Of a stretch of DNA of 64,000 nt, positions 1-64,000 are shown in pieces; position 1 is the first letter of the stretch; every line of letters begins with the position of its first letter. The notes under the pieces were generated by a model. That model had not been told where the DNA came from. It did no database searches and saw only the letters and a program-made list of their open reading frames with translations. The DNA comes from Sycon ciliatum (taxonomy: Eukaryota > Porifera > Calcarea > Leucosolenida > Sycettidae): assembly GCF_964019385.1 (NCBI RefSeq), contig NC_088653.1, positions 12,619,835 to 12,683,834 on the forward strand. The letters run 5' to 3'. A program made the translations under genes and the position numbers.

Positions 1-480
1 AGGGCACTGTCATTTACCGCGCTGAGTCGTTGGCGCTTTACTTTGCCGCGCTGTACTTTACCGCGCTGAGTCAGTTGCTCTGTACTTACCGCGCTGAGTT
101 GCTGGCGGTGAACTTTATCGCGCTGAGTCACTGGCGCTGTACTTTATTGCGCTGTACTTTACCGCGCTGAGTCGCTGGCGCCGTACTTTACGGCGCTGCA
201 CTTTACCGCGCTGAGTCGCTGGCGCTGTACTTAACTGTGCTGTACTTTACCGCGCTGAGTCCCTGGCGCTGTACTTTACGCGCTGAGTCGCTGGCGCTGT
301 GCTTTACCGCGCTGTACTTTACCGCGCTGCACTTTACCGCGCTGTACTTCACCGCGCTGTACTTTTTACCGCGCTGAGTCGCCGGCGCCGTACTTTAGGG
401 CGCTGTTCTTTACCGCGCTGAGTCGTTGCGCTGTACTTTACCGCGCTGATAGTCGCGCCGCTGAAGAAGCTGGCGCTGAA
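1..480. repeat. 29-bp minisatellite, first array
   Basis: The sequence alternates two submotifs, ctgtactttaccgcg (15 bp) and ctgagtcgctggcg (14 bp), with point changes and dropped half-units. The array runs off the left edge. It is a diverged copy of the distal end of the larger array at 26,011-28,285. Open frames here are by-products of the periodicity. Confidence 0.9.
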
Positions 481-689
481 GTGCTGGCGCTGATATGTAT
501 TGCGCTGAAACGGCGGAGCTGAAATGGCAAGACCCCTGGCAATGGTCCAGGTGGTCTGGCCATGGTTGGTATAACCTTTTGAACATGAATACGTCGTGAT
601 TACTGCTAAGGAGACCGTGTGTGCCCGCCATGTCAAACACGAAATAGGATAGGTCCGGACCAATCAAAAACTACTTTCCCTGACATGGG

Positions 690-1018
690 CGTGTACGTGT
701 GTGTATGGGGGAGGGGGGATTGCGGTGTTAGAGTGTATTTGTGTGTGTGGATGGGGGGGGGGGGGGGAGGGGATGCGGTGCGTGAGTGTATTTGTGTGTG
801 TGAAGGGGGGGGGGGGGAATTGCGGTGCGTGAGTGTATTTGTTTGGGTGTGGATGGGGGGGGGGGGATTGCGGTGCGTGATTGTACTTGTGTGTGTGTGG
901 GGGGGGGGGGGGGGATTGCGGTGCGTGATTGTATTTGTGTGTGGGGGGGGGGGGGGGATTGCGGTGCGTGATTGTATTTGTGTGTGTGGGTGGATGGGGG
1001 GGGGGGGGTACATAGGTC
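690..1018. repeat. G-run/TG-rich array
   Basis: Imperfect units of about 50-60 bp combine a GTGTGT stretch, a run of 8 or more G and the phrase attgcggtgcgtga. All long G-runs lie on the plus strand. The glycine/valine and proline/histidine frames across it are artefacts. Confidence 0.85.
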
Positions 1019-1020
1019 TA

Positions 1021-1198
1021 CAGTTAAACATATCAAGGCGACCACTCGGATAAGACGACCACCTACCCTAGCCGACCACTGGAACCAGGATCAAGGGATT
1101 CTATTTCCAGTCAAACGACCCTGGATAAGGCGATCACCTGGTAACAGAGACCACGATTTGAAGGTCCCTTGAGCGGTCATCTTACACAGGTTTCACTG
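1021..1198. mobile_element. MITE with CAGT.. ends, copy 1
   Basis: A short element of about 178 bp begins CAGTTAAACATATCAAGGCG and ends in the inverse of CAGTGAAACCTGT. Inside are repeated GGCGACCAC-type blocks on both strands. Related copies lie at 5,264-5,440, 6,216-6,384 and 28,859-29,034. The CAGTG terminus is compatible with hAT-type ends, but no transposase is present and target-site duplications are unclear. Confidence 0.75.
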
Positions 1199-1380
1199 TA
1201 TGGTGTGGGGGGGGGGGGTGCACGGGTCTACATGTATATGTATATGTGTGTGTGGGGGGGGGGGGGGGGGGAGTGCATGGGTGTACATGTGTATGTTTGT
1301 GTGGGGGGGGGGGGGGAGTGCACGGGTGTACATGTGTATGTGTGTGTGGGTGGGGGGGGGGGGGTGCACAGTTCTACATG
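1199..1380. repeat. G-run/TG-rich array
   Basis: Three units of about 55 bp carry G-runs of 9-16, followed by a tgcacgggtgtacatgtgtatg-like phrase. It continues the satellite interrupted by the preceding MITE. Confidence 0.8.
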
Positions 1381-1383
1381 TAT

Positions 1384-1690
1384 TACCGTATTATCTCTAA
1401 TATAAGCACAGTCTCCAATAATAGAACACCTTGGGGCGGCATTCAAAAAATAAAGTGCTCAGTGTCCATTATAAGCACACTGTGTAAATTCATTATCTGT
1501 GCCGTCGAAAAAAAACCCTGAAATGTGCGTGTCTGACATGAATTTGGCATGGCAACAGGCCTCTGAAATGAGGTTGAAATAATAATGGAACAGTCTCCAA
1601 TAAAGGAACGTCTCCACTAATAGCACAGGGCGGAGGTACATTGAAAAAATAAAGGACCGTGCTTATAATATTCTTAGAGATAATACGGTA
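1384..1690. mobile_element. 307-bp MITE with TACCGTATTATCTC ends, copy 1
   Basis: The left end taccgtattatctctaa is matched by an inverted right end, ttagagataatacggta. Imperfect TIRs of about 28 bp extend inward to gtgcttat-like sequence. No coding capacity is seen. A second copy, inserted at the same place in the G-rich array, is at 29,147-29,454, so the insertion predates the segmental duplication. Confidence 0.8.
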
Positions 1691-1944
1691 TGTGTGTGTG
1701 GTCGGGGGGGGGGGGGGGGGTGCACGGTTCTACATGTATACTGTGTTATCTAAATCAATACTAGTTCAAAATTAGTATTAAATAAACCTTGTTTATATGT
1801 CATGTAGTTCAACACCCATATGGTTCAGATGGTCCCAATGGAACGGGGCTCTGCCAACCGTGGATAGTTGTAGTAAGGTCACTGTTTCCGAACACAGTGT
1901 CCTCCACCTTGTTTCATGCTGTCAATCTAACAACATACATGTAC
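1691..1944. other. G-run remnant and unique linker
   Basis: A short G-run (about 1,707-1,722) is followed by about 220 bp of unique sequence. No gene is seen. Confidence 0.5.
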
Positions 1945-3100
1945 ATGTATATTATGTGTGTGTGGGGGGGGGGGGGGGTGCATGGGTCTATGTTTGCGTG
2001 TGGGTGGGGGAGTGCATGCGTCTATTATGTGTGTGTCGGGTAGGGGGGGGGGGGGGGGAGTGCATGGGTCTATTACATGTATGTGTGTGTGTGGGGGGGG
2101 GGGGGGGGTCATGGGTATTATGTATGTGTGTGTGTCGGGGGGGGGGGGTGCATGTGTGTGTGCGGGAGGGAGGGGGGGGGGGACATGGGTCTATATACGT
2201 GTGTGTGTGGGAGGGAGGGGGGGGGGGACATGGGTCTATATACGTGTGTGTGTGTGTGGGAGGGAGGGGGGGGGGGACATGGGTCTATATACGTGTGTGT
2301 GTGTGGGGGAGGGAGGGGGGGGGGGCATGGGTCTATATACATGTACGTGTGTGTGTGTGTGGGAGGGAGGGGGGGGGGGGGGACATGGGTCTATACATGT
2401 ATACGTGTGTGTGTGTGTGGGAGGGAGGGGGGGGGGGGGGCATGGGTCTATATACGTGTGTGTGTGTGTGTGGGAGGGGGGGGGGACATGGGTCTATATA
2501 CGTGTGTGTGTGTGTGGGAGGGAGGGGGGGGGGACATGGGTATATATACATGTACGTGTGTGTGTGGGGGGGGGGGGACATGGGTCTATATACGTGTGTG
2601 TGTGTGTGGGAGGGAGGGGGGGGGGGACATGGGTCTATATACATGTACGTGTGTGTGTGTGGGAGGGAGGGGGGGGGGACATGGGTCTATATACATGTAC
2701 GTGTGTGTGTGGGGGGGGGGGAGGGAGGGAGGGGGGGGGGACATGGGTCTATATACGTGTGTGTGTGGGAGGGAGGGGGGGGGGACATGGGTATATATAC
2801 GTGTGTGTGTGTGTGTGTGGGAGGGGGGGGGGGGACATGGGTCTATATACATGTACGTGTGTGTGTGTGTGGGGGAGGGAGGGGGGGGGACATGGGTCTA
2901 TATACGTGTGTGTGTGTGTGTGGGAGGGAGGGGGGGCATGGGTCTATATACGTGTGTGTGTGTGGGAGGGAGGGGGGGGGGACATGGGTCTATATACGTG
3001 TGTGTGTGGGGGGGGGGGGGAGGGAGGGGGACATGGGTCTATATACGTGTGTGTGGGGGGGGGGGGGGGGAGGGAGGGGAGGGGGGACATGGGTCTATAT
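1945..3100. repeat. Main G-run satellite array
   Basis: More than twenty imperfect units of about 45-60 bp follow the pattern gggacatgggtctatatac, a GTGTGT stretch, gggagggagg and a G-run of 7-17. All G-runs are on the plus strand, so it could form many consecutive G-quadruplexes. Open frames run through it in all three plus-strand registers because units lack stop codons; they are not genes. Confidence 0.9.
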
Positions 3101-3104
3101 AGGT

Positions 3105-4775
3105 AGGTACATTTTTATTTGAATTCGCAGAACCAAACGGGCGGTGTCGCCCAATTACATGGAAGCGAATGGAAACAGTAAAATATTGTAGGAAATAGCC
3201 TAACATGATAGCAGGGTGGAGTACAAAGCAAAGAACGCTCAGTCAATGAATAACGTTAACGTTAGAATACAACAACGGGGAGGCGGTAGACAGCACATGA
3301 CTGGTACTGTGCAAACGTTCAAAGATTCCTGTAGTGTTCAGTAGTGGGTGCTACTGCTAGCAAGACAGAATGGGAGGCAGGCTTGTTTGAACTGGTGGTA
3401 CTGGGTAATACCACGCACGTCGGATGGCAGGGTGTTCCATAAAATGGACCCGCGAGCGGTTGGACGGTCGTGGCCGGCTTTGGAGGCAGATTTGGGCACT
3501 CGAAGGCCCAAGCTGCGTTGTGCGCGCGTTGTTCGAGTACTGGGATGCTCCAGAAGGGCTTGCAGTGCATTGCTTGCCCGACCATTCGAGCAACGCCAGA
3601 TCATAATAAGGGTCTTTTGCTTGTGGAGCTCTTCGATGCCATACAGCTGCAGACGAGCAAGCAGAGGTTGGGCGCTTGTGCGAGGTGGCAGGCCGAATAC
3701 GGCGCGTGCCGCACGGTTTTACTGGACCTGAAGGCGGGACCGCTGGTCTTGTCGAAGGCACCCAGAGAACGCCACGGACCCGTAGAGCAAATCTGGCATC
3801 ACAACGGATTTCACGTACTGCTCTCTGGACTTTCTTGTAAGGCAACGGCGGGCTCTCCAGAGTGCTCCCACCTTCTGCGAGGCCTTCTTCACAACATTGT
3901 TAACGTGTTCGTCAAATCGAACGTGCTCGTCTATCGTGATGCCCAGGTACTTCGCATGGGGAACTGCTGGTAGCGGGTTTCCACGGCATTTGACAGTAAT
4001 GTCTTGGCCGGAAATTCGCAGGACATGGCTTTTGCTAGTGTTCAGGATTAGATTCCGTTCCTGGAGGTGGTTAGCAATCTCGGTTGTAGACGTTGTTAGA
4101 ACTCGCGATACTTCCTGGCAATCAGGGTGGCTGAACGTGAGAGCAATATCGTCAGCAAACTGCACTGAGATGGACGGACTGGCAATGGTGGGCACATGCC
4201 TGGTGTAGATGTTGAAAAGCACGGGTCCGAGAACGGAACCCTGCGGGACGCCACATGAGCATGTGCCACTGACACCAATGGATCCAGCGATTTGCACTTG
4301 TTGGGTGCGTCCTTCGAGGTAGTCTGCAAACCATTGTGCCGTGAAGGCCAACTTCGAAAAGATCGCGTACAAGAATGTCATGCTTGACTTTGTCGAAAGC
4401 ATTCGACATGTCCAGCAAACACACACCACTGGCTAGTCGCGCGTCCTTTGCATGGAGAATGTTCTCCGTCAGGAGTACCAAAGCGTCTTCAGTGCAGTGG
4501 TTTGTGCGGTATGCAAATTGCGTGGTCGGCAGCACGTCGTTTGCCGCGAGGAACCTTGTAAGCTGGCGATGTACTACCTTTTCAAGCAGCTTCGCAACAA
4601 TTGGTAATAATGACACAGGTCTGTAGTTAGTGGCGACTGTTGGGTCCCCTGCTTTGTAAAGCGGCTTTACCAGGGCGTGTTTGAACGGCTTCGGTAGGCG
4701 ACCGGAATGCATGAAGAGGTCGCATAAGTGCGGGGCAACAATATCACTGCAGGCTCGCAGCAGACGGCCAGGGAC
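3105..4775 (-). mobile_element. 5'-truncated LINE (family A, copy 1) inside the G-rich satellite
   Basis: The element interrupts the satellite: array units stop at tctatata near 3,100 and resume at ctatatacg near 4,777. On the minus strand it carries reverse transcriptase, a C-terminal region and a 3' end resembling gaattcaaataaaaatg. The related copy at 10,490-11,823 ends caaatccaaataaaatc. The 5' part (endonuclease and ORF1) is missing, as expected for truncated target-primed insertion. The shared ctatata may be a target-site duplication, but the satellite itself contains that word. Confidence 0.85.
3338..4735 (-). pseudogene. Reverse transcriptase of LINE family A (frameshifted)
   Basis: Minus-strand frames in order give an RT fingers block with NYRPVSLLP (around 4,610), the palm motif A neighbourhood LLDMSNAFDKVKHD (around 4,390), PQGSVLGP (around 4,235) and the catalytic FADDIAL (around 4,150). 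Then comes YLGITIDEH and a C-terminal segment with RRCLTRKSR and MPDLLYGS, ending with SILWNTLPSDVRG (around 3,430). At least two frame changes, near 4,330 and 3,750, break the reading frame. It belongs to the non-LTR RTs related to the Jockey/CR1 group; assigning a clade needs a tree. The enzyme would have reverse-transcribed its own RNA at the target site; this copy is dead. Confidence 0.85.
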
Positions 4776-5262
4776 TATATACGTGTGTGTGTGTGGGAGG
4801 GAGGGGGGGGGGGGACATGGGTCTATATACGTGTGTGTGGGAGGGGAGAAAGGGGAGGGGGGACATGGGTCTATATACGTGTGTGTGTGTGTGGGAGGGA
4901 GGGGGGGGGGGACATGGGTCTATATACGTGTGTGTGGGGGGGGGGGGGAGGGAGGGGGGGGACATGGGTCTATATACGTGTGTGTGTGTGGGGGAGGGAG
5001 GGGGGACATGGGTCTATATACGTGTGTGTGTGTGTGTGGGAGGGAGGGGGGGGACATGTGTCTATATACGTGTGTGTGTGTGTGTGTGTGGGAGGGAGGG
5101 GGGGGACATGTGTCTATATACGTGTGTGTGTGTGGGGGAGGGAGGGAGGGGGGGGGACATGGGTCTATATACGTGTGTGGGTGGGGGGAGGGGGGGGGAC
5201 ACGGGTCTATATACGTGTGTGTGTGTGGGGGGGGGGGAGGGGGGGGGGGGGTGCAGAGGCAT
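4776..5262. repeat. G-run satellite array, right part
   Basis: It uses the same units as 1,945-3,100 (gggacatgggtctatatac plus TG stretch plus gggagggaggg) and resumes directly after the LINE. It is therefore the other half of the array split by that insertion. Confidence 0.9.
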
Positions 5263-5263
5263 A

Positions 5264-5440
5264 CAGTGAAACCTGTCTAAGACGACCGCTCAAGGGACCT
5301 TCAAAACGTGGTGTTTGTTACTAGGGATAGCTTTATCCAGGGTCAATTGACTGTAAGTAGCACCCCTTGGTCATGGTTGCAGTGGTCTTCTAGGTCAGGT
5401 GGTCGCCTTATCCAAGTGGTCGCCTTGAAAGGTTTTACTG
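5264..5440. mobile_element. MITE with CAGTG ends, copy 2
   Basis: This copy begins cagtgaaacctgtctaagac and ends in the inverted form ggttttactg. It has the same internal blocks as 1,021-1,198, in opposite orientation. TA lies next to each end, which may be part of the target site. Confidence 0.8.
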
Positions 5441-5512
5441 TACATGTGTTTCTGTGTGAGTGTGGCGGGGGTTAGCCTTAGGGGGTGCACACTACACAGT
5501 CATGTGCATGAC
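5441..5512. other. Short unique spacer
   Basis: A GT-rich stretch containing gtggcggggg. No feature is seen. Confidence 0.4.
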
Positions 5513-6203
5513 GAACCATATATTGTACTCAGGGTAGCATGTAAAACCATATCTTGTACTCAGGGTAGCATGTAAAACCATGTCTTGTACTCAGGGTAGC
5601 ATGTAAAACCATATCTTGTACTCAGGGTAGCATGTAAAACCATATCTTGTACTCAGGGTAGCATGTAAAACCATATCTTGTACTCAGGGTAGCATGTAAA
5701 ACCATATCTTGTACTCAGGGTAGCATGTAAAACCATATCTTGTACTCAGGGTAGCATGTAAAACCATATCTTGTACTCAGGGTAGCATGTAAAACCATAT
5801 CTTGTACTCAGGGTAGCATGTAAAACCATATCTTGTACTCAGCGTAGCATGTAAAACCATATCTTGTACTCAGGGTAGCATGTAAAACCATATCTTGTAC
5901 TCAGGGTAGCATGTAAAACCATATCTTGTACTCAGGGTAGCATGTAAAACCATATCTTGTACTCAGGGTAGCATGTAAAACCATATCTTGTACTCAGGGT
6001 AGCATGTAAAACTATTATCTTGTACTCATGGTAGCATGTAAAACCATATCTTGTACTCAGGGTAGCATGTAAAACCATATCTTGTACTCAGGGTAGCATG
6101 TAAAACCATATCTTGTACTCAGGGTAGCATGTAAAACCATGTCTTGTACTCAGGGTAGCATGTAAAACCATATCTTGTACTCAGGGTAGCATGTAAAACC
6201 ATG
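5513..6203. repeat. 31-bp satellite, about 22 copies
   Basis: The near-perfect unit is gtaaaaccatatcttgta followed by ctcagggtagcat. Only single-base variants are seen, such as catgtc for catatc, and one unit with actattatct. Such homogeneity implies recent amplification. There are no spacers between repeats, so it is not a CRISPR array. Confidence 0.95.
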
Positions 6204-6215
6204 CGAATACTTGGA

Positions 6216-6384
6216 CAGTAAAACCTGTCAAGGCGACCACTTGGATCCTGTCCTAGAAGACCACTGCAATCAGGACAAAGACATGCTATTTCCAGTAGAT
6301 TAACCCTGGATAAGGCGACCACCTGGTGACAGAGACCACATTTTAAAAGGTCCCTTGAGCGGTCGTGTTAGACAGGTTTCACTG
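6216..6384. mobile_element. MITE with CAGTG ends, copy 3
   Basis: It starts cagtaaaacctgtcaaggcg and ends aggtttcactg, with the internal blocks of the other three copies. It sits at the right edge of the 31-bp satellite. Confidence 0.8.
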
Positions 6385-6995
6385 TACTTGTCATAGGCAA
6401 CATACCAGTCATGAAGTATGGGCATTGGTGTGAGTGTATTCTGCTACAACCAACTTCCGCTATAAAGAACGAATTCTTCTGCACAATGGTATTCGTTATA
6501 TCAGGAGCCGAGTGGCAAGTGCTTTGTGAGTTTGTGTGGCATTGCACACGTACTGTAGCAAGATTATGCAAAACGACCGATTGAGATGATAGATTTCTGT
6601 AACTGACTTCACAGAACAACAAGACCAAGCAAGACTAGTTTATATCTACTCGAGAAATCCATGATTTATTCAAAGTCATATTATATCAGTGAATAATGGT
6701 AAGACTAGCGACAAACAGTTAACTAGCCTTGCTTGTCCTTGTTGTGCTGTGTATCACGCTCTGTCTCCGCCGTGGTGTTGAGCACTGTCAGCACCGTGAC
6801 TGGGTACATACTCCAGTGTACATGTAACTGACTTCACATAGAAAGTTACTGAGCATTAATTTTAGTATTTTCCTAATATCATGCATAGAGTCACTAGACC
6901 TAAGACGGGCAATACGTAGTGTCCACTTTAGATGTCCCGAGAGGTGAGGTTATGTCGGTATAAGCAATCTCCACAGTGTCTTACGGACTGTATTC
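6385..6995. other. Unique sequence without a recognised gene
   Basis: Both strands have only short frames with no recognisable domain, and base composition is unremarkable. No repeats or RNA genes are seen. Confidence 0.4.
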
Positions 6996-7253
6996 TTATC
7001 CATTTAGTGGGCAGGTTCCCTTGGACCTGTAGTAGCACATTTTGACCTCCTGCTGCAGTTGGTTGGCTGGGGGGGGGGGGGGGTATATATCGGTGTCCGG
7101 GGCAGTAGGAGGATTGGCTTCGGTGGTGGTGTTAGCTGGTGCACACGTTGTGTGGTATGTTTCTGTGTGTTCTTGAATCCTGGTTTGACTGTATTGTCCA
7201 ATGGTCTTGTCAGTGTCGTCTTCGCCATACATCCGCCAACTTCCTTCACAGCT
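6996..7253 (-). CDS. Possible terminal exon, unknown product
   Basis: A minus-strand frame of about 85 codons ends at 6,996. It is preceded by an AG dinucleotide at 7,253-7,254 (agtctcag then ctgtgaagg) that could be a splice acceptor. The translation is T/P-rich and ends MCYYRSKGTCPLNG. No domain is recognised. An overlapping longer frame exists in another register, so even the reading frame is uncertain. Confidence 0.2.
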   Translation of the reverse strand, partial: SCEGSWRMYGEDDTDKTIGQYSQTRIQEHTETYHTTCAPANTTTEANPPTAPDTDIYPPPPPANQLQQEVKMCYYRSKGTCPLNG

Positions 7254-8266
7254 GAGACTTTCAGCTCGTGCTTGCCTTGGTTGAGCTCACCTTCCCCCCA
7301 CCCCCTTATGTTATTTCTATAGCTTAGAACCTTCCAAGTTGGAAGGCTGTTGGAGTGCGCATCCAAGACGTGCTAGAGCTGTTAGCCAGGTAGTTGTAGA
7401 ACGTCAGTACCGTTGGTCAGTGTCGTGCAATTTAATCGCATATTAAAGCTGATTACCAAGTACATGAAAACCGGGTTGTGTTTGTGGACATTATATTTTG
7501 TACTAAATTATAGCCTGCCTTGCAGTTTATTGGTCCTTTTTCCGTCCTAAAAACAGTTACTGTATGTTCATGATGCAGACTGCAAGCATAGAGCTGGAGG
7601 TGAAAACACACTAACGCGGTCATTATCATTTACGTGTAGCCATGTCATGGCCTACACTACTCACTAGTAGTAGTAGACGCATGCCACGGCGAATAATAGT
7701 TAGTGGAAGTAACAGACAGTTGTTGGTGGAGCACAGCCACAGGAGACAAAATGCGCTTCATTCAAACACTCAGATCACCTATCCACGGCCAAAGCAGACA
7801 GCCGTATCGTCTCGGCCGGGGACGCTCCACACGTGACACCATGTACATCACTGCAGTACTGCGATGTACAGGATGTAGACAACCACTTGGGAAGCACAGT
7901 CAGTAGAGTAGGCATGCACATCATGGTAGGGCGGTACGCAGTTACCATGGTTACTGCCAGGACTGGATCCGAGTCACCAAGACCGAGTCCAGGAGGAGAC
8001 CGAGGCGAGGGGAGATCGAGGCAGCGAAGTAAAGACAGCTCACCGGCGCGGCGCGGCCCCCAGAACGGACAGCATGTAGACAGACTGCATACACTGACCT
8101 GTACATGTACATGTAGTACAGTGACAGACTCAGTGTCAGTAGTCATTGCCATTGGCATTGCATTGGTACTACTACTACTTTACTAGTACTAGTACTAGTA
8201 GTGGCAGTGCGCTGCCAGGACCATGACCATTGATGACGACTTGGTAGATCTTCCCAAAATCTACAC
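7254..8266. other. Region without a supported gene
   Basis: Short frames exist, including an arginine/serine-rich one at 7,833-8,186 whose last residues look like a hydrophobic anchor. None has supporting splice sites or a recognisable domain. Microsatellite-like acatgtacatgt and tagtactagtac stretches lie at 8,100-8,200. Confidence 0.4.
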
Positions 8267-8304
8267 CAGGGAGTCGTAAAATACCGGTATTTTACGACTC
8301 CCTG
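8267..8304. repeat. Perfect 38-bp palindrome
   Basis: The arms cagggagtcgtaaaatacc and its exact complement meet at an AccGGt centre with no loop. The word cgactccctg also occurs at 46,200 and 58,262 in a different dispersed repeat family. Confidence 0.85.
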
Positions 8305-8423
8305 ATCTACACGTAAAACCCTGCATGCACGGCAGCAGCAGAGGGACAGTCTAGACTATGTGGACAGTCTACATGCATTTACCGGTCTACGTCTACCACT
8401 ACCAGGTCTACCAAGTACCAGTA

Positions 8424-9775
8424 CGCGAATGACTGTTGGGCCATTCTTCCAAAACATGACGTCACAGAATTCGTAAAAAAAAGACAACTTTTGTCGCAAG
8501 CGGCTAGCCTGTCGCAAGCGCGAGACTCATCATGGGCGCGCTCGAGCTGCGAAGCGCAAGCGCGACACAAACTGTGTCACGTGTGTGTCGAATCTGACCG
8601 TCATTGTGTGGTTCCCAATATGAAAACATCATGCTGGTGCTCTGTGTTTCGATTATCGACTGTCGGAGCAGTCCTGCATATATTAGCAGAACGGTCAATA
8701 CTGTAGTCTTTTCACGTGTTTGTCTTTTTTGTGTTTTCGCCGGGGGTATTAGCGTCACGTTGCACACAGAACGGCAGTGTTGCATCACTGGACGACCCTG
8801 CCTCTGCATCTGACTTAATTTCCCCAGGATCTGGTGCAGTTACACCAGACAGCCACTTCCTGTAAACACGCAAACAGCAAAAGAAGAGATCCCGCAAATC
8901 AGGAAAAAACATTATGGAAAATATAGAGTAGATCATACAACATTCAATAATCTGGAGTAATTACAGTGAGACAAACACTTCAAACAGTGCTCTCTCTCTC
9001 TGTCTCCATCCTTCCAAAAATACCCTATGACAATTCCCTAGAATTATTTTATTTTATATTCTTAGGACATCATTCTGAACATAATAAATTCTTCCATGTG
9101 TCTTCAATCACCACGGAGGGCGAAAATATATCTAAGTCATGCAGTTTACGGGAGGTACGAGCTGTCATGGATATAGAGGCTGATATTGTGCCAGCGTGAG
9201 GCCAGAGACAGAAAGAAGACACTGATTTCTTGAACAACTCACCTATATATAATCGAATCCACAAGGAGCGCTCATACTTTGATCCATCAGGACGCGAAAC
9301 ATCTTCAAAGCACTCTCAAACACGGAGTTTTACTGTGGGCAGCCAATTTCACAGCCATCATGAAGGCACTCGACGACTACAGGAGTTTTGTAGAGGAAAG
9401 AACAAGGAGTAAAGAGCGACAACAATCGCTTGAAGAAAAAGCAAAGAAAAACAACTGTCTCTCCAGTCATTTAGATGCTGTTGCCCTTGACATCTGGTTC
9501 CATCCAGAGGACGCGACTTTTGTTTGTCCCCAGTGCTCTCCGTTGCTATGCGTATCGAAGGAGCCGTGACGTCACACTTAACAGCCCCATGACGGTCAGA
9601 TTCGATACACACGTGACACAGTTTGGGTCGCGCTCGTGTGTCGCGCTTCGCAGCTCGAGCGCGCCCATGATGAGTCTCGCGCTTGCGACAGGCTAGCCGC
9701 TTGCGACAAAAGTTGTCTTTTTTTTACGAATTCTGTGACGTCATGTTTTGGAAGAATGTCCCAACAGTCATTCGC
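8424..9775. mobile_element. Long-TIR DNA element, copy 1
   Basis: The left TIR (8,424-8,604, about 181 bp) starts cgcgaatgactgttgg. It is matched by the inverted right TIR (9,589-9,775), with tgacgtca and gtcgcaagcggctagcctg blocks in both. The interior of about 985 bp encodes no transposase but holds coding-like sequence on both strands. TIRs of this length with unrelated cargo recall MULE-type elements that carry host fragments. Superfamily is not established; a target-site duplication is not clear. Confidence 0.8.
9279..9569 (+). pseudogene. Coding-like fragment inside long-TIR element copy 1
   Basis: A plus-strand frame encodes a charged, probably helical segment containing KALDDYRSFVEERTRSKERQ and then HPEDATFVCPQCSPLL, with a CxxC pair. 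The composition looks like genuine protein, unlike other frames nearby. The same segment is present at 20,404-20,694 in copy 2. The protein family is not recognised. It may be a captured host exon or a transposase remnant. Confidence 0.4.
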
Positions 9776-9907
9776 AGTAAAAAAAGACAACTTTTGTCGC
9801 AAGCGGCTAGCCTGTCGCAAGCGCGAGACTCATCATGGGCGCGCTCGAGCTGCGAAGCGCAAGCGCGACACAAACTGTGTCACGTGTGTGTCGAATCTGA
9901 CCGTCAT
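9776..9907. repeat. Extra partial TIR in inverted orientation
   Basis: Immediately after the right TIR comes a forward copy of the inner part of the left TIR, from aaaaaagacaacttttgtcg to gaatctgaccgtca. With 9,589-9,720 it forms an inverted repeat with arms of about 130 bp and a spacer of about 60 bp. It looks like a second, decapitated element end. Confidence 0.8.
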
Positions 9908-10326
9908 TATATTATGATCGCCTTCGATTATTTATTTTCGTTCTACTCGACAATTCCAAAAATCAGTGCCATTGGCTTTAGCTTTGCCCTTGAACTTGAA
10001 ATCTCGTGCCTTATTCTTTCTTGGGGACTGGTGTTGGATATTGAACGGGCGGAGTTACCGCCGGGATGATGGATGAAGGAGATGATGGCCTAATCTTGGC
10101 TGCGCGCATTCTCATTTTCGCGTGGCCTGCCACTAGTGTTTGATTCACAAAGGGTGTCACAGGCATAGCTGGAGGAAGAAAGGTGATGTGAACTTCAGAA
10201 GTTCTGCCATCGCAGCACTGTATAGAGGGCCATTAGAGGCTGTGTAGGCTGTATGTTTGATTTAGTTTGATTTAGCTCAGTGCTGAGCTTGCACCACACC
10301 ACAGGTAGCATATTGAGTATTATTTA
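9908..10326. other. Unique sequence, no gene seen
   Basis: No long frame with recognisable content and no repeat structure beyond the flanking elements. Confidence 0.4.
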
Positions 10327-10489
10327 CATTATCCATATAACTTGAACCGCTCTGTGAGCGGTTCTGAAAAACCTTTACTGGCGCTGCCCCGTCGTAAAAG
10401 TAAGAAATTAAAACTGGCTCATTGTACCCCCAAATGTGAACTGATCCACCTAAATCGCAAATGACGTGACCCGAACGCAGCAGTAGCAC

Positions 10490-11823
10490 AATGGTGCACT
10501 TGTGGTGTGCCGCAGTGCTCTGTACTAGGACCCATGCTGTTCCCCATATACACCAGAGATATCCCCTCGGAATCTGCGCCGGCATCATCACTGCAGTTTG
10601 CGGATGACATCGCCCTGACATGTGCAAGACGGACAGCGCAAGACGTGTCTGATGCGCTCAGCTTGGCGGTTACCTCCCTCTCAAGTTGGCTGGACGCTCG
10701 TGGTCTTGTATTAAATGCAAAGAAGAGTAATGTATTGGTTTTTACCAGCAGCAGTGGGCAGCAGCCGGACGTGGGTGTACGCTGTCGAAATGATGTGCTT
10801 CCGCACACCACCAGCGCGAAATACCTCGGCGTCTTAATCGATGAACGAATGACCTGGCAACCGCAAGTTGACCGGTGCATCTCACGCACTGCTAGGAAGA
10901 TCGGTAGTCTGTGGCGGGCGCGACGCTGCCTCACTCTAGCTAGTCGAAGCAAGTACTTCCTATCTGTCATCATGCCGGATTTGATATATGGATCGTCAGC
11001 ATATGGCTCCGGCTTGACCCACAACCAGCTAAACCGCTTGCAGGTGGCCCAAAACCGCGCAGCAAGGGCGGTGTTCGGACGACCACGATTTACCAGGGCC
11101 AGTGATCTCTTGGAGAGGCTCTCTGTTTATCGCATGGACGAGGTATATCGCCAGAAACTACTCGTGCTGGTATGGCGGTGTGTTCATAGCCGTGCCAGTC
11201 CTGCTCTGCAGGCACTGTTTGTTCGCAACTGCGGAGCAACTCCCCTTCAGCGCAGTCTGGGCCTACAACAACCAATAGCCAGAAGCCGAGCAGGCCAATG
11301 CCGACCGGCATCTCGCGGTTGCCTGTTATGGAACCATATACCTGACACGGTGCGAGGTATGGGCAACATCCCAGCATTCCGCCAAGCTGCCATTCCCTAC
11401 ACGTAAGTCGTTGTAGACTGCTACATAGTTGGCCATACCATGGTATTCAGTACCCACGAACTTTGCAAAGCCGATAATGTGATAATGTACCGTGGTGCAT
11501 GCACCGGTGGTACCACCACTTCGTAGACTGCCTCCCGTTCAATTCTGTGCTCCAGTCCTCTTTATTCTCGTGAGTTGTGTACTCGTTTTGCTGTTTGTCT
11601 GGTTTATTTGAATTCGCACAGTAAATGTGTACTTCAGTTATTCTCTCCTCCCTCTTCTGAGTTTGACTCTCCGCTGGCCTTCTCTCCTCCCATCCCCTTA
11701 CATCATATTGGGCCTCCGCACACACTACATTGTCACATAGCACAACTCAACCATTCGCTACTCTGTTATTGAGCACTCCTGCTCGTTTGGTCTCGCAAAT
11801 CCAAATAAAATCAATCAATCAAC
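10490..11823 (+). mobile_element. 5'-truncated LINE (family A, copy 2)
   Basis: The element starts within the RT domain next to the left arm of the inverted repeat and ends with aaataaaatcaatcaatcaa. Its tail matches the 3' end of the LINE at 3,105-4,775. It lies in the opposite orientation to that copy. Confidence 0.85.
10498..11405 (+). pseudogene. Reverse transcriptase C-terminal half, LINE family A
   Basis: The frame begins at a GVPQCSVLGP block; the usual G of PQGS is C. It continues through the catalytic FADDIAL (around 10,600), YLGVLIDERMTW, LWRARRCLTLASRS and MPDLIYGSSAYGS to WNHIPDTVRGMG, stopping at 11,404-11,406. It stays open for about 300 codons, so this copy is younger or less damaged than the one at 3.3-4.7 kb. 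It lacks RT motifs 0-4 and the endonuclease and cannot be functional alone. Confidence 0.85.
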
Positions 11824-12161
11824 CAGGTTCCTACCTGTGGATGCAGCTGGGGACGCTGGTCCACAGGCCATGGTCGTTGATGAACTCCCATGTTGGATAT
11901 CCGATGGAAGTAACTATGTGTACTAGCAAAGTTACACTGCCACTGATACCATGTACTAGTGATGGTGTTACCCTATGATGTGCTGTGATCCTGTGCTCTC
12001 CCGACCTCGTGCTACTGGTGCGTTCGGGTCCCCTCATTCCCGATTTAGGTGGATCAGTTCACATTTGGGGGGACAATGGGCCAGTTGTAATTTCTTACTT
12101 TTACGACGGGGCAGCGCCAGTAAAGGTTTTTCGGTTCACAGAGCGATTTTTATATGGATAA

Positions 12162-13051
12162 TTTCAGTTTTTTTCCGTTCCCTCCCCACCCCCACCCCGA
12201 AGGTAAACATGATGAACACGCGCGCGATGTACTGTATGTAGGCATGAGACTGCGATAACACACTGATAAATACCAGCCCTCCCCATCTCGCTTGCCCCGC
12301 ATACAGATACACAAACACGCGGATGCACACGGTACACGCACACATACGCACATGTACACGACACAAACAGGAAATTCTTCATGTAAAATGCCATGCAAAG
12401 CAGTGGCCACCGTACTTTTAAAAGGAAGTCAGTTGTGGAACAAAATAATTCAACTACAACGTGTAGACAAGCTGACGGCCAAAGCATAACATAGCAAACA
12501 TGACATTTGCCCAAGGATTGCAGTTTGCAGACCACGCCATGGAAGCAGCGAATACAGAATGTAATATCATACAAAGTGACAAGCAAAGAAGTGGCCACCA
12601 TACACCAGAAACTTGCAGTAAGTCACATATCCAACAGATGGAAAAGTGAACAGCAATCTGGTACAGCCCACACAAGACAAAGCTGACCTGATACTTGTCC
12701 CAGGATCGCAAGTGGCAGATCCTTTTCAATGCATAACATGCAGGTGTACGTTACACGCATGGACAAAATCTGACCGTGTCGCCAGCATACAATGTCATCA
12801 CGACACATATATACCCCACAAGTTACACACATCACAGTAGAAGCACAATGAAAGCAATGGAAAAGTACGATGTGGTTGCTGAAGCATCTTCGCACTTCAA
12901 ATTCAGACTTATGTGGTCGTCACGAGATGATATACCTGCAAGATACAAGTGATGCAGAAAGAAAGCAGAAGGTCGTGAGGTAGGCTATGAGACACCACAA
13001 ACGGGTCACCTACATGTATGTTCAGGGCTAGTGCACTCGCACGCAGAAATA
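12162..13051. other. Sequence without a supported gene
   Basis: Low-complexity cacacg stretches lie at 12,330-12,365, and a loosely repeated gtggccacc-containing block at 12,395 and 12,590. Minus-strand frames here are cysteine-rich and lack domain signals or convincing splice context. Confidence 0.4.
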
Positions 13052-13228
13052 TCATAATCGAGTATTTCCCAAACTGAGAAGTGCAAGGAAATCCACTTGC
13101 ATGCACAGGAGCAATTTTGCCGCTGATGTGATGCGCAATTCGAGACGATCTGCGATGTCACCTCTGATGCCGATTACTTCCTTGCTTAGACCGGCCCGGT
13201 CTGCTCTCCCTTCACTCTCTTCTAAATC
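13052..13228 (-). CDS. Candidate exon of the minus-strand host gene (phase unresolved)
   Basis: Behind a good acceptor (pyrimidine-rich tract, tag at 13,229-13,231) a 59-codon frame opens only in phase 0. It reads DLEESEGRADRAGLSKEVIG and continues with a helical, hydrophobic stretch to a stop. It resembles real coding sequence, but the preceding exon (13,663-13,777) ends one base into a codon. It cannot join directly unless an unseen exon lies between them, so it is listed as tentative. Confidence 0.3.
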   Translation of the reverse strand, partial: DLEESEGRADRAGLSKEVIGIRGDIADRLELRITSAAKLLLCMQVDFLALLSLGNTRL

Positions 13229-13662
13229 CTACTTGGAGCAGTAAGGCTGTGCCACTGCTCCTACTGATAACCCAGTTAGGTTGTGGTCATTGTTGTGAAA
13301 GCAATATCATCGTCATTGTGGTAATAACATACGTTTTTGCACAGCGGCTGGCGCTAGAACGTGCAGCAAGCAGCACGCTTGTACTTCGGATTTTGCGATT
13401 TTTTAGAGGGCAATGGCTTCCTTTTTGCTTTGGCTACCTACGAAGAATGACCAAAAAATCCATGAGAAGTATTTTTTGGAGCTGGAGTACGAGTGGGGTT
13501 GTCTGATAAGTGCTAGGAGAACCCTCCTTTGTGGCTGTAGAGCGCTAAAACGTGCCCTGTTGGCCGAAAAATCCGAATTTTTCTCTCCCGGGGGACACCC
13601 CCGGACCCCCCCCCTTGTACCACTCCCAACCACCCTGTGACGCCCCTGTCATTGTAGCTTAC

Positions 13663-13777
13663 CTGCTGTCTTTCTTGGAGATGCAGTAGCAGCTGAGGAC
13701 TTGCATACAATCTCTGTTTCAACTGCCACTATTTCCACAATGTTGTCAGGTATTGGTGCGGGCGACACACGCAGATT
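13663..13777 (-). CDS. Exon of an unrecognised host gene (third visible exon)
   Basis: A strong acceptor (ttctttccttctacgtgtgtag) precedes 38 codons plus one base beginning NLRVSPAPIPDNIVEIVAVE. The exon ends cagcag followed by a gtaagc donor. It opens in phase 0, which matches the phase 0 end of the exon at 14,368-14,684. The sequence is short and matches no domain I know. The call rests on splice signals and phase agreement. The intron to the previous exon (13,778-14,367) contains a CTG/CAG-rich stretch. Confidence 0.5.
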
Positions 13778-13879
13778 CTACACACGTAGAAGGAAAGAAA
13801 CACCATGAACATATACCTGTTACTACATGTACATGTACATGTTGCGACTGTCAAATATTCCAGAGGCAGATGGTGGGGA

Positions 13880-13965
13880 TGGAGAGGAGAGCAACATCAG
13901 CAACAGCAGAAGCAGCAGCAGCAATAGCTGCACTATTAGCAGCAATAGCAGCAGCAGCAGCAGTA
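13880..13965. repeat. CAG-rich imperfect triplet tract
   Basis: A run of cagcag/caatag triplets would read as polyalanine or serine on the plus strand. Relative to the minus-strand gene it lies within an intron. Low complexity, not a gene by itself. Confidence 0.6.
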
Positions 13966-14367
13966 CCACACAGCAATTCACCACACCATACCTCAGATTG
14001 TATTCCCGGTATGAGCATTAAATATCCAGTGGCCTTGCCCTCGCGAAATCGGCTTTCATACTAGTTCAACAGAATCTACAGCGCACGTTGCACAGGAGAA
14101 TTCATACTCATTCAACAGAATATACAGCATACATTGCACAGGAAAATGCTTGTACATTGCAGAGGAGAATACTGGCTTTCATACTCGTTCAACAGAATCT
14201 ACGGTGTACATTTGACAAGAGAATACAAGGCAAAACGATTACACAAATCTACGCCAATAGTTATTATAATGTCCCTGAAGATAGGCTACTGTAAAACCGG
14301 AAAATTTCGGTGGAGATTTATTTTCGATAACTTCGATTTTACCCACACATTACACACGACAACTTAC

Positions 14368-14684
14368 CTCCACGGTCGACATGAGCTCCCCAGGATCCCC
14401 CAGCTCCTCGGGACACGCCCTCACCATCGTCGTGGAAACGTTCAGCTCGGCCAGCAGCCGTCGCAAGCCATCAATCTCATACGAGCTGAGACAGGCCATG
14501 TCCGAGAGCGGGCAGGATGGCGGTGATGGAGGTGGCTTGCCGCCTTGTGAGCTGTTCCCGTCTCCTGACGAAGCAGCAGCAGCAGCTGCCGCTGTTGCTG
14601 GCGACTGGGCTGCAGTGTCATCCGTTGACAGCTGTGGGATCTCGGCGCATGTGGGCGCCAGAGAGAGCTTCGCTGCGTCCGTAT
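14368..14684 (-). CDS. Exon of an unrecognised host gene (second visible exon)
   Basis: On the minus strand, cgctgacag at 14,685-14,693 is an acceptor and the exon ends gtggag followed by a consensus gtaagt donor. It is 317 bp: two bases finishing a codon, then 105 codons beginning TDAAKLSLAPTCAEIPQL. An alanine/serine/proline linker follows, then a better conserved-looking piece containing MACLSSYEIDGLRRLLAELN. The two opening bases complement the single base left by the exon at 18,951-19,328, so the join is in frame. The low-complexity half suggests a disordered region and the second half a helical one. No family is recognised. A MITE ends only 25 bp upstream of the acceptor. Confidence 0.6.
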
Positions 14685-14708
14685 CTGTCAGCGATCAGAC
14701 AATCAGAA

Positions 14709-15239
14709 TACCGTAAAATTCCGTTAATAAGCCCCGGGCGTATACTTTGCAGAGCGTCAGCAACCGGGCGTATATTTGGGCATGGGCTTATTTTAGGGCA
14801 TGGGCCTTATTTCGGACGCAATCTGCAGAAGATCAATCTATCAGCAACCCACTAGTTTCAGTGAACCACCGTTCACACTGAGAGCGGTACAGGTACATGA
14901 AACCTCCAATGTTATTAGGCATTTTGCCTGTTTTGATTTCCACTATAAATAAAGTATACAACAAACCACATTTTTTGGCAGTTTGCTACATTCCAACGGA
15001 ACATCGCTGTCCTCGCGCGCCGTGACAGTGTTGAGTTCTCCACTACTCGATCTACAACTGTTTTACAGTTTGTACTCGAACGCACGCTCGCGCGCTGGTC
15101 ATTTTGAGTCCACTTGACGCCCTGGGCTTATTTCGGGCATGGGTGCTAAAACGGACTTGAAGTGTACACCGCCTAAAACTGGGCTTATTATCGGACATGG
15201 GCGTTTTTAGGGTTGGCTTATTTACGGAATTTTACGGTA
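14709..15239. mobile_element. 531-bp MITE with TACCGTAAAATTCCG ends
   Basis: The left end taccgtaaaattccgttaat matches an inverted right end (taaataagcc then acggaattttacggta), with TIRs of about 28 bp. The inside is rich in gggcttatttt and gggcatggg words in both orientations. TA-starting ends suggest a Tc1/mariner-type mobilising source, but no transposase is encoded. It lies in the large intron of the minus-strand gene. Confidence 0.8.
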
Positions 15240-16214
15240 TACAAGTCCATATTTAGGCATAGGATATCCGCCGTGAACAGCATTCAACCGGCAACACCCA
15301 ACAACAAGAGTACTGTAATTTCACAAATTGTTGGTGTACTTTTTTTTCGGTACGTTTGGTGCGTCTGTTTCTTACCTAAAGTTTCAATACACCGAACAAA
15401 CACTAACACACGTAATCCAATAGGGAACTGCTTCTCTGTACCTAACATTTCTGTTCGCCTAACCTGGCCTTTTTGCCCTCATACCGAAAAATACTGAGCA
15501 CCTAAAGTTTCTGAAACTAGAGTATAACCCCCGAAGAGTGTGAAACTCCCACACACCCTGCTGTCTCGACAGAATTTCAAGGTCAATTTCAAGGTCATTT
15601 TTATGATGCAATGTTCCACGCACCAGTGATTATTACGACACGTGTACGGCGAATCAACGCATCACACGTTTTTCTTTGTACTAGTCTGTACATGGTCTAA
15701 TGGGGCTTTGTCCACCACAGGTTCCGAATACGTCTGATAAATTGTGATAATACGTGTACTGTGCAGCCTCTTCCCTTGTAGGAATAAGATCCTGTGCTTT
15801 GACACAAGAGTACATGGGGTTATGTAATCTTGCTTGACAGGATAACTACATATTTATGTTTGGATACTCCTAAGTGCAGTGATCCTGTTTTCTATTATTT
15901 AGAAAAGCGATCCTGTCAGCTTTTCTATTATTGTGTTCACATGGCAGAAAAAACGACATCGCTATGCTACGTAAGTTTCTACGTAAGGTGCTCGGTATTT
16001 CACTTAGGCTACGTAAGTCTCTACGTAAGGTGCTCGGTATTTGATCTACCAACGCTTGGTAGCCGTGTGCTGTGCACGTGCACGGCAGACATTGTGTTCA
16101 GTGCATGCAGTCCGCGGATCCGTGTTCGGATGTGCATGCGCGAGGAACTTCCTTCTTTGGAACTGCTTCTTGCATGAGCTGTTTCGGTTATTTCGTCTCA
16201 TGGCCTGGCTTATT
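15240..16214. other. Intronic or intergenic sequence
   Basis: There is a short tandem duplication at 15,965-16,040 (ctacgtaagt then ctacgtaaggtgctcggtattt, twice). No recognisable coding exon. Confidence 0.4.
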
Positions 16215-16530
16215 TCGTTTCGGCGCTGCTGAGACCTCCTTTCGCGGAATATTACTCAATGACAGGTGAGTTGACCAATTCCCTTTGATTCATTTGCTTG
16301 TGTTGACTCTTTCATTCAGGAAAAGTGTGCTGATTTTGGGGCAGAATGCAATAAATAATGGAAAAGTTGACAGGATCTCTTTGCTAAATTTTGCTTTTCT
16401 GCTGCCGAGCTGTGAGGCCTCCTTTTACGAAATACTCGATGCCAGGTGATCTCTAACTTGACCGGTTTCCTTCGATTCATTTGCTTATGTTCACCTTTCA
16501 TTTACGGAAACGTGTGCTGATTTTACTTTC
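16215..16530. repeat. Diverged tandem duplication of about 190 bp
   Basis: The block 16,215-16,340 (gcgctgctgagacctccttt through gtgtgctgatttt) is repeated with changes at 16,400-16,530. The first unit contains atgacaggtgagt, which resembles a splice donor; the second has lost it. Function unknown. Confidence 0.6.
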
Positions 16531-16984
16531 AAGTATTCGGATTTAGATCCAATTTTATCTCTTTGCCCTTGTCTACAGTGTGCGAAGAACGCGAGTTCAA
16601 CTTCTTGACGGTAAGGCTTATGTTAGATGTCTTGTCGAAATACTCATATTCATTGTACATTGGTACGTTACAAGTAAGGCACTGGTCAGTGGTATAATAT
16701 CGTTGGCAGTTCCCAATCTGGAGGGAAAGGTTCAAGTACCAATTGACCGAGTTTGCAAAATAAATTCGCATATCAGGGGAAATCTCTATTGTGGAGAGGT
16801 TCAGTAACTTGTTTGTTTCATACGAAACAAGCCAATGGGTGCAGTCTCTACTCGTGAAAATCTCGTACTTGTATGATTGGATTTGTTTACTCAAGTCTGG
16901 GCTGTTTGATTTGTGAGTACCGCCGAGATTGCACTGCCCCAAAATAATGTTTCGTGCCGCCAAAGCAAGAATTACGATCTGCAA
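16529..16984 (-). CDS. Hypothetical small protein with a possible signal peptide
   Basis: A 151-codon uninterrupted minus-strand frame starts with ATG and a hydrophobic MQIVILALAARNIILGQC that could be a signal peptide. The rest has cysteines (DCTHW, GNCQRYY, QCLTC) and sequons (NLS, NIS), which would suit a secreted protein. No domain is recognised and no splice or promoter evidence supports it. It could be chance. It lies inside the presumed 4.3-kb intron of the other minus-strand gene, which lowers its likelihood. Confidence 0.25.
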   Translation of the reverse strand: MQIVILALAARNIILGQCNLGGTHKSNSPDLSKQIQSYKYEIFTSRDCTHWLVSYETNKLLNLSTIEISPDMRIYFANSVNWYLNLSLQIGNCQRYYTTDQCLTCNVPMYNEYEYFDKTSNISLTVKKLNSRSSHTVDKGKEIKLDLNPNT

Positions 16985-18206
16985 ACGGGTTGTAGTACCT
17001 GTAAGAATGTGGAGTACATGTATCGTACTTTCTCTGTTGCTGTTCAGTTGCCGTTATGTTGCTAAAGAAACGTTCAGTAGAGAGGTTCTGCAAAACGAAA
17101 ATTCGAACGAAGTTTCGCGACAGTCCTTGGGAAGGTGTGCGCGAATTTTTGCACGAACTTTGCGTTCTGCACATTTTCGTAGTTTGCGCGGGCCAAGTGC
17201 ACGTACGCCATGACCCGATCTCACGAAATTTCCTACGACAGTTCATTTAACGTTCCCTGCAAGTTTCGCGTCCAAAGGTGCGAAGTTTCGCACTTCATGA
17301 TGTAGAGCGAAAGTTTGTACGCATTTTCATTTTGCAGAATCTCACTAGTGACTCAATTGTTTCATACGGGACGCGTCAATCAGTCGGTGTGGCTTAGAAT
17401 CTTTCGCTGTAGAAGAAATCTATTCGTATGTCTATTGGAGATATAATTGTATTCTCTGGTTATAAAATAGGTTAAGCTCACAGAATAAATACCATCGGTC
17501 CCTTGGTGTTGGTCCTAAAGAGGTTCGACTAGATATCTTTCATACTCACCAAAAGATGTGGAGTGCCTTGTTTATCTCTCAGTACCTCCAACCATAGCCT
17601 TGCCCCTTTCCTCCTCAGGATCAGTGTAGTTGTTGGAACAAGGTTTTGGACTCAGCAATGTATTCGGTTACATTTTAATACATGTTTATTGTTCCTCCTT
17701 TGCTGTGTTGTTTTAGACAATCGTGGACTAACAGTTTGAAGTCATTGAACTACTTCCAAAAGTTGTATCGACATCAACAGGATTACGATTTCAGTTTCTA
17801 TATGATGCTGGATGACCTTATCACGATAACCCATGACTATAAACCATTATAAACACAGAATCAACAAAAACATCTGCGACACGCACCTGGTGCATGGCTA
17901 CATTTCTCAAATAAATCTGATTGAGGGTGGAGAAATCTGAAATATCTGAAAGGCAAGACAATTTTATGACAGAGTAATGAAATTCTGCAACAGCAACATG
18001 CACAGAATGACCTCCGTATAAAAAAAGTATCACCACCACTGCTCACATGTTTCCCCGCAGAAGAACATGCATTATGCTAGTGCCATTTTCTGCAAGAAAG
18101 GGCTTGCACATCAATGCGTATAATATGGTATTGATATGATGTGAAGGCCATCATTTACATATTGTAATAGGGCATTCCGTTGATTGGTGACAGAAAAAAC
18201 AAAAGA
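16985..18206. other. Unique sequence, no supported gene
   Basis: It is AT-rich with short frames only. Overlapping frames occur on both strands at 16,900-17,250, none with a recognisable domain. Confidence 0.4.
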
Positions 18207-18618
18207 AATTATAGCAATAAAAACTGCTTTATGGCAGTTTTCTAAAAAAAGTTATTGTGTTCTAGTCCATGGACCCCGTCTAAAAAGTAAGAAATTAACG
18301 AAATGTGATAGCTGAAAATTAAAATTTCACACAAAACCTCACAATAATCACACACAGAATGAAAAGCTACATGCAGAAGACCTTTTCCCCTCGTGATCCT
18401 CTTTCCTATGCATGCATGTTGCCAATTGTTGGTGCAGTACAAGTTTAGTGTTCAAAGCAGCATTTCAAGTGTTGTGATTATTGTGAGGTTTTGTGTGAAA
18501 TTTTAATTTTCAGCTATCACATTTCGTTAATTTCTTACTTTTTAGACGGGGTCCATGGACTAGAACACAATAACTTTTTTTAGAAAACTGCCATAAAGCA
18601 GTTTTTATTGCTATAATT
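18207..18618. mobile_element. 412-bp MITE with 144-bp TIRs
   Basis: The arms 18,207-18,350 and 18,475-18,618 are inverted copies, almost perfectly identical. Examples are aattatagcaataaaaactg at one end and its complement at the other, and tccatggaccccgtc in each arm. The loop is about 124 bp. It is non-coding and would fold into a long hairpin if transcribed. It lies within the large intron of the minus-strand gene. Confidence 0.9.
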
Positions 18619-18693
18619 GTTGATGATGGCACAAACATAAACACCGCATATGTTGTACAGGAATCCGTCGAATTTTTTATTTATTTTTACTTT

Positions 18694-18795
18694 TATTAGG
18701 GTTTACCGGGTGTTATTAGGGTTTACCGGGTGATGTTAGGGTTTACCGGGTGTTATTAGGGTGTACTGGGTGTTATTAGGGTTGACCGGATGTTA
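18694..18795. repeat. 20-bp repeat, five copies, containing TTAGGG
   Basis: Five units of tattagggtttaccgggtgt with few changes. The TTAGGG word recalls the telomere repeat, but the 20-bp period is not telomeric. It is followed by gcggccgtcgtgagttccct, which recurs inverted at 49,310-49,350. Confidence 0.8.
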
Positions 18796-18950
18796 GCGGC
18801 CGTCGTGAGTTCCCTTCCGGAACGCACACGATAATATACTTTTTTAAACTTTTTTTATCATATTAAGATCAGATAAGAAAGCATCAACACGAAGTACATG
18901 ATTGTATAATATTATTTTACTATATCAGCGCAGCTTTCCACCAAACTTAC

Positions 18951-19328
18951 TGGCACTGGAGTTGGTGGAGATGCAAGGATGATCCGGCCGCGTCTCATCC
19001 GTCAGTGCACTGGGTGACGACTCAGCACTGGTACGCACCACCAGCGATGACGACGGGGTGGAGGCGGCACGCGATGGGGTAGGGCTGGAGCTGGCTACGG
19101 CGGCTGCGCTGTCTGCTGCTGCACGCGTTGGTGTCGGGCTGGAGCTGGCGGAGGCGGCTGAGGAGGCACGCGTCGGTGTTGCCACATTATGTGCTTGCAC
19201 TGCTTTGTCTGGCCTGCGTATTTCAGGACTATTCAGTGCATTAGACCCAGGTTTGTTTGGTTGCCGGATGACCTCTTGTTGCGTCGCTCTGTATTTGTAT
19301 TCATCAATTTTTGGGCTTGAGAATTGAG
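18951..19328 (-). CDS. Exon of an unrecognised host gene (first visible exon)
   Basis: The minus-strand frame opens after an acceptor-like acaacag (19,329-19,335) and ends with a consensus gtaagt donor at 18,945-18,950. It has two leading bases, 125 codons and one trailing base. It contains QFSSPKIDEYKYRATQQEV and then a linker with two near-repeats, SSPTPTRAA and SSPTPSRAA. The trailing base pairs in phase with the exon at 14,368-14,684 across a 4.3-kb intron. The upstream end coincides with the boundary of a transposon copy, so either the exon was truncated there or the element landed beside the acceptor. It is likely an intrinsically disordered region; no family is recognised. Confidence 0.5.
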
Positions 19329-19992
19329 CTGTTGTGTGGTTCCCAATATGAAAACATCATGCTGGTGCTCTGTGTTTCGATTATCGACTGTCGGAGCAGT
19401 CCTGCATATATTAGCAGAACGGTCAATACTGTAGTCTTTTCACGTGTTTGTCTTTTTTGTGTTTTCGCCGGGGGTATTAGCGTCACGTTGCACACAGAAC
19501 GGCAGTGTTGCATCACTGGACGACCCTGCCTCTGCATCTGACTTAATTTCCCCAGGATCTGGTGCAGTTACACCAGACAGCCACTTCCTGTAAACACGCA
19601 AACAGCAAAAGAAGAGATCCCGCAAATCAGGAAAAAACATTATGGAAAATATAGAGTAGATCATACAACATTCAATAATCTGGAGTAATTACAGTGAGAC
19701 AAACACTTCAAACAGTGCTCTCTCTCTCTGTCTCCATCCTTCCAAAAATACCCTATGACAATTCCCTAGAATTATTTTATTTTATATTCTTAGGACATCA
19801 TTCTGAACATAATAAATTCTTCCATGTGTCTTCAATCACCACGGAGGGCGAAAATATATCTAAGTCATGCAGTTTACGGGAGGTACGAGCTGTCATGGAT
19901 ATAGAGGCTGATATTGTGCCAGCGTGAGGCCAGAGACAGAAAGAAGACACTGATTTCTTGAACAACTCACCTATATAATCGAATCCACAAGG

Positions 19993-20391
19993 ACCATTGG
20001 ACCATTGGACGCCCATCGCCGGAGGCGATGATAGCGATGCTACAGCAGAAGCCATAGCAACTTGTGCTGGGAATAGCCTGGGATTGCACCATTCAACAGC
20101 TTGCAAGGCTGAAGAATTGGCCGCCACTATTCAGCCTGGTCTACACCACACAGCTACGAAGTGGCTTTTTCTGGCCAGTGAATCCCTACTTTTTGGTCTT
20201 TTTTAAATTTATTTTCCCGCACACACATCACACCACATACTCCGGCATACACGGGCTGTTGGTAACCACCCAGGAGAATGAAAGAAAAGTCAGGAAGAGT
20301 CTGAGAAAGAGAAGAAAGACGTGTGTGACCATAATCGTCGGGAATCGAACCCGCAACTTATCGATTGGAAATCGCTGCACATACCGCAAGG
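19993..20391 (-). mobile_element. Probable tRNA-derived SINE inserted in long-TIR copy 2
   Basis: Comparison with copy 1 shows an extra segment of about 399 bp flanked by caagga on both sides, a six-base target-site duplication. Read on the minus strand it has a Pol III B-box-like gcgggttcgattcccgac near its 5' end. It ends in a short reiterated tail, ggtccaatgg. These are the marks of a tRNA-derived SINE; the A box is not convincing. A frame running across the junction is accidental. Confidence 0.6.
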
Positions 20392-20403
20392 AGCGCTCAT
20401 ACT

Positions 20404-20694
20404 TTGATCCATCAGGACGCGAAACATCTTCAAAGCACTCTCAAACACGGAGTTTTACTGTGGGCAGCCAATTTCACAGCCATCATGAAGGCACTCGACG
20501 ACTACAGGAGTTTTGTAGAGGAAAGAACAAGGAGTAAAGAGCGACAACAATCGCTTGAAGAAAAAGCAAAGAAAAACAACTGTCTCTCCAGTCATTTAGA
20601 TGCTGTTGCCCTTGACATCTGGTTCCATCCAGAGGACGCGACTTTTGTTTGTCCCCAGTGCTCTCCGTTGCTATGCGTATCGAAGGAGCCGTGA
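20404..20694 (+). pseudogene. Coding-like fragment inside long-TIR element copy 2
   Basis: Same frame and product as 9,279-9,569 (KALDDYRSFVEERTRSKERQ and CPQCSPLL), preserved without frame damage in both copies. Family unknown. Confidence 0.4.
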
Positions 20695-20950
20695 CGTCAC
20701 ACTTAACAGCCCCATGACGGTCAGATTCGATACACACGTGACACAGTTTGGGTCGCGCTCGTGTGTCGCGCTTCGCAGCTCGAGCGCGCCCATGATGAGT
20801 CTCGCGCTTGCGACAGGCTAGCCGCTTGCGACAAAAGTTGCCTTTTTTTTACGAATTCTGTGACGTCATGTTTTGGAAGAATGTCCCAACAGTCATTCGC
20901 GTAGTCTACCATGCTCAACCGGACCAAACTATGTTACCGTAGTACTACAT

Positions 20951-21043
20951 TGTTGGCAGCTGAAATCCGATCCCCCTAGCAACTCGTACGAATCGCTAAC
21001 GCGCCTAGCGCACCGCTAGGGGGTCGGATTTCAGTTGCCAACA
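20951..21043. repeat. Inverted repeat upstream of the NLR gene
   Basis: The arms tgttggcagctgaaatccga plus tccccctagc and gctagggggtcggatttcag plus ttgccaaca pair over about 29 bp around a 34-bp loop. It is either a tiny MITE or a regulatory or replication hairpin. It ends 290 bp before the NLR start codon. Confidence 0.7.
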
Positions 21044-21333
21044 CTGTACAAAAGTACAAGTACAACAAGCCGTAAAGGTCTGTGACCAAAACTTTAGAAT
21101 TATCATCAAGAGGCAAAACATCGTCTGAAAAGTCATTATTCAGGAAATGACTCAAGACGAACAGAGAGCTAGTCGCACATTGCGCCATAGATCTACATGT
21201 ATTATAACGGCGATTCCGTGTTCAGCCTAAACAAAAGTTTTCCCTGGCCCGCAAACTATTTTGAGTTTGCTGGGCTAGGGGCTTTGCGACTGTCGTGTGC
21301 TCGCTGCCTTTCCACTCGATTGACCTCAGTGAA

Positions 21334-24300
21334 ATGGAGGAGAACCAAGGAAATATTGCTCCGAGTCGGACATCCAGCCATGGGCTATCTCCCGACGAAG
21401 AACCACGGTCGTGTTCCTCTTCCCAGGCTCATCATTCCCCTGCCTCGGTGGATTGCCAAGCTGATGATCCTGCATCGTCGTGCTCATCGACGCCGCGGAC
21501 ACGCGCAACGCCGGTATCGTTACCCGATGGTGTGAAGAGGTTAGCTGAGATGCTGAAGAAGCGCTACGTAAGTGCTAAAGTACAGATTGGCAAGGGTATG
21601 TGTGTAAAACCGAATAGGCGAGCGCTGGATAAGATCTTTGTGAATGTGGTTGTGATACCGCGCGAAGAACTGGCTTCGCTGAACGAACAAACTTTCTTCG
21701 GTTCCCAAAGCGATGTGCAGAAGTTGAGCCATGTGTTCTCGCGAGTCGCGGACAAAGTGCAGCACGTGCAACTGGCCAATATGTTTGACTTTGACGGGGA
21801 AGAACTTGATGAAGACGAATCAGTTCGTGTATTGGCTGTTGCATGTGCTGGCGCTGGCAAGACGACCATATTCTTGTTGAAAGGTCCTATGGACTGGGCA
21901 AGAGGTCTGATCTGGCATGAGTTTGACATTGTGGGTGCATTGGCGCTGCGTGAACCCAGTGTTCGACACGCAAGTGATATAGTTGAGCTGCTACGCTTGA
22001 GGCAGCTTGGCATTGTCGATCCGAAGGAGCAAAATGAAATTGCATCCTACATCCATGCCAACCCGCGGCGTCTTTGTCTCGTATTCGATGGCTTAGATGA
22101 AACGGTTCTTGACGACTGTAGCGATTTTGTGCGTGGCATTATTTGCGGCGAGGAATTGAAAGGTGTTCGCTTGATTCTTACATCACGCCATTCAAAAGAA
22201 GTCATAAAACTGGCTCTCTCATGCCCATTTGACCGTCGCGTAGAAGTGCTGGGATTCACCAAGGACAATGTGCACGAATATGTAAACAATGTCCTCCCGT
22301 GCGAGCCGGCCAGCAAATTGCTTGAACGCGTCAATTCTGATCCGAGTTTAGCGGCCATTATGCAAACGCCTTTCTTCACGGAGTCGACCTGCGACGTTTT
22401 CCGTACTTATGGCTCTGTTCCTTCGTCACTGTTCGGCATCTTCATGTCTTTGATCCTGAGTATCGTTCGACAGAACACTGAGAGTGCGTATCCAGACTGG
22501 CCGTCCGTTCCTCGTATCTTGAAGGAGAGGATCCTGGAGTTGGGTCATTTTGCATTTCTGATGCTAGTTGGTAAGAAGGTGGTGTTCAGCGACCGTGACC
22601 TTGATGAACAGCAGGTGTCGAAGGAAAGTCGCTCACTTGGTCTTCTTGTGGCGTGCGAGTCACTGTCGTATCCATGCGTTGGTCAATGGCAGTTCAGCCA
22701 TCTTTCGGTTCAAGAATGCCTTGCTTCCCAGTACATTGCAGCCACTGTTCCGGATGCGAGTGACGTTAAATTCCTCGTGAGGCAGGTGGGAGCTTTGACT
22801 GGTCACTTGAGCACTTTTTGGTGTCTGCTTGCATCACAACTGGTTGCAGACGCGAAGGAAGCCTTAATTGCAGCGATTCTCACTCAGCCTGTTTCGGACG
22901 AGCAGGATATTCGCAAGCTGAAGGCATGTGAAAGTGTGACTCGTTTCTTTCGCTCTTCCGAGGACGATCTTCTGCTGGTGACAGAGGTTCTGTGTGAACA
23001 TCTCGACGATTCGGCCGTCCAGAGTCTGGCTGCTTGCGTTCTCACTGATCTACTAGCGGACGGTGTGAGTGTGTCTCAGGCTATCGAAGAAGTTCTTCCT
23101 CATTCTTTCGCTTCGTCATTGCAGGACTACGTTCGCGCTCTTCTGCGGCTGTGGCGGCGCAAAGTACCCCGCGCTAGCATCAGAATGCTATCTACCGCCT
23201 TGAAACCTATCAATCCCTATGCATCAACCCGCCTTCTTGAGTATTTCCATTCCAAGCCATCCACATCCCTTGACTCTGACCAATGTGCCTTGCACTCGCA
23301 AGAAGAGAAATCAGTCATGACTGCTTCGGTATCAAATTCAGTTTCGGCTATGCACGAAGTTCTCACACCTGTTCGCCGTCAACTGCTGTTACTTGCTTGC
23401 CGTGTGTATGCGCAGCCTGGAACGGATACAGGTGACGTGGCCAATGCTACACATTCACCCTCGCCTGCTTTAGAGGCAGCCTTCTTACACTATGGCTGCG
23501 ACTTTAGCAGCTTTTGCCTTTCTTCGGCGGATTGCTACCTTCTATCATCTGTGATTTCAGACCATCACATGTCTATCGGCACTATCTCCATTCGCGCCTG
23601 CCGGCTAGACGATCGTGCATTTGAGCTACTGGCACCAGCATTTGTTCAGTGTTGTGGATTATCGAAAGTCGAGCTTTCGTGTAATGCAATAACAAATAAT
23701 CTAGTGCCACTCATCTGTAACGTGATCCGCACAAACCGTTCGACTTTGCGCATACTGAACATGTATGATATGCAGTTGTCCTCATCTGGGTATGCACAGT
23801 TAGTACTGGCAATAGTTAGTTGTCACCGTATCAACCAGCTGTACATCGGTCATTTTCAGTGCCAGGAAATCACCACAAATATTCTCATATGCCTGGTCAT
23901 CCTGGCGTCCTGCAAGCTGCTGCATAACCCCGGTCTGCACTTTCATGTCGGCGATGAAGGTCTGTCCATGCTGTACCCCCTCTTGGTGTCACGGCCACGG
24001 TTATTACTGCAATTTCAGTGTGCAGGGCTATCATCATCGGGTGTATCAGTGATCAGGCGTGTTATCACAGTGAACAATAGACACCTTGCCGTGTTAGCTC
24101 TGACTGGTCTGTCCGAAATGCTCCTATTCACTCTGGCACCAAGCATTGTGTTGTGTAAAGCATTGGAAGCGCTGACAGTGCATGCTAGCACTCTCACTTC
24201 CGAGTCGCTTCCTGTGCTTGCTAGTATTCTACTATCATGCCCTATTGTCAGCTCTCTTGCTGTCGAAAACAGTGTATTCCGTCTTGAGAACGACGACGAT

Positions 24301-24456
24301 GAGGGGAGTATGCAGTTTGTCAGAGCTGTACGCAGGAGTAAGAAGTTCCACACACTTATAATGCCCCGTCGAGAGTTTGTGTATGATCGCCTGGCCAGGC
24401 TGCTTGCTAGTGTGGCTGTAGAAGTCGAGCGTGACCTGCGGATTGAGTACGGCTGA
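21334..24456 (+). CDS. NACHT-LRR (NLR) receptor-like protein, intronless
   Basis: The frame encodes 1,040 residues. The start is the ATG at 21,334, with a purine at -3 and G at +4; no earlier in-frame ATG is seen. Residues 1-65 are serine/proline-rich and look disordered. About 75-130 carries an LKKRY..IFVNVVVI segment as found ahead of NACHT domains. Walker A is ACAGAGKTT (K176), where the first residue of GxxGxGKT is alanine. DWARGLIWHEFD follows. Walker B is VFDGLDE (250-256), sensor 1 is LILTSR (280-285), and the winged-helix signature FSHLSVQE is at 454-461. From about 745 the C-terminus has degenerate leucine-rich repeats. NLRs are cytosolic pattern receptors that oligomerise on activation. 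No DEATH, CARD or other effector domain is seen. Upstream exons cannot be excluded. Confidence 0.9.
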   Translation: MEENQGNIAPSRTSSHGLSPDEEPRSCSSSQAHHSPASVDCQADDPASSCSSTPRTRATPVSLPDGVKRLAEMLKKRYVSAKVQIGKGMCVKPNRRALDKIFVNVVVIPREELASLNEQTFFGSQSDVQKLSHVFSRVADKVQHVQLANMFDFDGEELDEDESVRVLAVACAGAGKTTIFLLKGPMDWARGLIWHEFDIVGALALREPSVRHASDIVELLRLRQLGIVDPKEQNEIASYIHANPRRLCLVFDGLDETVLDDCSDFVRGIICGEELKGVRLILTSRHSKEVIKLALSCPFDRRVEVLGFTKDNVHEYVNNVLPCEPASKLLERVNSDPSLAAIMQTPFFTESTCDVFRTYGSVPSSLFGIFMSLILSIVRQNTESAYPDWPSVPRILKERILELGHFAFLMLVGKKVVFSDRDLDEQQVSKESRSLGLLVACESLSYPCVGQWQFSHLSVQECLASQYIAATVPDASDVKFLVRQVGALTGHLSTFWCLLASQLVADAKEALIAAILTQPVSDEQDIRKLKACESVTRFFRSSEDDLLLVTEVLCEHLDDSAVQSLAACVLTDLLADGVSVSQAIEEVLPHSFASSLQDYVRALLRLWRRKVPRASIRMLSTALKPINPYASTRLLEYFHSKPSTSLDSDQCALHSQEEKSVMTASVSNSVSAMHEVLTPVRRQLLLLACRVYAQPGTDTGDVANATHSPSPALEAAFLHYGCDFSSFCLSSADCYLLSSVISDHHMSIGTISIRACRLDDRAFELLAPAFVQCCGLSKVELSCNAITNNLVPLICNVIRTNRSTLRILNMYDMQLSSSGYAQLVLAIVSCHRINQLYIGHFQCQEITTNILICLVILASCKLLHNPGLHFHVGDEGLSMLYPLLVSRPRLLLQFQCAGLSSSGVSVIRRVITVNNRHLAVLALTGLSEMLLFTLAPSIVLCKALEALTVHASTLTSESLPVLASILLSCPIVSSLAVENSVFRLENDDDEGSMQFVRAVRRSKKFHTLIMPRREFVYDRLARLLASVAVEVERDLRIEYG

Positions 24457-24476
24457 CTGTGTACGATACTTGATCC

Positions 24477-24990
24477 CATGCCAGCCCTACCCTACAGCCT
24501 GGTGATGTGAAATGTAGACCATGCCAGCCCTACCCTACAGTCTGGTGGTGTGGAATGTAGACCATGCCAGCCCTACCCTACAGTCTGGTGGTGTGGAATG
24601 TAGACCATGCCAGCCCTACCCTACAGTCTGGTGGTGTGGAATGTAGACCATGCCAGCTCTACCCTACAGTCTGGTGGTGTGGAATGTAGACCATGTCAGC
24701 CCTACCCTACAGTCTGGTGGTGTGGAATGTAGACCATGCCAGCCCCACCATACAGTCTGGTGATATGGAATGTAGACCATGCCAGCCCTACCCTACAGTC
24801 TGGTGATGTGGAATGTAGACCATGCCAGCCCTACCCCACAGTCTGGTGGTGTGGAATGTAGACCATGCCAGCCCTACCCTACAGTCCGGTGATGTGGAAT
24901 GTAGACCATGCCAGCCCTACCCTACAGTCTGGTGGTGTGGAATGTAGACCATGCCAGCCCTACCCTACAGTCTGGTGGTGTGGAATGTAG
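24477..24990. repeat. 43-bp tandem array, about 12 copies
   Basis: The unit is accatgccagccctacccta followed by cagtctggtggtgtggaatg and tag, with few substitutions. It begins about 20 bp after the NLR stop codon, so it probably forms part of the 3' UTR or immediate downstream DNA. Confidence 0.95.
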
Positions 24991-25263
24991 GCTGTAGGAG
25001 CACACAGACTGCACAGTATGTATATACATGTACATACTATACACTGAATGTACTGCATACACGTACATAGTACAGTATAGATAACACATGTTAGTCATCT
25101 CTCAGCATGTAGTATTGTCTGCAGTACAGTCATGTACGGCAACTAGTCCACCATATCTCCTTTGCCCATGTGGCCTGCATCCCGTATGACACAGTTTGTT
25201 CCTTGGCCGAGTCGCTACTTGCGCGCCCATATCTGCCATAGCTACCCAAGCCCCATATCTAGC

Positions 25264-25302
<39 letters not shown>

Positions 25303-26010
25303 TTCTGGCTCACTGCCTCTCTATCTGCCCATCACCCATGTAGTATTTCGTTTCTCTGTCACCCCTATTCGTTTCCCAAGTACCGGTACTACTTATCTTC
25401 CCAAACCAACCTCGTCCGTCCCTTGTTGTCAGTGTGTAACTATGGCAGTCCCAAATCTTCAACAGTAGACACGGAGTGTATTGAACACATACATGTAGAG
25501 GTGTTTGTACGCGTATGAGAAGATGAGAAACTATCTACACTAACAAGACACCGAACAATATACCTTGTAGAGTGATATTTTTCTTGCTCCTTTTTAATTT
25601 TCTGCCGATGGCGGACCAATAGGCTTGTAGTGGTTGATTTTTCACTTGAAAATTTAATACATGTCATGACGAGCCGTTTTCATTCCCTCCAAACTGGTGA
25701 TTATATTTACGAAACGGTTTTGATTGTCCTCTCATCTCCTGTGTACATCAGCCATGCATAGGAACGGACGGTATTGCCTGGTGATATATGTAGCTTGAGT
25801 GTTAGTCGGTACAATAGGCTGACTAGAGTACTGGACAACCAAGCCTAGTCTGCTATGTGTATGTGCGTTGGGAGGGGAGGGTGCATGTGTGTGTGTGGGG
25901 GGGGGGGGGGCTGCATGGGTGTATGTATGTGTGTGGGGTGCGGGGGGCAGTGAATGAAAAATAGGGATTCGATGGCCAGAATAAGCCACTTCAATTAGCT
26001 GAGTGGTGGA
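24991..26010. other. Intergenic sequence with simple repeats
   Basis: It contains acatgtacatac stretches (25,020-25,075), a tctctc microsatellite (25,262-25,310) and G-run pieces at 25,870-25,950. Frames here are low complexity. No gene is recognised. Confidence 0.5.
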
Positions 26011-28285
26011 TTCGCTGGCGCTGAACTTTACTGCGCTGTACTTTACCGCGCTTAATTGCTGGCGCTGTACTTTACCGCGCTGAGTCGCTGACGCTGTACT
26101 TTACCGCGCTGTACTTTACCGCGTTGTACATTACCGCGCTGAGTCCCTGGCGCTGTGCTTTACGGCGCTGTACTTTATGGTGCTGAGTCGCTGGCGCTGC
26201 ACTTTACCGCGCTGAGTCTCTGGCGCTGTACTTTACTGTGCTGTACTTTGCCGCGCTGAGTCGCTGGCGCCGTACTTCACCGCGCTGAGTCGCTGGCGCT
26301 GTACTTTACCGCGCTGAGTCGCTGGCGCTGTGCTTTACGGCGCTGTACTTTACCGTGCTGAGTCGCTGGCGCCGTACTTTACGGCGCTGCACTTTACCGC
26401 GCTGAGTCGCTGGCGCTGTACTTTACTGTGCTGTACTTTGCCGCGCTGAGTCGCTGGCGCTGTACTTTACCGCGCTGTACTTTACTGCGCTGAGTCCCTG
26501 GCGCTGTACTTTACCGCGCTGAGTCGTTGGCGCTGTACTTTACCGCGCTGTACTTTACCGAGCTGAGTCGCTGGCGCTGTACTTTACTGTGCTGTGCTTT
26601 GCCGCGCTGAGTCGCTGGCGCTGTACTTTACCGCGCTGAACTTTACTGCGCTGAGTCCCTGGCGCTGTACTTTACCGCGCTCAGTCGTTGGCGCTGTACT
26701 TTACCGCGCTGTACTTTACCGAGCTGAGTCGCTGGCGCCGTAGTTAAGGCCGCTGTAATTTACCGCGCTGAGTCGTTGGCGCTGTACTTTGCCGCGCTGA
26801 GTGTGTTGCTCTATACTTTACCGCGCTGAGTTGCTGGCCGTGAACTTTACTGCGCTGAGTCGAGGGCGCTGTACTTTACCGGGCTGAGTCCCTGGCGCTG
26901 CACTTTACCGCGCTGAGTCGCTGGCGCTGTACTTTACCGCTCTGAGTCGCTTGCGCTGTGCTTTACCGCGCTGTACTTTACCGTGCTGAGTCGCTGGCGC
27001 CGTACTTCACGGCGCTGCACTTTATCACTCTGAGTCGCTGGCGCTGTACTTTACCGCGCTGTACTTTACCGCGCTGTACTTTACCGCGCTGAGTCGCTGG
27101 CGCCGTAGTTTAGGGCACTGTAATTTACCGCGCTGAGTCGTTGGCGCTTTACTTTGCCGCACTGTACTTTACCGCGCTGAGTCCGTTGCTCTGTACTTAT
27201 CGCGCTGAGTCACTGGCGCTGTACTTTACCGTGCTGTACTTTACCGCGCTGAGTCGCTGGCGCTGTGCTTTACCGCGCTGTACTTTACCGTGCTGAGTCG
27301 CTGGCGCCGTACTTCACGGCGCTGCACTTTACCGCGCTGAGTCGCTGGCGCTGTACTTTACCGCGCTGTACTTAATCGCGCTGAGTCGCTGGCTCTGTAC
27401 TTTACCGCGCTGTACTTTACCGCGCTGAGTCGCTGGCGCTGTGCTTTACCGTGCTGTACTTTACCGTGCTGAGTCGCTGGCGCCGTACTTCACGGCGCTG
27501 CACTTTACCGCGCTGAGTCGCTGGCGCTGTACTTTACCGTGCTGTACTTTACCGCGCTGAGTCGCTGGCGCTGTACTTTACCTCGCTGAGTCGCTGGCGC
27601 TGTGCTTTACTGCGCTGTAGTTTACCGTGCTGAGTCGCTGGCGCCGTACTTCACGGCGCTGCACTTTACCGCGCTGAGTCGCTGGCTCTGTACTTTACCG
27701 TGCTGCACTTTATCACTCTGAGTCGCTAGCGCTGTACTTTACCACGCTGTACTTTACCGCGCTGTACTGTACCGCGCTGAGTCGCTGGCGCCGTAGTTTA
27801 GGGCACTGTAATTTACCGCGCTGAGTCGTTGGCGCTTTACTTTGCCGCGCTGTTCTTTACCGCGCTGAGTCCGTTGCTCTGTACTTACCGCGCTGAGTCA
27901 CTGGCGCTGTACTTTATCGCGCTGTACTTTACCGCGCTGAGTCGCTGGCGCCGTACTTTACGGCGCTGCACTTTACCGCGCTGAGTCGCTGGCGCTGTAC
28001 TTTACTGTGCTGTACTTTACCGCGCTGAGTCCCTGGCGCTGTACTTTACGCGCTGAGTCGCTGGCGCTGTGCTTTACCGCGCTGTACTTTGCCGCGCTGA
28101 GTCGCTGGCGCCGTACTTTACCACGCTGCACTTTACCGCGCTGTACTTCACCGCGCTGTACTTTTTACCGCGCTGAGTCACTGGCGCCGTACTTTAGGGC
28201 GCTGTTCTTTACCGCGCTGAGTCGTTGCGCTGTACTTTACTGCGCTGAGTTGCTGGCGCTGTACTTTACCGCGCTGATAGTCGCG
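26011..28285. repeat. 29-bp minisatellite, main array
   Basis: About 2.3 kb of ctgtactttaccgcg/ctgagtcgctggcg units. Several higher-order blocks recur, for example the run starting agggcactgtaatttaccgc at 27,113 and 27,792. The last block matches the start of the window. Confidence 0.95.
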
Positions 28286-28544
28286 CCGCTGAAGAAGTTG
28301 GCGGTGAAGTGCTGGCGCCGATATGTATCGCGCTGAAACGGCGGAGCTGAAATGGCAAGACCCCTGGGAATGGTCCAGGTGGTCTGGCCATGGTTGGACT
28401 AACCTTTTGAACATGAATACGTCGTGATTACTGCTAAGGAGACCGTGTGTGCCCGCCATGTCAAACACGAAATAGGATAGGTCCGGACCAATCAAAAACT
28501 ACTTTCCCTGATATGCGCGTGTACGTGTGTGTATGGGGGAGGGG

Positions 28545-28856
28545 GGATTGGGGTGTTAGAGTGTATTTGTGTGTGTGGATGGGGGGGGGGGGGGGGGGGG
28601 GGGAGGGGATGCGGTGCGTGAGTGTATTTGTGTGTGTGAAGGGGGGGGGGGGGATTGCGGTGCTTGAGTGTATTTGTGTGGGTGAAGGGGGGGGGGGGGA
28701 ATTGCGGTGCGTGAGTGTATTTGTTTGGGTGTGGATGGGGGGGGGGGGGGGGGAATTGCGGTGGGTGATTGTATTTATGTGTGTGTGGGGGGGGGGGGGG
28801 ATTGCGGTGCGTGATTGTATTTGTGTGTGTGGGGGGGGGGGGGGGGTACATCGGTC
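28545..28856. repeat. G-run/TG-rich array
   Basis: Same units as 690-1,018, with G-runs up to about 24 on the plus strand. The two copies differ in run lengths and in one unit. Confidence 0.85.
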
Positions 28857-28858
28857 TA

Positions 28859-29034
28859 CAGTTAAACATGTCAATACGACCACTCGGATAAGACGACCAC
28901 CTACCCTAGCCGACCACTGCTACCAGGACCAAGGGATGCTATTTCCAGTCAATCAACCCTGGATAAGGCGATCACCTGGTAACAGAGACCACGTTGAAGG
29001 TCCCTTGAGCGGTCGTCTTAGACAGGTTTCACTG
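28859..29034. mobile_element. MITE with CAGT.. ends, copy 4
   Basis: Duplicated partner of 1,021-1,198. It starts cagttaaacatgtcaatacg and ends gacaggtttcactg. Confidence 0.8.
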
Positions 29035-29146
29035 TACTTGTACAATGTGTGTGTGAAGGGGGGGGGGGGGGAGTGCATGGGTCTACATGTACATGTACAT
29101 GTACATGTATATGTGTGGGGGGGGGGGTGCACGGTTCTACATGTAT

Positions 29147-29454
29147 TACCGTATTATCTCTAATATAAGCACAGTCTCCAATAATAGAACACCTTGGGGC
29201 GGCATTCAAAAAATAAAGTGCTCAGTCTCCATTATAAGCACACTGTGTAAATTCATTATCTGTACCGGCGAAAAAAAAACCCTGAAATGTGCGTGTCTGA
29301 CATGAATTTGGCATGGCAACAGGCCTCTGAAATGAGGTTGAAATAATAATGGAACAGTCTCCAATAAAGGAACGTCTCCATTAATAGCACAGGGCGGAGG
29401 TACTTTGAAAAAATAAAGGACCGTTCTTATAATATTATTAGAGATAATACGGTA
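29147..29454. mobile_element. MITE with TACCGTATTATCTC ends, copy 2
   Basis: Partner of 1,384-1,690 with the same inverted termini and only scattered differences. Confidence 0.8.
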
Positions 29455-29490
29455 TGTGTGTGTGTGTGGGGGGGGGGGGGGGGGGGGTGC

Positions 29491-30044
29491 ACGGTTGATT
29501 TACACCCAAAACAGCGCAACCATAAACGGCGCGTGTTCATATTAGCACCCCCAGTACAGCGCGACCTAATGTGACACGGTGTCACTACAGCTCGTCTCAT
29601 CTCTTGCACGCCCCATTTTGGCGCGACCAATTACGTTAACGTCCGAATATAAGCCAGCTCATTACACACGTGACCCATAATGTGCAGGCTCATGTTAGCA
29701 AGCGTGCATAACCAGTTTTATGTATTCTTGATGTTAGTATTACCATGGTGGATATCAGGAGGAAACCCGTTCTTAAAAAAGATATGCAAAAAAGAGAAGA
29801 AACACATGAGAACGAGTTGTGCTGCTAGGCCCCAGCGGCAGATGCTAGCTAAATGTTGCCAAGATGCTTTTTGGGATGCTAGCGGACAACTCAGAAAGAT
29901 GCTAATTTGGATGCTAGACAACACGAATTATGCTACCTATTAATGGTAATGGTGAAACATTTCGGTTGAAAACGGTGTTCCGTGCTATTTATGAATTCTT
30001 ACAAAGCAGGTATGTGAAAAGAGTTTTTAAAGGTGCGATGTTGG

Positions 30045-30058
<14 letters not shown>
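29491..30058. other. Unique insert in the satellite region
   Basis: It contains short cagcgcgacc-like words and a frame of 87 codons without domain signals, and ends at an (att)n tract (30,045-30,075). Probably part of the insertion that brought the LINE fragment. Confidence 0.4.
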
Positions 30059-30075
<17 letters not shown>

Positions 30076-30400
30076 TTTTTACTAGGGTGTTTCCCACAGA
30101 CCTATGGTCTTCTTCCGGAGCCCCTAGAAAGGTTAAGCATGAACGAACAAATGGGCGATAATCTGTACAAGAGCGAACAGTGGAAGGCAGCATATTCCAC
30201 CGATCTGAACCTATGTAGCCAAGACGAGAAAAACCAGCTTTAGTGTGGGCAGAAGGCAAGGCCAGAGAAAAAGAGATTTGGGACCGAGTGACGGCAGTAG
30301 TATGTGCACTGGAGGAGCGGGTATGGAAAATTTCTTTTAGGAGGGAGCTACATGTGCCGCTATGGACAGAGCGATATACAAGAATAAAAAGCTTCAAATT
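30045..30400 (-). mobile_element. LINE family B, 3'-terminal fragment
   Basis: The minus strand encodes the C-terminal end of a non-LTR RT, with EIFHTRSSSAHTTAVTR and DRWNMLPSTVRS. The 3' end ctagtaaaa is followed by an (aat)n tail. The same DRWNMLP signature is found in the LINE at 47.8-49 kb, which also ends ctagtaaaaataat. It is severely 5'-truncated. Confidence 0.75.
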
Positions 30401-30950
30401 GACTCGGACAGAAATGTGAGAGAGTCAGAAAGTGACTGTGCGATAATAGGGCACGAAACTGACAGGCCACTGAGACATTCAGCGGCCCGAGACCTAGCTC
30501 TAACACATCTCCAGTGCGCAAATCAACCTTCCAACTTGGAAGGTTCGTGGTTCGTGGACTACAACCTATTTGTATCTGGACCTGTTAACGTCCATCCAGG
30601 CAATATCGCCATTTAATACTGAACTGGTGTTTTTGAGTCGATAATTCCTTTTTTTTAGTTCATCATTGCTTTCTAGAGTTGATTATAAATTGAGTCCAGG
30701 CAATATCGCCCTTCAATACTGAACTGGCCATTTCGAGTTGATCATGATTTGAGTCTTTGACAAGTCGAGTGTCCATCTTTTGGGTTTGAGTGTAAATGAG
30801 TCGACCTGTATTGAGCGTGCGCGCTGACGGGGTGGTCTGTTTTGGGGATGTCCAGTTATGGGGATGGGGCTTTTGGGGGGGGCGCTGAAGTCAACGGCGC
30901 TGTTTTGGGTCGCGCTCATGTGGGGGCATACCGCACGGTTCTACATGTAT
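30401..30950. other. Unique sequence with a short direct repeat
   Basis: The block ccaggcaatatcgcc..aatactgaactgg occurs at 30,596 and 30,697. No gene is seen. Confidence 0.4.
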
Positions 30951-31180
30951 TATGTGTGTGTGGTGGGGGGGGGGGGGGTGCATGGGTCTATGTTTGCGTG
31001 TGGGTGGGGGAGTGCATGCGTCTATTATGGGTAGGGGGGGGGGAGTGCATGGGTCTATTACATGTACATGTATGTGTGTGTGGGGGGGGGGGGGCATGGG
31101 TATTATGTATGTGTGTGTGTCGGGGGGGGGGGGGGGGTGCATGTGTGTGTGTGGGAGGGAGGGGGGGGGGGGACATGGGT
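30951..31180. repeat. G-run array
   Basis: Units match those at 1,945-2,180 in the same order (tgcatgggtctatgtttgcg, then tgcatgcgtctatta), so this continues segmental duplication copy 2 after the insert. Confidence 0.85.
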
Positions 31181-31467
31181 CTTATTATTATTATTATTGG
31201 ACACAATCTCATAGCATGTGACAAGCATAGCTAATGCAGGGACAGAATCCCCTGAGACAAGGGCGTTGAGCCAGCCACGGCAATAGTAAGCTAGGAAAAC
31301 AAAGCAAATATGAATTAGAGCAGAAAATGAATGGAAAATTACAAAGAAAAACGATTAACGGAAGTGAGCACTATCAAAATTCGTGCATCACCCAGGTATT
31401 CGAGAATGTTCTTCGATGATAATTATTGCGTCTAGTTCAGTTGTGATAGTAGATCTTTAATTAAACT
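31181..31467 (-). mobile_element. Probable retroelement 3' fragment with (AAT)n tail
   Basis: A block of about 287 bp interrupts the G-rich array between gggtct and tctatatac. On the minus strand it ends in an (aat)n tract at 31,182-31,198. An A-rich 3' simple repeat and a clean array break are typical of LINE or SINE insertions. No coding sequence identifies it. Confidence 0.45.
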
Positions 31468-31526
31468 GTCTATATACGTGTGTGTGTGTGTGGGAGGGAG
31501 GGGGGGGGGGGGGACATGGGTCTATA
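31468..31526. repeat. G-run array remnant
   Basis: One unit (tctatatacgtgtgtgtg, gggagggagg, G-run, gacatgggtctatata), cut by the Tc1 insertion at its TA. Confidence 0.8.
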
Positions 31527-31528
31527 TA

Positions 31529-32730
31529 CAGTGTTGGCCAGATGTTTGGGCCTACCCAAGAGAAAACAGGTTTCTAGAGAGAATCTTTGTAAAGGGCACG
31601 AAAAAACCTACTGAAGTTGACTGTCTATAGAAGAGATGATATTCTGATCCATCCTTTGACGGCTACATAGTTGTAAAATAAAATAAAGTCAAATTAATCG
31701 AAAAAGCGTAGGCCCAAACTTACGGCCAAAATTGAAAAACAACACAATCCAGGTGACTAGCTGATTGACATCAACTAAAACTTAACTAAATGATTTGTTT
31801 CCGTGCTAAGAACCTATCAGTGAACTGTTTGCCCAATTTTACCACTTAGTTGGTACTCCCTTTGCCTTGACGACAGCCTCCATGCGCGCCGGCATGGCCA
31901 CGACGGGTTTCGCGGACTTGTCCCTGCTGATCTTCCGCCAAGCTCTCTTGCACACTTCCCCAGGCTGTGTTTCTGTTGATGGGACTTGGGGAACATCATG
32001 GCAGAGTCAATTCAGCATTTCCCACAAATACTCAATCGGATTTAGGTCCGGCGACTGCGCCGGCCGCTCCAGTACGCGATATGGGCGGTCCGCCAATTAC
32101 GCATTTGCCGTGTGTGCGCGCGCAAATACACCATCCAGACCACGCAACACATCGACCATGGACGGCTGCATACTGTTCTGCAGTATTCCGTGACATTGGT
32201 CTGCTTTCATCGCCCGTTAACGTTGTAGAGCTGCCCGACACCGTTGCCGGCGACGCGGTCCGGTATCATGATGTAGCCACCACTGTGCTTGACTGTTCCA
32301 ACAGCACACTCTGGCATCAGTTGTACACCTGGTCTACGACTGAAATACACCACACCATCTGGTGCTCTCATACTGATTAAATTTAAACTTGTGGGACCAC
32401 AGCACGTTGCTCCACTGGTCCACAGTACATCCTAGGTGGGCCCTGGCAAAGACCAGTCGTTTCTTCAATTTTCTGGCTGATATACGGTTTTGTTGTGGTC
32501 CTGTAGCCTCTCAGGCCAGCTTTCAGAAGTCTGGGACGTTCCACACGGCTCGGGACATGTTTGCCACGGTTTTGCACCAGTCTGACTTGAGCTCGTAGAT
32601 CTACGACAAAATCCTTCTGCTAGCCAGAGACATCACCTTGAGGCACCTGTCGTCACGAGCAGACGTCAGCCTTGGATGACCAGAACGAAGCGTATTCTTG
32701 CAGCTTTGCGTCACTGCGAACCTGGTGACT
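31529..32730 (-). mobile_element. Tc1/mariner element, degenerate
   Basis: The 3' end cagtgttggccagatgtttg lies next to a TA in the satellite. An inverted related block sits at 31,706-31,735, giving an IR/DR-type arrangement. The opposite end is lost, abutting the TIR repeat that starts at 32,735. The transposase inside is broken. Confidence 0.8.
31817..32710 (-). pseudogene. Tc1-like transposase pseudogene
   Basis: Reading the minus strand across several frames, the order is an HTH remnant with SGHPRLTSARDDR (around 32,680), then LLKAGLRGYRTTTKPYISQK (32,480-32,540), the region ahead of the second aspartate, the family signature PAQSPDLNPIEYLW (32,030-32,072) with the terminal catalytic glutamate, and the C-terminal MPARMEAVVKAKG (31,870-31,900). 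Frameshifts and stops make it inactive. The spacing suits a DD34E enzyme that would cut and paste DNA at TA sites. Confidence 0.85.
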
Positions 32731-32734
32731 AATA

Positions 32735-33637
32735 GACCAATCCCGAAAAGATTGTCTGGGTTCGAAAGGGGGCATGTCACTGTACAACACATACATGGCA
32801 CTACCTGATCAGCATGCGGCACAGGACGTGTTTGATAGTTCGCGTGTGAATGCGAGGGTAAGTACACGGTTTTCTCGTTAGTTGCATGCAAGAGAGACGA
32901 TGCGACAGAAAGCAAAGCCCTTTGTAGTTTTCTCTCTCGCACTGGTAATGGTCTGCTGTTGGAGTTGAAATGCTAAGACATAATCCTTGTTTCGCTCTTC
33001 TGTGTAGTGTGAAGAGGTCAACGAACATGTAGAGCTCACTTTGATGAAGTAGGCAAGGCTGTGAGCGCTGTGGCTCAAAGCGATAGGCCCTAAATCTTAC
33101 GAGATGTTTCGAGTGCTATTGTTTGTTGCGAGCGCTTCGTCTTCGATGAGTCCTGCCTCTTTCCTGGCAGCTGCCCTCCTATAGGACCAACCACGAAGTG
33201 ACTCTACTCATCTGCAGCTGATCAATGTTATATTGCACAAGAAGATATCGTTTTCGCCAAGCCAGTGCCCCGCCAAAGACCATCGCCGTGTCACAGGTTC
33301 GGAACGAGTTCATGATGAGAAACATCATTCGCGCGAGCGTGATGAAGAACTATTTCGAAAGACAACATAGTCTTTACCCCCGAGACGACAACTATGCGCA
33401 CGTCCTGCAAGGGGAGAATGTCACCAGCGACATCAAAGACGACGACGGCAGTATTTCGGAAACCTGGAGTCAGCGGAGGTCGTCAAGCTCCTCCGCGACC
33501 CGGTACATGTACAGTATAGGTGACATGTCGACACGAGCGTGCGGAAACACAGCATACACTGTAGTCTGTAGTAATGTTGCGAGAGTTTGCGGAAGGAGTC
33601 CAAGTCGGGAAATCCATCAGCTCCAAAAGCTACCTGG
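32735..33637. mobile_element. TIR element, truncated tandem copy
   Basis: It starts gaccaatcccgaaaagattg and is homologous to 33,813-34,732 with small indels; homology ends at agctacctg near 33,637 without a right TIR. Both copies are preceded by taata. Confidence 0.8.
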
Positions 33638-33641
33638 GTAA
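33225..33641 (+). CDS. Unknown frame inside the truncated TIR element
   Basis: A plus-strand frame of about 138 codons. It contains EFMMRNIIRASVMKNYFERQ and a D/E-rich VTSDIKDDDGSISETWSQRR. The related frame in the next copy (34,294-34,617) has the same residues except a few near HRRIEFMM and TEDDG. The protein-like composition suggests an exon or a captured gene piece rather than chance. No family is recognised and no transposase motif is seen. Confidence 0.35.
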   Translation: MLYCTRRYRFRQASAPPKTIAVSQVRNEFMMRNIIRASVMKNYFERQHSLYPRDDNYAHVLQGENVTSDIKDDDGSISETWSQRRSSSSSATRYMYSIGDMSTRACGNTAYTVVCSNVARVCGRSPSREIHQLQKLPG

Positions 33642-33812
33642 AGGTATAGTTTAGGGTCCCAAATTACTTTAAAGTTTAGTGGGCCAGCATGCTCTACAGA
33701 GCCCCAGGCATTACACACACGAGGCATGCATAGTACAAACAGGGCATGCGCAGTGCAAACAAGGCATGCACTGTACCAGACAGTCGAGGTCAACAAGGTC
33801 ATAATATTAATA

Positions 33813-35155
33813 GACCAATCCCGAAAAGATTGTCTGGGTTCGAAAGGGGGCATGTCAACTGAGAGTACACTGTACAACACATACATGGCACTACTAATAC
33901 CTGATCAGCATGCGGCACAGGACGTGTTTGATAGTTCGCGTGTGAATGCGAGGGTAAGTACACGGTTTTCTCGTTAGTTGCATGCAAGAGAGACGATGCG
34001 ACAGAAAGCAAAGCCCTTTGTAGTTTTCTCTCTCGCACTGGTAATGATCTGCTGTTGGAGTTGAAATGCTAAGACATAATCCTTGTTTCGCTCTTCTGTG
34101 TAGTGTGAAGAGGTCAACGAACATGTAGAGCTCACTTTGATGAAGAAGCCAAGGCTGTGAGCGCTGTGGCTCAAAGCGATAGGCCCTAAATCTTACGAGA
34201 TATTTCGAGTGCTATTGTTTGTTGCGAGCGCTTCGTCTTCGATGAGCCCTGCCTCTTTCCTGGCAGCTGCCCTCCTATAGGACCAACCACGAAGTGACTG
34301 TACTCATCTGCAGCCAATCAATGTTATATTGCACAAGAAGATATCGATTTCGCCAAGCCAGTGCCCCGCCAAAGACCATCGCCGTGTCACACCGTCGGAT
34401 CGAGTTCATGATGAGAAACATCATTCGCGCGAGCGTGATGAAGAACTATTTCGAAAGACAACATAGTCTTTACCCCCGGGACGACAACTATGCGCACGTC
34501 CTGCAAGGGGAGAATGTCACCAGCGACATCACCGAAGACGACGGCAGTATTTCGGAAACCTGGAGTCAGCGGAGGTCGTCAAGCTCCTCCGCGACCCGGT
34601 ACATGTACAGTATATAGGTGACATGTCGACACGAGCGTGCGGAAACACAGCATACACTGTAGTAATGTTGCGAGAGTTTGCGAAAGGAGTCCAAGTCGGG
34701 ACTGAATCCATCAGCTCCAAAAGCTACCTGTAGGTGGGCGATGAGACTCCAGCTTCAGACTACAACAGTCAGGATTTGTAAATACTGGTAGTTGAACTTT
34801 GTGAAGCAGCAGATCGAGAAGTCAGCTGAAATCGTAGCTGTTGCAGTATGTCGGCGCTATGTAGCTTGCATTTTTTTACGGAGAGTCGATCGCCAAGCGA
34901 ATGTTTCTCTCCTCACCGAGAGCTATCTAGCCTCCAAACTCCGTCAGGGTCTGCCTAAGGTACCGAAGGTCCTTTGACTAGCTGCTGGCAGGACTCCATC
35001 AAATCCTCTAGCTTCAGCTCGGCGAGCAAAAGTCTCTCTCTCCTCCGCCATGAGCAGACACACACAAACTGAATACAAAAACGATGCACTTCACACTTGC
35101 TGGCTTGCACGCGTGCCCCCTTTCACGAACCCAGACAATCTTTTCGGGATTGGTC
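33813..35155. mobile_element. TIR element with both ends, about 1.34 kb
   Basis: The left end gaccaatcccgaaaagattg and the right end (35,118-35,155, caatcttttcgggattggtc) are inverted over about 36 bp. No transposase is visible, so it is non-autonomous. A matching copy lies directly upstream as a partial tandem. Target-site duplication is not evident. Confidence 0.75.
34294..34617 (+). CDS. Unknown frame inside the intact TIR element
   Basis: A frame of 108 codons homologous to 33,225-33,641, ending earlier because of a local change (tatataggt against tataggt). It has the same EFMMRNIIRASVMKNYFERQ core. Function unknown. Confidence 0.35.
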   Translation: MTVLICSQSMLYCTRRYRFRQASAPPKTIAVSHRRIEFMMRNIIRASVMKNYFERQHSLYPRDDNYAHVLQGENVTSDITEDDGSISETWSQRRSSSSSATRYMYSI

Positions 35156-35382
35156 GACCCCGCGTTTGTGCGCGCACGGTGAGAGCAGTATTGGAAGAGC
35201 ATTCCATGGGGGATTGCCAAAAAAAAAGGAGACGAAAACTCAAAATTTGACCCGTTTATGGCCAAAAGCTAGGATATAGGATATCAACCTTTTCTGAATG
35301 GAGTGTAGTGTGTGGCAGTGCCTGGACCAGGCATGACTCAAAGCCATGAGGTATGACGACAATCTAAAAGTTTTTGGGTACG
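35156..35382. other. Spacer upstream of LINE C ORF1
   Basis: This is probably the 5' UTR of the LINE; the exact 5' boundary is not visible. Confidence 0.35.
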
Positions 35383-36708
35383 ATGGCGGGCGGGAGCAAA
35401 TTTGTAGCTCCTGGCTCAGCAGCATCTGTTCTCTTCCCCAAGGATCCAGAGTGGCCCAAGGACCACGTTTTCTTCATTGAGGAGCTATCCAAGAATGGAG
35501 TGAAGCCAGAGGAGTTGCTTCTAGTGGACTTACACGGAAAGCCAGATTGGTGTGTAGCAACGTTGTCCTGCCCAGCTGTGAGAGATAGGATCGTGGCAAG
35601 TGGAGTCCGGATCGCCGGTAAGGATGTGCATGCTATTGTTGGAGGCAGCCAAATCACTGTGGTGTCCTTGTTCGGCTGCCCCTTGCATTTACGCGATGGA
35701 GCGTTAATCAATTCTTTGGAGGCACATGGGAAAGTTTTCGGTCAGCCGACGAGGAAAACAGTCAAGCATGGAGATTATGCTATCGAAACAGGAACCAGGC
35801 AGATTCGAATCAGCTTGCAGAAAGGAGTACCGAGTACGCTGAGAGTAGGTAGTGTCACTGTACGTACATGGTACCCTGGCCAAGTACAGACATGCTACCT
35901 CTGTACACAGACTGGCCACGAGGCAAGGTACTGTCCAACACGCAAGAATAGCAACCAGGCGTACGCAGGGGCCGAGGGTCAAAGCAGCCAGACCCAGGCA
36001 ACCCCAAACACGCATGCAGGAGAGAAAGCACTGTACTCGCAGGTCACACAAGGTCAGAGCAATACGCAAGAACGGCATGGAAATACCGTAGCGAACACAA
36101 ATGAAAGTGCTGGAGGCGGACAACAGGAAAAAGACGCATCAACCCCAGGCCGGGGAGAAATACACCCGACCGAACACAAGGGAAAGCACCCCCTCGACGG
36201 GATCTCAGAAACCTCACAGCAGGAAAACGATACCTCCAGCACAGAGCAGAATGAAGAGACAAATCGTACATATGCCTCCGCTGTTGATGAGCGGCATCAC
36301 AGGCACCCTGACCCCAACAGCGCGGAACAAGCGACTGGCGATGAGTCTCTGCCCCAGGAAAGCCGGTCCGTGCAAGATGAACAACAATCATCTGTGGACT
36401 CAGCCAATCCTCCCCAAGGGCTGCAGCAGCAACAGCAGCAGGCCTCTACACCTGTTGCTCCATCGCTGCCACCACCATCCCGAGGTAAAGCCGCCCACTC
36501 ATCTCCAGATGAAGAAGGTTTTACCCTAGCATCGGGAAAGCACACCTTCGCACCCCATGTCCTGACCCCCACCCAGCTGACCCCCGAGCAGCAGCCAGCA
36601 TTCAATGTCGACATACAACAGCAATGGGCAAAGCAGGCCGGCGCGAAAGAGATGGCCGATGTTGCCAAACGAGTAGCCGCAAGGCATCAACGGCACTTGA
36701 GCAAGTAA
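35383..36708 (+). CDS. LINE ORF1 nucleic-acid-binding protein
   Basis: It is 441 residues from the ATG at 35,383 (MAGGSKFVAPGS). The N-terminal half has an RRM-like or coat-like region with PTRKTVKHGDYAIETGTRQI, followed by a zinc knuckle CYLCTQTGHEARYC at about residues 171-184 (spacing C-x2-C-x4-H-x4-C). The C-terminal half is glutamine/serine/proline-rich and probably disordered, with a polyglutamine run near 36,425. In Jockey-like elements ORF1 packages the element RNA into a ribonucleoprotein. The frame is intact. It overlaps or abuts ORF2, whose likely start is 36,794. Confidence 0.8.
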   Translation: MAGGSKFVAPGSAASVLFPKDPEWPKDHVFFIEELSKNGVKPEELLLVDLHGKPDWCVATLSCPAVRDRIVASGVRIAGKDVHAIVGGSQITVVSLFGCPLHLRDGALINSLEAHGKVFGQPTRKTVKHGDYAIETGTRQIRISLQKGVPSTLRVGSVTVRTWYPGQVQTCYLCTQTGHEARYCPTRKNSNQAYAGAEGQSSQTQATPNTHAGEKALYSQVTQGQSNTQERHGNTVANTNESAGGGQQEKDASTPGRGEIHPTEHKGKHPLDGISETSQQENDTSSTEQNEETNRTYASAVDERHHRHPDPNSAEQATGDESLPQESRSVQDEQQSSVDSANPPQGLQQQQQQASTPVAPSLPPPSRGKAAHSSPDEEGFTLASGKHTFAPHVLTPTQLTPEQQPAFNVDIQQQWAKQAGAKEMADVAKRVAARHQRHLSK

Positions 36709-36793
36709 GCATCCTAGTAATAGTGGTCAGGAACATTTTTGCTCATATCAATCTGTATTCCACTACTGTGCTGATTCTGCCGACACTCTTACA

Positions 36794-39707
36794 AATGGCG
36801 TCTCTTAATCCCCTAGCACCCAGCTTTTTCCCCTCTAAGTCAAATCTAACCAGGCCTACCAGTATATATCCTACTCACGATGCAGAACCCCTCCCTGCCC
36901 TTCTTGCTGATGTGACATCTAGCCATCCACCCTACACGCCCATAACACATTCATTCCACCTTAGGATAGGCCAACTCAACTGCCAAAGCGCCACTCATAA
37001 GATCCCAGTCATTGAGTCGCTACTACACACTGCGTCCCTTGACCTCCTATTCCTCTGTGAGACGTGGTTCTACCAATCACTGCCGGATGCAGCCATCTCA
37101 ATTCCCGGATACAGCCTCCTGCCTAAAGATAGAGACGGTGCCCGACACTCCGCGATAGGCGGAGGACTTGCTGTTTATATTCGACAGTCGCTTATGTGCC
37201 ATTTCCAACGGCGGACCGACCTTGAATGCAAACTGGAGCACATTTGCGTGGAATTTATAGAATCGCAGAACAGTCGAAAGAATACATTCCACATGTTTTA
37301 CAGGCCCCCTCACCGATCATCAGCAGAAAAACACGACTTTTTTTGTGTTCTTCCAGTCCACCATTGCCAACGCACTGTCAGCCTCAGGCACGACAGTCAT
37401 TCTCGGTGATTTCAATGCCAAACTCCGACAGTGGAACGCAACAGATGTTGATACGGCAGAGAGCAAACAGCTAGCAGGATTGTTAGACGACCTTGCACTA
37501 CAGCAAATTGTCCGAAACACCGCAACGCGATACTCAGCTACGGGTAGCCAGTCAACACTTCTCGACCTGGTTATCACAGACGCAGAGCATCGTATATCCG
37601 ACCTTGAAGTCCTAGATCCGCTATCAGACCACTGTCCCATAATCTTTAAATATCTCTCAGGAAAGCACACCCCAAAGCACCCGCCGCCCCGCTTTGTACC
37701 AGACTACGCGAACACTGACTTTCAATCTCTACGACAGAAACTTTCATCTCTTCCACTCCGGGAGTGTATGCTCGGTGCTTCCACCATCGAGAGTGCGTGG
37801 TGGGCATGGGAGTCATGCATCACACAAGCCATTGCCAGCTGCTTAGCGTACAGACGAGTTTCATCTCGAAGACAGCAAACCAAGCCTTGGTTCACCCCGC
37901 ATCTGCATCACCTTCATCGCCAGAAGCAGCGCCTTTTCCGTGCCGCCAAGCGCCACCAAACAGTAGCATACTGGTTAACCTACAAGGCCCAGAGGAATGC
38001 ATATCAGAACCAGTTAAGAAATGCCAAGACCCTGTACTTCAAGCGCCTCAGTGAGAATATTCACGATGAGCAAGATGCCCACCTTTGGTGGAAGAAAGCC
38101 AAGACACTTGCCAACATATCCTGTAAGAAAGATCAAGTTCCTGACCTAACGTGTGAGGGCTACACGGCACAGAGCGAACCAGAGAAAGCAGAAATGCTCG
38201 CGAAGGTATTTGAGCGCCAGTGCACTCCTGCTCACGGTACAGGTCCAATACCAGCACCAGCCGACGACTGTCCGAATGAATTATTCTCTCTGCCAGTCTT
38301 GGCCGAATCCTCAGTGTACCGGGTGCTCCGAAGGCTCCCGCAGCATAAGGCAACAGGCGGGAACATCTCGAACAGGATCCTCCGAGAGATCGCACCTTGT
38401 ATAACGTCCTCTGTTACCAACCTGTTTAACGCTAGCCTCACCTTAGGTGAGTTTCCTAGTGCCTGGAAGCTGGGAACAGTAATCCCCATATTTAAAAATA
38501 AAGGTAACCCGTGTGATCCCTCCAACTACCGCCCTATAACCCTACTCTCAGCTATTGCAAAAGCACTAGACAAGATTGTCGCCACCAAATTCGGTCACTA
38601 TCTCGAGGTCAACAACATCATTGTCCCGGAACAGTTCGGCTTTGTCCGTGATCGCTCCACAGTTGACCAGCTGATACAGCTCACTACTAAGATCGCATCG
38701 ACCATGGATAAACGCATCCCTTACGATGCTGCATTTCTCGATTTTGCGAAGGCCTTCGATAAAGTGCCGCATGACGTGCTTCTCCAGCAACTCGGGACTA
38801 TCTGCGATGCTCCGGCTACGAGTTGGTTTAAGAACTACCTCGATACGCGTACATTCAGCGTCCGCGTCCAACACCATTTGTCCTCCCCACGTCCTGTCAG
38901 TCTGGAGTACCCCAGGGTTCCCACCTCGGGCCATTGCTTTTCCTGGTACATATCAACAGCCTACCCAGAGCCTCGAAACGCAACCAGCACGCTGATGTTT
39001 ACCTGTTCGCGGATGACACCGCCGTCGGCCAAGCACGAACCAAAGGTACCAGCCCAATGGAGACGGCCCTGCAGGACACATTTGCCTGGGCCGACCGAGT
39101 AGGCGGAACCTTCAACCCATCGAAAACCGTTGTTATCTCATTCGCTGAGGAAGGAGCTGCAGAGACCATCCGCGGTATCCAGCCGTCAACCAGTCACCTG
39201 GGAGTGTTGTTGACTGAAACACTTAGCTTCCAGGAGCATATTGAACAGACAATAAGCAAGTTTAGACAGCGCTGCGTTCTTCTGTGCCATATGGCTGACC
39301 GTTTAACAGGAGACATCGTCAGGAAGCTGTACCTTACGTATGTCCGCCCCACAGCAGAATACGCCGCCCCAGTATGGGAGTCCTCCCTCTCTGCTGCACA
39401 GCGGCTCACCCTTGAACGGCTGCAAGCCAGAGTAGCTCGCACAGTCATGCGGCTTGAGAGATGCCCTTGCCCATCAGACGAGCCCAAGTCATCATTGTTT
39501 AAACAGCTGGGGTGGCCAAGTCTATCCTGGCGCAGGAAGATCGCCTGCCTTATGGAATTCTTCCATTTGGTCACCACCCAACCAGAACTTTTTGAAGCAG
39601 CGGGATACTGCCCCACGCGTAGTCGCCGCCGCCAACTCGCATTCACTCTGCCACGGGTTGGGAAACACGCCGGGAGGTCATTTCTCTTCCGCACCGCTAC
39701 TGTCTGA
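36794..39707 (+). pseudogene. LINE ORF2: endonuclease and reverse transcriptase, two frameshifts
   Basis: The first segment (36,794 to about 37,345, MASLNPLAPSFF) has APE endonuclease motifs GQLNCQS and FLCETW. After a frame change it continues with ILGDFNAKL and LSDHCPI, completing the endonuclease. The RT follows, with NYRPITLLSAIAKALDKI, AFLDFAKAFDKVPHD and then, after a second frame change near 38,905, LFADDTAVGQA as the catalytic palm motif. The last frame runs on through PSTSHLGVLLTE and TYVRPTAEYAAPVW to the stop at 39,705-39,707. It would nick target DNA and prime reverse transcription. This copy is dead. Confidence 0.85.
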
Positions 39708-39940
39708 AATGCCTTGCCCGCAGACCTGAGAGCCACAGCCTCGCAGTCCCTGTTTCACAGTCACATTTGCACACACTTCTCTGACACCAAACACAATGCC
39801 ACTCCGCACTGACATGCCTCTGTCCTCCTTCTTTGTGTGTTGCGCTTATTCTTATTAATTTTTGTGTTTCTGTTTCGGTACATTTCGTATTTCAAGGCAT
39901 ACCCCGAGGCTATAGGTATCATTGATTAAAGGACCATTCT

Positions 39941-40160
39941 GGAACATTCAGCATAATTGTATTTCTCTTGCTAGGCTGTTCATTACGAATTATTAGCCCT
40001 CCACTGTCTGCTATCTAAACCCTACAGCCTCCCATTATAATTGAACTCCCTTCAATTTAGACTACGTCTTTGGGAAATCCTCAAATATATATAATAAAAT
40101 AATAAATCAATTGTCATGGTATTGCCTATTGGTAGATCTTCGTGTAGATCTACGGTAGCC
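39941..40160. other. AT-rich spacer between LINE C and the Polinton
   Basis: It contains an aatataataaaataataaatc stretch near 40,090. No gene is seen, and no Polinton terminal repeat could be identified. Confidence 0.4.
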
Positions 40161-40182
40161 CACTCAAAGCCATGCTGGAGCC

Positions 40183-41166
40183 TTGTGGGACAACAAAGTG
40201 CAAAAGGCAATTCATGATGGAAGACGGAAGAAGAAGACACAACCCGCACCGTTCCATACGAAACTGGCTAACGAATTGCACAAGTCCAGACGAGTGCATT
40301 TCAAAAGACGCAAGGTCAAGAGCAGAGCAATTGACCAAATATGGAGTGTATATCTCGTGGATATGCAACGGTTTGCCCGAAGCAATAAAAACATCAAAAT
40401 CCTGCTAACAGTCATCGACTGCCGCTATGCCTGGGCAATACCTTTGAAAGCGAAGACGGGTACCGCCGTGAGAGATGCGTTCGATAAGATCGTCAGTACA
40501 TCCGGAAGGACACCGTTAAAACTCTGGGTAGACGAAGGCAAGGAATTCTACAATTCCCCCATGAAACGATGGTTATCACAACACAACGTCATCATGTACA
40601 GCACCCACAACGAAGGTAAAGCGGTGGTGGTCGAGCGCTTCAATAGAACGTTGAAGGCAAGAATGTGGCGTCACTTTACAGAGAAATCCACGAACACGTA
40701 CCTCAACGTCCTACCTCAACTACTAGACCGCTACAACCAGTCAAAGCATAGAAGCATTGGGATGACACCTAACGAAGCATCGAACGGTAGAATACCAAAA
40801 GATGCAAATCAACAAGACCCCCTGCAGTCAAAACCCAAGTTCCAAGTGGGTGATGAGGTGCGCCTAACCGTATCTAAACGTCATTTTGAGAAGGGCTACA
40901 CTGCGAACTGGTTGGAGGAAGTATTCAGGGTGGATGAAATCCTACCAACATCACCACACACCTACAGGATTCGTGATCTGATGGGAGAACACATCATCGG
41001 ATCGTTTTACGAAGCAGAACTGCAACACGCCAGAGAGACCGGTTTGAGATTCGATAAGGTGCTGAAATACAACAAGGATCAACGTCTTGTGCAATGGAAA
41101 GGCTACACAGATAATAAATTCAATACCTGGCTCACAAAGAAGGATGTGAACAGTCTTAGATCATGA
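40183..41166 (+). CDS. Polinton integrase (RVE family)
   Basis: About 327 codons of uninterrupted frame without a convincing ATG at the start; the N-terminus is probably truncated or lies on another exon. The DDE triad is visible: D in WSVYLVDMQRF, D in LKLWVDEGKEFYN and E in KAVVVERFNRTLK. After the catalytic core, KFQVGDEVRLTVSKRHFEKG gives an SH3-like turn and the C-terminus KVLKYNKDQRLVQWKGYTD is chromodomain-like. Both are typical of Polinton integrases. The enzyme would insert the element's linear DNA. The frame is free of stops. Confidence 0.85.
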   Translation: MWDNKVQKAIHDGRRKKKTQPAPFHTKLANELHKSRRVHFKRRKVKSRAIDQIWSVYLVDMQRFARSNKNIKILLTVIDCRYAWAIPLKAKTGTAVRDAFDKIVSTSGRTPLKLWVDEGKEFYNSPMKRWLSQHNVIMYSTHNEGKAVVVERFNRTLKARMWRHFTEKSTNTYLNVLPQLLDRYNQSKHRSIGMTPNEASNGRIPKDANQQDPLQSKPKFQVGDEVRLTVSKRHFEKGYTANWLEEVFRVDEILPTSPHTYRIRDLMGEHIIGSFYEAELQHARETGLRFDKVLKYNKDQRLVQWKGYTDNKFNTWLTKKDVNSLRS

Positions 41167-41265
41167 TTCACAATGTCATTCATATCGAAAAATAAAAAAT
41201 GAAATGATTGAGTGCTATGTACAAACTGATGGAGTTCATGAGAAGCTATCCATCAACGATCATGA

Positions 41266-41327
41266 ATGTGTGTGTGTGTGTGTGTGCGTGTGTGTGTGTG
41301 TGTGTGTCTGTGTGTGTACCATCAATA
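41266..41327. repeat. (TG)n microsatellite
   Basis: Alternating tg with two interruptions, between the ends of the convergent integrase and polymerase genes. Confidence 0.9.
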
Positions 41328-41341
41328 AATCTCGATGCTAA

Positions 41342-45814
<4,473 letters not shown>

Positions 45815-45954
45815 CTGCACAATCATCAACAACAACAACAACGCACACAGATTCTTCTTTTAGAGGTGAACAAAATCAACATTAAAAAATAATTTAAAAA
45901 ACATTTTAAACATTATACACACAGGTAAAACACATAAAATACATTATTCCCGTA

Positions 45955-46600
45955 GCTATGCAGAAGACGTTACTTCAGTAACGTCTGGCGCTAGCCAGGG
46001 TCCACACAGCTTTAATTTGGTGTTTGTTTGTTTGTTTGTTTGTTTGTGTCACGGCTGGAGCTATCCCGTATCTGTCCCGTATCTGTCCCGTATCTGTGAC
46101 TACAAAGGCTCTACAGGATTGTACATAACAGCTGTCCACAATATTTGCAGGCTCCTGTATCTGTCCCGTACCGTACCAATATTCGTCGTATTATGTATAC
46201 GACTCCCTGATGTAGAGGGAGATTTGGAAAGAAATAGGGAGACGAGGAGGAAATTAAATTAGAATAGACGCCGAATAGGTGATAGGATGCGTCAGCATAA
46301 ACATACTTTGGAAGAGAGATCCCGTCGTCTCCAAAATAAGCGTGAACGAGCGCTTCAGCGCCGGTCACAGGAAACGTCGGAAGAGAGATCCCGTCGACTC
46401 CAGAACGCCCGTGATCGGCAGAGTCCGCCGGTCCCAGGCAACGTCAGGACAGAAATCCCGTTGAGTCCAGAACGCCCGTGATCGGCACAGTCTAAGCCGG
46501 TCCAAGGAAACGTCAGGACAGACATCCCGTCGAGTCCAGAACGCCCGTGATCGGCAGAGTCAGCGCCGGTCCCAGTAAACGTCAGGACAGACATCCCGTC
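45955..46600. repeat. Dispersed repeat R, copy 1, with a repeated RSQET-coding motif
   Basis: It shares with 57,804-58,490 the start cccgtagctatgcagaagac, a tttg/tgtt microsatellite, ctggcgctatcccgtatctg and a tandem unit of about 60 bp. That unit reads on the plus strand as SRRLQN(A/K)RERQSQRRSQETS. Comparable arginine/glutamate repeats occur near the N-terminus of some eukaryotic helitron or helicase-like proteins, so a helitron origin is possible but unproven. The frame at 46,287-46,481 breaks down after three units. Confidence 0.55.
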
Positions 46601-46855
46601 GACGCGCAGAAAAACTAAATCTGCAGCCTCTTTTGCCGTCGGACAGGATACGTATTTTAGGAGACTGTAAAGTTGTGTATGTCCAATTTTCGACGTGAGC
46701 AGCAGGTCACTCGCGTTGATTTTTCGACGTGCGAGCCAAATAACGCGAGCTGAACTTTCGCATCGCAGACATCCCGTCGACGCGCAGAAAAACTAAATCT
46801 GCAGCCTCTTTTGCCGTCGGACAGGATACGTATTTTAGGAGACTGTAAAGTTATG
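46578..46855. repeat. Direct duplication of about 85 bp
   Basis: The block gacatcccgtcgacgcgcag through ggagactgtaaagtt occurs at 46,578 and 46,768, 190 bp apart, flanking gcgagc-type unique sequence. Confidence 0.8.
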
Positions 46856-46945
46856 TAATGTGCTCCACAGGCAACCATGCATTCGGCGTTGTCATTGGCT
46901 CAACAGGTCAATGTACATGTATTACTACAAGAAGACCAGAAAATC

Positions 46946-47220
46946 CGATTACTGAATAAAAATCAACTAATTTTCGCTGGCGATTTAATTTCGCTGATTT
47001 CGCGGCTTGGTACCAACCGGCCAAAGTAAATCGCAGGCCAAAGTTTGTCATATAGGCAAATGATGCATGATTGAGCAATGGATGCATGTGAGAGCAAAAT
47101 ACCTATCGATTTCAAATTTGACGTGAAATTGCGCGTCACGTCGGAAATAACGTGCATCTTAACCTCTCTAATAGAGAGGTTTCTCTTTCTCATCGGCCAA
47201 AATTTGTTGATTTACAGTAT
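46946..47220. mobile_element. Possible MITE with imperfect ends
   Basis: The left ttactgaataaaaatcaact and right end (gttgatttacagtataa) are imperfectly inverted, with ttttcgctgg against ccaaaatttg inside. The ends are weaker than in the other MITEs. Confidence 0.35.
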
Positions 47221-47759
47221 AAGGAGATAAAAGAAAAGAAGGAGCAAACCAAAAGTAGATGATTATTAGAGAAATAACAATCCGCAATAAATTCCGCAAA
47301 TACTTTTGCCTAACTCATAATATTCAAACCGATTGAAACGTTTTTGCAATACAGTGATGTCGCCAATCAACGGAAAAAGACATTTCCATCAGTTCTTATA
47401 ACATGTACGATGAGCTAGGCAAAAAAGCATAAAAGCATAGCGTAGGGCCCTGAGCTTCCAAGCTCTCTCGTTTTGCCATTATTGTTCTCGATCTCAGCAT
47501 GTCTTGAGCGTTGAAGCACCATCTTTACACAATTCAATGTAGTACGGCTATGTTCTACTACTATAGAGCCAGAGTCCTCAATGAAGTGGTTGAAAAAGTG
47601 GGAGTGAGACTCACTCAGCCTCAGTTACTGTGAGAGCATGTGCTAAAATAGTAATTCTACATAACCCACTGTTTACCTTAGCGATCTTCTCCTTTGCGCT
47701 GTTTTACCACCTCCTTACTGTACTTAATCCACTGTTCCTGTTCCTTTCCCCTTGCCTGG
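47221..47759. other. Unique AT-rich sequence, no gene seen
   Basis: Short frames only. No repeat structure or RNA gene is recognised. Confidence 0.4.
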
Positions 47760-48962
47760 TAGTAGTAGTAGCAGAATTTATTATTTTTACTAGGGAACTC
47801 CCAACAGGCGTTGCCTTTTTACTGGGAACCCTAGGAATGACTCGGTGCTTGTGACAAATGCAGAAAGGGGCTTAGCTTGACGACATCCAGGTGGAAGCAT
47901 GTTCCATCTGTCTGCTGCCAAAAATGAACTAGCATTCAGGCCGTAACGAGACGTGGCTGCAGCTGGGTAGGTTCAGGGCGGCTGAAGCTTGACCGCGGGT
48001 AGCAGCATTTGTGCGGCGTGATGCAGAGCGGGGGGGGGGGGGGTAAATATCGTGCTAAAAAGAGAATTTTAAAGAGGACTGGTGCAACCAGTCCTAAAAA
48101 CAAACATAAACAGCTTCAAGTTTACACGGCGAGAGAAAGTATACAGGTTATATTTGGTGAGAATGAAATCGATAGAAGTATACTGATCATGGCCAAACAC
48201 TCGCCTTAGGCACCTATTGCTGGTTGACCCAAGTTTGTCTCGGAGTTTAGCAGACAAGCAGTGAACATAACATGTGCTGGCATAGTCCAAGGTACTCTGG
48301 ACAATTGTCAGGTAAAACATGCGGCGGCCGGTCATGGAGACATCGCGGCGCCCGTGGCGGAATGAGGCAACCTTGCTCTGTGCCTTTGCGCACACACGCT
48401 CCACCTGATGCTCGAAGCTGAGCGACGAGTCCAATAGGAGGCCAAGGTACAGAACATGGCTGGAATCGGGGATTACGGTGCCTTTGCAGGTGATGCTGGG
48501 GATCACGTCCAGGTGCGCAGCAGGTCGTCTGAGCAGCAGTAGCTGAGACTTTTTGGGATTCAGCATCAGTCCCCGTTCGCTGAGGAAGTCCTCCAGATTC
48601 AAGAGATCTGTCTGCAGCATTCTGAGCACGTTTGAAGCCTTGCGACTAATGACGTAGAACGCAATGTCGTCCGCAAACAGGAGAGCACGGCAATGTTGAA
48701 ATTTCTGAGGGGTAGATCTACGGCGGATATAAATGCAGAAAAGTAAGGGACCTAACACGGAGCCTTGTGAGTTGTGGTACACCACGTGAGCAGGGCTCTG
48801 TACTGCCTCGGGCATCGCCGACAACGACCTGCTGGGTTCTCCCAGTAAGGTAGTCTGCGAACCAACGCAATGCCACACCTTCAACGCCAACTGAAGCCAG
48901 TTCCTGCACGAGCTTGCTATGCTGAACGCGGTCAAAGGCCCTGCTCATGTCCACAAACATGC
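47760..48962 (-). mobile_element. 5'-truncated LINE (family B)
   Basis: A minus-strand RT region followed by a 3' end ctagtaaaaataataaattc and a taatac/tactac simple tail at 47,760-47,785. It shares the ADRWNMLP C-terminal signature and the 3' end form with 30,045-30,400. The endonuclease and the first half of the RT are missing. Confidence 0.8.
47880..48960 (-). pseudogene. Reverse transcriptase of LINE family B, frameshifted
   Basis: It starts at MFVDMSRAFDRVQHSK (palm motif A region), then WFADYLTGRTQQVVVG and a PQ(G)SVLGPLLF block broken by a frame change near 48,770. The catalytic FADDIAF is at about 48,680, followed by GLMLNPKKSQLLLL, YLGLLLDSSLSFEHQ and LRRVFGHDQYTS. After a G-homopolymer (48,031-48,043) further frame changes separate the end, LAADRWNMLPPGCRQAKPL. 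Inactive. Confidence 0.8.
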
Positions 48963-49812
48963 CTGTATTTCACCTGATCAGAAGGCTTGAAAGTATACTT
49001 GTGGAACCAAAAACTTTCAAGATGTTCGTAAAGAGGCTGAAGTGTGTCCTATTTATGAGTATTATCTACATAACCGCTAAGCATATGACGTAAATAGCCG
49101 CTATGTCATAATGTGTACAAAATACATGTACCGCATGGGTTCCCTGTTATGAATAATTATTACCCGCGCCCTCCCCTCAGCTGAACTAAACTCTGGATCT
49201 GGAGGCTAGCATAGTGCAGGTAGAATACATTATACTTCATGATCACCTGATCACCACATGGCAACAACATAGCAAGCCACTTTTGATAAAAAAATAAATG
49301 AAATAAATTATCGTGTCCGTTCCCAAAGGGAACTCACGACGGCCGCTTACCAGTTAGTAGTAAATGCTAGGTGAAAAGTTGTAAAGCTGTACAAAAGTAA
49401 ATGAACCATAGGGTTGAACTAGGTGAAAGTTGTAGGTTTGCACAGGTGTTTTTGGTTGGTTCCAGAAATTTCTGCAAAAAGCTTCTGTGAATTCCGCTTT
49501 AAACGGGGAGTTGTATAAACTCCCTAGGCTCTTTATAGCTTTTAGCGTTACGATGTGAATACTTCGAAGTACAAAGTCTGTATACCGGTATCTCACCCAC
49601 ACACGCGCAACGTTTTTACAGTAGTCTATGTACGATTAGTTGTACATGCTAAAACTCATAAAAACCCAGGCTCATTTGTGTTATCCTAATATGGGGCTCT
49701 TTATTGAATACCGGAAGATTTTCGACCCAGGATGACAACCTACTTTCGGCTCGGCTAGCCGTGTTGCGTGTATAGCTTCCGTTCTGTAGCCATACACTAC
49801 GTAACAGCAAGA
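48963..49812. other. Unique sequence with one transposon-end-like word
   Basis: At 49,310-49,350 the word agggaactcacgacggccgc is the inverse of 18,786-18,810 and may mark an element terminus. Otherwise no gene is recognised. Confidence 0.4.
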
Positions 49813-49814
49813 GT

Positions 49815-50471
49815 ATATATGTAGGACTCAGTGACCAGTCAAGGCCCCATGACCAATCACGGTCCCCGTGACCAGTCAAACAGTCACAAACTCCCCATGA
49901 CCAGTCACAAATTAGTTTACCAGTCACAATGCCCCATGACCAGTCACAAATCACCATACATGTACATGTGTAAAGCACACATTTCATGACTGCTCGCGAA
50001 GTGCTTCGTACTGCAGGATTTGTTGTGGAAACTATAATTCCCTTTGAGCGGTCACAGAAAACAGTTGTGACCACTATAATTCCAAGCGAACAGTTATATG
50101 CGGAATGTACAGTTGCGACCACTCTTTCTCTGTGAGTAGTCACAGGCAGAATATAGGTATTTCTGTATTACAAGAGAGATTGGAAGCTTTGTCACAACTC
50201 TGAGTTTCCCGTATTACTACGATCGTCAGGCAACTGATCGCTCCAAAACGGGCAGCCTGAACATAAGGGGGAGTAAGGTGGGAAATTTTGAAGCGTATCA
50301 TATGCGACGTGTATCATAGCGCAAGAGTCAGGTGCAGGCGTGAAGTTGCCAAGTCTTCAGACTTGGGGATATGCAGCAGCAGTTTCAGCGTAAATGATAT
50401 AGAATAGAGCTGGGGACTTAAATGCCAAATCCACACATGCTCACACCCACACTCTGTCCCTTTTCTCACAT

Positions 50472-50531
<60 letters not shown>

Positions 50532-50647
50532 TCACACACACACGCGCGCACGCACACACACACACATCCACACACGCGCGCGCGTGCACACACACACACA
50601 CACACGCTCATTCTCTAAATCTCTCACACACACAAACACACACATGC

Positions 50648-50683
<36 letters not shown>

Positions 50684-52288
50684 GCACTCTCTTTCTCACG
50701 CATGCACACAAACTCACACATGCACGCGCACACTTACTCACACACACACACACTCACACAAACACACACACAAATTGGCAGCGGGACTACCAGCTAGATT
50801 CACGTGACCTTGCGGACAAAGTTACGGAGGTAGAACTTGTTTTCATGACGACACTTGGACACAAGTATTTCTGTATAATTATTTTATCTCTTTTCAAACA
50901 ATCCACAAGCCAAGAAGAGATGCCTAGGCGGAAGAACCGTACTCTTGGTGATACTGATATGCCAGTTCAAGAACATCTCGTCAGACATACATATCGATAC
51001 ATGTCTGGTGCACTCTCACTAACAAGCAGGCATCGCAGGGTACATTCGCACTAGTAATCACAAGAAGTTGTAGTGAGGGAATATTTCTATAAAGTTAATA
51101 AGTAGAAGGAAAATACGTAATGGACAAAATTAATTAAGGTGTGGAGGATCGCCCAAAAACACTAACATAGAGACAGTAAACGGTACACAGTACTCGTATG
51201 CATGTACTTATAATACACGTTATAGCAGCACAACGAGAAAGACCATGACTGTACATGTGCCATAATGTTACACCAATAAGTTTTACAGAGATATTTTGGG
51301 AGTAGGAATGAAGATGTGTTCGAAGCAGTAAACTGCGTAAGCACTACGTTGAGCCACAATATTGAAATACAGTTTCCTGCAGTCAAAACAAGACACTCAC
51401 ACTTCTCTGGTCTAGTTCGCCATTATTATCGCTAACATGACTTGATTTTAATTTCTTACGATGGTTCTTGAGAATGGATCAATGATGTCTTGAATAGATG
51501 TCTTCCCTGAACGACTTCAACTGAGAGGCAGTTTCAGTTTCAACAAGCTGGACATTGTTTTCCTGTGGAGTCTTCCACAAGAAAGACAGAGCTACACACA
51601 CGAAGGTGCTTGGTGTACTCAGTACCTTCTTGGAGATGAACATATTTTCTTTTCCATCTTCATTATATTTTCGTCTCTGTATCGTCGACGATGTCCACTT
51701 CTGACTCTGTAATCTTGTCACCCATCCTCTCCAAAAACACAAAGCGAGTGCTGCTTGTATGCTGGATCAGTTGAAATCAGTCTCCGTTCTAGCAAGATCG
51801 GCATTCAAAAAAGTACTTGACTGAAAATATTCCGAAATAGCTTTTCTGAACGACGAAGTTTGTTCTTCAAATATGATGAATAGCACAATCTACTAGCCAG
51901 AACGTCCTCTCAAAAGAGATTCTATCTGAAGCCTGCAAGGTTTTCGACCACCCTTCGTTTTGGAGAGGAGCCCACACACACCAGACTCGAGCTACAAGTA
52001 AACTACGCGGAGATCGAGAGTTGACCGAAATCTTTCTTGCTCACTTCTGAAACCTGTGAAGGAAAAAAGTATGCTGATCGCGTGAATGCCTACAGGTGAG
52101 TCGTAATATTTTGACGTGGACCCTGTGACCGTTCACAGAGAAAGTCGCGGCTGTTTGTGACTGGTCATCGGGATCCAAACTGGTGTGTGACTTTATGACT
52201 GCTCTTCGGGGATTTGTGACTGTTTGATTGGTCACGGGGATCGTGATCGGTCATCGAGACGTGACTGCTCACTGAGTCCTACATATAA
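49815..52288. mobile_element. 2.47-kb TIR element with subterminal GTGACTGGTCA repeats
   Basis: The left tatatgtaggactcagtgac and right gtgactgctcactgagtcct then acatata are inverted ends. About 330 bp at the left and 180 bp at the right carry many copies of tgaccagtcaca or its complement, as transposase-binding subterminal repeats do. The interior has CA microsatellites and no transposase. It is non-autonomous; superfamily unknown. Confidence 0.7.
50466..50770. repeat. CA-rich microsatellite region
   Basis: (ca)n with cgcgcg and ctctct interruptions. Frames of alternating histidine/threonine across it are artefacts. Confidence 0.9.
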
Positions 52289-52410
52289 ACCCCAGGGGGG
52301 TATAATAATTATACTCTTTGATCCGCCGATAGATTTCGGCTTGGGTACGGCTGGTTGGTTGTGAATCACCCGACTTGTGGCCAAATGTGGTAAGCATTTG
52401 CATCAAAAGT

Positions 52411-52515
52411 GCATAAACAAATTGTTTATGCACTCTTGTTTGCATGCATAAACAAATTGTTTATGCACTCTTGTTTGCATGCATAAACAAATTGTTTATG
52501 CACTCTTGTTTGCAT
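52411..52515. repeat. 35-bp palindromic unit, three tandem copies
   Basis: Each unit contains gcataaacaaattgtttatgc, a self-complementary word, followed by actcttgtttgcat. The three units are identical. Confidence 0.9.
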
Positions 52516-52558
52516 GCATTCCTGTCCCAGGAAATTGTTTAACTCGATCTACAGGAGA

Positions 52559-52588
52559 GAATCTTCAAATGCCGGCATTTGAAGATTC
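52559..52588. repeat. Perfect 30-bp palindrome
   Basis: gaatcttcaaatgcc joined directly to its reverse complement, with no loop. Confidence 0.9.
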
Positions 52589-52633
52589 CCGACTTTACAT
52601 CTCTGGGGTCTGGACTGACCGGCAAGCTCAACT

Positions 52634-52754
<121 letters not shown>

Positions 52755-52850
52755 AGGCTGAAGACGTCATCTGGTCATGGGACACAAAGCCTGGCTAAAT
52801 TCTATCCAAGCTAGTTATGGGCGTGACAGGATAATAATAATAATAATAAT

Positions 52851-53160
52851 TTTAGAATTGCGATCAACAGAACGAGCTGAACCGACATTTCACAAAGGCT
52901 TTTATTGTATTCAAAAAACGAGTGGATACGAAGGCAGTGAAGAAGTTAGAACATGGAAGAAAGAAAACATGTGAATTGGAGAAAATGATGAACAAAAAAT
53001 CGTACTTCGAACTAGTTTTCGCACAACACTCCTCAGGAAGCTACGTTGTACTAATGAAAAACAATCCAGAAAGATACTAATAAAGAGAAATGGAGTGAGA
53101 ATACAATAAAAGCCTTTGTGAAATGTCGGTACAGCTCGTTCTGTTGATCGCAATTCTCAA
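52851..53160. mobile_element. Inverted-repeat unit upstream of the Penelope-like ORF
   Basis: The arms 52,851-52,912 and 53,098-53,160 are inverted over about 61 bp (tttagaattgcgatcaacag at one end and its complement at the other). (aat)n tracts lie outside each arm. The loop contains a hammerhead motif on the minus strand. Penelope-like elements are known to carry such terminal units in inverted or tandem arrangement, so this may be a terminal repeat of this element or of a neighbour. Confidence 0.65.
53001..53045 (-). ncRNA. Hammerhead ribozyme motif (type seen in Penelope-like elements)
   Basis: On the minus strand, in order: stem I 5' strand cgtagcttc, core ctgagga, stem II gtgttgtgc, gaaa, a tiny stem III (aac/gtt closed by a two-base ua loop, with A15.1-U16.1), cleavage site uuc and stem I 3' strand gaagtacg. 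Stem I pairs eight bases with one bulged g. All core bases are present. Stem II is weak (one G-C and two wobbles). The very short stem III is known from Penelope-associated hammerheads. Confidence 0.65.
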
Positions 53161-53218
53161 ACTATTGTCGCCTCGACGCCTATTTAAATAATAATAATAA
53201 TAATAACACGTTTGGATT

Positions 53219-53250
53219 GTGTCTGCCTTGAGAAAGGACCGATTCGGCAC
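53219..53250 (+). ncRNA. Degenerate hammerhead-like motif, 5' copy
   Basis: gtgtctgcc and ggcac could pair with a bulge around ttgaga and ttc, echoing the layout of 55,969-56,009. The core is too altered to be active. It overlaps the first codons of the open frame. Confidence 0.3.
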
Positions 53251-55705
53251 ATGTAGCGACAATTATGATACTATTATTAATCTTGCCGATATCCCTTTGA
53301 CTCAACTACAAAAGGACGTGCTGTGTGGCGGTTTAGATTTTGGCATTCCTCCTAAACTCCACCGATTGGAGATGTTGGCGGAATTTGAGCTGCTCCAGCA
53401 GCAATTGTCCAAGGTACCAGCAAAATCTGACGAAACAGCAGCGGCTTGCCGGGCGTCTCTGGCTGCCGAGGCACACAGGTTTGCGCAGTCCTCTCCTGAC
53501 ACCCGGTCTTTTTCACTCACACGAGAGCACCTCAAAGTCATGAGGGAGCTCCGAACAAATCCGGATATCATTATCTCCCGCCCGGACAAGGGTAGGGCAA
53601 CGGTTATTATGTCAAGGGAGGACTACCAAACCAAGATGATGGTCATACTAGAGGATAAGACAAAATTCTGCAGACTCGGACCGTGCGATGTATATGACCA
53701 TACAGAAAACATCGACACTAAACTTAGCAAATACCTATTGTCTCTTTCAAAAACACATCAAATTTCTGATTATGAGTACGACCATCTGGCGCCGACGGGA
53801 TCAACACGACCACGAATGTACGGGCTCCCAAAAATTCACAAGAAGAACATTCCCTTACGACCAATACTCAGCATGTCTGGGTCACCGCAATTTAAAACAT
53901 CCAAGTGGCTATGTGCCATGCTACAACCGGTACTCAACCTCTACAATAGCCACTGCGTCAAAGATACTTTCGAGTTTGTAGAAAAGCTAAAGGACGCACG
54001 CTTTGAATCGAGCGGATTCATGTGCTCGTATGACGTGGTGAGCTTATTTACTAACGTGCCACTACGGGAGACCATTGACATCTGCGCAACAACACTGTAC
54101 CACAATAAGTCCATTACTCCGCCGTCTTTGAACGAAACGGAGTTTGTGAAACTCATGTTAATGGTTACGTCGGGCGTTGAGTTTTCATTTGGCAACGTTA
54201 TGTATAAACAAATAGATGGCGCTGCCATGGGCTCGCCGCTTGGTCCTGTATTGGCTAATATCTTTGTAGGGTTCTGTGAAGCGTCCATTAGTCCATCATT
54301 GTGGCCCTCTATGTACTGTCGTTTTGTAGACGATGTGTACTGTCACGATGAGGATGAGGATGTCTGTGGGACTTTTCTACTAACTCTGAATAGTCTCCAC
54401 CCGGCGTTGAGATTCACGTCGGAAGCGGAACAAACCGGCAGCTTATCCTTCTTGGATGTACAAATATCACGGAATATTAACACTAAGAGTTTGGACACCA
54501 CTATCTATAGGAAGCCAACGTTCACCGGCCTCTACATTCCGTGGGGGAGCTATACTCCAACGAAATCGAAGAGACATCTTGTGAAGGCGCTAGTTTATCG
54601 TGCACATAGAATATGTTCCCCTCATCTATTGCAGGACGAATTAGACAGACTGACATCAATATTTACGAACAACGGCTATCCAAAGGAATTTCTGGCCAAG
54701 CTAATCAACGAAAAACCGGTGACAGACAAGCCTATCCAATTTGGACCTGACCGTTGCCCAGTGGTGCTCCGTTTACCCTGGGTTGGCACCGGTTCTGCGC
54801 GCGTGGAGAAGGATGTTCGTGGTATCGTATGTCCATCATATCCGTGCGTCAAGCTGTACGTCATATTTGGGACAGTGCGTGCGTTCAGTGTGAAGAAGGA
54901 TGTTCTACCTACCCTTAGTAAAAGTAACCTTATCTATTTCTTTCAATGCCGACAATGTGAAGATCGGTATGTAGGTAGAACCCTTCAGCACCTGGGCGCA
55001 CGCATTCGTCAACATGTGCCGTTAAGTTGTGTTCCCCTTGATGCGCGCGATTGTCGTCCTCGCCGTGGTCGTCCTCCAAAATGTGCTGTCCAGTCCATCG
55101 GTGGATCTTCCTCTTCCCGTGAAGATGTGACTGCATGCCCGTCCTCCTCTGCGTGTGTAGGACACGGGCCAGCTGAGAACAGCATAAAAGATGGTGAAAG
55201 ACCCACACGTAAACCACCGAAACTGACAAAGGATCTGTCGGCGTCGGAAAGGGTGACGAGAAGCCAAGTGAAAATACGGACTGATGAGGACGAACGTACA
55301 ACGACAACGGAAGTGACAACAACAGTCAATATTCGAAAACGTGGTAGACCGCGAAAACTAACCTCAATATCGGACACCGGACAAGTTGGAGTAAGAAGCT
55401 CAATAGAAATCCGCAATGGAGGATACGTAACGGAAAGGACACCGGGTATCGCGCACCCAACGGTTAGTGTCAAGAAACGTGGAAGGCCGCGGAAACGCGA
55501 AGAGACAGATAGTGGTGATGCCACGAAGAGGCGAGATGACGGGACATTGGAGGAGACAACACGGTTACACCCAGTGGAGCTAAGAATCGCACTTCGTCAA
55601 TCAAGCAACATCAGTCAGCCCGTACCAATTGTCGTGAGTTGTACAGTGATAATGTTTTCTCAATATTGTCACGTGGTAGATGTGCGTTACATTTGGCTGT
55701 GTTAG
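53219..55705 (+). CDS. Penelope-like reverse transcriptase with GIY-YIG endonuclease and AT-hooks
   Basis: 828 codons, open from a non-ATG position, so the true start is unknown. The RT has GLPKIHKKNIPLRPILS, SYDVVSLFTNVPL, GAAMGSPLGPVLANIF and the catalytic FVDDVY (around 54,325), followed by LSFLDVQISR and IYRKPTFTG. These form the Penelope signature set. From 54,930 comes YFFQCRQCEDRYVGRTLQHL, the first half of a GIY-YIG endonuclease with its CxxC. Then lie about 200 residues with three AT-hooks (RRGRPPK, RKRGRPRK, KKRGRPRK). The second half of the endonuclease (SDNVFSILSRGRC, LEALYIRKLDPELC) is in another frame from about 55,594 to 55,790. The protein would nick DNA and reverse-transcribe the element; the frame change inactivates this copy. 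Confidence 0.85.
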   Translation: MSALRKDRFGTCSDNYDTIINLADIPLTQLQKDVLCGGLDFGIPPKLHRLEMLAEFELLQQQLSKVPAKSDETAAACRASLAAEAHRFAQSSPDTRSFSLTREHLKVMRELRTNPDIIISRPDKGRATVIMSREDYQTKMMVILEDKTKFCRLGPCDVYDHTENIDTKLSKYLLSLSKTHQISDYEYDHLAPTGSTRPRMYGLPKIHKKNIPLRPILSMSGSPQFKTSKWLCAMLQPVLNLYNSHCVKDTFEFVEKLKDARFESSGFMCSYDVVSLFTNVPLRETIDICATTLYHNKSITPPSLNETEFVKLMLMVTSGVEFSFGNVMYKQIDGAAMGSPLGPVLANIFVGFCEASISPSLWPSMYCRFVDDVYCHDEDEDVCGTFLLTLNSLHPALRFTSEAEQTGSLSFLDVQISRNINTKSLDTTIYRKPTFTGLYIPWGSYTPTKSKRHLVKALVYRAHRICSPHLLQDELDRLTSIFTNNGYPKEFLAKLINEKPVTDKPIQFGPDRCPVVLRLPWVGTGSARVEKDVRGIVCPSYPCVKLYVIFGTVRAFSVKKDVLPTLSKSNLIYFFQCRQCEDRYVGRTLQHLGARIRQHVPLSCVPLDARDCRPRRGRPPKCAVQSIGGSSSSREDVTACPSSSACVGHGPAENSIKDGERPTRKPPKLTKDLSASERVTRSQVKIRTDEDERTTTTEVTTTVNIRKRGRPRKLTSISDTGQVGVRSSIEIRNGGYVTERTPGIAHPTVSVKKRGRPRKREETDSGDATKRRDDGTLEETTRLHPVELRIALRQSSNISQPVPIVVSCTVIMFSQYCHVVDVRYIWLC

Positions 55706-55941
55706 AAGCTTTGTATATCCGTAAGTTAGATCCTGAACTTTGCGTACAGAAAGAAAATGTGTTGTCGCTACAATTGTTTGGTGTTACTCCTCGTCGAGGT
55801 GGTAACAATGTAATTTCATTTGCTCACTATGTTGTTGTCACTATTATTATTTTCCTTCGAGTTTTGTGTCGTGCTAAACTTGATAATTTTCCACCTTGTC
55901 ACGAGTGTTGTTATCTAATTATCTTTACGCTATATAAGTTT
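55594..55941 (+). pseudogene. Endonuclease C-terminus in shifted frame and 3' region
   Basis: The plus-strand frame overlapping the end of the main ORF encodes RELYSDNVFSILSRGRCAL and EALYIRKLDPELCVQKE, the usual ending of Penelope-type GIY-YIG domains. After about 55,790 the sequence becomes low complexity and hydrophobic and is probably 3' UTR. Confidence 0.7.
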
Positions 55942-55968
55942 TAGTCTTTCCAGCTTGAGCCATTCCCT

Positions 55969-56009
55969 GTATAATCCTTGATGAGAAGGGACCGAAAACG
56001 TTCGGATAC
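55969..56009 (+). ncRNA. Degenerate hammerhead-like motif, 3' copy
   Basis: Layout: stem I gtataatcc/ggatac (with a bulge), core ttgatga (C3 replaced by T), gaaa, aacgttc as minimal stem III with cleavage site uuc. Stem II (gaagggacc) pairs poorly. Probably decayed. Confidence 0.4.
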
Positions 56010-56168
56010 TTATGACAAGTGCCTTATTATGACTGGATGTGTGTTTGCGTGGATATTTGCGACCCATAACTTACCTTCGTTTTAAAGTATTATCCGCCCC
56101 CGACCTCATTTAAAAAAATAATAATAATAATAATACGAAGTAGTGGTTGCGACCTCGGCGATGATTTG

Positions 56169-56552
56169 TAAGAAAAGGGTTTGCTCCCCACACCGGAGCT
56201 CGCGCTATTCCGCCGACTTTACTTGACACTTGACTGACTCACGACTGCCATCCAGAGCACACGAGAAGTCCATCGAACCTTCGACTCGGCAAACCTGCAA
56301 GAAAGCACCACTCCCTGCTCAATACACAGTGTTTCGGGGAATTCACCCCTCATCTCAAGCTCAACTGATGAGGGGTGAATTCCCCGAAACACTGTGTATT
56401 GAGCAGGGAGTGGTGCTTTCTTGCAGGTTTGCCGAGTCGAAGGTTCGATGGACTTCTCGTGTGCTCTGGATGGCAGTCGTGAGTCAGTCAAGTGTCAAGT
56501 AAAGTCGGCGGAATAGCGCGAGCTCCGGTGTGGGGAGCAAACCCTTTTCTTA
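56169..56552. repeat. 384-bp near-perfect palindrome
   Basis: The arms 56,169-56,353 and 56,368-56,552 are 185 bp each and appear to be exact reverse complements around a 14-bp spacer, ctcaagctcaactg. (aat)n tracts flank both sides. Because of the symmetry both strands encode the same peptide frame (MTDSRLPSRAHEKS), which is not evidence of a gene. Confidence 0.9.
56359..56404 (+). ncRNA. Hammerhead ribozyme, complete core and three stems
   Basis: In order: stem I gctcaa, core ctgatga, stem II gggg..cccc closed by a six-base loop, gaaa, stem III aca/tgt with loop ctg, cleavage triplet gua, and stem I 3' strand ttgagc. Stem I pairs six of six bases, stem II four G-C pairs, and stem III three pairs including A15.1-U16.1. 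All invariant core bases are present. The left half sits in the spacer and the right half in the arm of the palindrome, so the opposite strand lacks the ctga part. Cleavage would follow 56,398. Confidence 0.8.
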
Positions 56553-56744
56553 ATAATAATAATAATAATAATAACGTATGAGGAGAAGAGAGCGTGATCA
56601 TCACCAATGACTCGCAATGGTTGCACACGCTGCTGTGCAAGGCGGCATGCCCATCACGTATACTTATTATTTTTATTAATTTTTTTAACAACTGAAGTGC
56701 AAGCGCACCATCACCAGACAACATGAAAGTGTCAGAACAGTTAA
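56553..56744. other. (AAT)n and unique linker
   Basis: An (aat)n tract at 56,553-56,573 and about 170 bp of unique sequence ending in the TTAA target of the next element. Confidence 0.5.
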
Positions 56745-57715
56745 AGGGGAAGTGCATCGATTTTTCGAGTAGGGTCCAGAAGAAAGACAATTTGATATCG
56801 GTTCGAATGGCATATCTCTCGCTTCCATACGATAAGCCAAACTTGCCAAATCGCAAATTGTATGCTCACGTTGCCATAGCGACCAGAGCAGTGATGACGT
56901 ATGAAAGGCTTAGCTCCTCCACAGAGAAGGTCGATCACTGCAGAAATTGGTCATTTTTCAATTGTCTTATTGTATTCACGAAGTGAAAGAAGTGCTGTGT
57001 TCAATGCTGTTAGTGTCGTGAACTATTTATCGCCCTTCTCATGCATTTCCCTAGGCTGACTGCGCCTAGGAAATGGTTTCCTCCAGGACAAGATGCTTGG
57101 AATTCGCCATCTCTCCTGAGACATTTTCTGCAAACTTTCAAACCTACGACATTATTTCATTCGTCAATCTCCACCACCCGTCGTCTCACCTGGCTTCAGA
57201 AGATGTTACGAGAGATAGCAGAGTCGCCAGGAAGCATCACATTCATCTTCAGGAAGTGGAAAGAGCAAACGGCATGGTCCTTGGTTGGGGGAAATGCTGA
57301 ACGTCTGATTTGTCCCAACCAAGATTTCAGCATTTTGTTCGTCACTATTTTCGCTTGTCTGCTGGTGTCTCCGCACTCCAGCTTTCTCCTGTCGGTGTCA
57401 CGTCCCAGTACACAACCGAGAGGACTACTAACAAACAGTTCACTGCACTAACAGCATTGAACACAGCCCTTCTTTCACTTCGTGAATACAATAAACCAAT
57501 TGAAAATGACCAAATTCTGCAGTGATCGACCTTCTCTGTGGTGGAGCTAAGCCTTTCGTACGTCATCACTGCGCTGGTCGCTATGGCAACGTGAGCATAC
57601 AATTGTCGATTTGGCAAGTTTGGCTTATCGTATGGAAGCGAGAGATATGCCATTCGAACCGACATCAAATTGTCTTTATTCTGGACCATACTCGAAAAAT
57701 CGATGCACTTCCCCT
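56745..57715. mobile_element. 971-bp foldback element with 280-bp TIRs and TTAA flanks
   Basis: TTAA lies at 56,741-56,744 and 57,716-57,719. The arms 56,745-57,024 and 57,435-57,715 are inverted copies, starting aggggaagtgcatcgattt. TTAA duplication is characteristic of piggyBac-like transposition, though the arms are unusually long. The interior of about 410 bp has overlapping frames, none recognised. Confidence 0.8.
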
Positions 57716-57803
57716 TTAACTGCAGTTAAAACACACCATTCTCGACCTTGCGTGCGTAGATTCCTACAAAAAGTGAATTGTTTTATACTCCGAGAGTAGA
57801 ATT

Positions 57804-58490
57804 TATTCCCGTAGCTATGCAGAAGACGTAACTTCAGTAATGTCTGGCGCTAGCCAGGGTCCACACAGCTTTAATTTGGTGTTTGTGTGTTTGTTTGTTT
57901 GTTTGTGTCACGCCTGGCGCTATCCCGTATCTGTCCCGTACTGTACCGTACCAGCAAAGAAAGCTGGCCACAATATTTTTGTTTGTTTGTGCCATCGACA
58001 TGCCTGGCGCTATCCTGTACCTGTCCCGTACCATCAAGAGTACGGTACCATCAAGAGAATGAGTATATATGCGAAGTGTATCGGGGGAATGCATTCAGTG
58101 CAGTAACATTTTGTGTGGATATGTGTGCGAGGCCGAGATCCCACTAGCAGGCTGGCTGGGCCGCCTGTCGACCAGCCTGGGAATCGCATGTAGGCCGATA
58201 GCATAATAATTATAACGTATATACAGTCATGTAGATGTATAGCAGGGAGCCATATTATGTAAACGACTCCCTGCTTTATGGGGAGATTTTCTGGAAAGAA
58301 ATACGAAGTAGGGAGACGAGTAAATGCAATCAGAATGGATGTTAGTTGCCGTCAGTATAATAATAATAAGAAGAAGAACGCCCGTGATCGGCAGAGTCAG
58401 CGCCGGTCCCAGGAAACGTCAGGACAGACATCCCGTCGACTCCAGAACGCCCGAGAACGGCAGAGTCAGCGCCGGGATACCTGATGAAGG
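57804..58490. repeat. Dispersed repeat R, copy 2
   Basis: Colinear with 45,955-46,480: gtagctatgcagaagac, tttg microsatellite, ctatcccgtatctgtcccgt, cgactccctg, then the RSQETSGQTSRRLQNARERQ-coding tandem at 58,378-58,480. Frames are short and broken. Confidence 0.6.
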
Positions 58491-58825
58491 CTGATTCACT
58501 CGCATCTTCTGCTACATGTACTGTGTCAGTGTGAGAAAGAACTTTGAAGAAGACGAGTTCGAGCATACAATAATGCATTGCCATGATTTCTACCCTGCTT
58601 TTCATTGAAAACACGATCTGCATGACCTCCGAACCCTTTGCCATGCTGATTGCAGACCACCAGCACTGATCAGGTGCATTGTACACAATTGTATAGCCTA
58701 CATACTACAACTTTGGTATAATCGTGTAGTTATGCTCCTACCTCCGAGAGAATTCCAAATTATGCTCCAAATTTTCAACCATCAAATTATGCCAATAATT
58801 ATGCCGGCATAATCCGCCGGTGCCT
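58491..58825. other. Unique sequence, no gene seen
   Basis: It contains repeated aattatgc words near 58,735-58,810. No coding signal. Confidence 0.4.
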
Positions 58826-58827
58826 AG

Positions 58828-59195
58828 ATGCGACACGCGATGCGACGCGATCTGCGACTGACGCGTGCGATGCGAACTTGCGAAATACCATTCACAGAAG
58901 AAGTCAGTGATGCGACAACATCTTGCTTATTTGGCTACGTCACCATGATATTCGCGCGGTTTGATACAACTTTTACAAATTTATAGGCAACTCTTGAACC
59001 TTTGTACAACTTTGCTGTAGAAAAGGTCAAAATCGTACGCCAAATCGCTTGTCGCATCGCGTCGCATCGCAAAAGTTGAGCTTGTGCGATGGCCTGCGAT
59101 GGCCCAGTTGCGTCAGTTGCGTAGGGTCCGCAATGGTTGTGATTTGGGGATTTCCCGGTTTCGCGGCTGTCGCATCGCGTGTCGCATCGCAAAAA
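58828..59195. repeat. Cluster of GCGATGCGAC-type motifs in both orientations
   Basis: At least ten variants of gcgatgcgac or gtcgcatcgc occur in two groups (58,828-58,915 and 59,048-59,193) of mainly opposite orientation. This resembles the subterminal repeats of a small DNA transposon. Confidence 0.5.
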
Positions 59196-59640
59196 AGCTT
59201 CTGTGAATCCCGCTTAAAGGGGCACTCCGGCTTCATTTTCGACGCCGAGTTTTCGATGCCAAGACGAAGGTAGGTGAAAGAGAAGACCCCTCGAACAAGA
59301 ACGAGTCTCCAGAAGCGATCGAGTCGAGCAGGAAGACGACTTTTGAATTTCGCCGAGCGAGCGCTGATGACGTAATGAGGGATTAGCTTGCCAGTGGAAA
59401 TGCACCTGCGCACATACATTTCACAAACTTTTTGGCCAATTTTCAATTGAAGAGGAGGTTGTTTGCTATGTTCTCCCAACGTCGTGAGCGATCCCGTCTT
59501 CTATACCCTTCCAGGTACCCTGAAGGTCCTCCAGAGGAGAATTTATCTCCAGCAAAGCGTTGTTGATCCGCTAAATTCGTCTCGAGACATATTCACCCAG
59601 TGCAGTGAAATGTGTACAGGGCTAAAGGACTCATGCAACA
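59196..59640. other. Linker with a TTAAAGGGGCACTCC motif
   Basis: cttaaaggggcactccggct at 59,213 resembles the end of the TTAA element at 56,745 but has no partner end. A minus-strand frame at 59,027-59,479 has no recognised domain. Confidence 0.35.
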
Positions 59641-59641
59641 T

Positions 59642-60432
59642 TAGGGAGGTTTCGCTCTACGGAATTACGTATGAAAATAGAGTGGTTCCGCATAACGTAA
59701 TTACGTTAGTAAAAAACGTAGTTGATCTACGGAAAGTCTTACGTAAACTGCATGCGCATCTGTGTTCCGCCATACGGAGTCTTCAAATCACGTAGCTGCC
59801 CTTGGCAACTCCGAACGCGGCAGTGTACGACCAGATCGACATGGGGAGAGAGTCATAAATGTGTACCCCAATCAACTTACGGACCAGCTACGTTATCAGA
59901 GCCCTATCTACGTACTCTACGTAGACAACTTTCCGTAAGTGGAGTGCAAACTCGCGAATTCACGGGTTTTCCCCGCCCACAAACGTAAAGTTGCTCAACT
60001 TTACGTAGTGCGGAACCTCTCTAATAACGTATGAACTGCACGGAATTTTCATACGTAAAAATAAGAGCTGTAGGGTTTCGCTCTACGTAATTTCTCCACG
60101 ACTGATCAACATGCGTTGTTGCTTTGGAGACGCGTTGGCTGCATGCGCCCACCGCATGCACCATGAACCGAAACCGCGTTTTCCATGATATTTTGCACGT
60201 GGTGTACGGTGTGTGTACCTTGTGTTTCGCGCGGCTTGAATGTTGCCATGGACAAATGCGGAAAATGCGAAAAAATATTTCGAAAAGTCCTACGGAGGAC
60301 CCAACGTAGGAAAGAGCTTTCCTACGGAAATCCATAGAGAGATTTACGTATGAAAGTTTCCCTTGCTCCCCGGCGCGTACGACATACGGATTTTGATACG
60401 TAATTACGTAGAACGAAACCTCCCTATTACCC
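59642..60432. mobile_element. MITE with GGGAGGTTTCG(C/T)TCTACG ends
   Basis: The left ttagggaggtttcgctctac and right gtagaacgaaacctccctat are inverted over about 35 bp. Many tacgtaattacgta-type self-complementary words lie inside, and a second inverted end (cggaacctctctaataacgt) near 60,010 suggests nesting of two related elements. Confidence 0.7.
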
Positions 60433-61320
60433 CCCTCTCCGGGTGGAAAGAACTCGTGTCCCCACGAGAAGAAAAAACAAACAAACTAATGGATGGTTGA
60501 TGGGTGTAAAGCGGGAATCACATACACAACCGCACATACACTACTCACACACAACACATACCGGTATTCATCACATGCACAGTACACAATACATGAATAT
60601 AGGGCAGTCGGGGGGGGGCACATGCACACCACACACAGCGCCACGCACGCAGCATACCAACACCGGACAATTTAACAACGCATTCCACATACCAACACCA
60701 GAAAATTTAACAACGCATATAACACAATTCTTACTCAGACAACTCACACTCCGACACCAACTCCACGTCATCACGAAAACGGTTATACCTGGTGGAGGCA
60801 GGGGGTGGGGGGCGTGGGCGGGGGTGGGGGCGGGTTGGGACGGGGAGATGGATTTTCAGTGTTTCTTCATGTCCGCCAATCAGCGGCATGGCGGCGAGCC
60901 CGGGCCATGTAGGCGGCCGATCGGACTCGCCGCCGTGGCCGCTGTTCCTGCCGCTGAGCCTGGCATCGCCGGATGACACAGCGCGCATCCTCCTGCCGTA
61001 GCATCAGGGGACGGATGAGTTGGCGAGGGGTGGGGGGTGGTTCGCGGCCCGCTAGTGGCGGCGGCGTACTGCATACCAGACAGAACACAGGGGAAGACAC
61101 ACAGCCACCCACAAACAAACCAGAACAGCAATGTATGGGTTAGAATCCACAGAGGACGAACACTCTGCGGGAGACAGCGAGGACGAACGCTCAACTGAAG
61201 GGGAATGGTTAAATGTTACGACGGGCACTGCAACAGCGAGGACGAACACTCGGCTGAAGAGGAATAGCTAAATATTATACGGGCACTGCAACAGTGAGGA
61301 CGAACACTCGGCTGAAGATC
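60433..61320. other. GC-rich region downstream of the gypsy pol; possible LTR, not defined
   Basis: There are cacaca/acacac stretches at 60,520-60,660, a g-rich part at 60,795-60,845, and a short tandem repeat at 61,150-61,310 (cagcgaggacgaacactcgg, about three units). A 3' LTR of the gypsy element would be expected here, but no TG..CA boundaries can be assigned from one copy. Frames on both strands are proline/arginine-rich and unrecognised. Confidence 0.35.
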
Positions 61321-62510
61321 TTAAAACAAGGGCGTAAATGAAGAGGGCAGACGGGGAATGGTGACTCCCGCCATGAAGGGAGCGGGGGGGGGGTTATCCG
61401 GGGCGTCCACAGGTGGGAGGTTCACAGGGCCGAAGAATCGCTTTAATCTATTCCTGTGGACGGTCATGATAGTGGTCCGCCGGGATGAATGGACGCCAAG
61501 CCGTTTTATGGTATAGACTAGGGGGAGTGAACACCAGAAACTTGCCACGGGCCATCCCAATACCGGAACAATTTAGGGCTGTCGCCAGCTTGGGGGTGTC
61601 GGTAAAGCCAAACAAACTGTCCTACTTTCAAAGCATCGGCGTTTGCTTTGAGATCATAGTTGGTTTTAGCACGACGGTGGCCAACATCCAAATGTTTCCG
61701 GACTAACCTATAGGCAGCGGTCAGTCGATCTCTCAACCACACCGCATAGGATGTGTGGGTGATGGAGCTGGGAAGGGTATATGCGGATGGGCAGATCATT
61801 GATAGGGGCAGACGGGCCTCCCTCCCGAACAATAGAAAGAATGGGGTATAACGAGTGGAATTGTGTTCACTCGTATTGTAGGCTAATTGAACCAGTGGTA
61901 ACCGTTCATCCCAAGAATCACAATCAGCTGAATCAATAAAAGCACGGAGCATGACCTGAATGGTGCGGTTGGCTCGTTCAATCATGCCATCACACATGGG
62001 GTGATATGGGGTCGTTCGAGTCTTTTTCACATCGAACTGCGTGAACATTTCAAGAAACAGCTGTGAACAAAACTGTGATCCTTGGTCCGAATGGATTTTC
62101 TCAGGGGCTCCAAAACGGACAAAAATCCGCTCCACTAAGGCCACGGCTACAGTTTGGGCAGTAATGTTAGGTAATGGGATAATCTCTAGCCATTTCGTAA
62201 AATAATCCCCAATGACGAGAATATACTTATTATTGTTGACAGTGGTAGGTAAAGGGCCCATAATGTCCTGTGCAATGGTCTCAAACGGCTCGCCGGCTTT
62301 AACATGGGAAAGTTCTGCTCTAGGCAGAGGCCGGGGGTTCTTACACACTGCACAGACATTACAGTTGCGACAAAACAATGCAGCACTAGTAGACATATTC
62401 GGCCAGTAGCACGTTAAGCGGAGTCTAGCTAACGTCCTATCTACTCCAAAGTGACCAGATGGATGATCATTGGCCAGAGCAAGCATCTGATCACGTAAAG
62501 AGGTAGGCAC
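61321..62510 (-). pseudogene. Gypsy integrase, frameshifted at its C-terminus
   Basis: The N-terminal zinc domain HPSGHFGVDRT..CRNCNVCAVC (HHCC) is at 62,360-62,470. The DDE catalytic core has AQDIMGPLP, IHSDQGSQF and GMIERANRT. FGREARLPLS, FVWLYRHPQAG and KLFRYWDGPWQVSG follow. Near 61,525 the frame changes and the conserved ending VYTIKRLGVHSSRRTTIMTV with VHRNRLKRF continues to 61,321. The enzyme would insert the cDNA into host DNA. It starts in a different frame from the upstream RNase H. Confidence 0.85.
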
Positions 62511-63430
62511 GACAAGTTATTTGTATGATTCTTTATCCAAGGTTGCATCAATAGTTCGGTAAAGGATTTCATTGGAAATAAAAAAAGTTGATTCTGTTGG
62601 GTCAAAAGTGTTCGTACAGTACTCGAATCCCCTTGTTGAACAGCTGCACGAGGGTCATCGCCGTCACTACTGCGGGCATCTAGTAAACGTTTTACGACTA
62701 AGCTGATGTCGGGATCCTCTGCAACAGCTGTCTGCCAGGTGGTCAGGTCATCATCATCTAGCCGCACGGTCACGGCACCGACGTGGGCCTCCGAAAGGAT
62801 TTCACCAGCCATGGATAAAATTTCGCTTTCGGGTTTACCTAAATCAATACGGGAAAGGGCATCTGCGTTCGCGTGCCGGACACCAGGACGATGCTCAATT
62901 GAAAAATCGTACTCTGCCAAATGCTCATTCCAACGCGCAACTTGACCTTCGGGAGATGTAAAGGAGTTCAACCAAGCCAACGCAGCATGATCGGTACGCA
63001 AAAGAAAATGATTGCCAACTAGGTAAGTTCTAAAATGGTGGGTGGCCCAAACTATGGCCAACAATTCTCTACGGGTGACAGAGTAATTACACTCTGTCTT
63101 GGAAAAGGGTCTACTGGCAAAGGCAATAGGTCTCTCTAGGCCAGCATCATCTAATTGAGAAAGGACTGCACCTAGGCCAAAATTAGATGTGTCAGTATCC
63201 AAAACGAATGGCCGGGCAAAATTAGGGAAGGCCAACACAGGAGCGTCAAGTACTTTCTCTCTCAAACAATCAAAAGCTTCCTGTTGTTCGGTATTCCACA
63301 CGAACTTGGCACTCTTCTTGGTTAATGCAACAATAGGGGCAGCTTTTTCAGCATAGCATTCAATGAAACGGCGATAATAGCCGGCGAAACCAAGGAAAAC
63401 CCGGATTCCCTTAACAGTGGTGGGGGGGGG
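62511..63430 (-). pseudogene. Gypsy RT thumb/connection and RNase H
   Basis: The frame begins after a disruption near 63,430-63,480 with TTVKGIRVFLGFAGYYRRFI. It continues FVWNTEQQEAFDCLREKVLD and then the RNase H with FVLDTDTSNFGLGAVLSQLD, VTRRELLAIVWATHHFRTYL and LRTDHAALAWLNSF, ending HRPGVRHANADALSR. The motifs match retroelement RNase H that removes the RNA strand during reverse transcription. The frame shifts again near 62,520 before the integrase. Confidence 0.85.
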
Positions 63431-63954
63431 CTTCCAGCAAACAAAGTTCCCAATAAAAAAAAATAAAAAATAAACCTGGGGGCAAACTTTTCAGGGTAAG
63501 CAGCAATACCCTGGGATGAGACTAGAAAACCAAGGTAGGGGACTGATTGTCTCAAAAGTTTGCATTTGCGGGGTTTCAGCTTCAGATCTGCACATCGTAA
63601 GGCCAAGAGTACTTTACGGAATCGGTCTAGGTGTTCTTTAAATGTGCGTGAGAAAATGATCACATCATCAAGGTACATGAGGCAGGCATCGAAGGTCAAG
63701 CCGCGTAAGGTGGCGTTCATTAACCGTTGAAAAGTGGCGGGAGCATTTGTGAGTCCGAACGGCATACGCGTAAACTGGAATAATCCATCGGGAGCACTGA
63801 AAGCAGTTTTCTCTTTGGAATCTTCGTCCATGGGGACTTGCCAATAGCCTGACTGAAGATCCAAGGTACTGAAAAAATTCGCACCCCAAACATGATCTAG
63901 TGTGTCATCTATCCTTGGGAGAGGATGTGCATCTTTCAGCGTAACTGCATTCAA
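63431..63954 (-). pseudogene. Gypsy reverse transcriptase
   Basis: It contains DAHPLPRIDDTLDHVWGANF, FSTLDLQSGYWQVPM, FTRMPFGLTNAPATFQRLMN and the catalytic MYLDDVIIFS. The order is that of Ty3/gypsy RT palm motifs. Beyond PYLGFLVSSQGI it is interrupted by an insert-like FIFYFFLLG stretch and a run of nine G at about 63,422-63,430. Upstream coding continues to the window edge. Confidence 0.85.
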
Positions 63955-64000
63955 CTTCCGGTAGTCTACACAAAACCGGGTGGAACCATCTGACTTGGCC

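What the first reader, a model, noticed from the sequence alone, without database searches (positions are those of the whole stretch)
56359..56404. Complete hammerhead ribozyme at the centre of a 384-bp palindrome
The 46-nt motif has every invariant hammerhead core base, stem I 6/6, stem II four G-C pairs, a three-pair stem III and a GUA cleavage site. It straddles the spacer and right arm of a 185-bp inverted repeat, next to a Penelope-like element. Hammerheads in Penelope-like elements are established knowledge. Embedding one in an exact foldback, where only one strand has the full motif, is unusual. A transcript would have to choose between a huge hairpin and the ribozyme fold, which could switch self-cleavage.
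Basis: partly seen in the sequence, partly recalled or inferred. Interest (0 to 1): 0.85.

Follow-up and report, generated by a model that had tools for sequence, protein, structure and literature searches.

The report
Ribozyme element with Penelope-type insertion scars
The self-cutting RNA motif in this palindrome belongs to one copy of a small, repeated, protein-less mobile element that appears to be inserted by Penelope-type retrotransposons, and its two-ended insertion scars bear on how such ribozyme elements move.

Summary
The hammerhead motif (56359-56404) and the 384-bp foldback are real. The motif is complete by descriptor; Rfam ranks Hammerhead_1 first, at 20.5 bits against a cut-off of 34. 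The foldback is not a special ribozyme device. It is one copy of a genome-wide non-coding family ("B", 479-bp unit with a TATA-like box and the hammerhead, some copies with tandem units). Copies are two arms joined head to head. Outer ends are fixed (unit position 229 with a 35-nt tail, or 194-202 without); inner junctions are scattered, so a ribozyme at the palindrome centre is an accident of this copy (2 of 22 assessed). Of 26 B copies with both ends read, 25 have one end of each kind, mostly in (AAT)n. Penelope-like coding families here show the same scar: A 16 of 16 loci (13 of 13 distinct), P 7 of 10. Best reading: a retrozyme-like RNA inserted in trans by a Penelope reverse transcriptase-endonuclease, through paired priming from two start sites (inferred; helper not identified). 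In this copy the hairpin beats the ribozyme fold by about 62 kcal/mol, so it is probably silent; in full unit transcripts the ribozyme costs 1.1-1.3.

The parts
56359..56404 (+). type I hammerhead motif, predicted cut after 56398
   Evidence: descriptor scan; Rfam Hammerhead_1 20.5 bits, below cut-off 34
56134..56552 (.). element B: one copy of the 479-bp family, two arms head to head
   Evidence: both outer ends called; arms mapped on the unit (left arm unit 229 back to 9, right arm 475 to 194)
56169..56354 (-). left exact palindrome arm (inverted unit, lacks hammerhead C3, U4 and the 5' strand of stem I)
56367..56552 (+). right exact palindrome arm, ends at unit position 194 (S end, no tail)
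56355..56366 (+). 12-nt spacer carrying the stem I 5' strand and C3-U4 of the ribozyme
56134..56168 (-). 35-nt tail on the left arm only, ends at unit position 229 (T end)
56117..56134 (+). (AAT)n between the Penelope-like element and B
56551..56574 (+). (TAA)n on the right of B
53205..56116 (+). 5'-truncated copy of the coding Penelope-like family P (open frame 53207-55705; degenerate hammerhead 55974-56008; 3' end with tail)
   Evidence: weak RVT_1 and GIY-YIG matches in the right order; near-full copies at 94-99% elsewhere, stop-to-stop frames mostly about 1,025 aa; ends; no Rfam hammerhead hit at E up to 10
52849..53186 (-). element A: short copy of another Penelope-like family, also a foldback with a tail on one arm
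   Evidence: arms 52845-52912 / 53099-53166; family
53004..53041 (-). hammerhead-like motif of element A (core CTGAGGA)
   Evidence: descriptor scan; Rfam Hammerhead_1 10.5 bits, E 6.4
52831..52848 (+). (ATA)n on the left of A
53187..53204 (+). (AAT)n between A and P

Best explanation
B is a non-autonomous, non-coding, hammerhead-bearing retroelement (479-bp unit: hammerhead at 1-46, starts of reverse transcription at about 194-202 and 229, TATA-like box 52 nt upstream of the hammerhead core). A tandem or circular B transcript is used in trans by a Penelope-type reverse transcriptase-endonuclease. The enzyme makes a staggered cut, mostly in (AAT)n. Each of the two 3' ends primes one cDNA: one starts at site T (229, leaving the tail), the other at site S (194-202). 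The cDNAs run towards the RNA 5' end for variable lengths and are joined head to head. In the window copy they happened to stop 13 nt apart near the hammerhead, which gives the near-perfect palindrome with one full ribozyme and one cut off at G5. Shown by sequence: the family, the unit, fixed outer ends, the one-of-each end pattern, the target, scattered junctions, the same scar in Penelope-like coding families. Inferred: trans mobilisation, paired priming, self-cleavage, a circular template.
For: Genome: 162 matches to B (palindromic arms match on both strands, so there are fewer copies; 40 of 577 candidates were scored). Unit consensus from 17 monomers, 14 of exactly 479 bp. Ends: of 40 loci examined, 26 had both ends called, 25 T+S, 1 S+S (L054), 0 T+T; 14 had one end called. 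Family A: of 21 loci, 16 have both ends, all one S and one T; 4 have one end; L102 is left out because its S call lies at the locus edge (my count); 13 of 13 after dropping L094, L095 and L104, which share flanks with others. Family P: of 20 places, 10 distinct copies have both ends read, 7 of them T+S. In A the pattern holds in both orientations of the AAT strand (5 one way, 4 the other, 4 unclear or not AAT), so primer sequence alone does not explain it. L026 has a 13-bp target duplication outside AAT. TATA-like box 52 nt from the hammerhead core in B, 47 in 6 of 7 P repeats, 46-47 in 3 of 3 of the 75% subfamily. The two arms of L025 differ at several sites, so they come from two templates. 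The Anolis Penelope cuts both strands, prefers 5'-ATT-3' and starts at two sites that define the tail (PMC11167929, passages).
Against: B has no detectable similarity to the P, A or 75%-subfamily ends: the helper is not identified. P fits in only 7 of 10: L064 has two starts in the S region, L059 and L061 (repeated in L062) have T plus a start elsewhere; two further P copies with one end read end at neither site (L112 at 106, L124 at 63). No TATA-like box in 10 of 10 A repeats printed, and none in 1 of 7 P repeats. The Anolis study saw no difference of start site between strands. The 26 B copies were not formally deduplicated (their flanks differ by eye, though several lie in one other repeat); L032, L036 and L052 hold further unpaired ends. 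L029 laps differ at positions 145-146, against one circular template. No transcript, circle or cleavage data. B copies are young, so an unchanged hammerhead is weak evidence of selection.
Confidence: 0.8

Rival explanations
1. Snap-back self-priming: one cDNA folds on itself and copies itself, giving the palindrome (self-priming is the model proposed for rotifer Penelope in PMC3846280).
For: The window copy alone fits (186 exact bp, 12-nt loop); published palindromes at inverted junctions.
Against: In 22 B copies assessed the two inner ends lie within 21 nt in only 4 (2.0 expected by chance, p = 0.13); outer ends are of two kinds; L025 arms carry different variants.
Confidence: 0.1
2. A regulated ribozyme: the hairpin switches self-cleavage on and off in transcripts of this locus.
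For: Hairpin and ribozyme folds exclude each other by pairing.
Against: 62 kcal/mol in favour of the hairpin, with pairs across the spacer as soon as the right arm emerges; a hammerhead at the junction is not a family trait.
Confidence: 0.03
3. A foldback DNA transposon or MITE with long terminal inverted repeats that carries a hammerhead by chance.
For: Long inverted repeats, AT-rich target.
Against: Arms of unequal length, tail on one arm only, tandem 479-bp units inside arms, scattered inner junctions.
Confidence: 0.02
4. Assembly artefact (a read folded on itself).
For: 186 bp without a mismatch.
Against: The two sides differ in the tail; other copies on many contigs have other junctions.
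Confidence: 0.02
5. B is an internal-deletion derivative of a coding Penelope element that I did not find, and is moved by that parent, rather than a retrozyme-type RNA of other origin. (This overlaps with the best explanation on how it inserts.)
For: Similar TATA-hammerhead spacing and the same end pattern as P.
Against: No coding remnant or sequence match to the three related families looked at; the rest of the genome was not searched for such a parent.
Confidence: 0.25

Closest known systems
Metazoan non-LTR retrozymes (Cervera and de la Pena 2020, PMC7229834, passages seen)
   Same: Non-coding, type I hammerhead in each unit, tandem units of a few hundred bp, many copies, coexisting with Penelope elements
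   Different: Unit 479 bp (they give 150-450), GC 54% (theirs under 50%), TATA-like box present (a review says retrozymes seem to lack promoters, PMC7761336, passages), and Penelope-type two-ended insertion scars; circular RNA not tested here
Penelope elements with inverted pLTRs and tail (Adineta vaga, PMC3846280, sections 6 and 11 read whole, other passages)
   Same: Inverted head-to-head terminal repeats of about 180-220 bp, a tail on one of them, AT-rich targets, target duplications of 8-10 bp in the cases given
   Different: B codes for no protein; its junctions are scattered; the paper's main text has 0 occurrences of 'hammerhead'
Poseidon of Anolis (PAc, PMC11167929, passages seen)
   Same: Two reverse-transcription starts define the tail, cuts 5'-ATT-3' on both strands, hammerhead near the pLTR-ORF junction
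   Different: No difference of start site between strands was seen there; here 25 of 26 B insertions have one end of each kind

Membership tests
Type I hammerhead ribozyme (RF00163) | score at or above the Rfam gathering cut-off | tested here: not met
   20.5 bits against 34
Type I hammerhead ribozyme (RF00163) | conserved core and three stems in the order of type I | tested here: met
Type I hammerhead ribozyme (RF00163) | self-cleavage | not testable with these tools
   needs an assay
Metazoan retrozyme | no protein-coding region | tested here: met
   translated unit matches the Penelope loci fetched only where B copies themselves lie; unit frames; in a fetched copy no Rfam family reaches its cut-off and no tRNA is found
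Metazoan retrozyme | tandem units of 150-450 bp with a type I hammerhead | tested here: inconclusive
   tandem units with the motif, but 479 bp, above the range
Metazoan retrozyme | GC below 50% | tested here: not met
   54%
Metazoan retrozyme | expressed as circular RNA | not testable with these tools
   no RNA data
Penelope-like element (B as a member) | encodes reverse transcriptase and GIY-YIG endonuclease | tested here: not met
   B is non-coding
Penelope-like element (B as a member) | inverted terminal repeats with a 30-40 nt tail on one of them | tested here: met
   25 of 26 copies with both ends called; 14 further loci had one end called
Penelope-like element (P in the window) | reverse transcriptase followed by GIY-YIG endonuclease | tested here: inconclusive
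   4 of 4 aligned proteins (two of them P) match RVT_1 (best 1.2e-5) and GIY-YIG (best 0.013); in the member shown in full both are below Pfam cut-offs, order RT then EN
Penelope-like element (P in the window) | pLTR-ORF-pLTR with tail | tested here: met
   in other copies of the family, e.g. L059; the window copy is 5'-truncated
Penelope-like element (P in the window) | minimal hammerhead in the pLTR | tested here: inconclusive
   motif kept in the copies but with TTGATGA in place of CTGATGA; no Rfam hammerhead hit

The most novel reading that the evidence does not exclude
A retrozyme-type ribozyme RNA is mobilised in trans by Penelope enzymes, and Penelope integration follows a one-of-each rule: an insertion joins two cDNAs, one begun at each of two RNA start sites, one on each cut DNA strand, perhaps set by an asymmetric enzyme dimer.
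Probability: 0.55. Interest if true: 0.8.

Novelty: new variant of a known kind. Interest (0 to 1): 0.6.

Why it matters
What moves metazoan retrozymes is open: PMC7229834 and PMC7761336 (passages) name Penelope elements as likely candidates from shared hammerheads, tandem copies and co-occurrence, and PMC8969392 (passages) repeats it. Here a ribozyme-bearing, protein-less family carries the Penelope-type insertion scar itself. The one-of-each end pattern gives Penelope integration a simple testable model and would explain why inverted pLTR pairs bear the tail on one side. In nine searches of the held library and the passages read I saw neither point stated; many papers are not held, among them Cervera and de la Pena 2014, Arkhipova 2017 and Lunse 2017.

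Tried and rejected
Rejected: foldback DNA transposon, assembly artefact, snap-back self-priming as the general route for B, and a functional switch (see rivals). Tried without result: Penelope relatives in viral contigs and genome contigs (none confirmed); exact B patterns there (0); a general hammerhead pattern in viral contigs gave 9 contigs in unrelated context. PDB by sequence and by profile: best E 0.37. A-B and B-P tails are not similar above shuffles; A-P are (0.0006 of 5,000 shuffles). That S arms look longer than T arms I do not use: loci were chosen by matches that favour long S arms. One search printed its results and then stopped with an output error; for L029, L042 and L048 its overlaps are artefacts of a very short second arm, and its gap rows may be unaligned arm sequence. 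The 22 inner-end pairs were copied, leaving out L029, L032, L042 and L048. In one search the figures for A used 17 and 14; my recount is 16 and 13, so its A and pooled probabilities are not used. Matches of the A query at about 2600-2730 are a B piece inside L102 and are not counted as A.

Full report
OBSERVATION. The window holds an exact 384-bp foldback (arms 56169-56354 and 56367-56552, spacer 12 nt) with a complete hammerhead motif at 56359-56404 on the + strand. By a descriptor written after the motif was seen, the window has 3 exact-core motifs where 0.08 are expected (60 simulated windows), or 3 against 0 in 200 with tighter limits. Rfam puts Hammerhead_1 first over its full length but at 20.5 bits, under the cut-off of 34; scaled by my own arithmetic to 64 kb and one family, its E-value would be about 0.0008. 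Larger searches do not list it (110 on another copy); there the foldback matches miRNA families below their cut-offs.

SURROUNDINGS. Four (AAT)n-type arrays at 52831-52848, 53187-53204, 56117-56134 and 56551-56574 bound three elements: a short foldback A with a second hammerhead-like motif on the - strand, a 5'-truncated Penelope-like element P (open frame 53207-55705), and B, the finding. P and its relatives match a reverse transcriptase and then a GIY-YIG domain, weakly: 4 of 4 aligned proteins match both, and in the one shown in full both scores are below Pfam cut-offs. P keeps a degenerate hammerhead (TTGATGA) in its terminal repeats; Rfam finds none there.

THE FAMILY. The window lies in an assembly of 538 Mb in 313 contigs; I was not given the species. 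B has 162 matches, a count that includes both strands of palindromic arms and comes from 40 scored of 577 candidates. I fetched 39 loci from the listed matches. Seventeen monomers, 14 of exactly 479 bp (the others 477, 478 and 490), gave a consensus unit. It starts with the hammerhead (1-46), shows no coding match, no Rfam family at its cut-off and no tRNA, has GC 54% and a TATA-like box 52 nt before the hammerhead core. P has one at 47 in 6 of 7 repeats, the 75% subfamily at 46-47 in 3 of 3, A none in 10. Of 75 hammerhead copies counted in the 39 loci, 68 hold the identical 46 nt.

ANATOMY OF A COPY. Mapped on the unit, copies show two arms that meet head to head. The outer end of one lies at position 229 (T, with the tail), that of the other at 194-202 (S, without). 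Of 40 loci examined (39 and the window), 26 had both ends called: 25 T+S, 1 S+S (L054), 0 T+T; 14 had one end called, and L032, L036 and L052 hold further unpaired ends. Of 25 T ends, 22 face outward TTA repeats; of 27 S ends, 24 face outward AAT repeats. The 26 were not formally deduplicated; flanks printed differ by eye. L026 sits outside AAT with a 13-bp duplication of TGTAGTAAAACGG. Arms run from about 5 nt (L029, read) to 1,982 nt, or 4.1 units (L019). Inner ends are scattered: in 22 assessed copies the two lie within 21 nt in 4 (2.0 expected, p = 0.13), and only the window copy and L026 have both near the hammerhead. The palindrome centred on a ribozyme is therefore a coincidence of this copy.

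SAME SCAR IN CODING FAMILIES. Family A is taken as Penelope-like from a 724-aa frame in L102, 47% identical to P in the alignment, and from fragments in L085 and L086. Of 21 A loci, 16 have both ends read, all one S and one T; 4 have one end; L102 is left out (edge). Three share flanks with others, leaving 13 of 13. The strand of the AAT repeat is one way in 5 and the other way in 4 of these 13; 4 are unclear or not AAT, and L085 and L088 show short target duplications by eye. P: of 20 places, 10 distinct copies have both ends read; 7 are T+S, L064 has two starts in the S region (114 and about 119), L059 and L061 have T plus a start elsewhere (L062 repeats L061). Two P copies with one end read end at neither site (L112 at 106, L124 at 63). 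T+T was seen in none of 49 copies (26 B, 13 A, 10 P).

MECHANISM. Shown: fixed outer ends, mostly one of each kind, a common target, scattered inner junctions, two different templates in one copy (L025). Inferred: a staggered cut, two primed cDNAs from two RNA start sites, joining. Work on the Anolis element gives the parts: both strands cut, ATT preference, two starts that make the tail, hammerhead cleavage not needed for insertion and itself helped by the protein (PMC11167929, passages). It reports no start-site difference between strands, which the pairing seen here refines or contradicts. PMC3846280 (sections 6 and 11) describes inverted pLTRs, the tail on one of them, and proposes self-priming; the scattered junctions speak against self-priming as the main route for B. 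Whether the template is a circle or a tandem transcript stays open: 418C>T is in every lap of the L018 left arm, 408T>C and 418C>T in every lap of L029, but L029 is mixed at 145-146.

THE RIBOZYME. Keeping the hammerhead fold costs 0.5-2.4 kcal/mol in unit transcripts of various lengths with an assumed start at unit position 462, and 1.1-1.3 in two full-unit transcripts; it costs 5.1-5.3 in the isolated right unit of the window copy, but 62 in the whole copy and 51 in its nascent transcript. The left arm begins at G5 of the core, so it lacks C3, U4 and half of stem I; that is why one strand alone has the motif. I expect this locus to be silent for cleavage.

KNOWN AND NEW. B looks like a metazoan retrozyme and appears to be inserted like a Penelope element. 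It fails the Penelope coding test and the retrozyme GC figure, and its unit is a little over the retrozyme range, so I file it as a variant: a non-autonomous, hammerhead-bearing satellite of Penelope elements. That Penelope elements move retrozymes has been proposed (PMC7229834, PMC7761336, passages). The scar is genomic evidence for it in this genome; the helper is not identified, since B shares no detected sequence with the ends of P, A or the 75% subfamily.

Noticed in passing
window 50191-50234 (-): A third hammerhead-like motif by descriptor (core CTGACGA), without a hammerhead hit in Rfam, between the arms of an inverted-repeat pair 49813-49924 / 52179-52290.
   Followed up: partly
window 56738-57028 and 57433-57722: A second large inverted repeat, 94.5% over 291 positions with about 404 nt between, ends CAGTTAAAGGGG / CCCCTTTAACTG; looks like an unrelated foldback element.
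   Followed up: no
L057-L066 terminal repeats: Family P keeps a degenerate hammerhead (TTGATGA instead of CTGATGA) nearly unchanged in the copies seen; its role is unclear.
   Followed up: partly
window about 55330-55510: The Penelope-like protein has AT-hook-like RGRPRK motifs near its end (Pfam AT_hook E 0.0041).
   Followed up: no
window 21265-24456 (+): Long open frame with a NACHT domain (Pfam E 4.2e-11), perhaps an NLR-like gene.
   Followed up: no
B unit, about 50 nt before the hammerhead: The TATA-like box of B lies inside a short inverted repeat (GTGCCTGGAGAGCAC ... GTGCTCTTCAGGCAC; read).
   Followed up: no
L018, L019, L030, L040, L091, L096, L097, L102: B copies lie within about 1 kb of A or P copies, as in the window.
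   Followed up: partly
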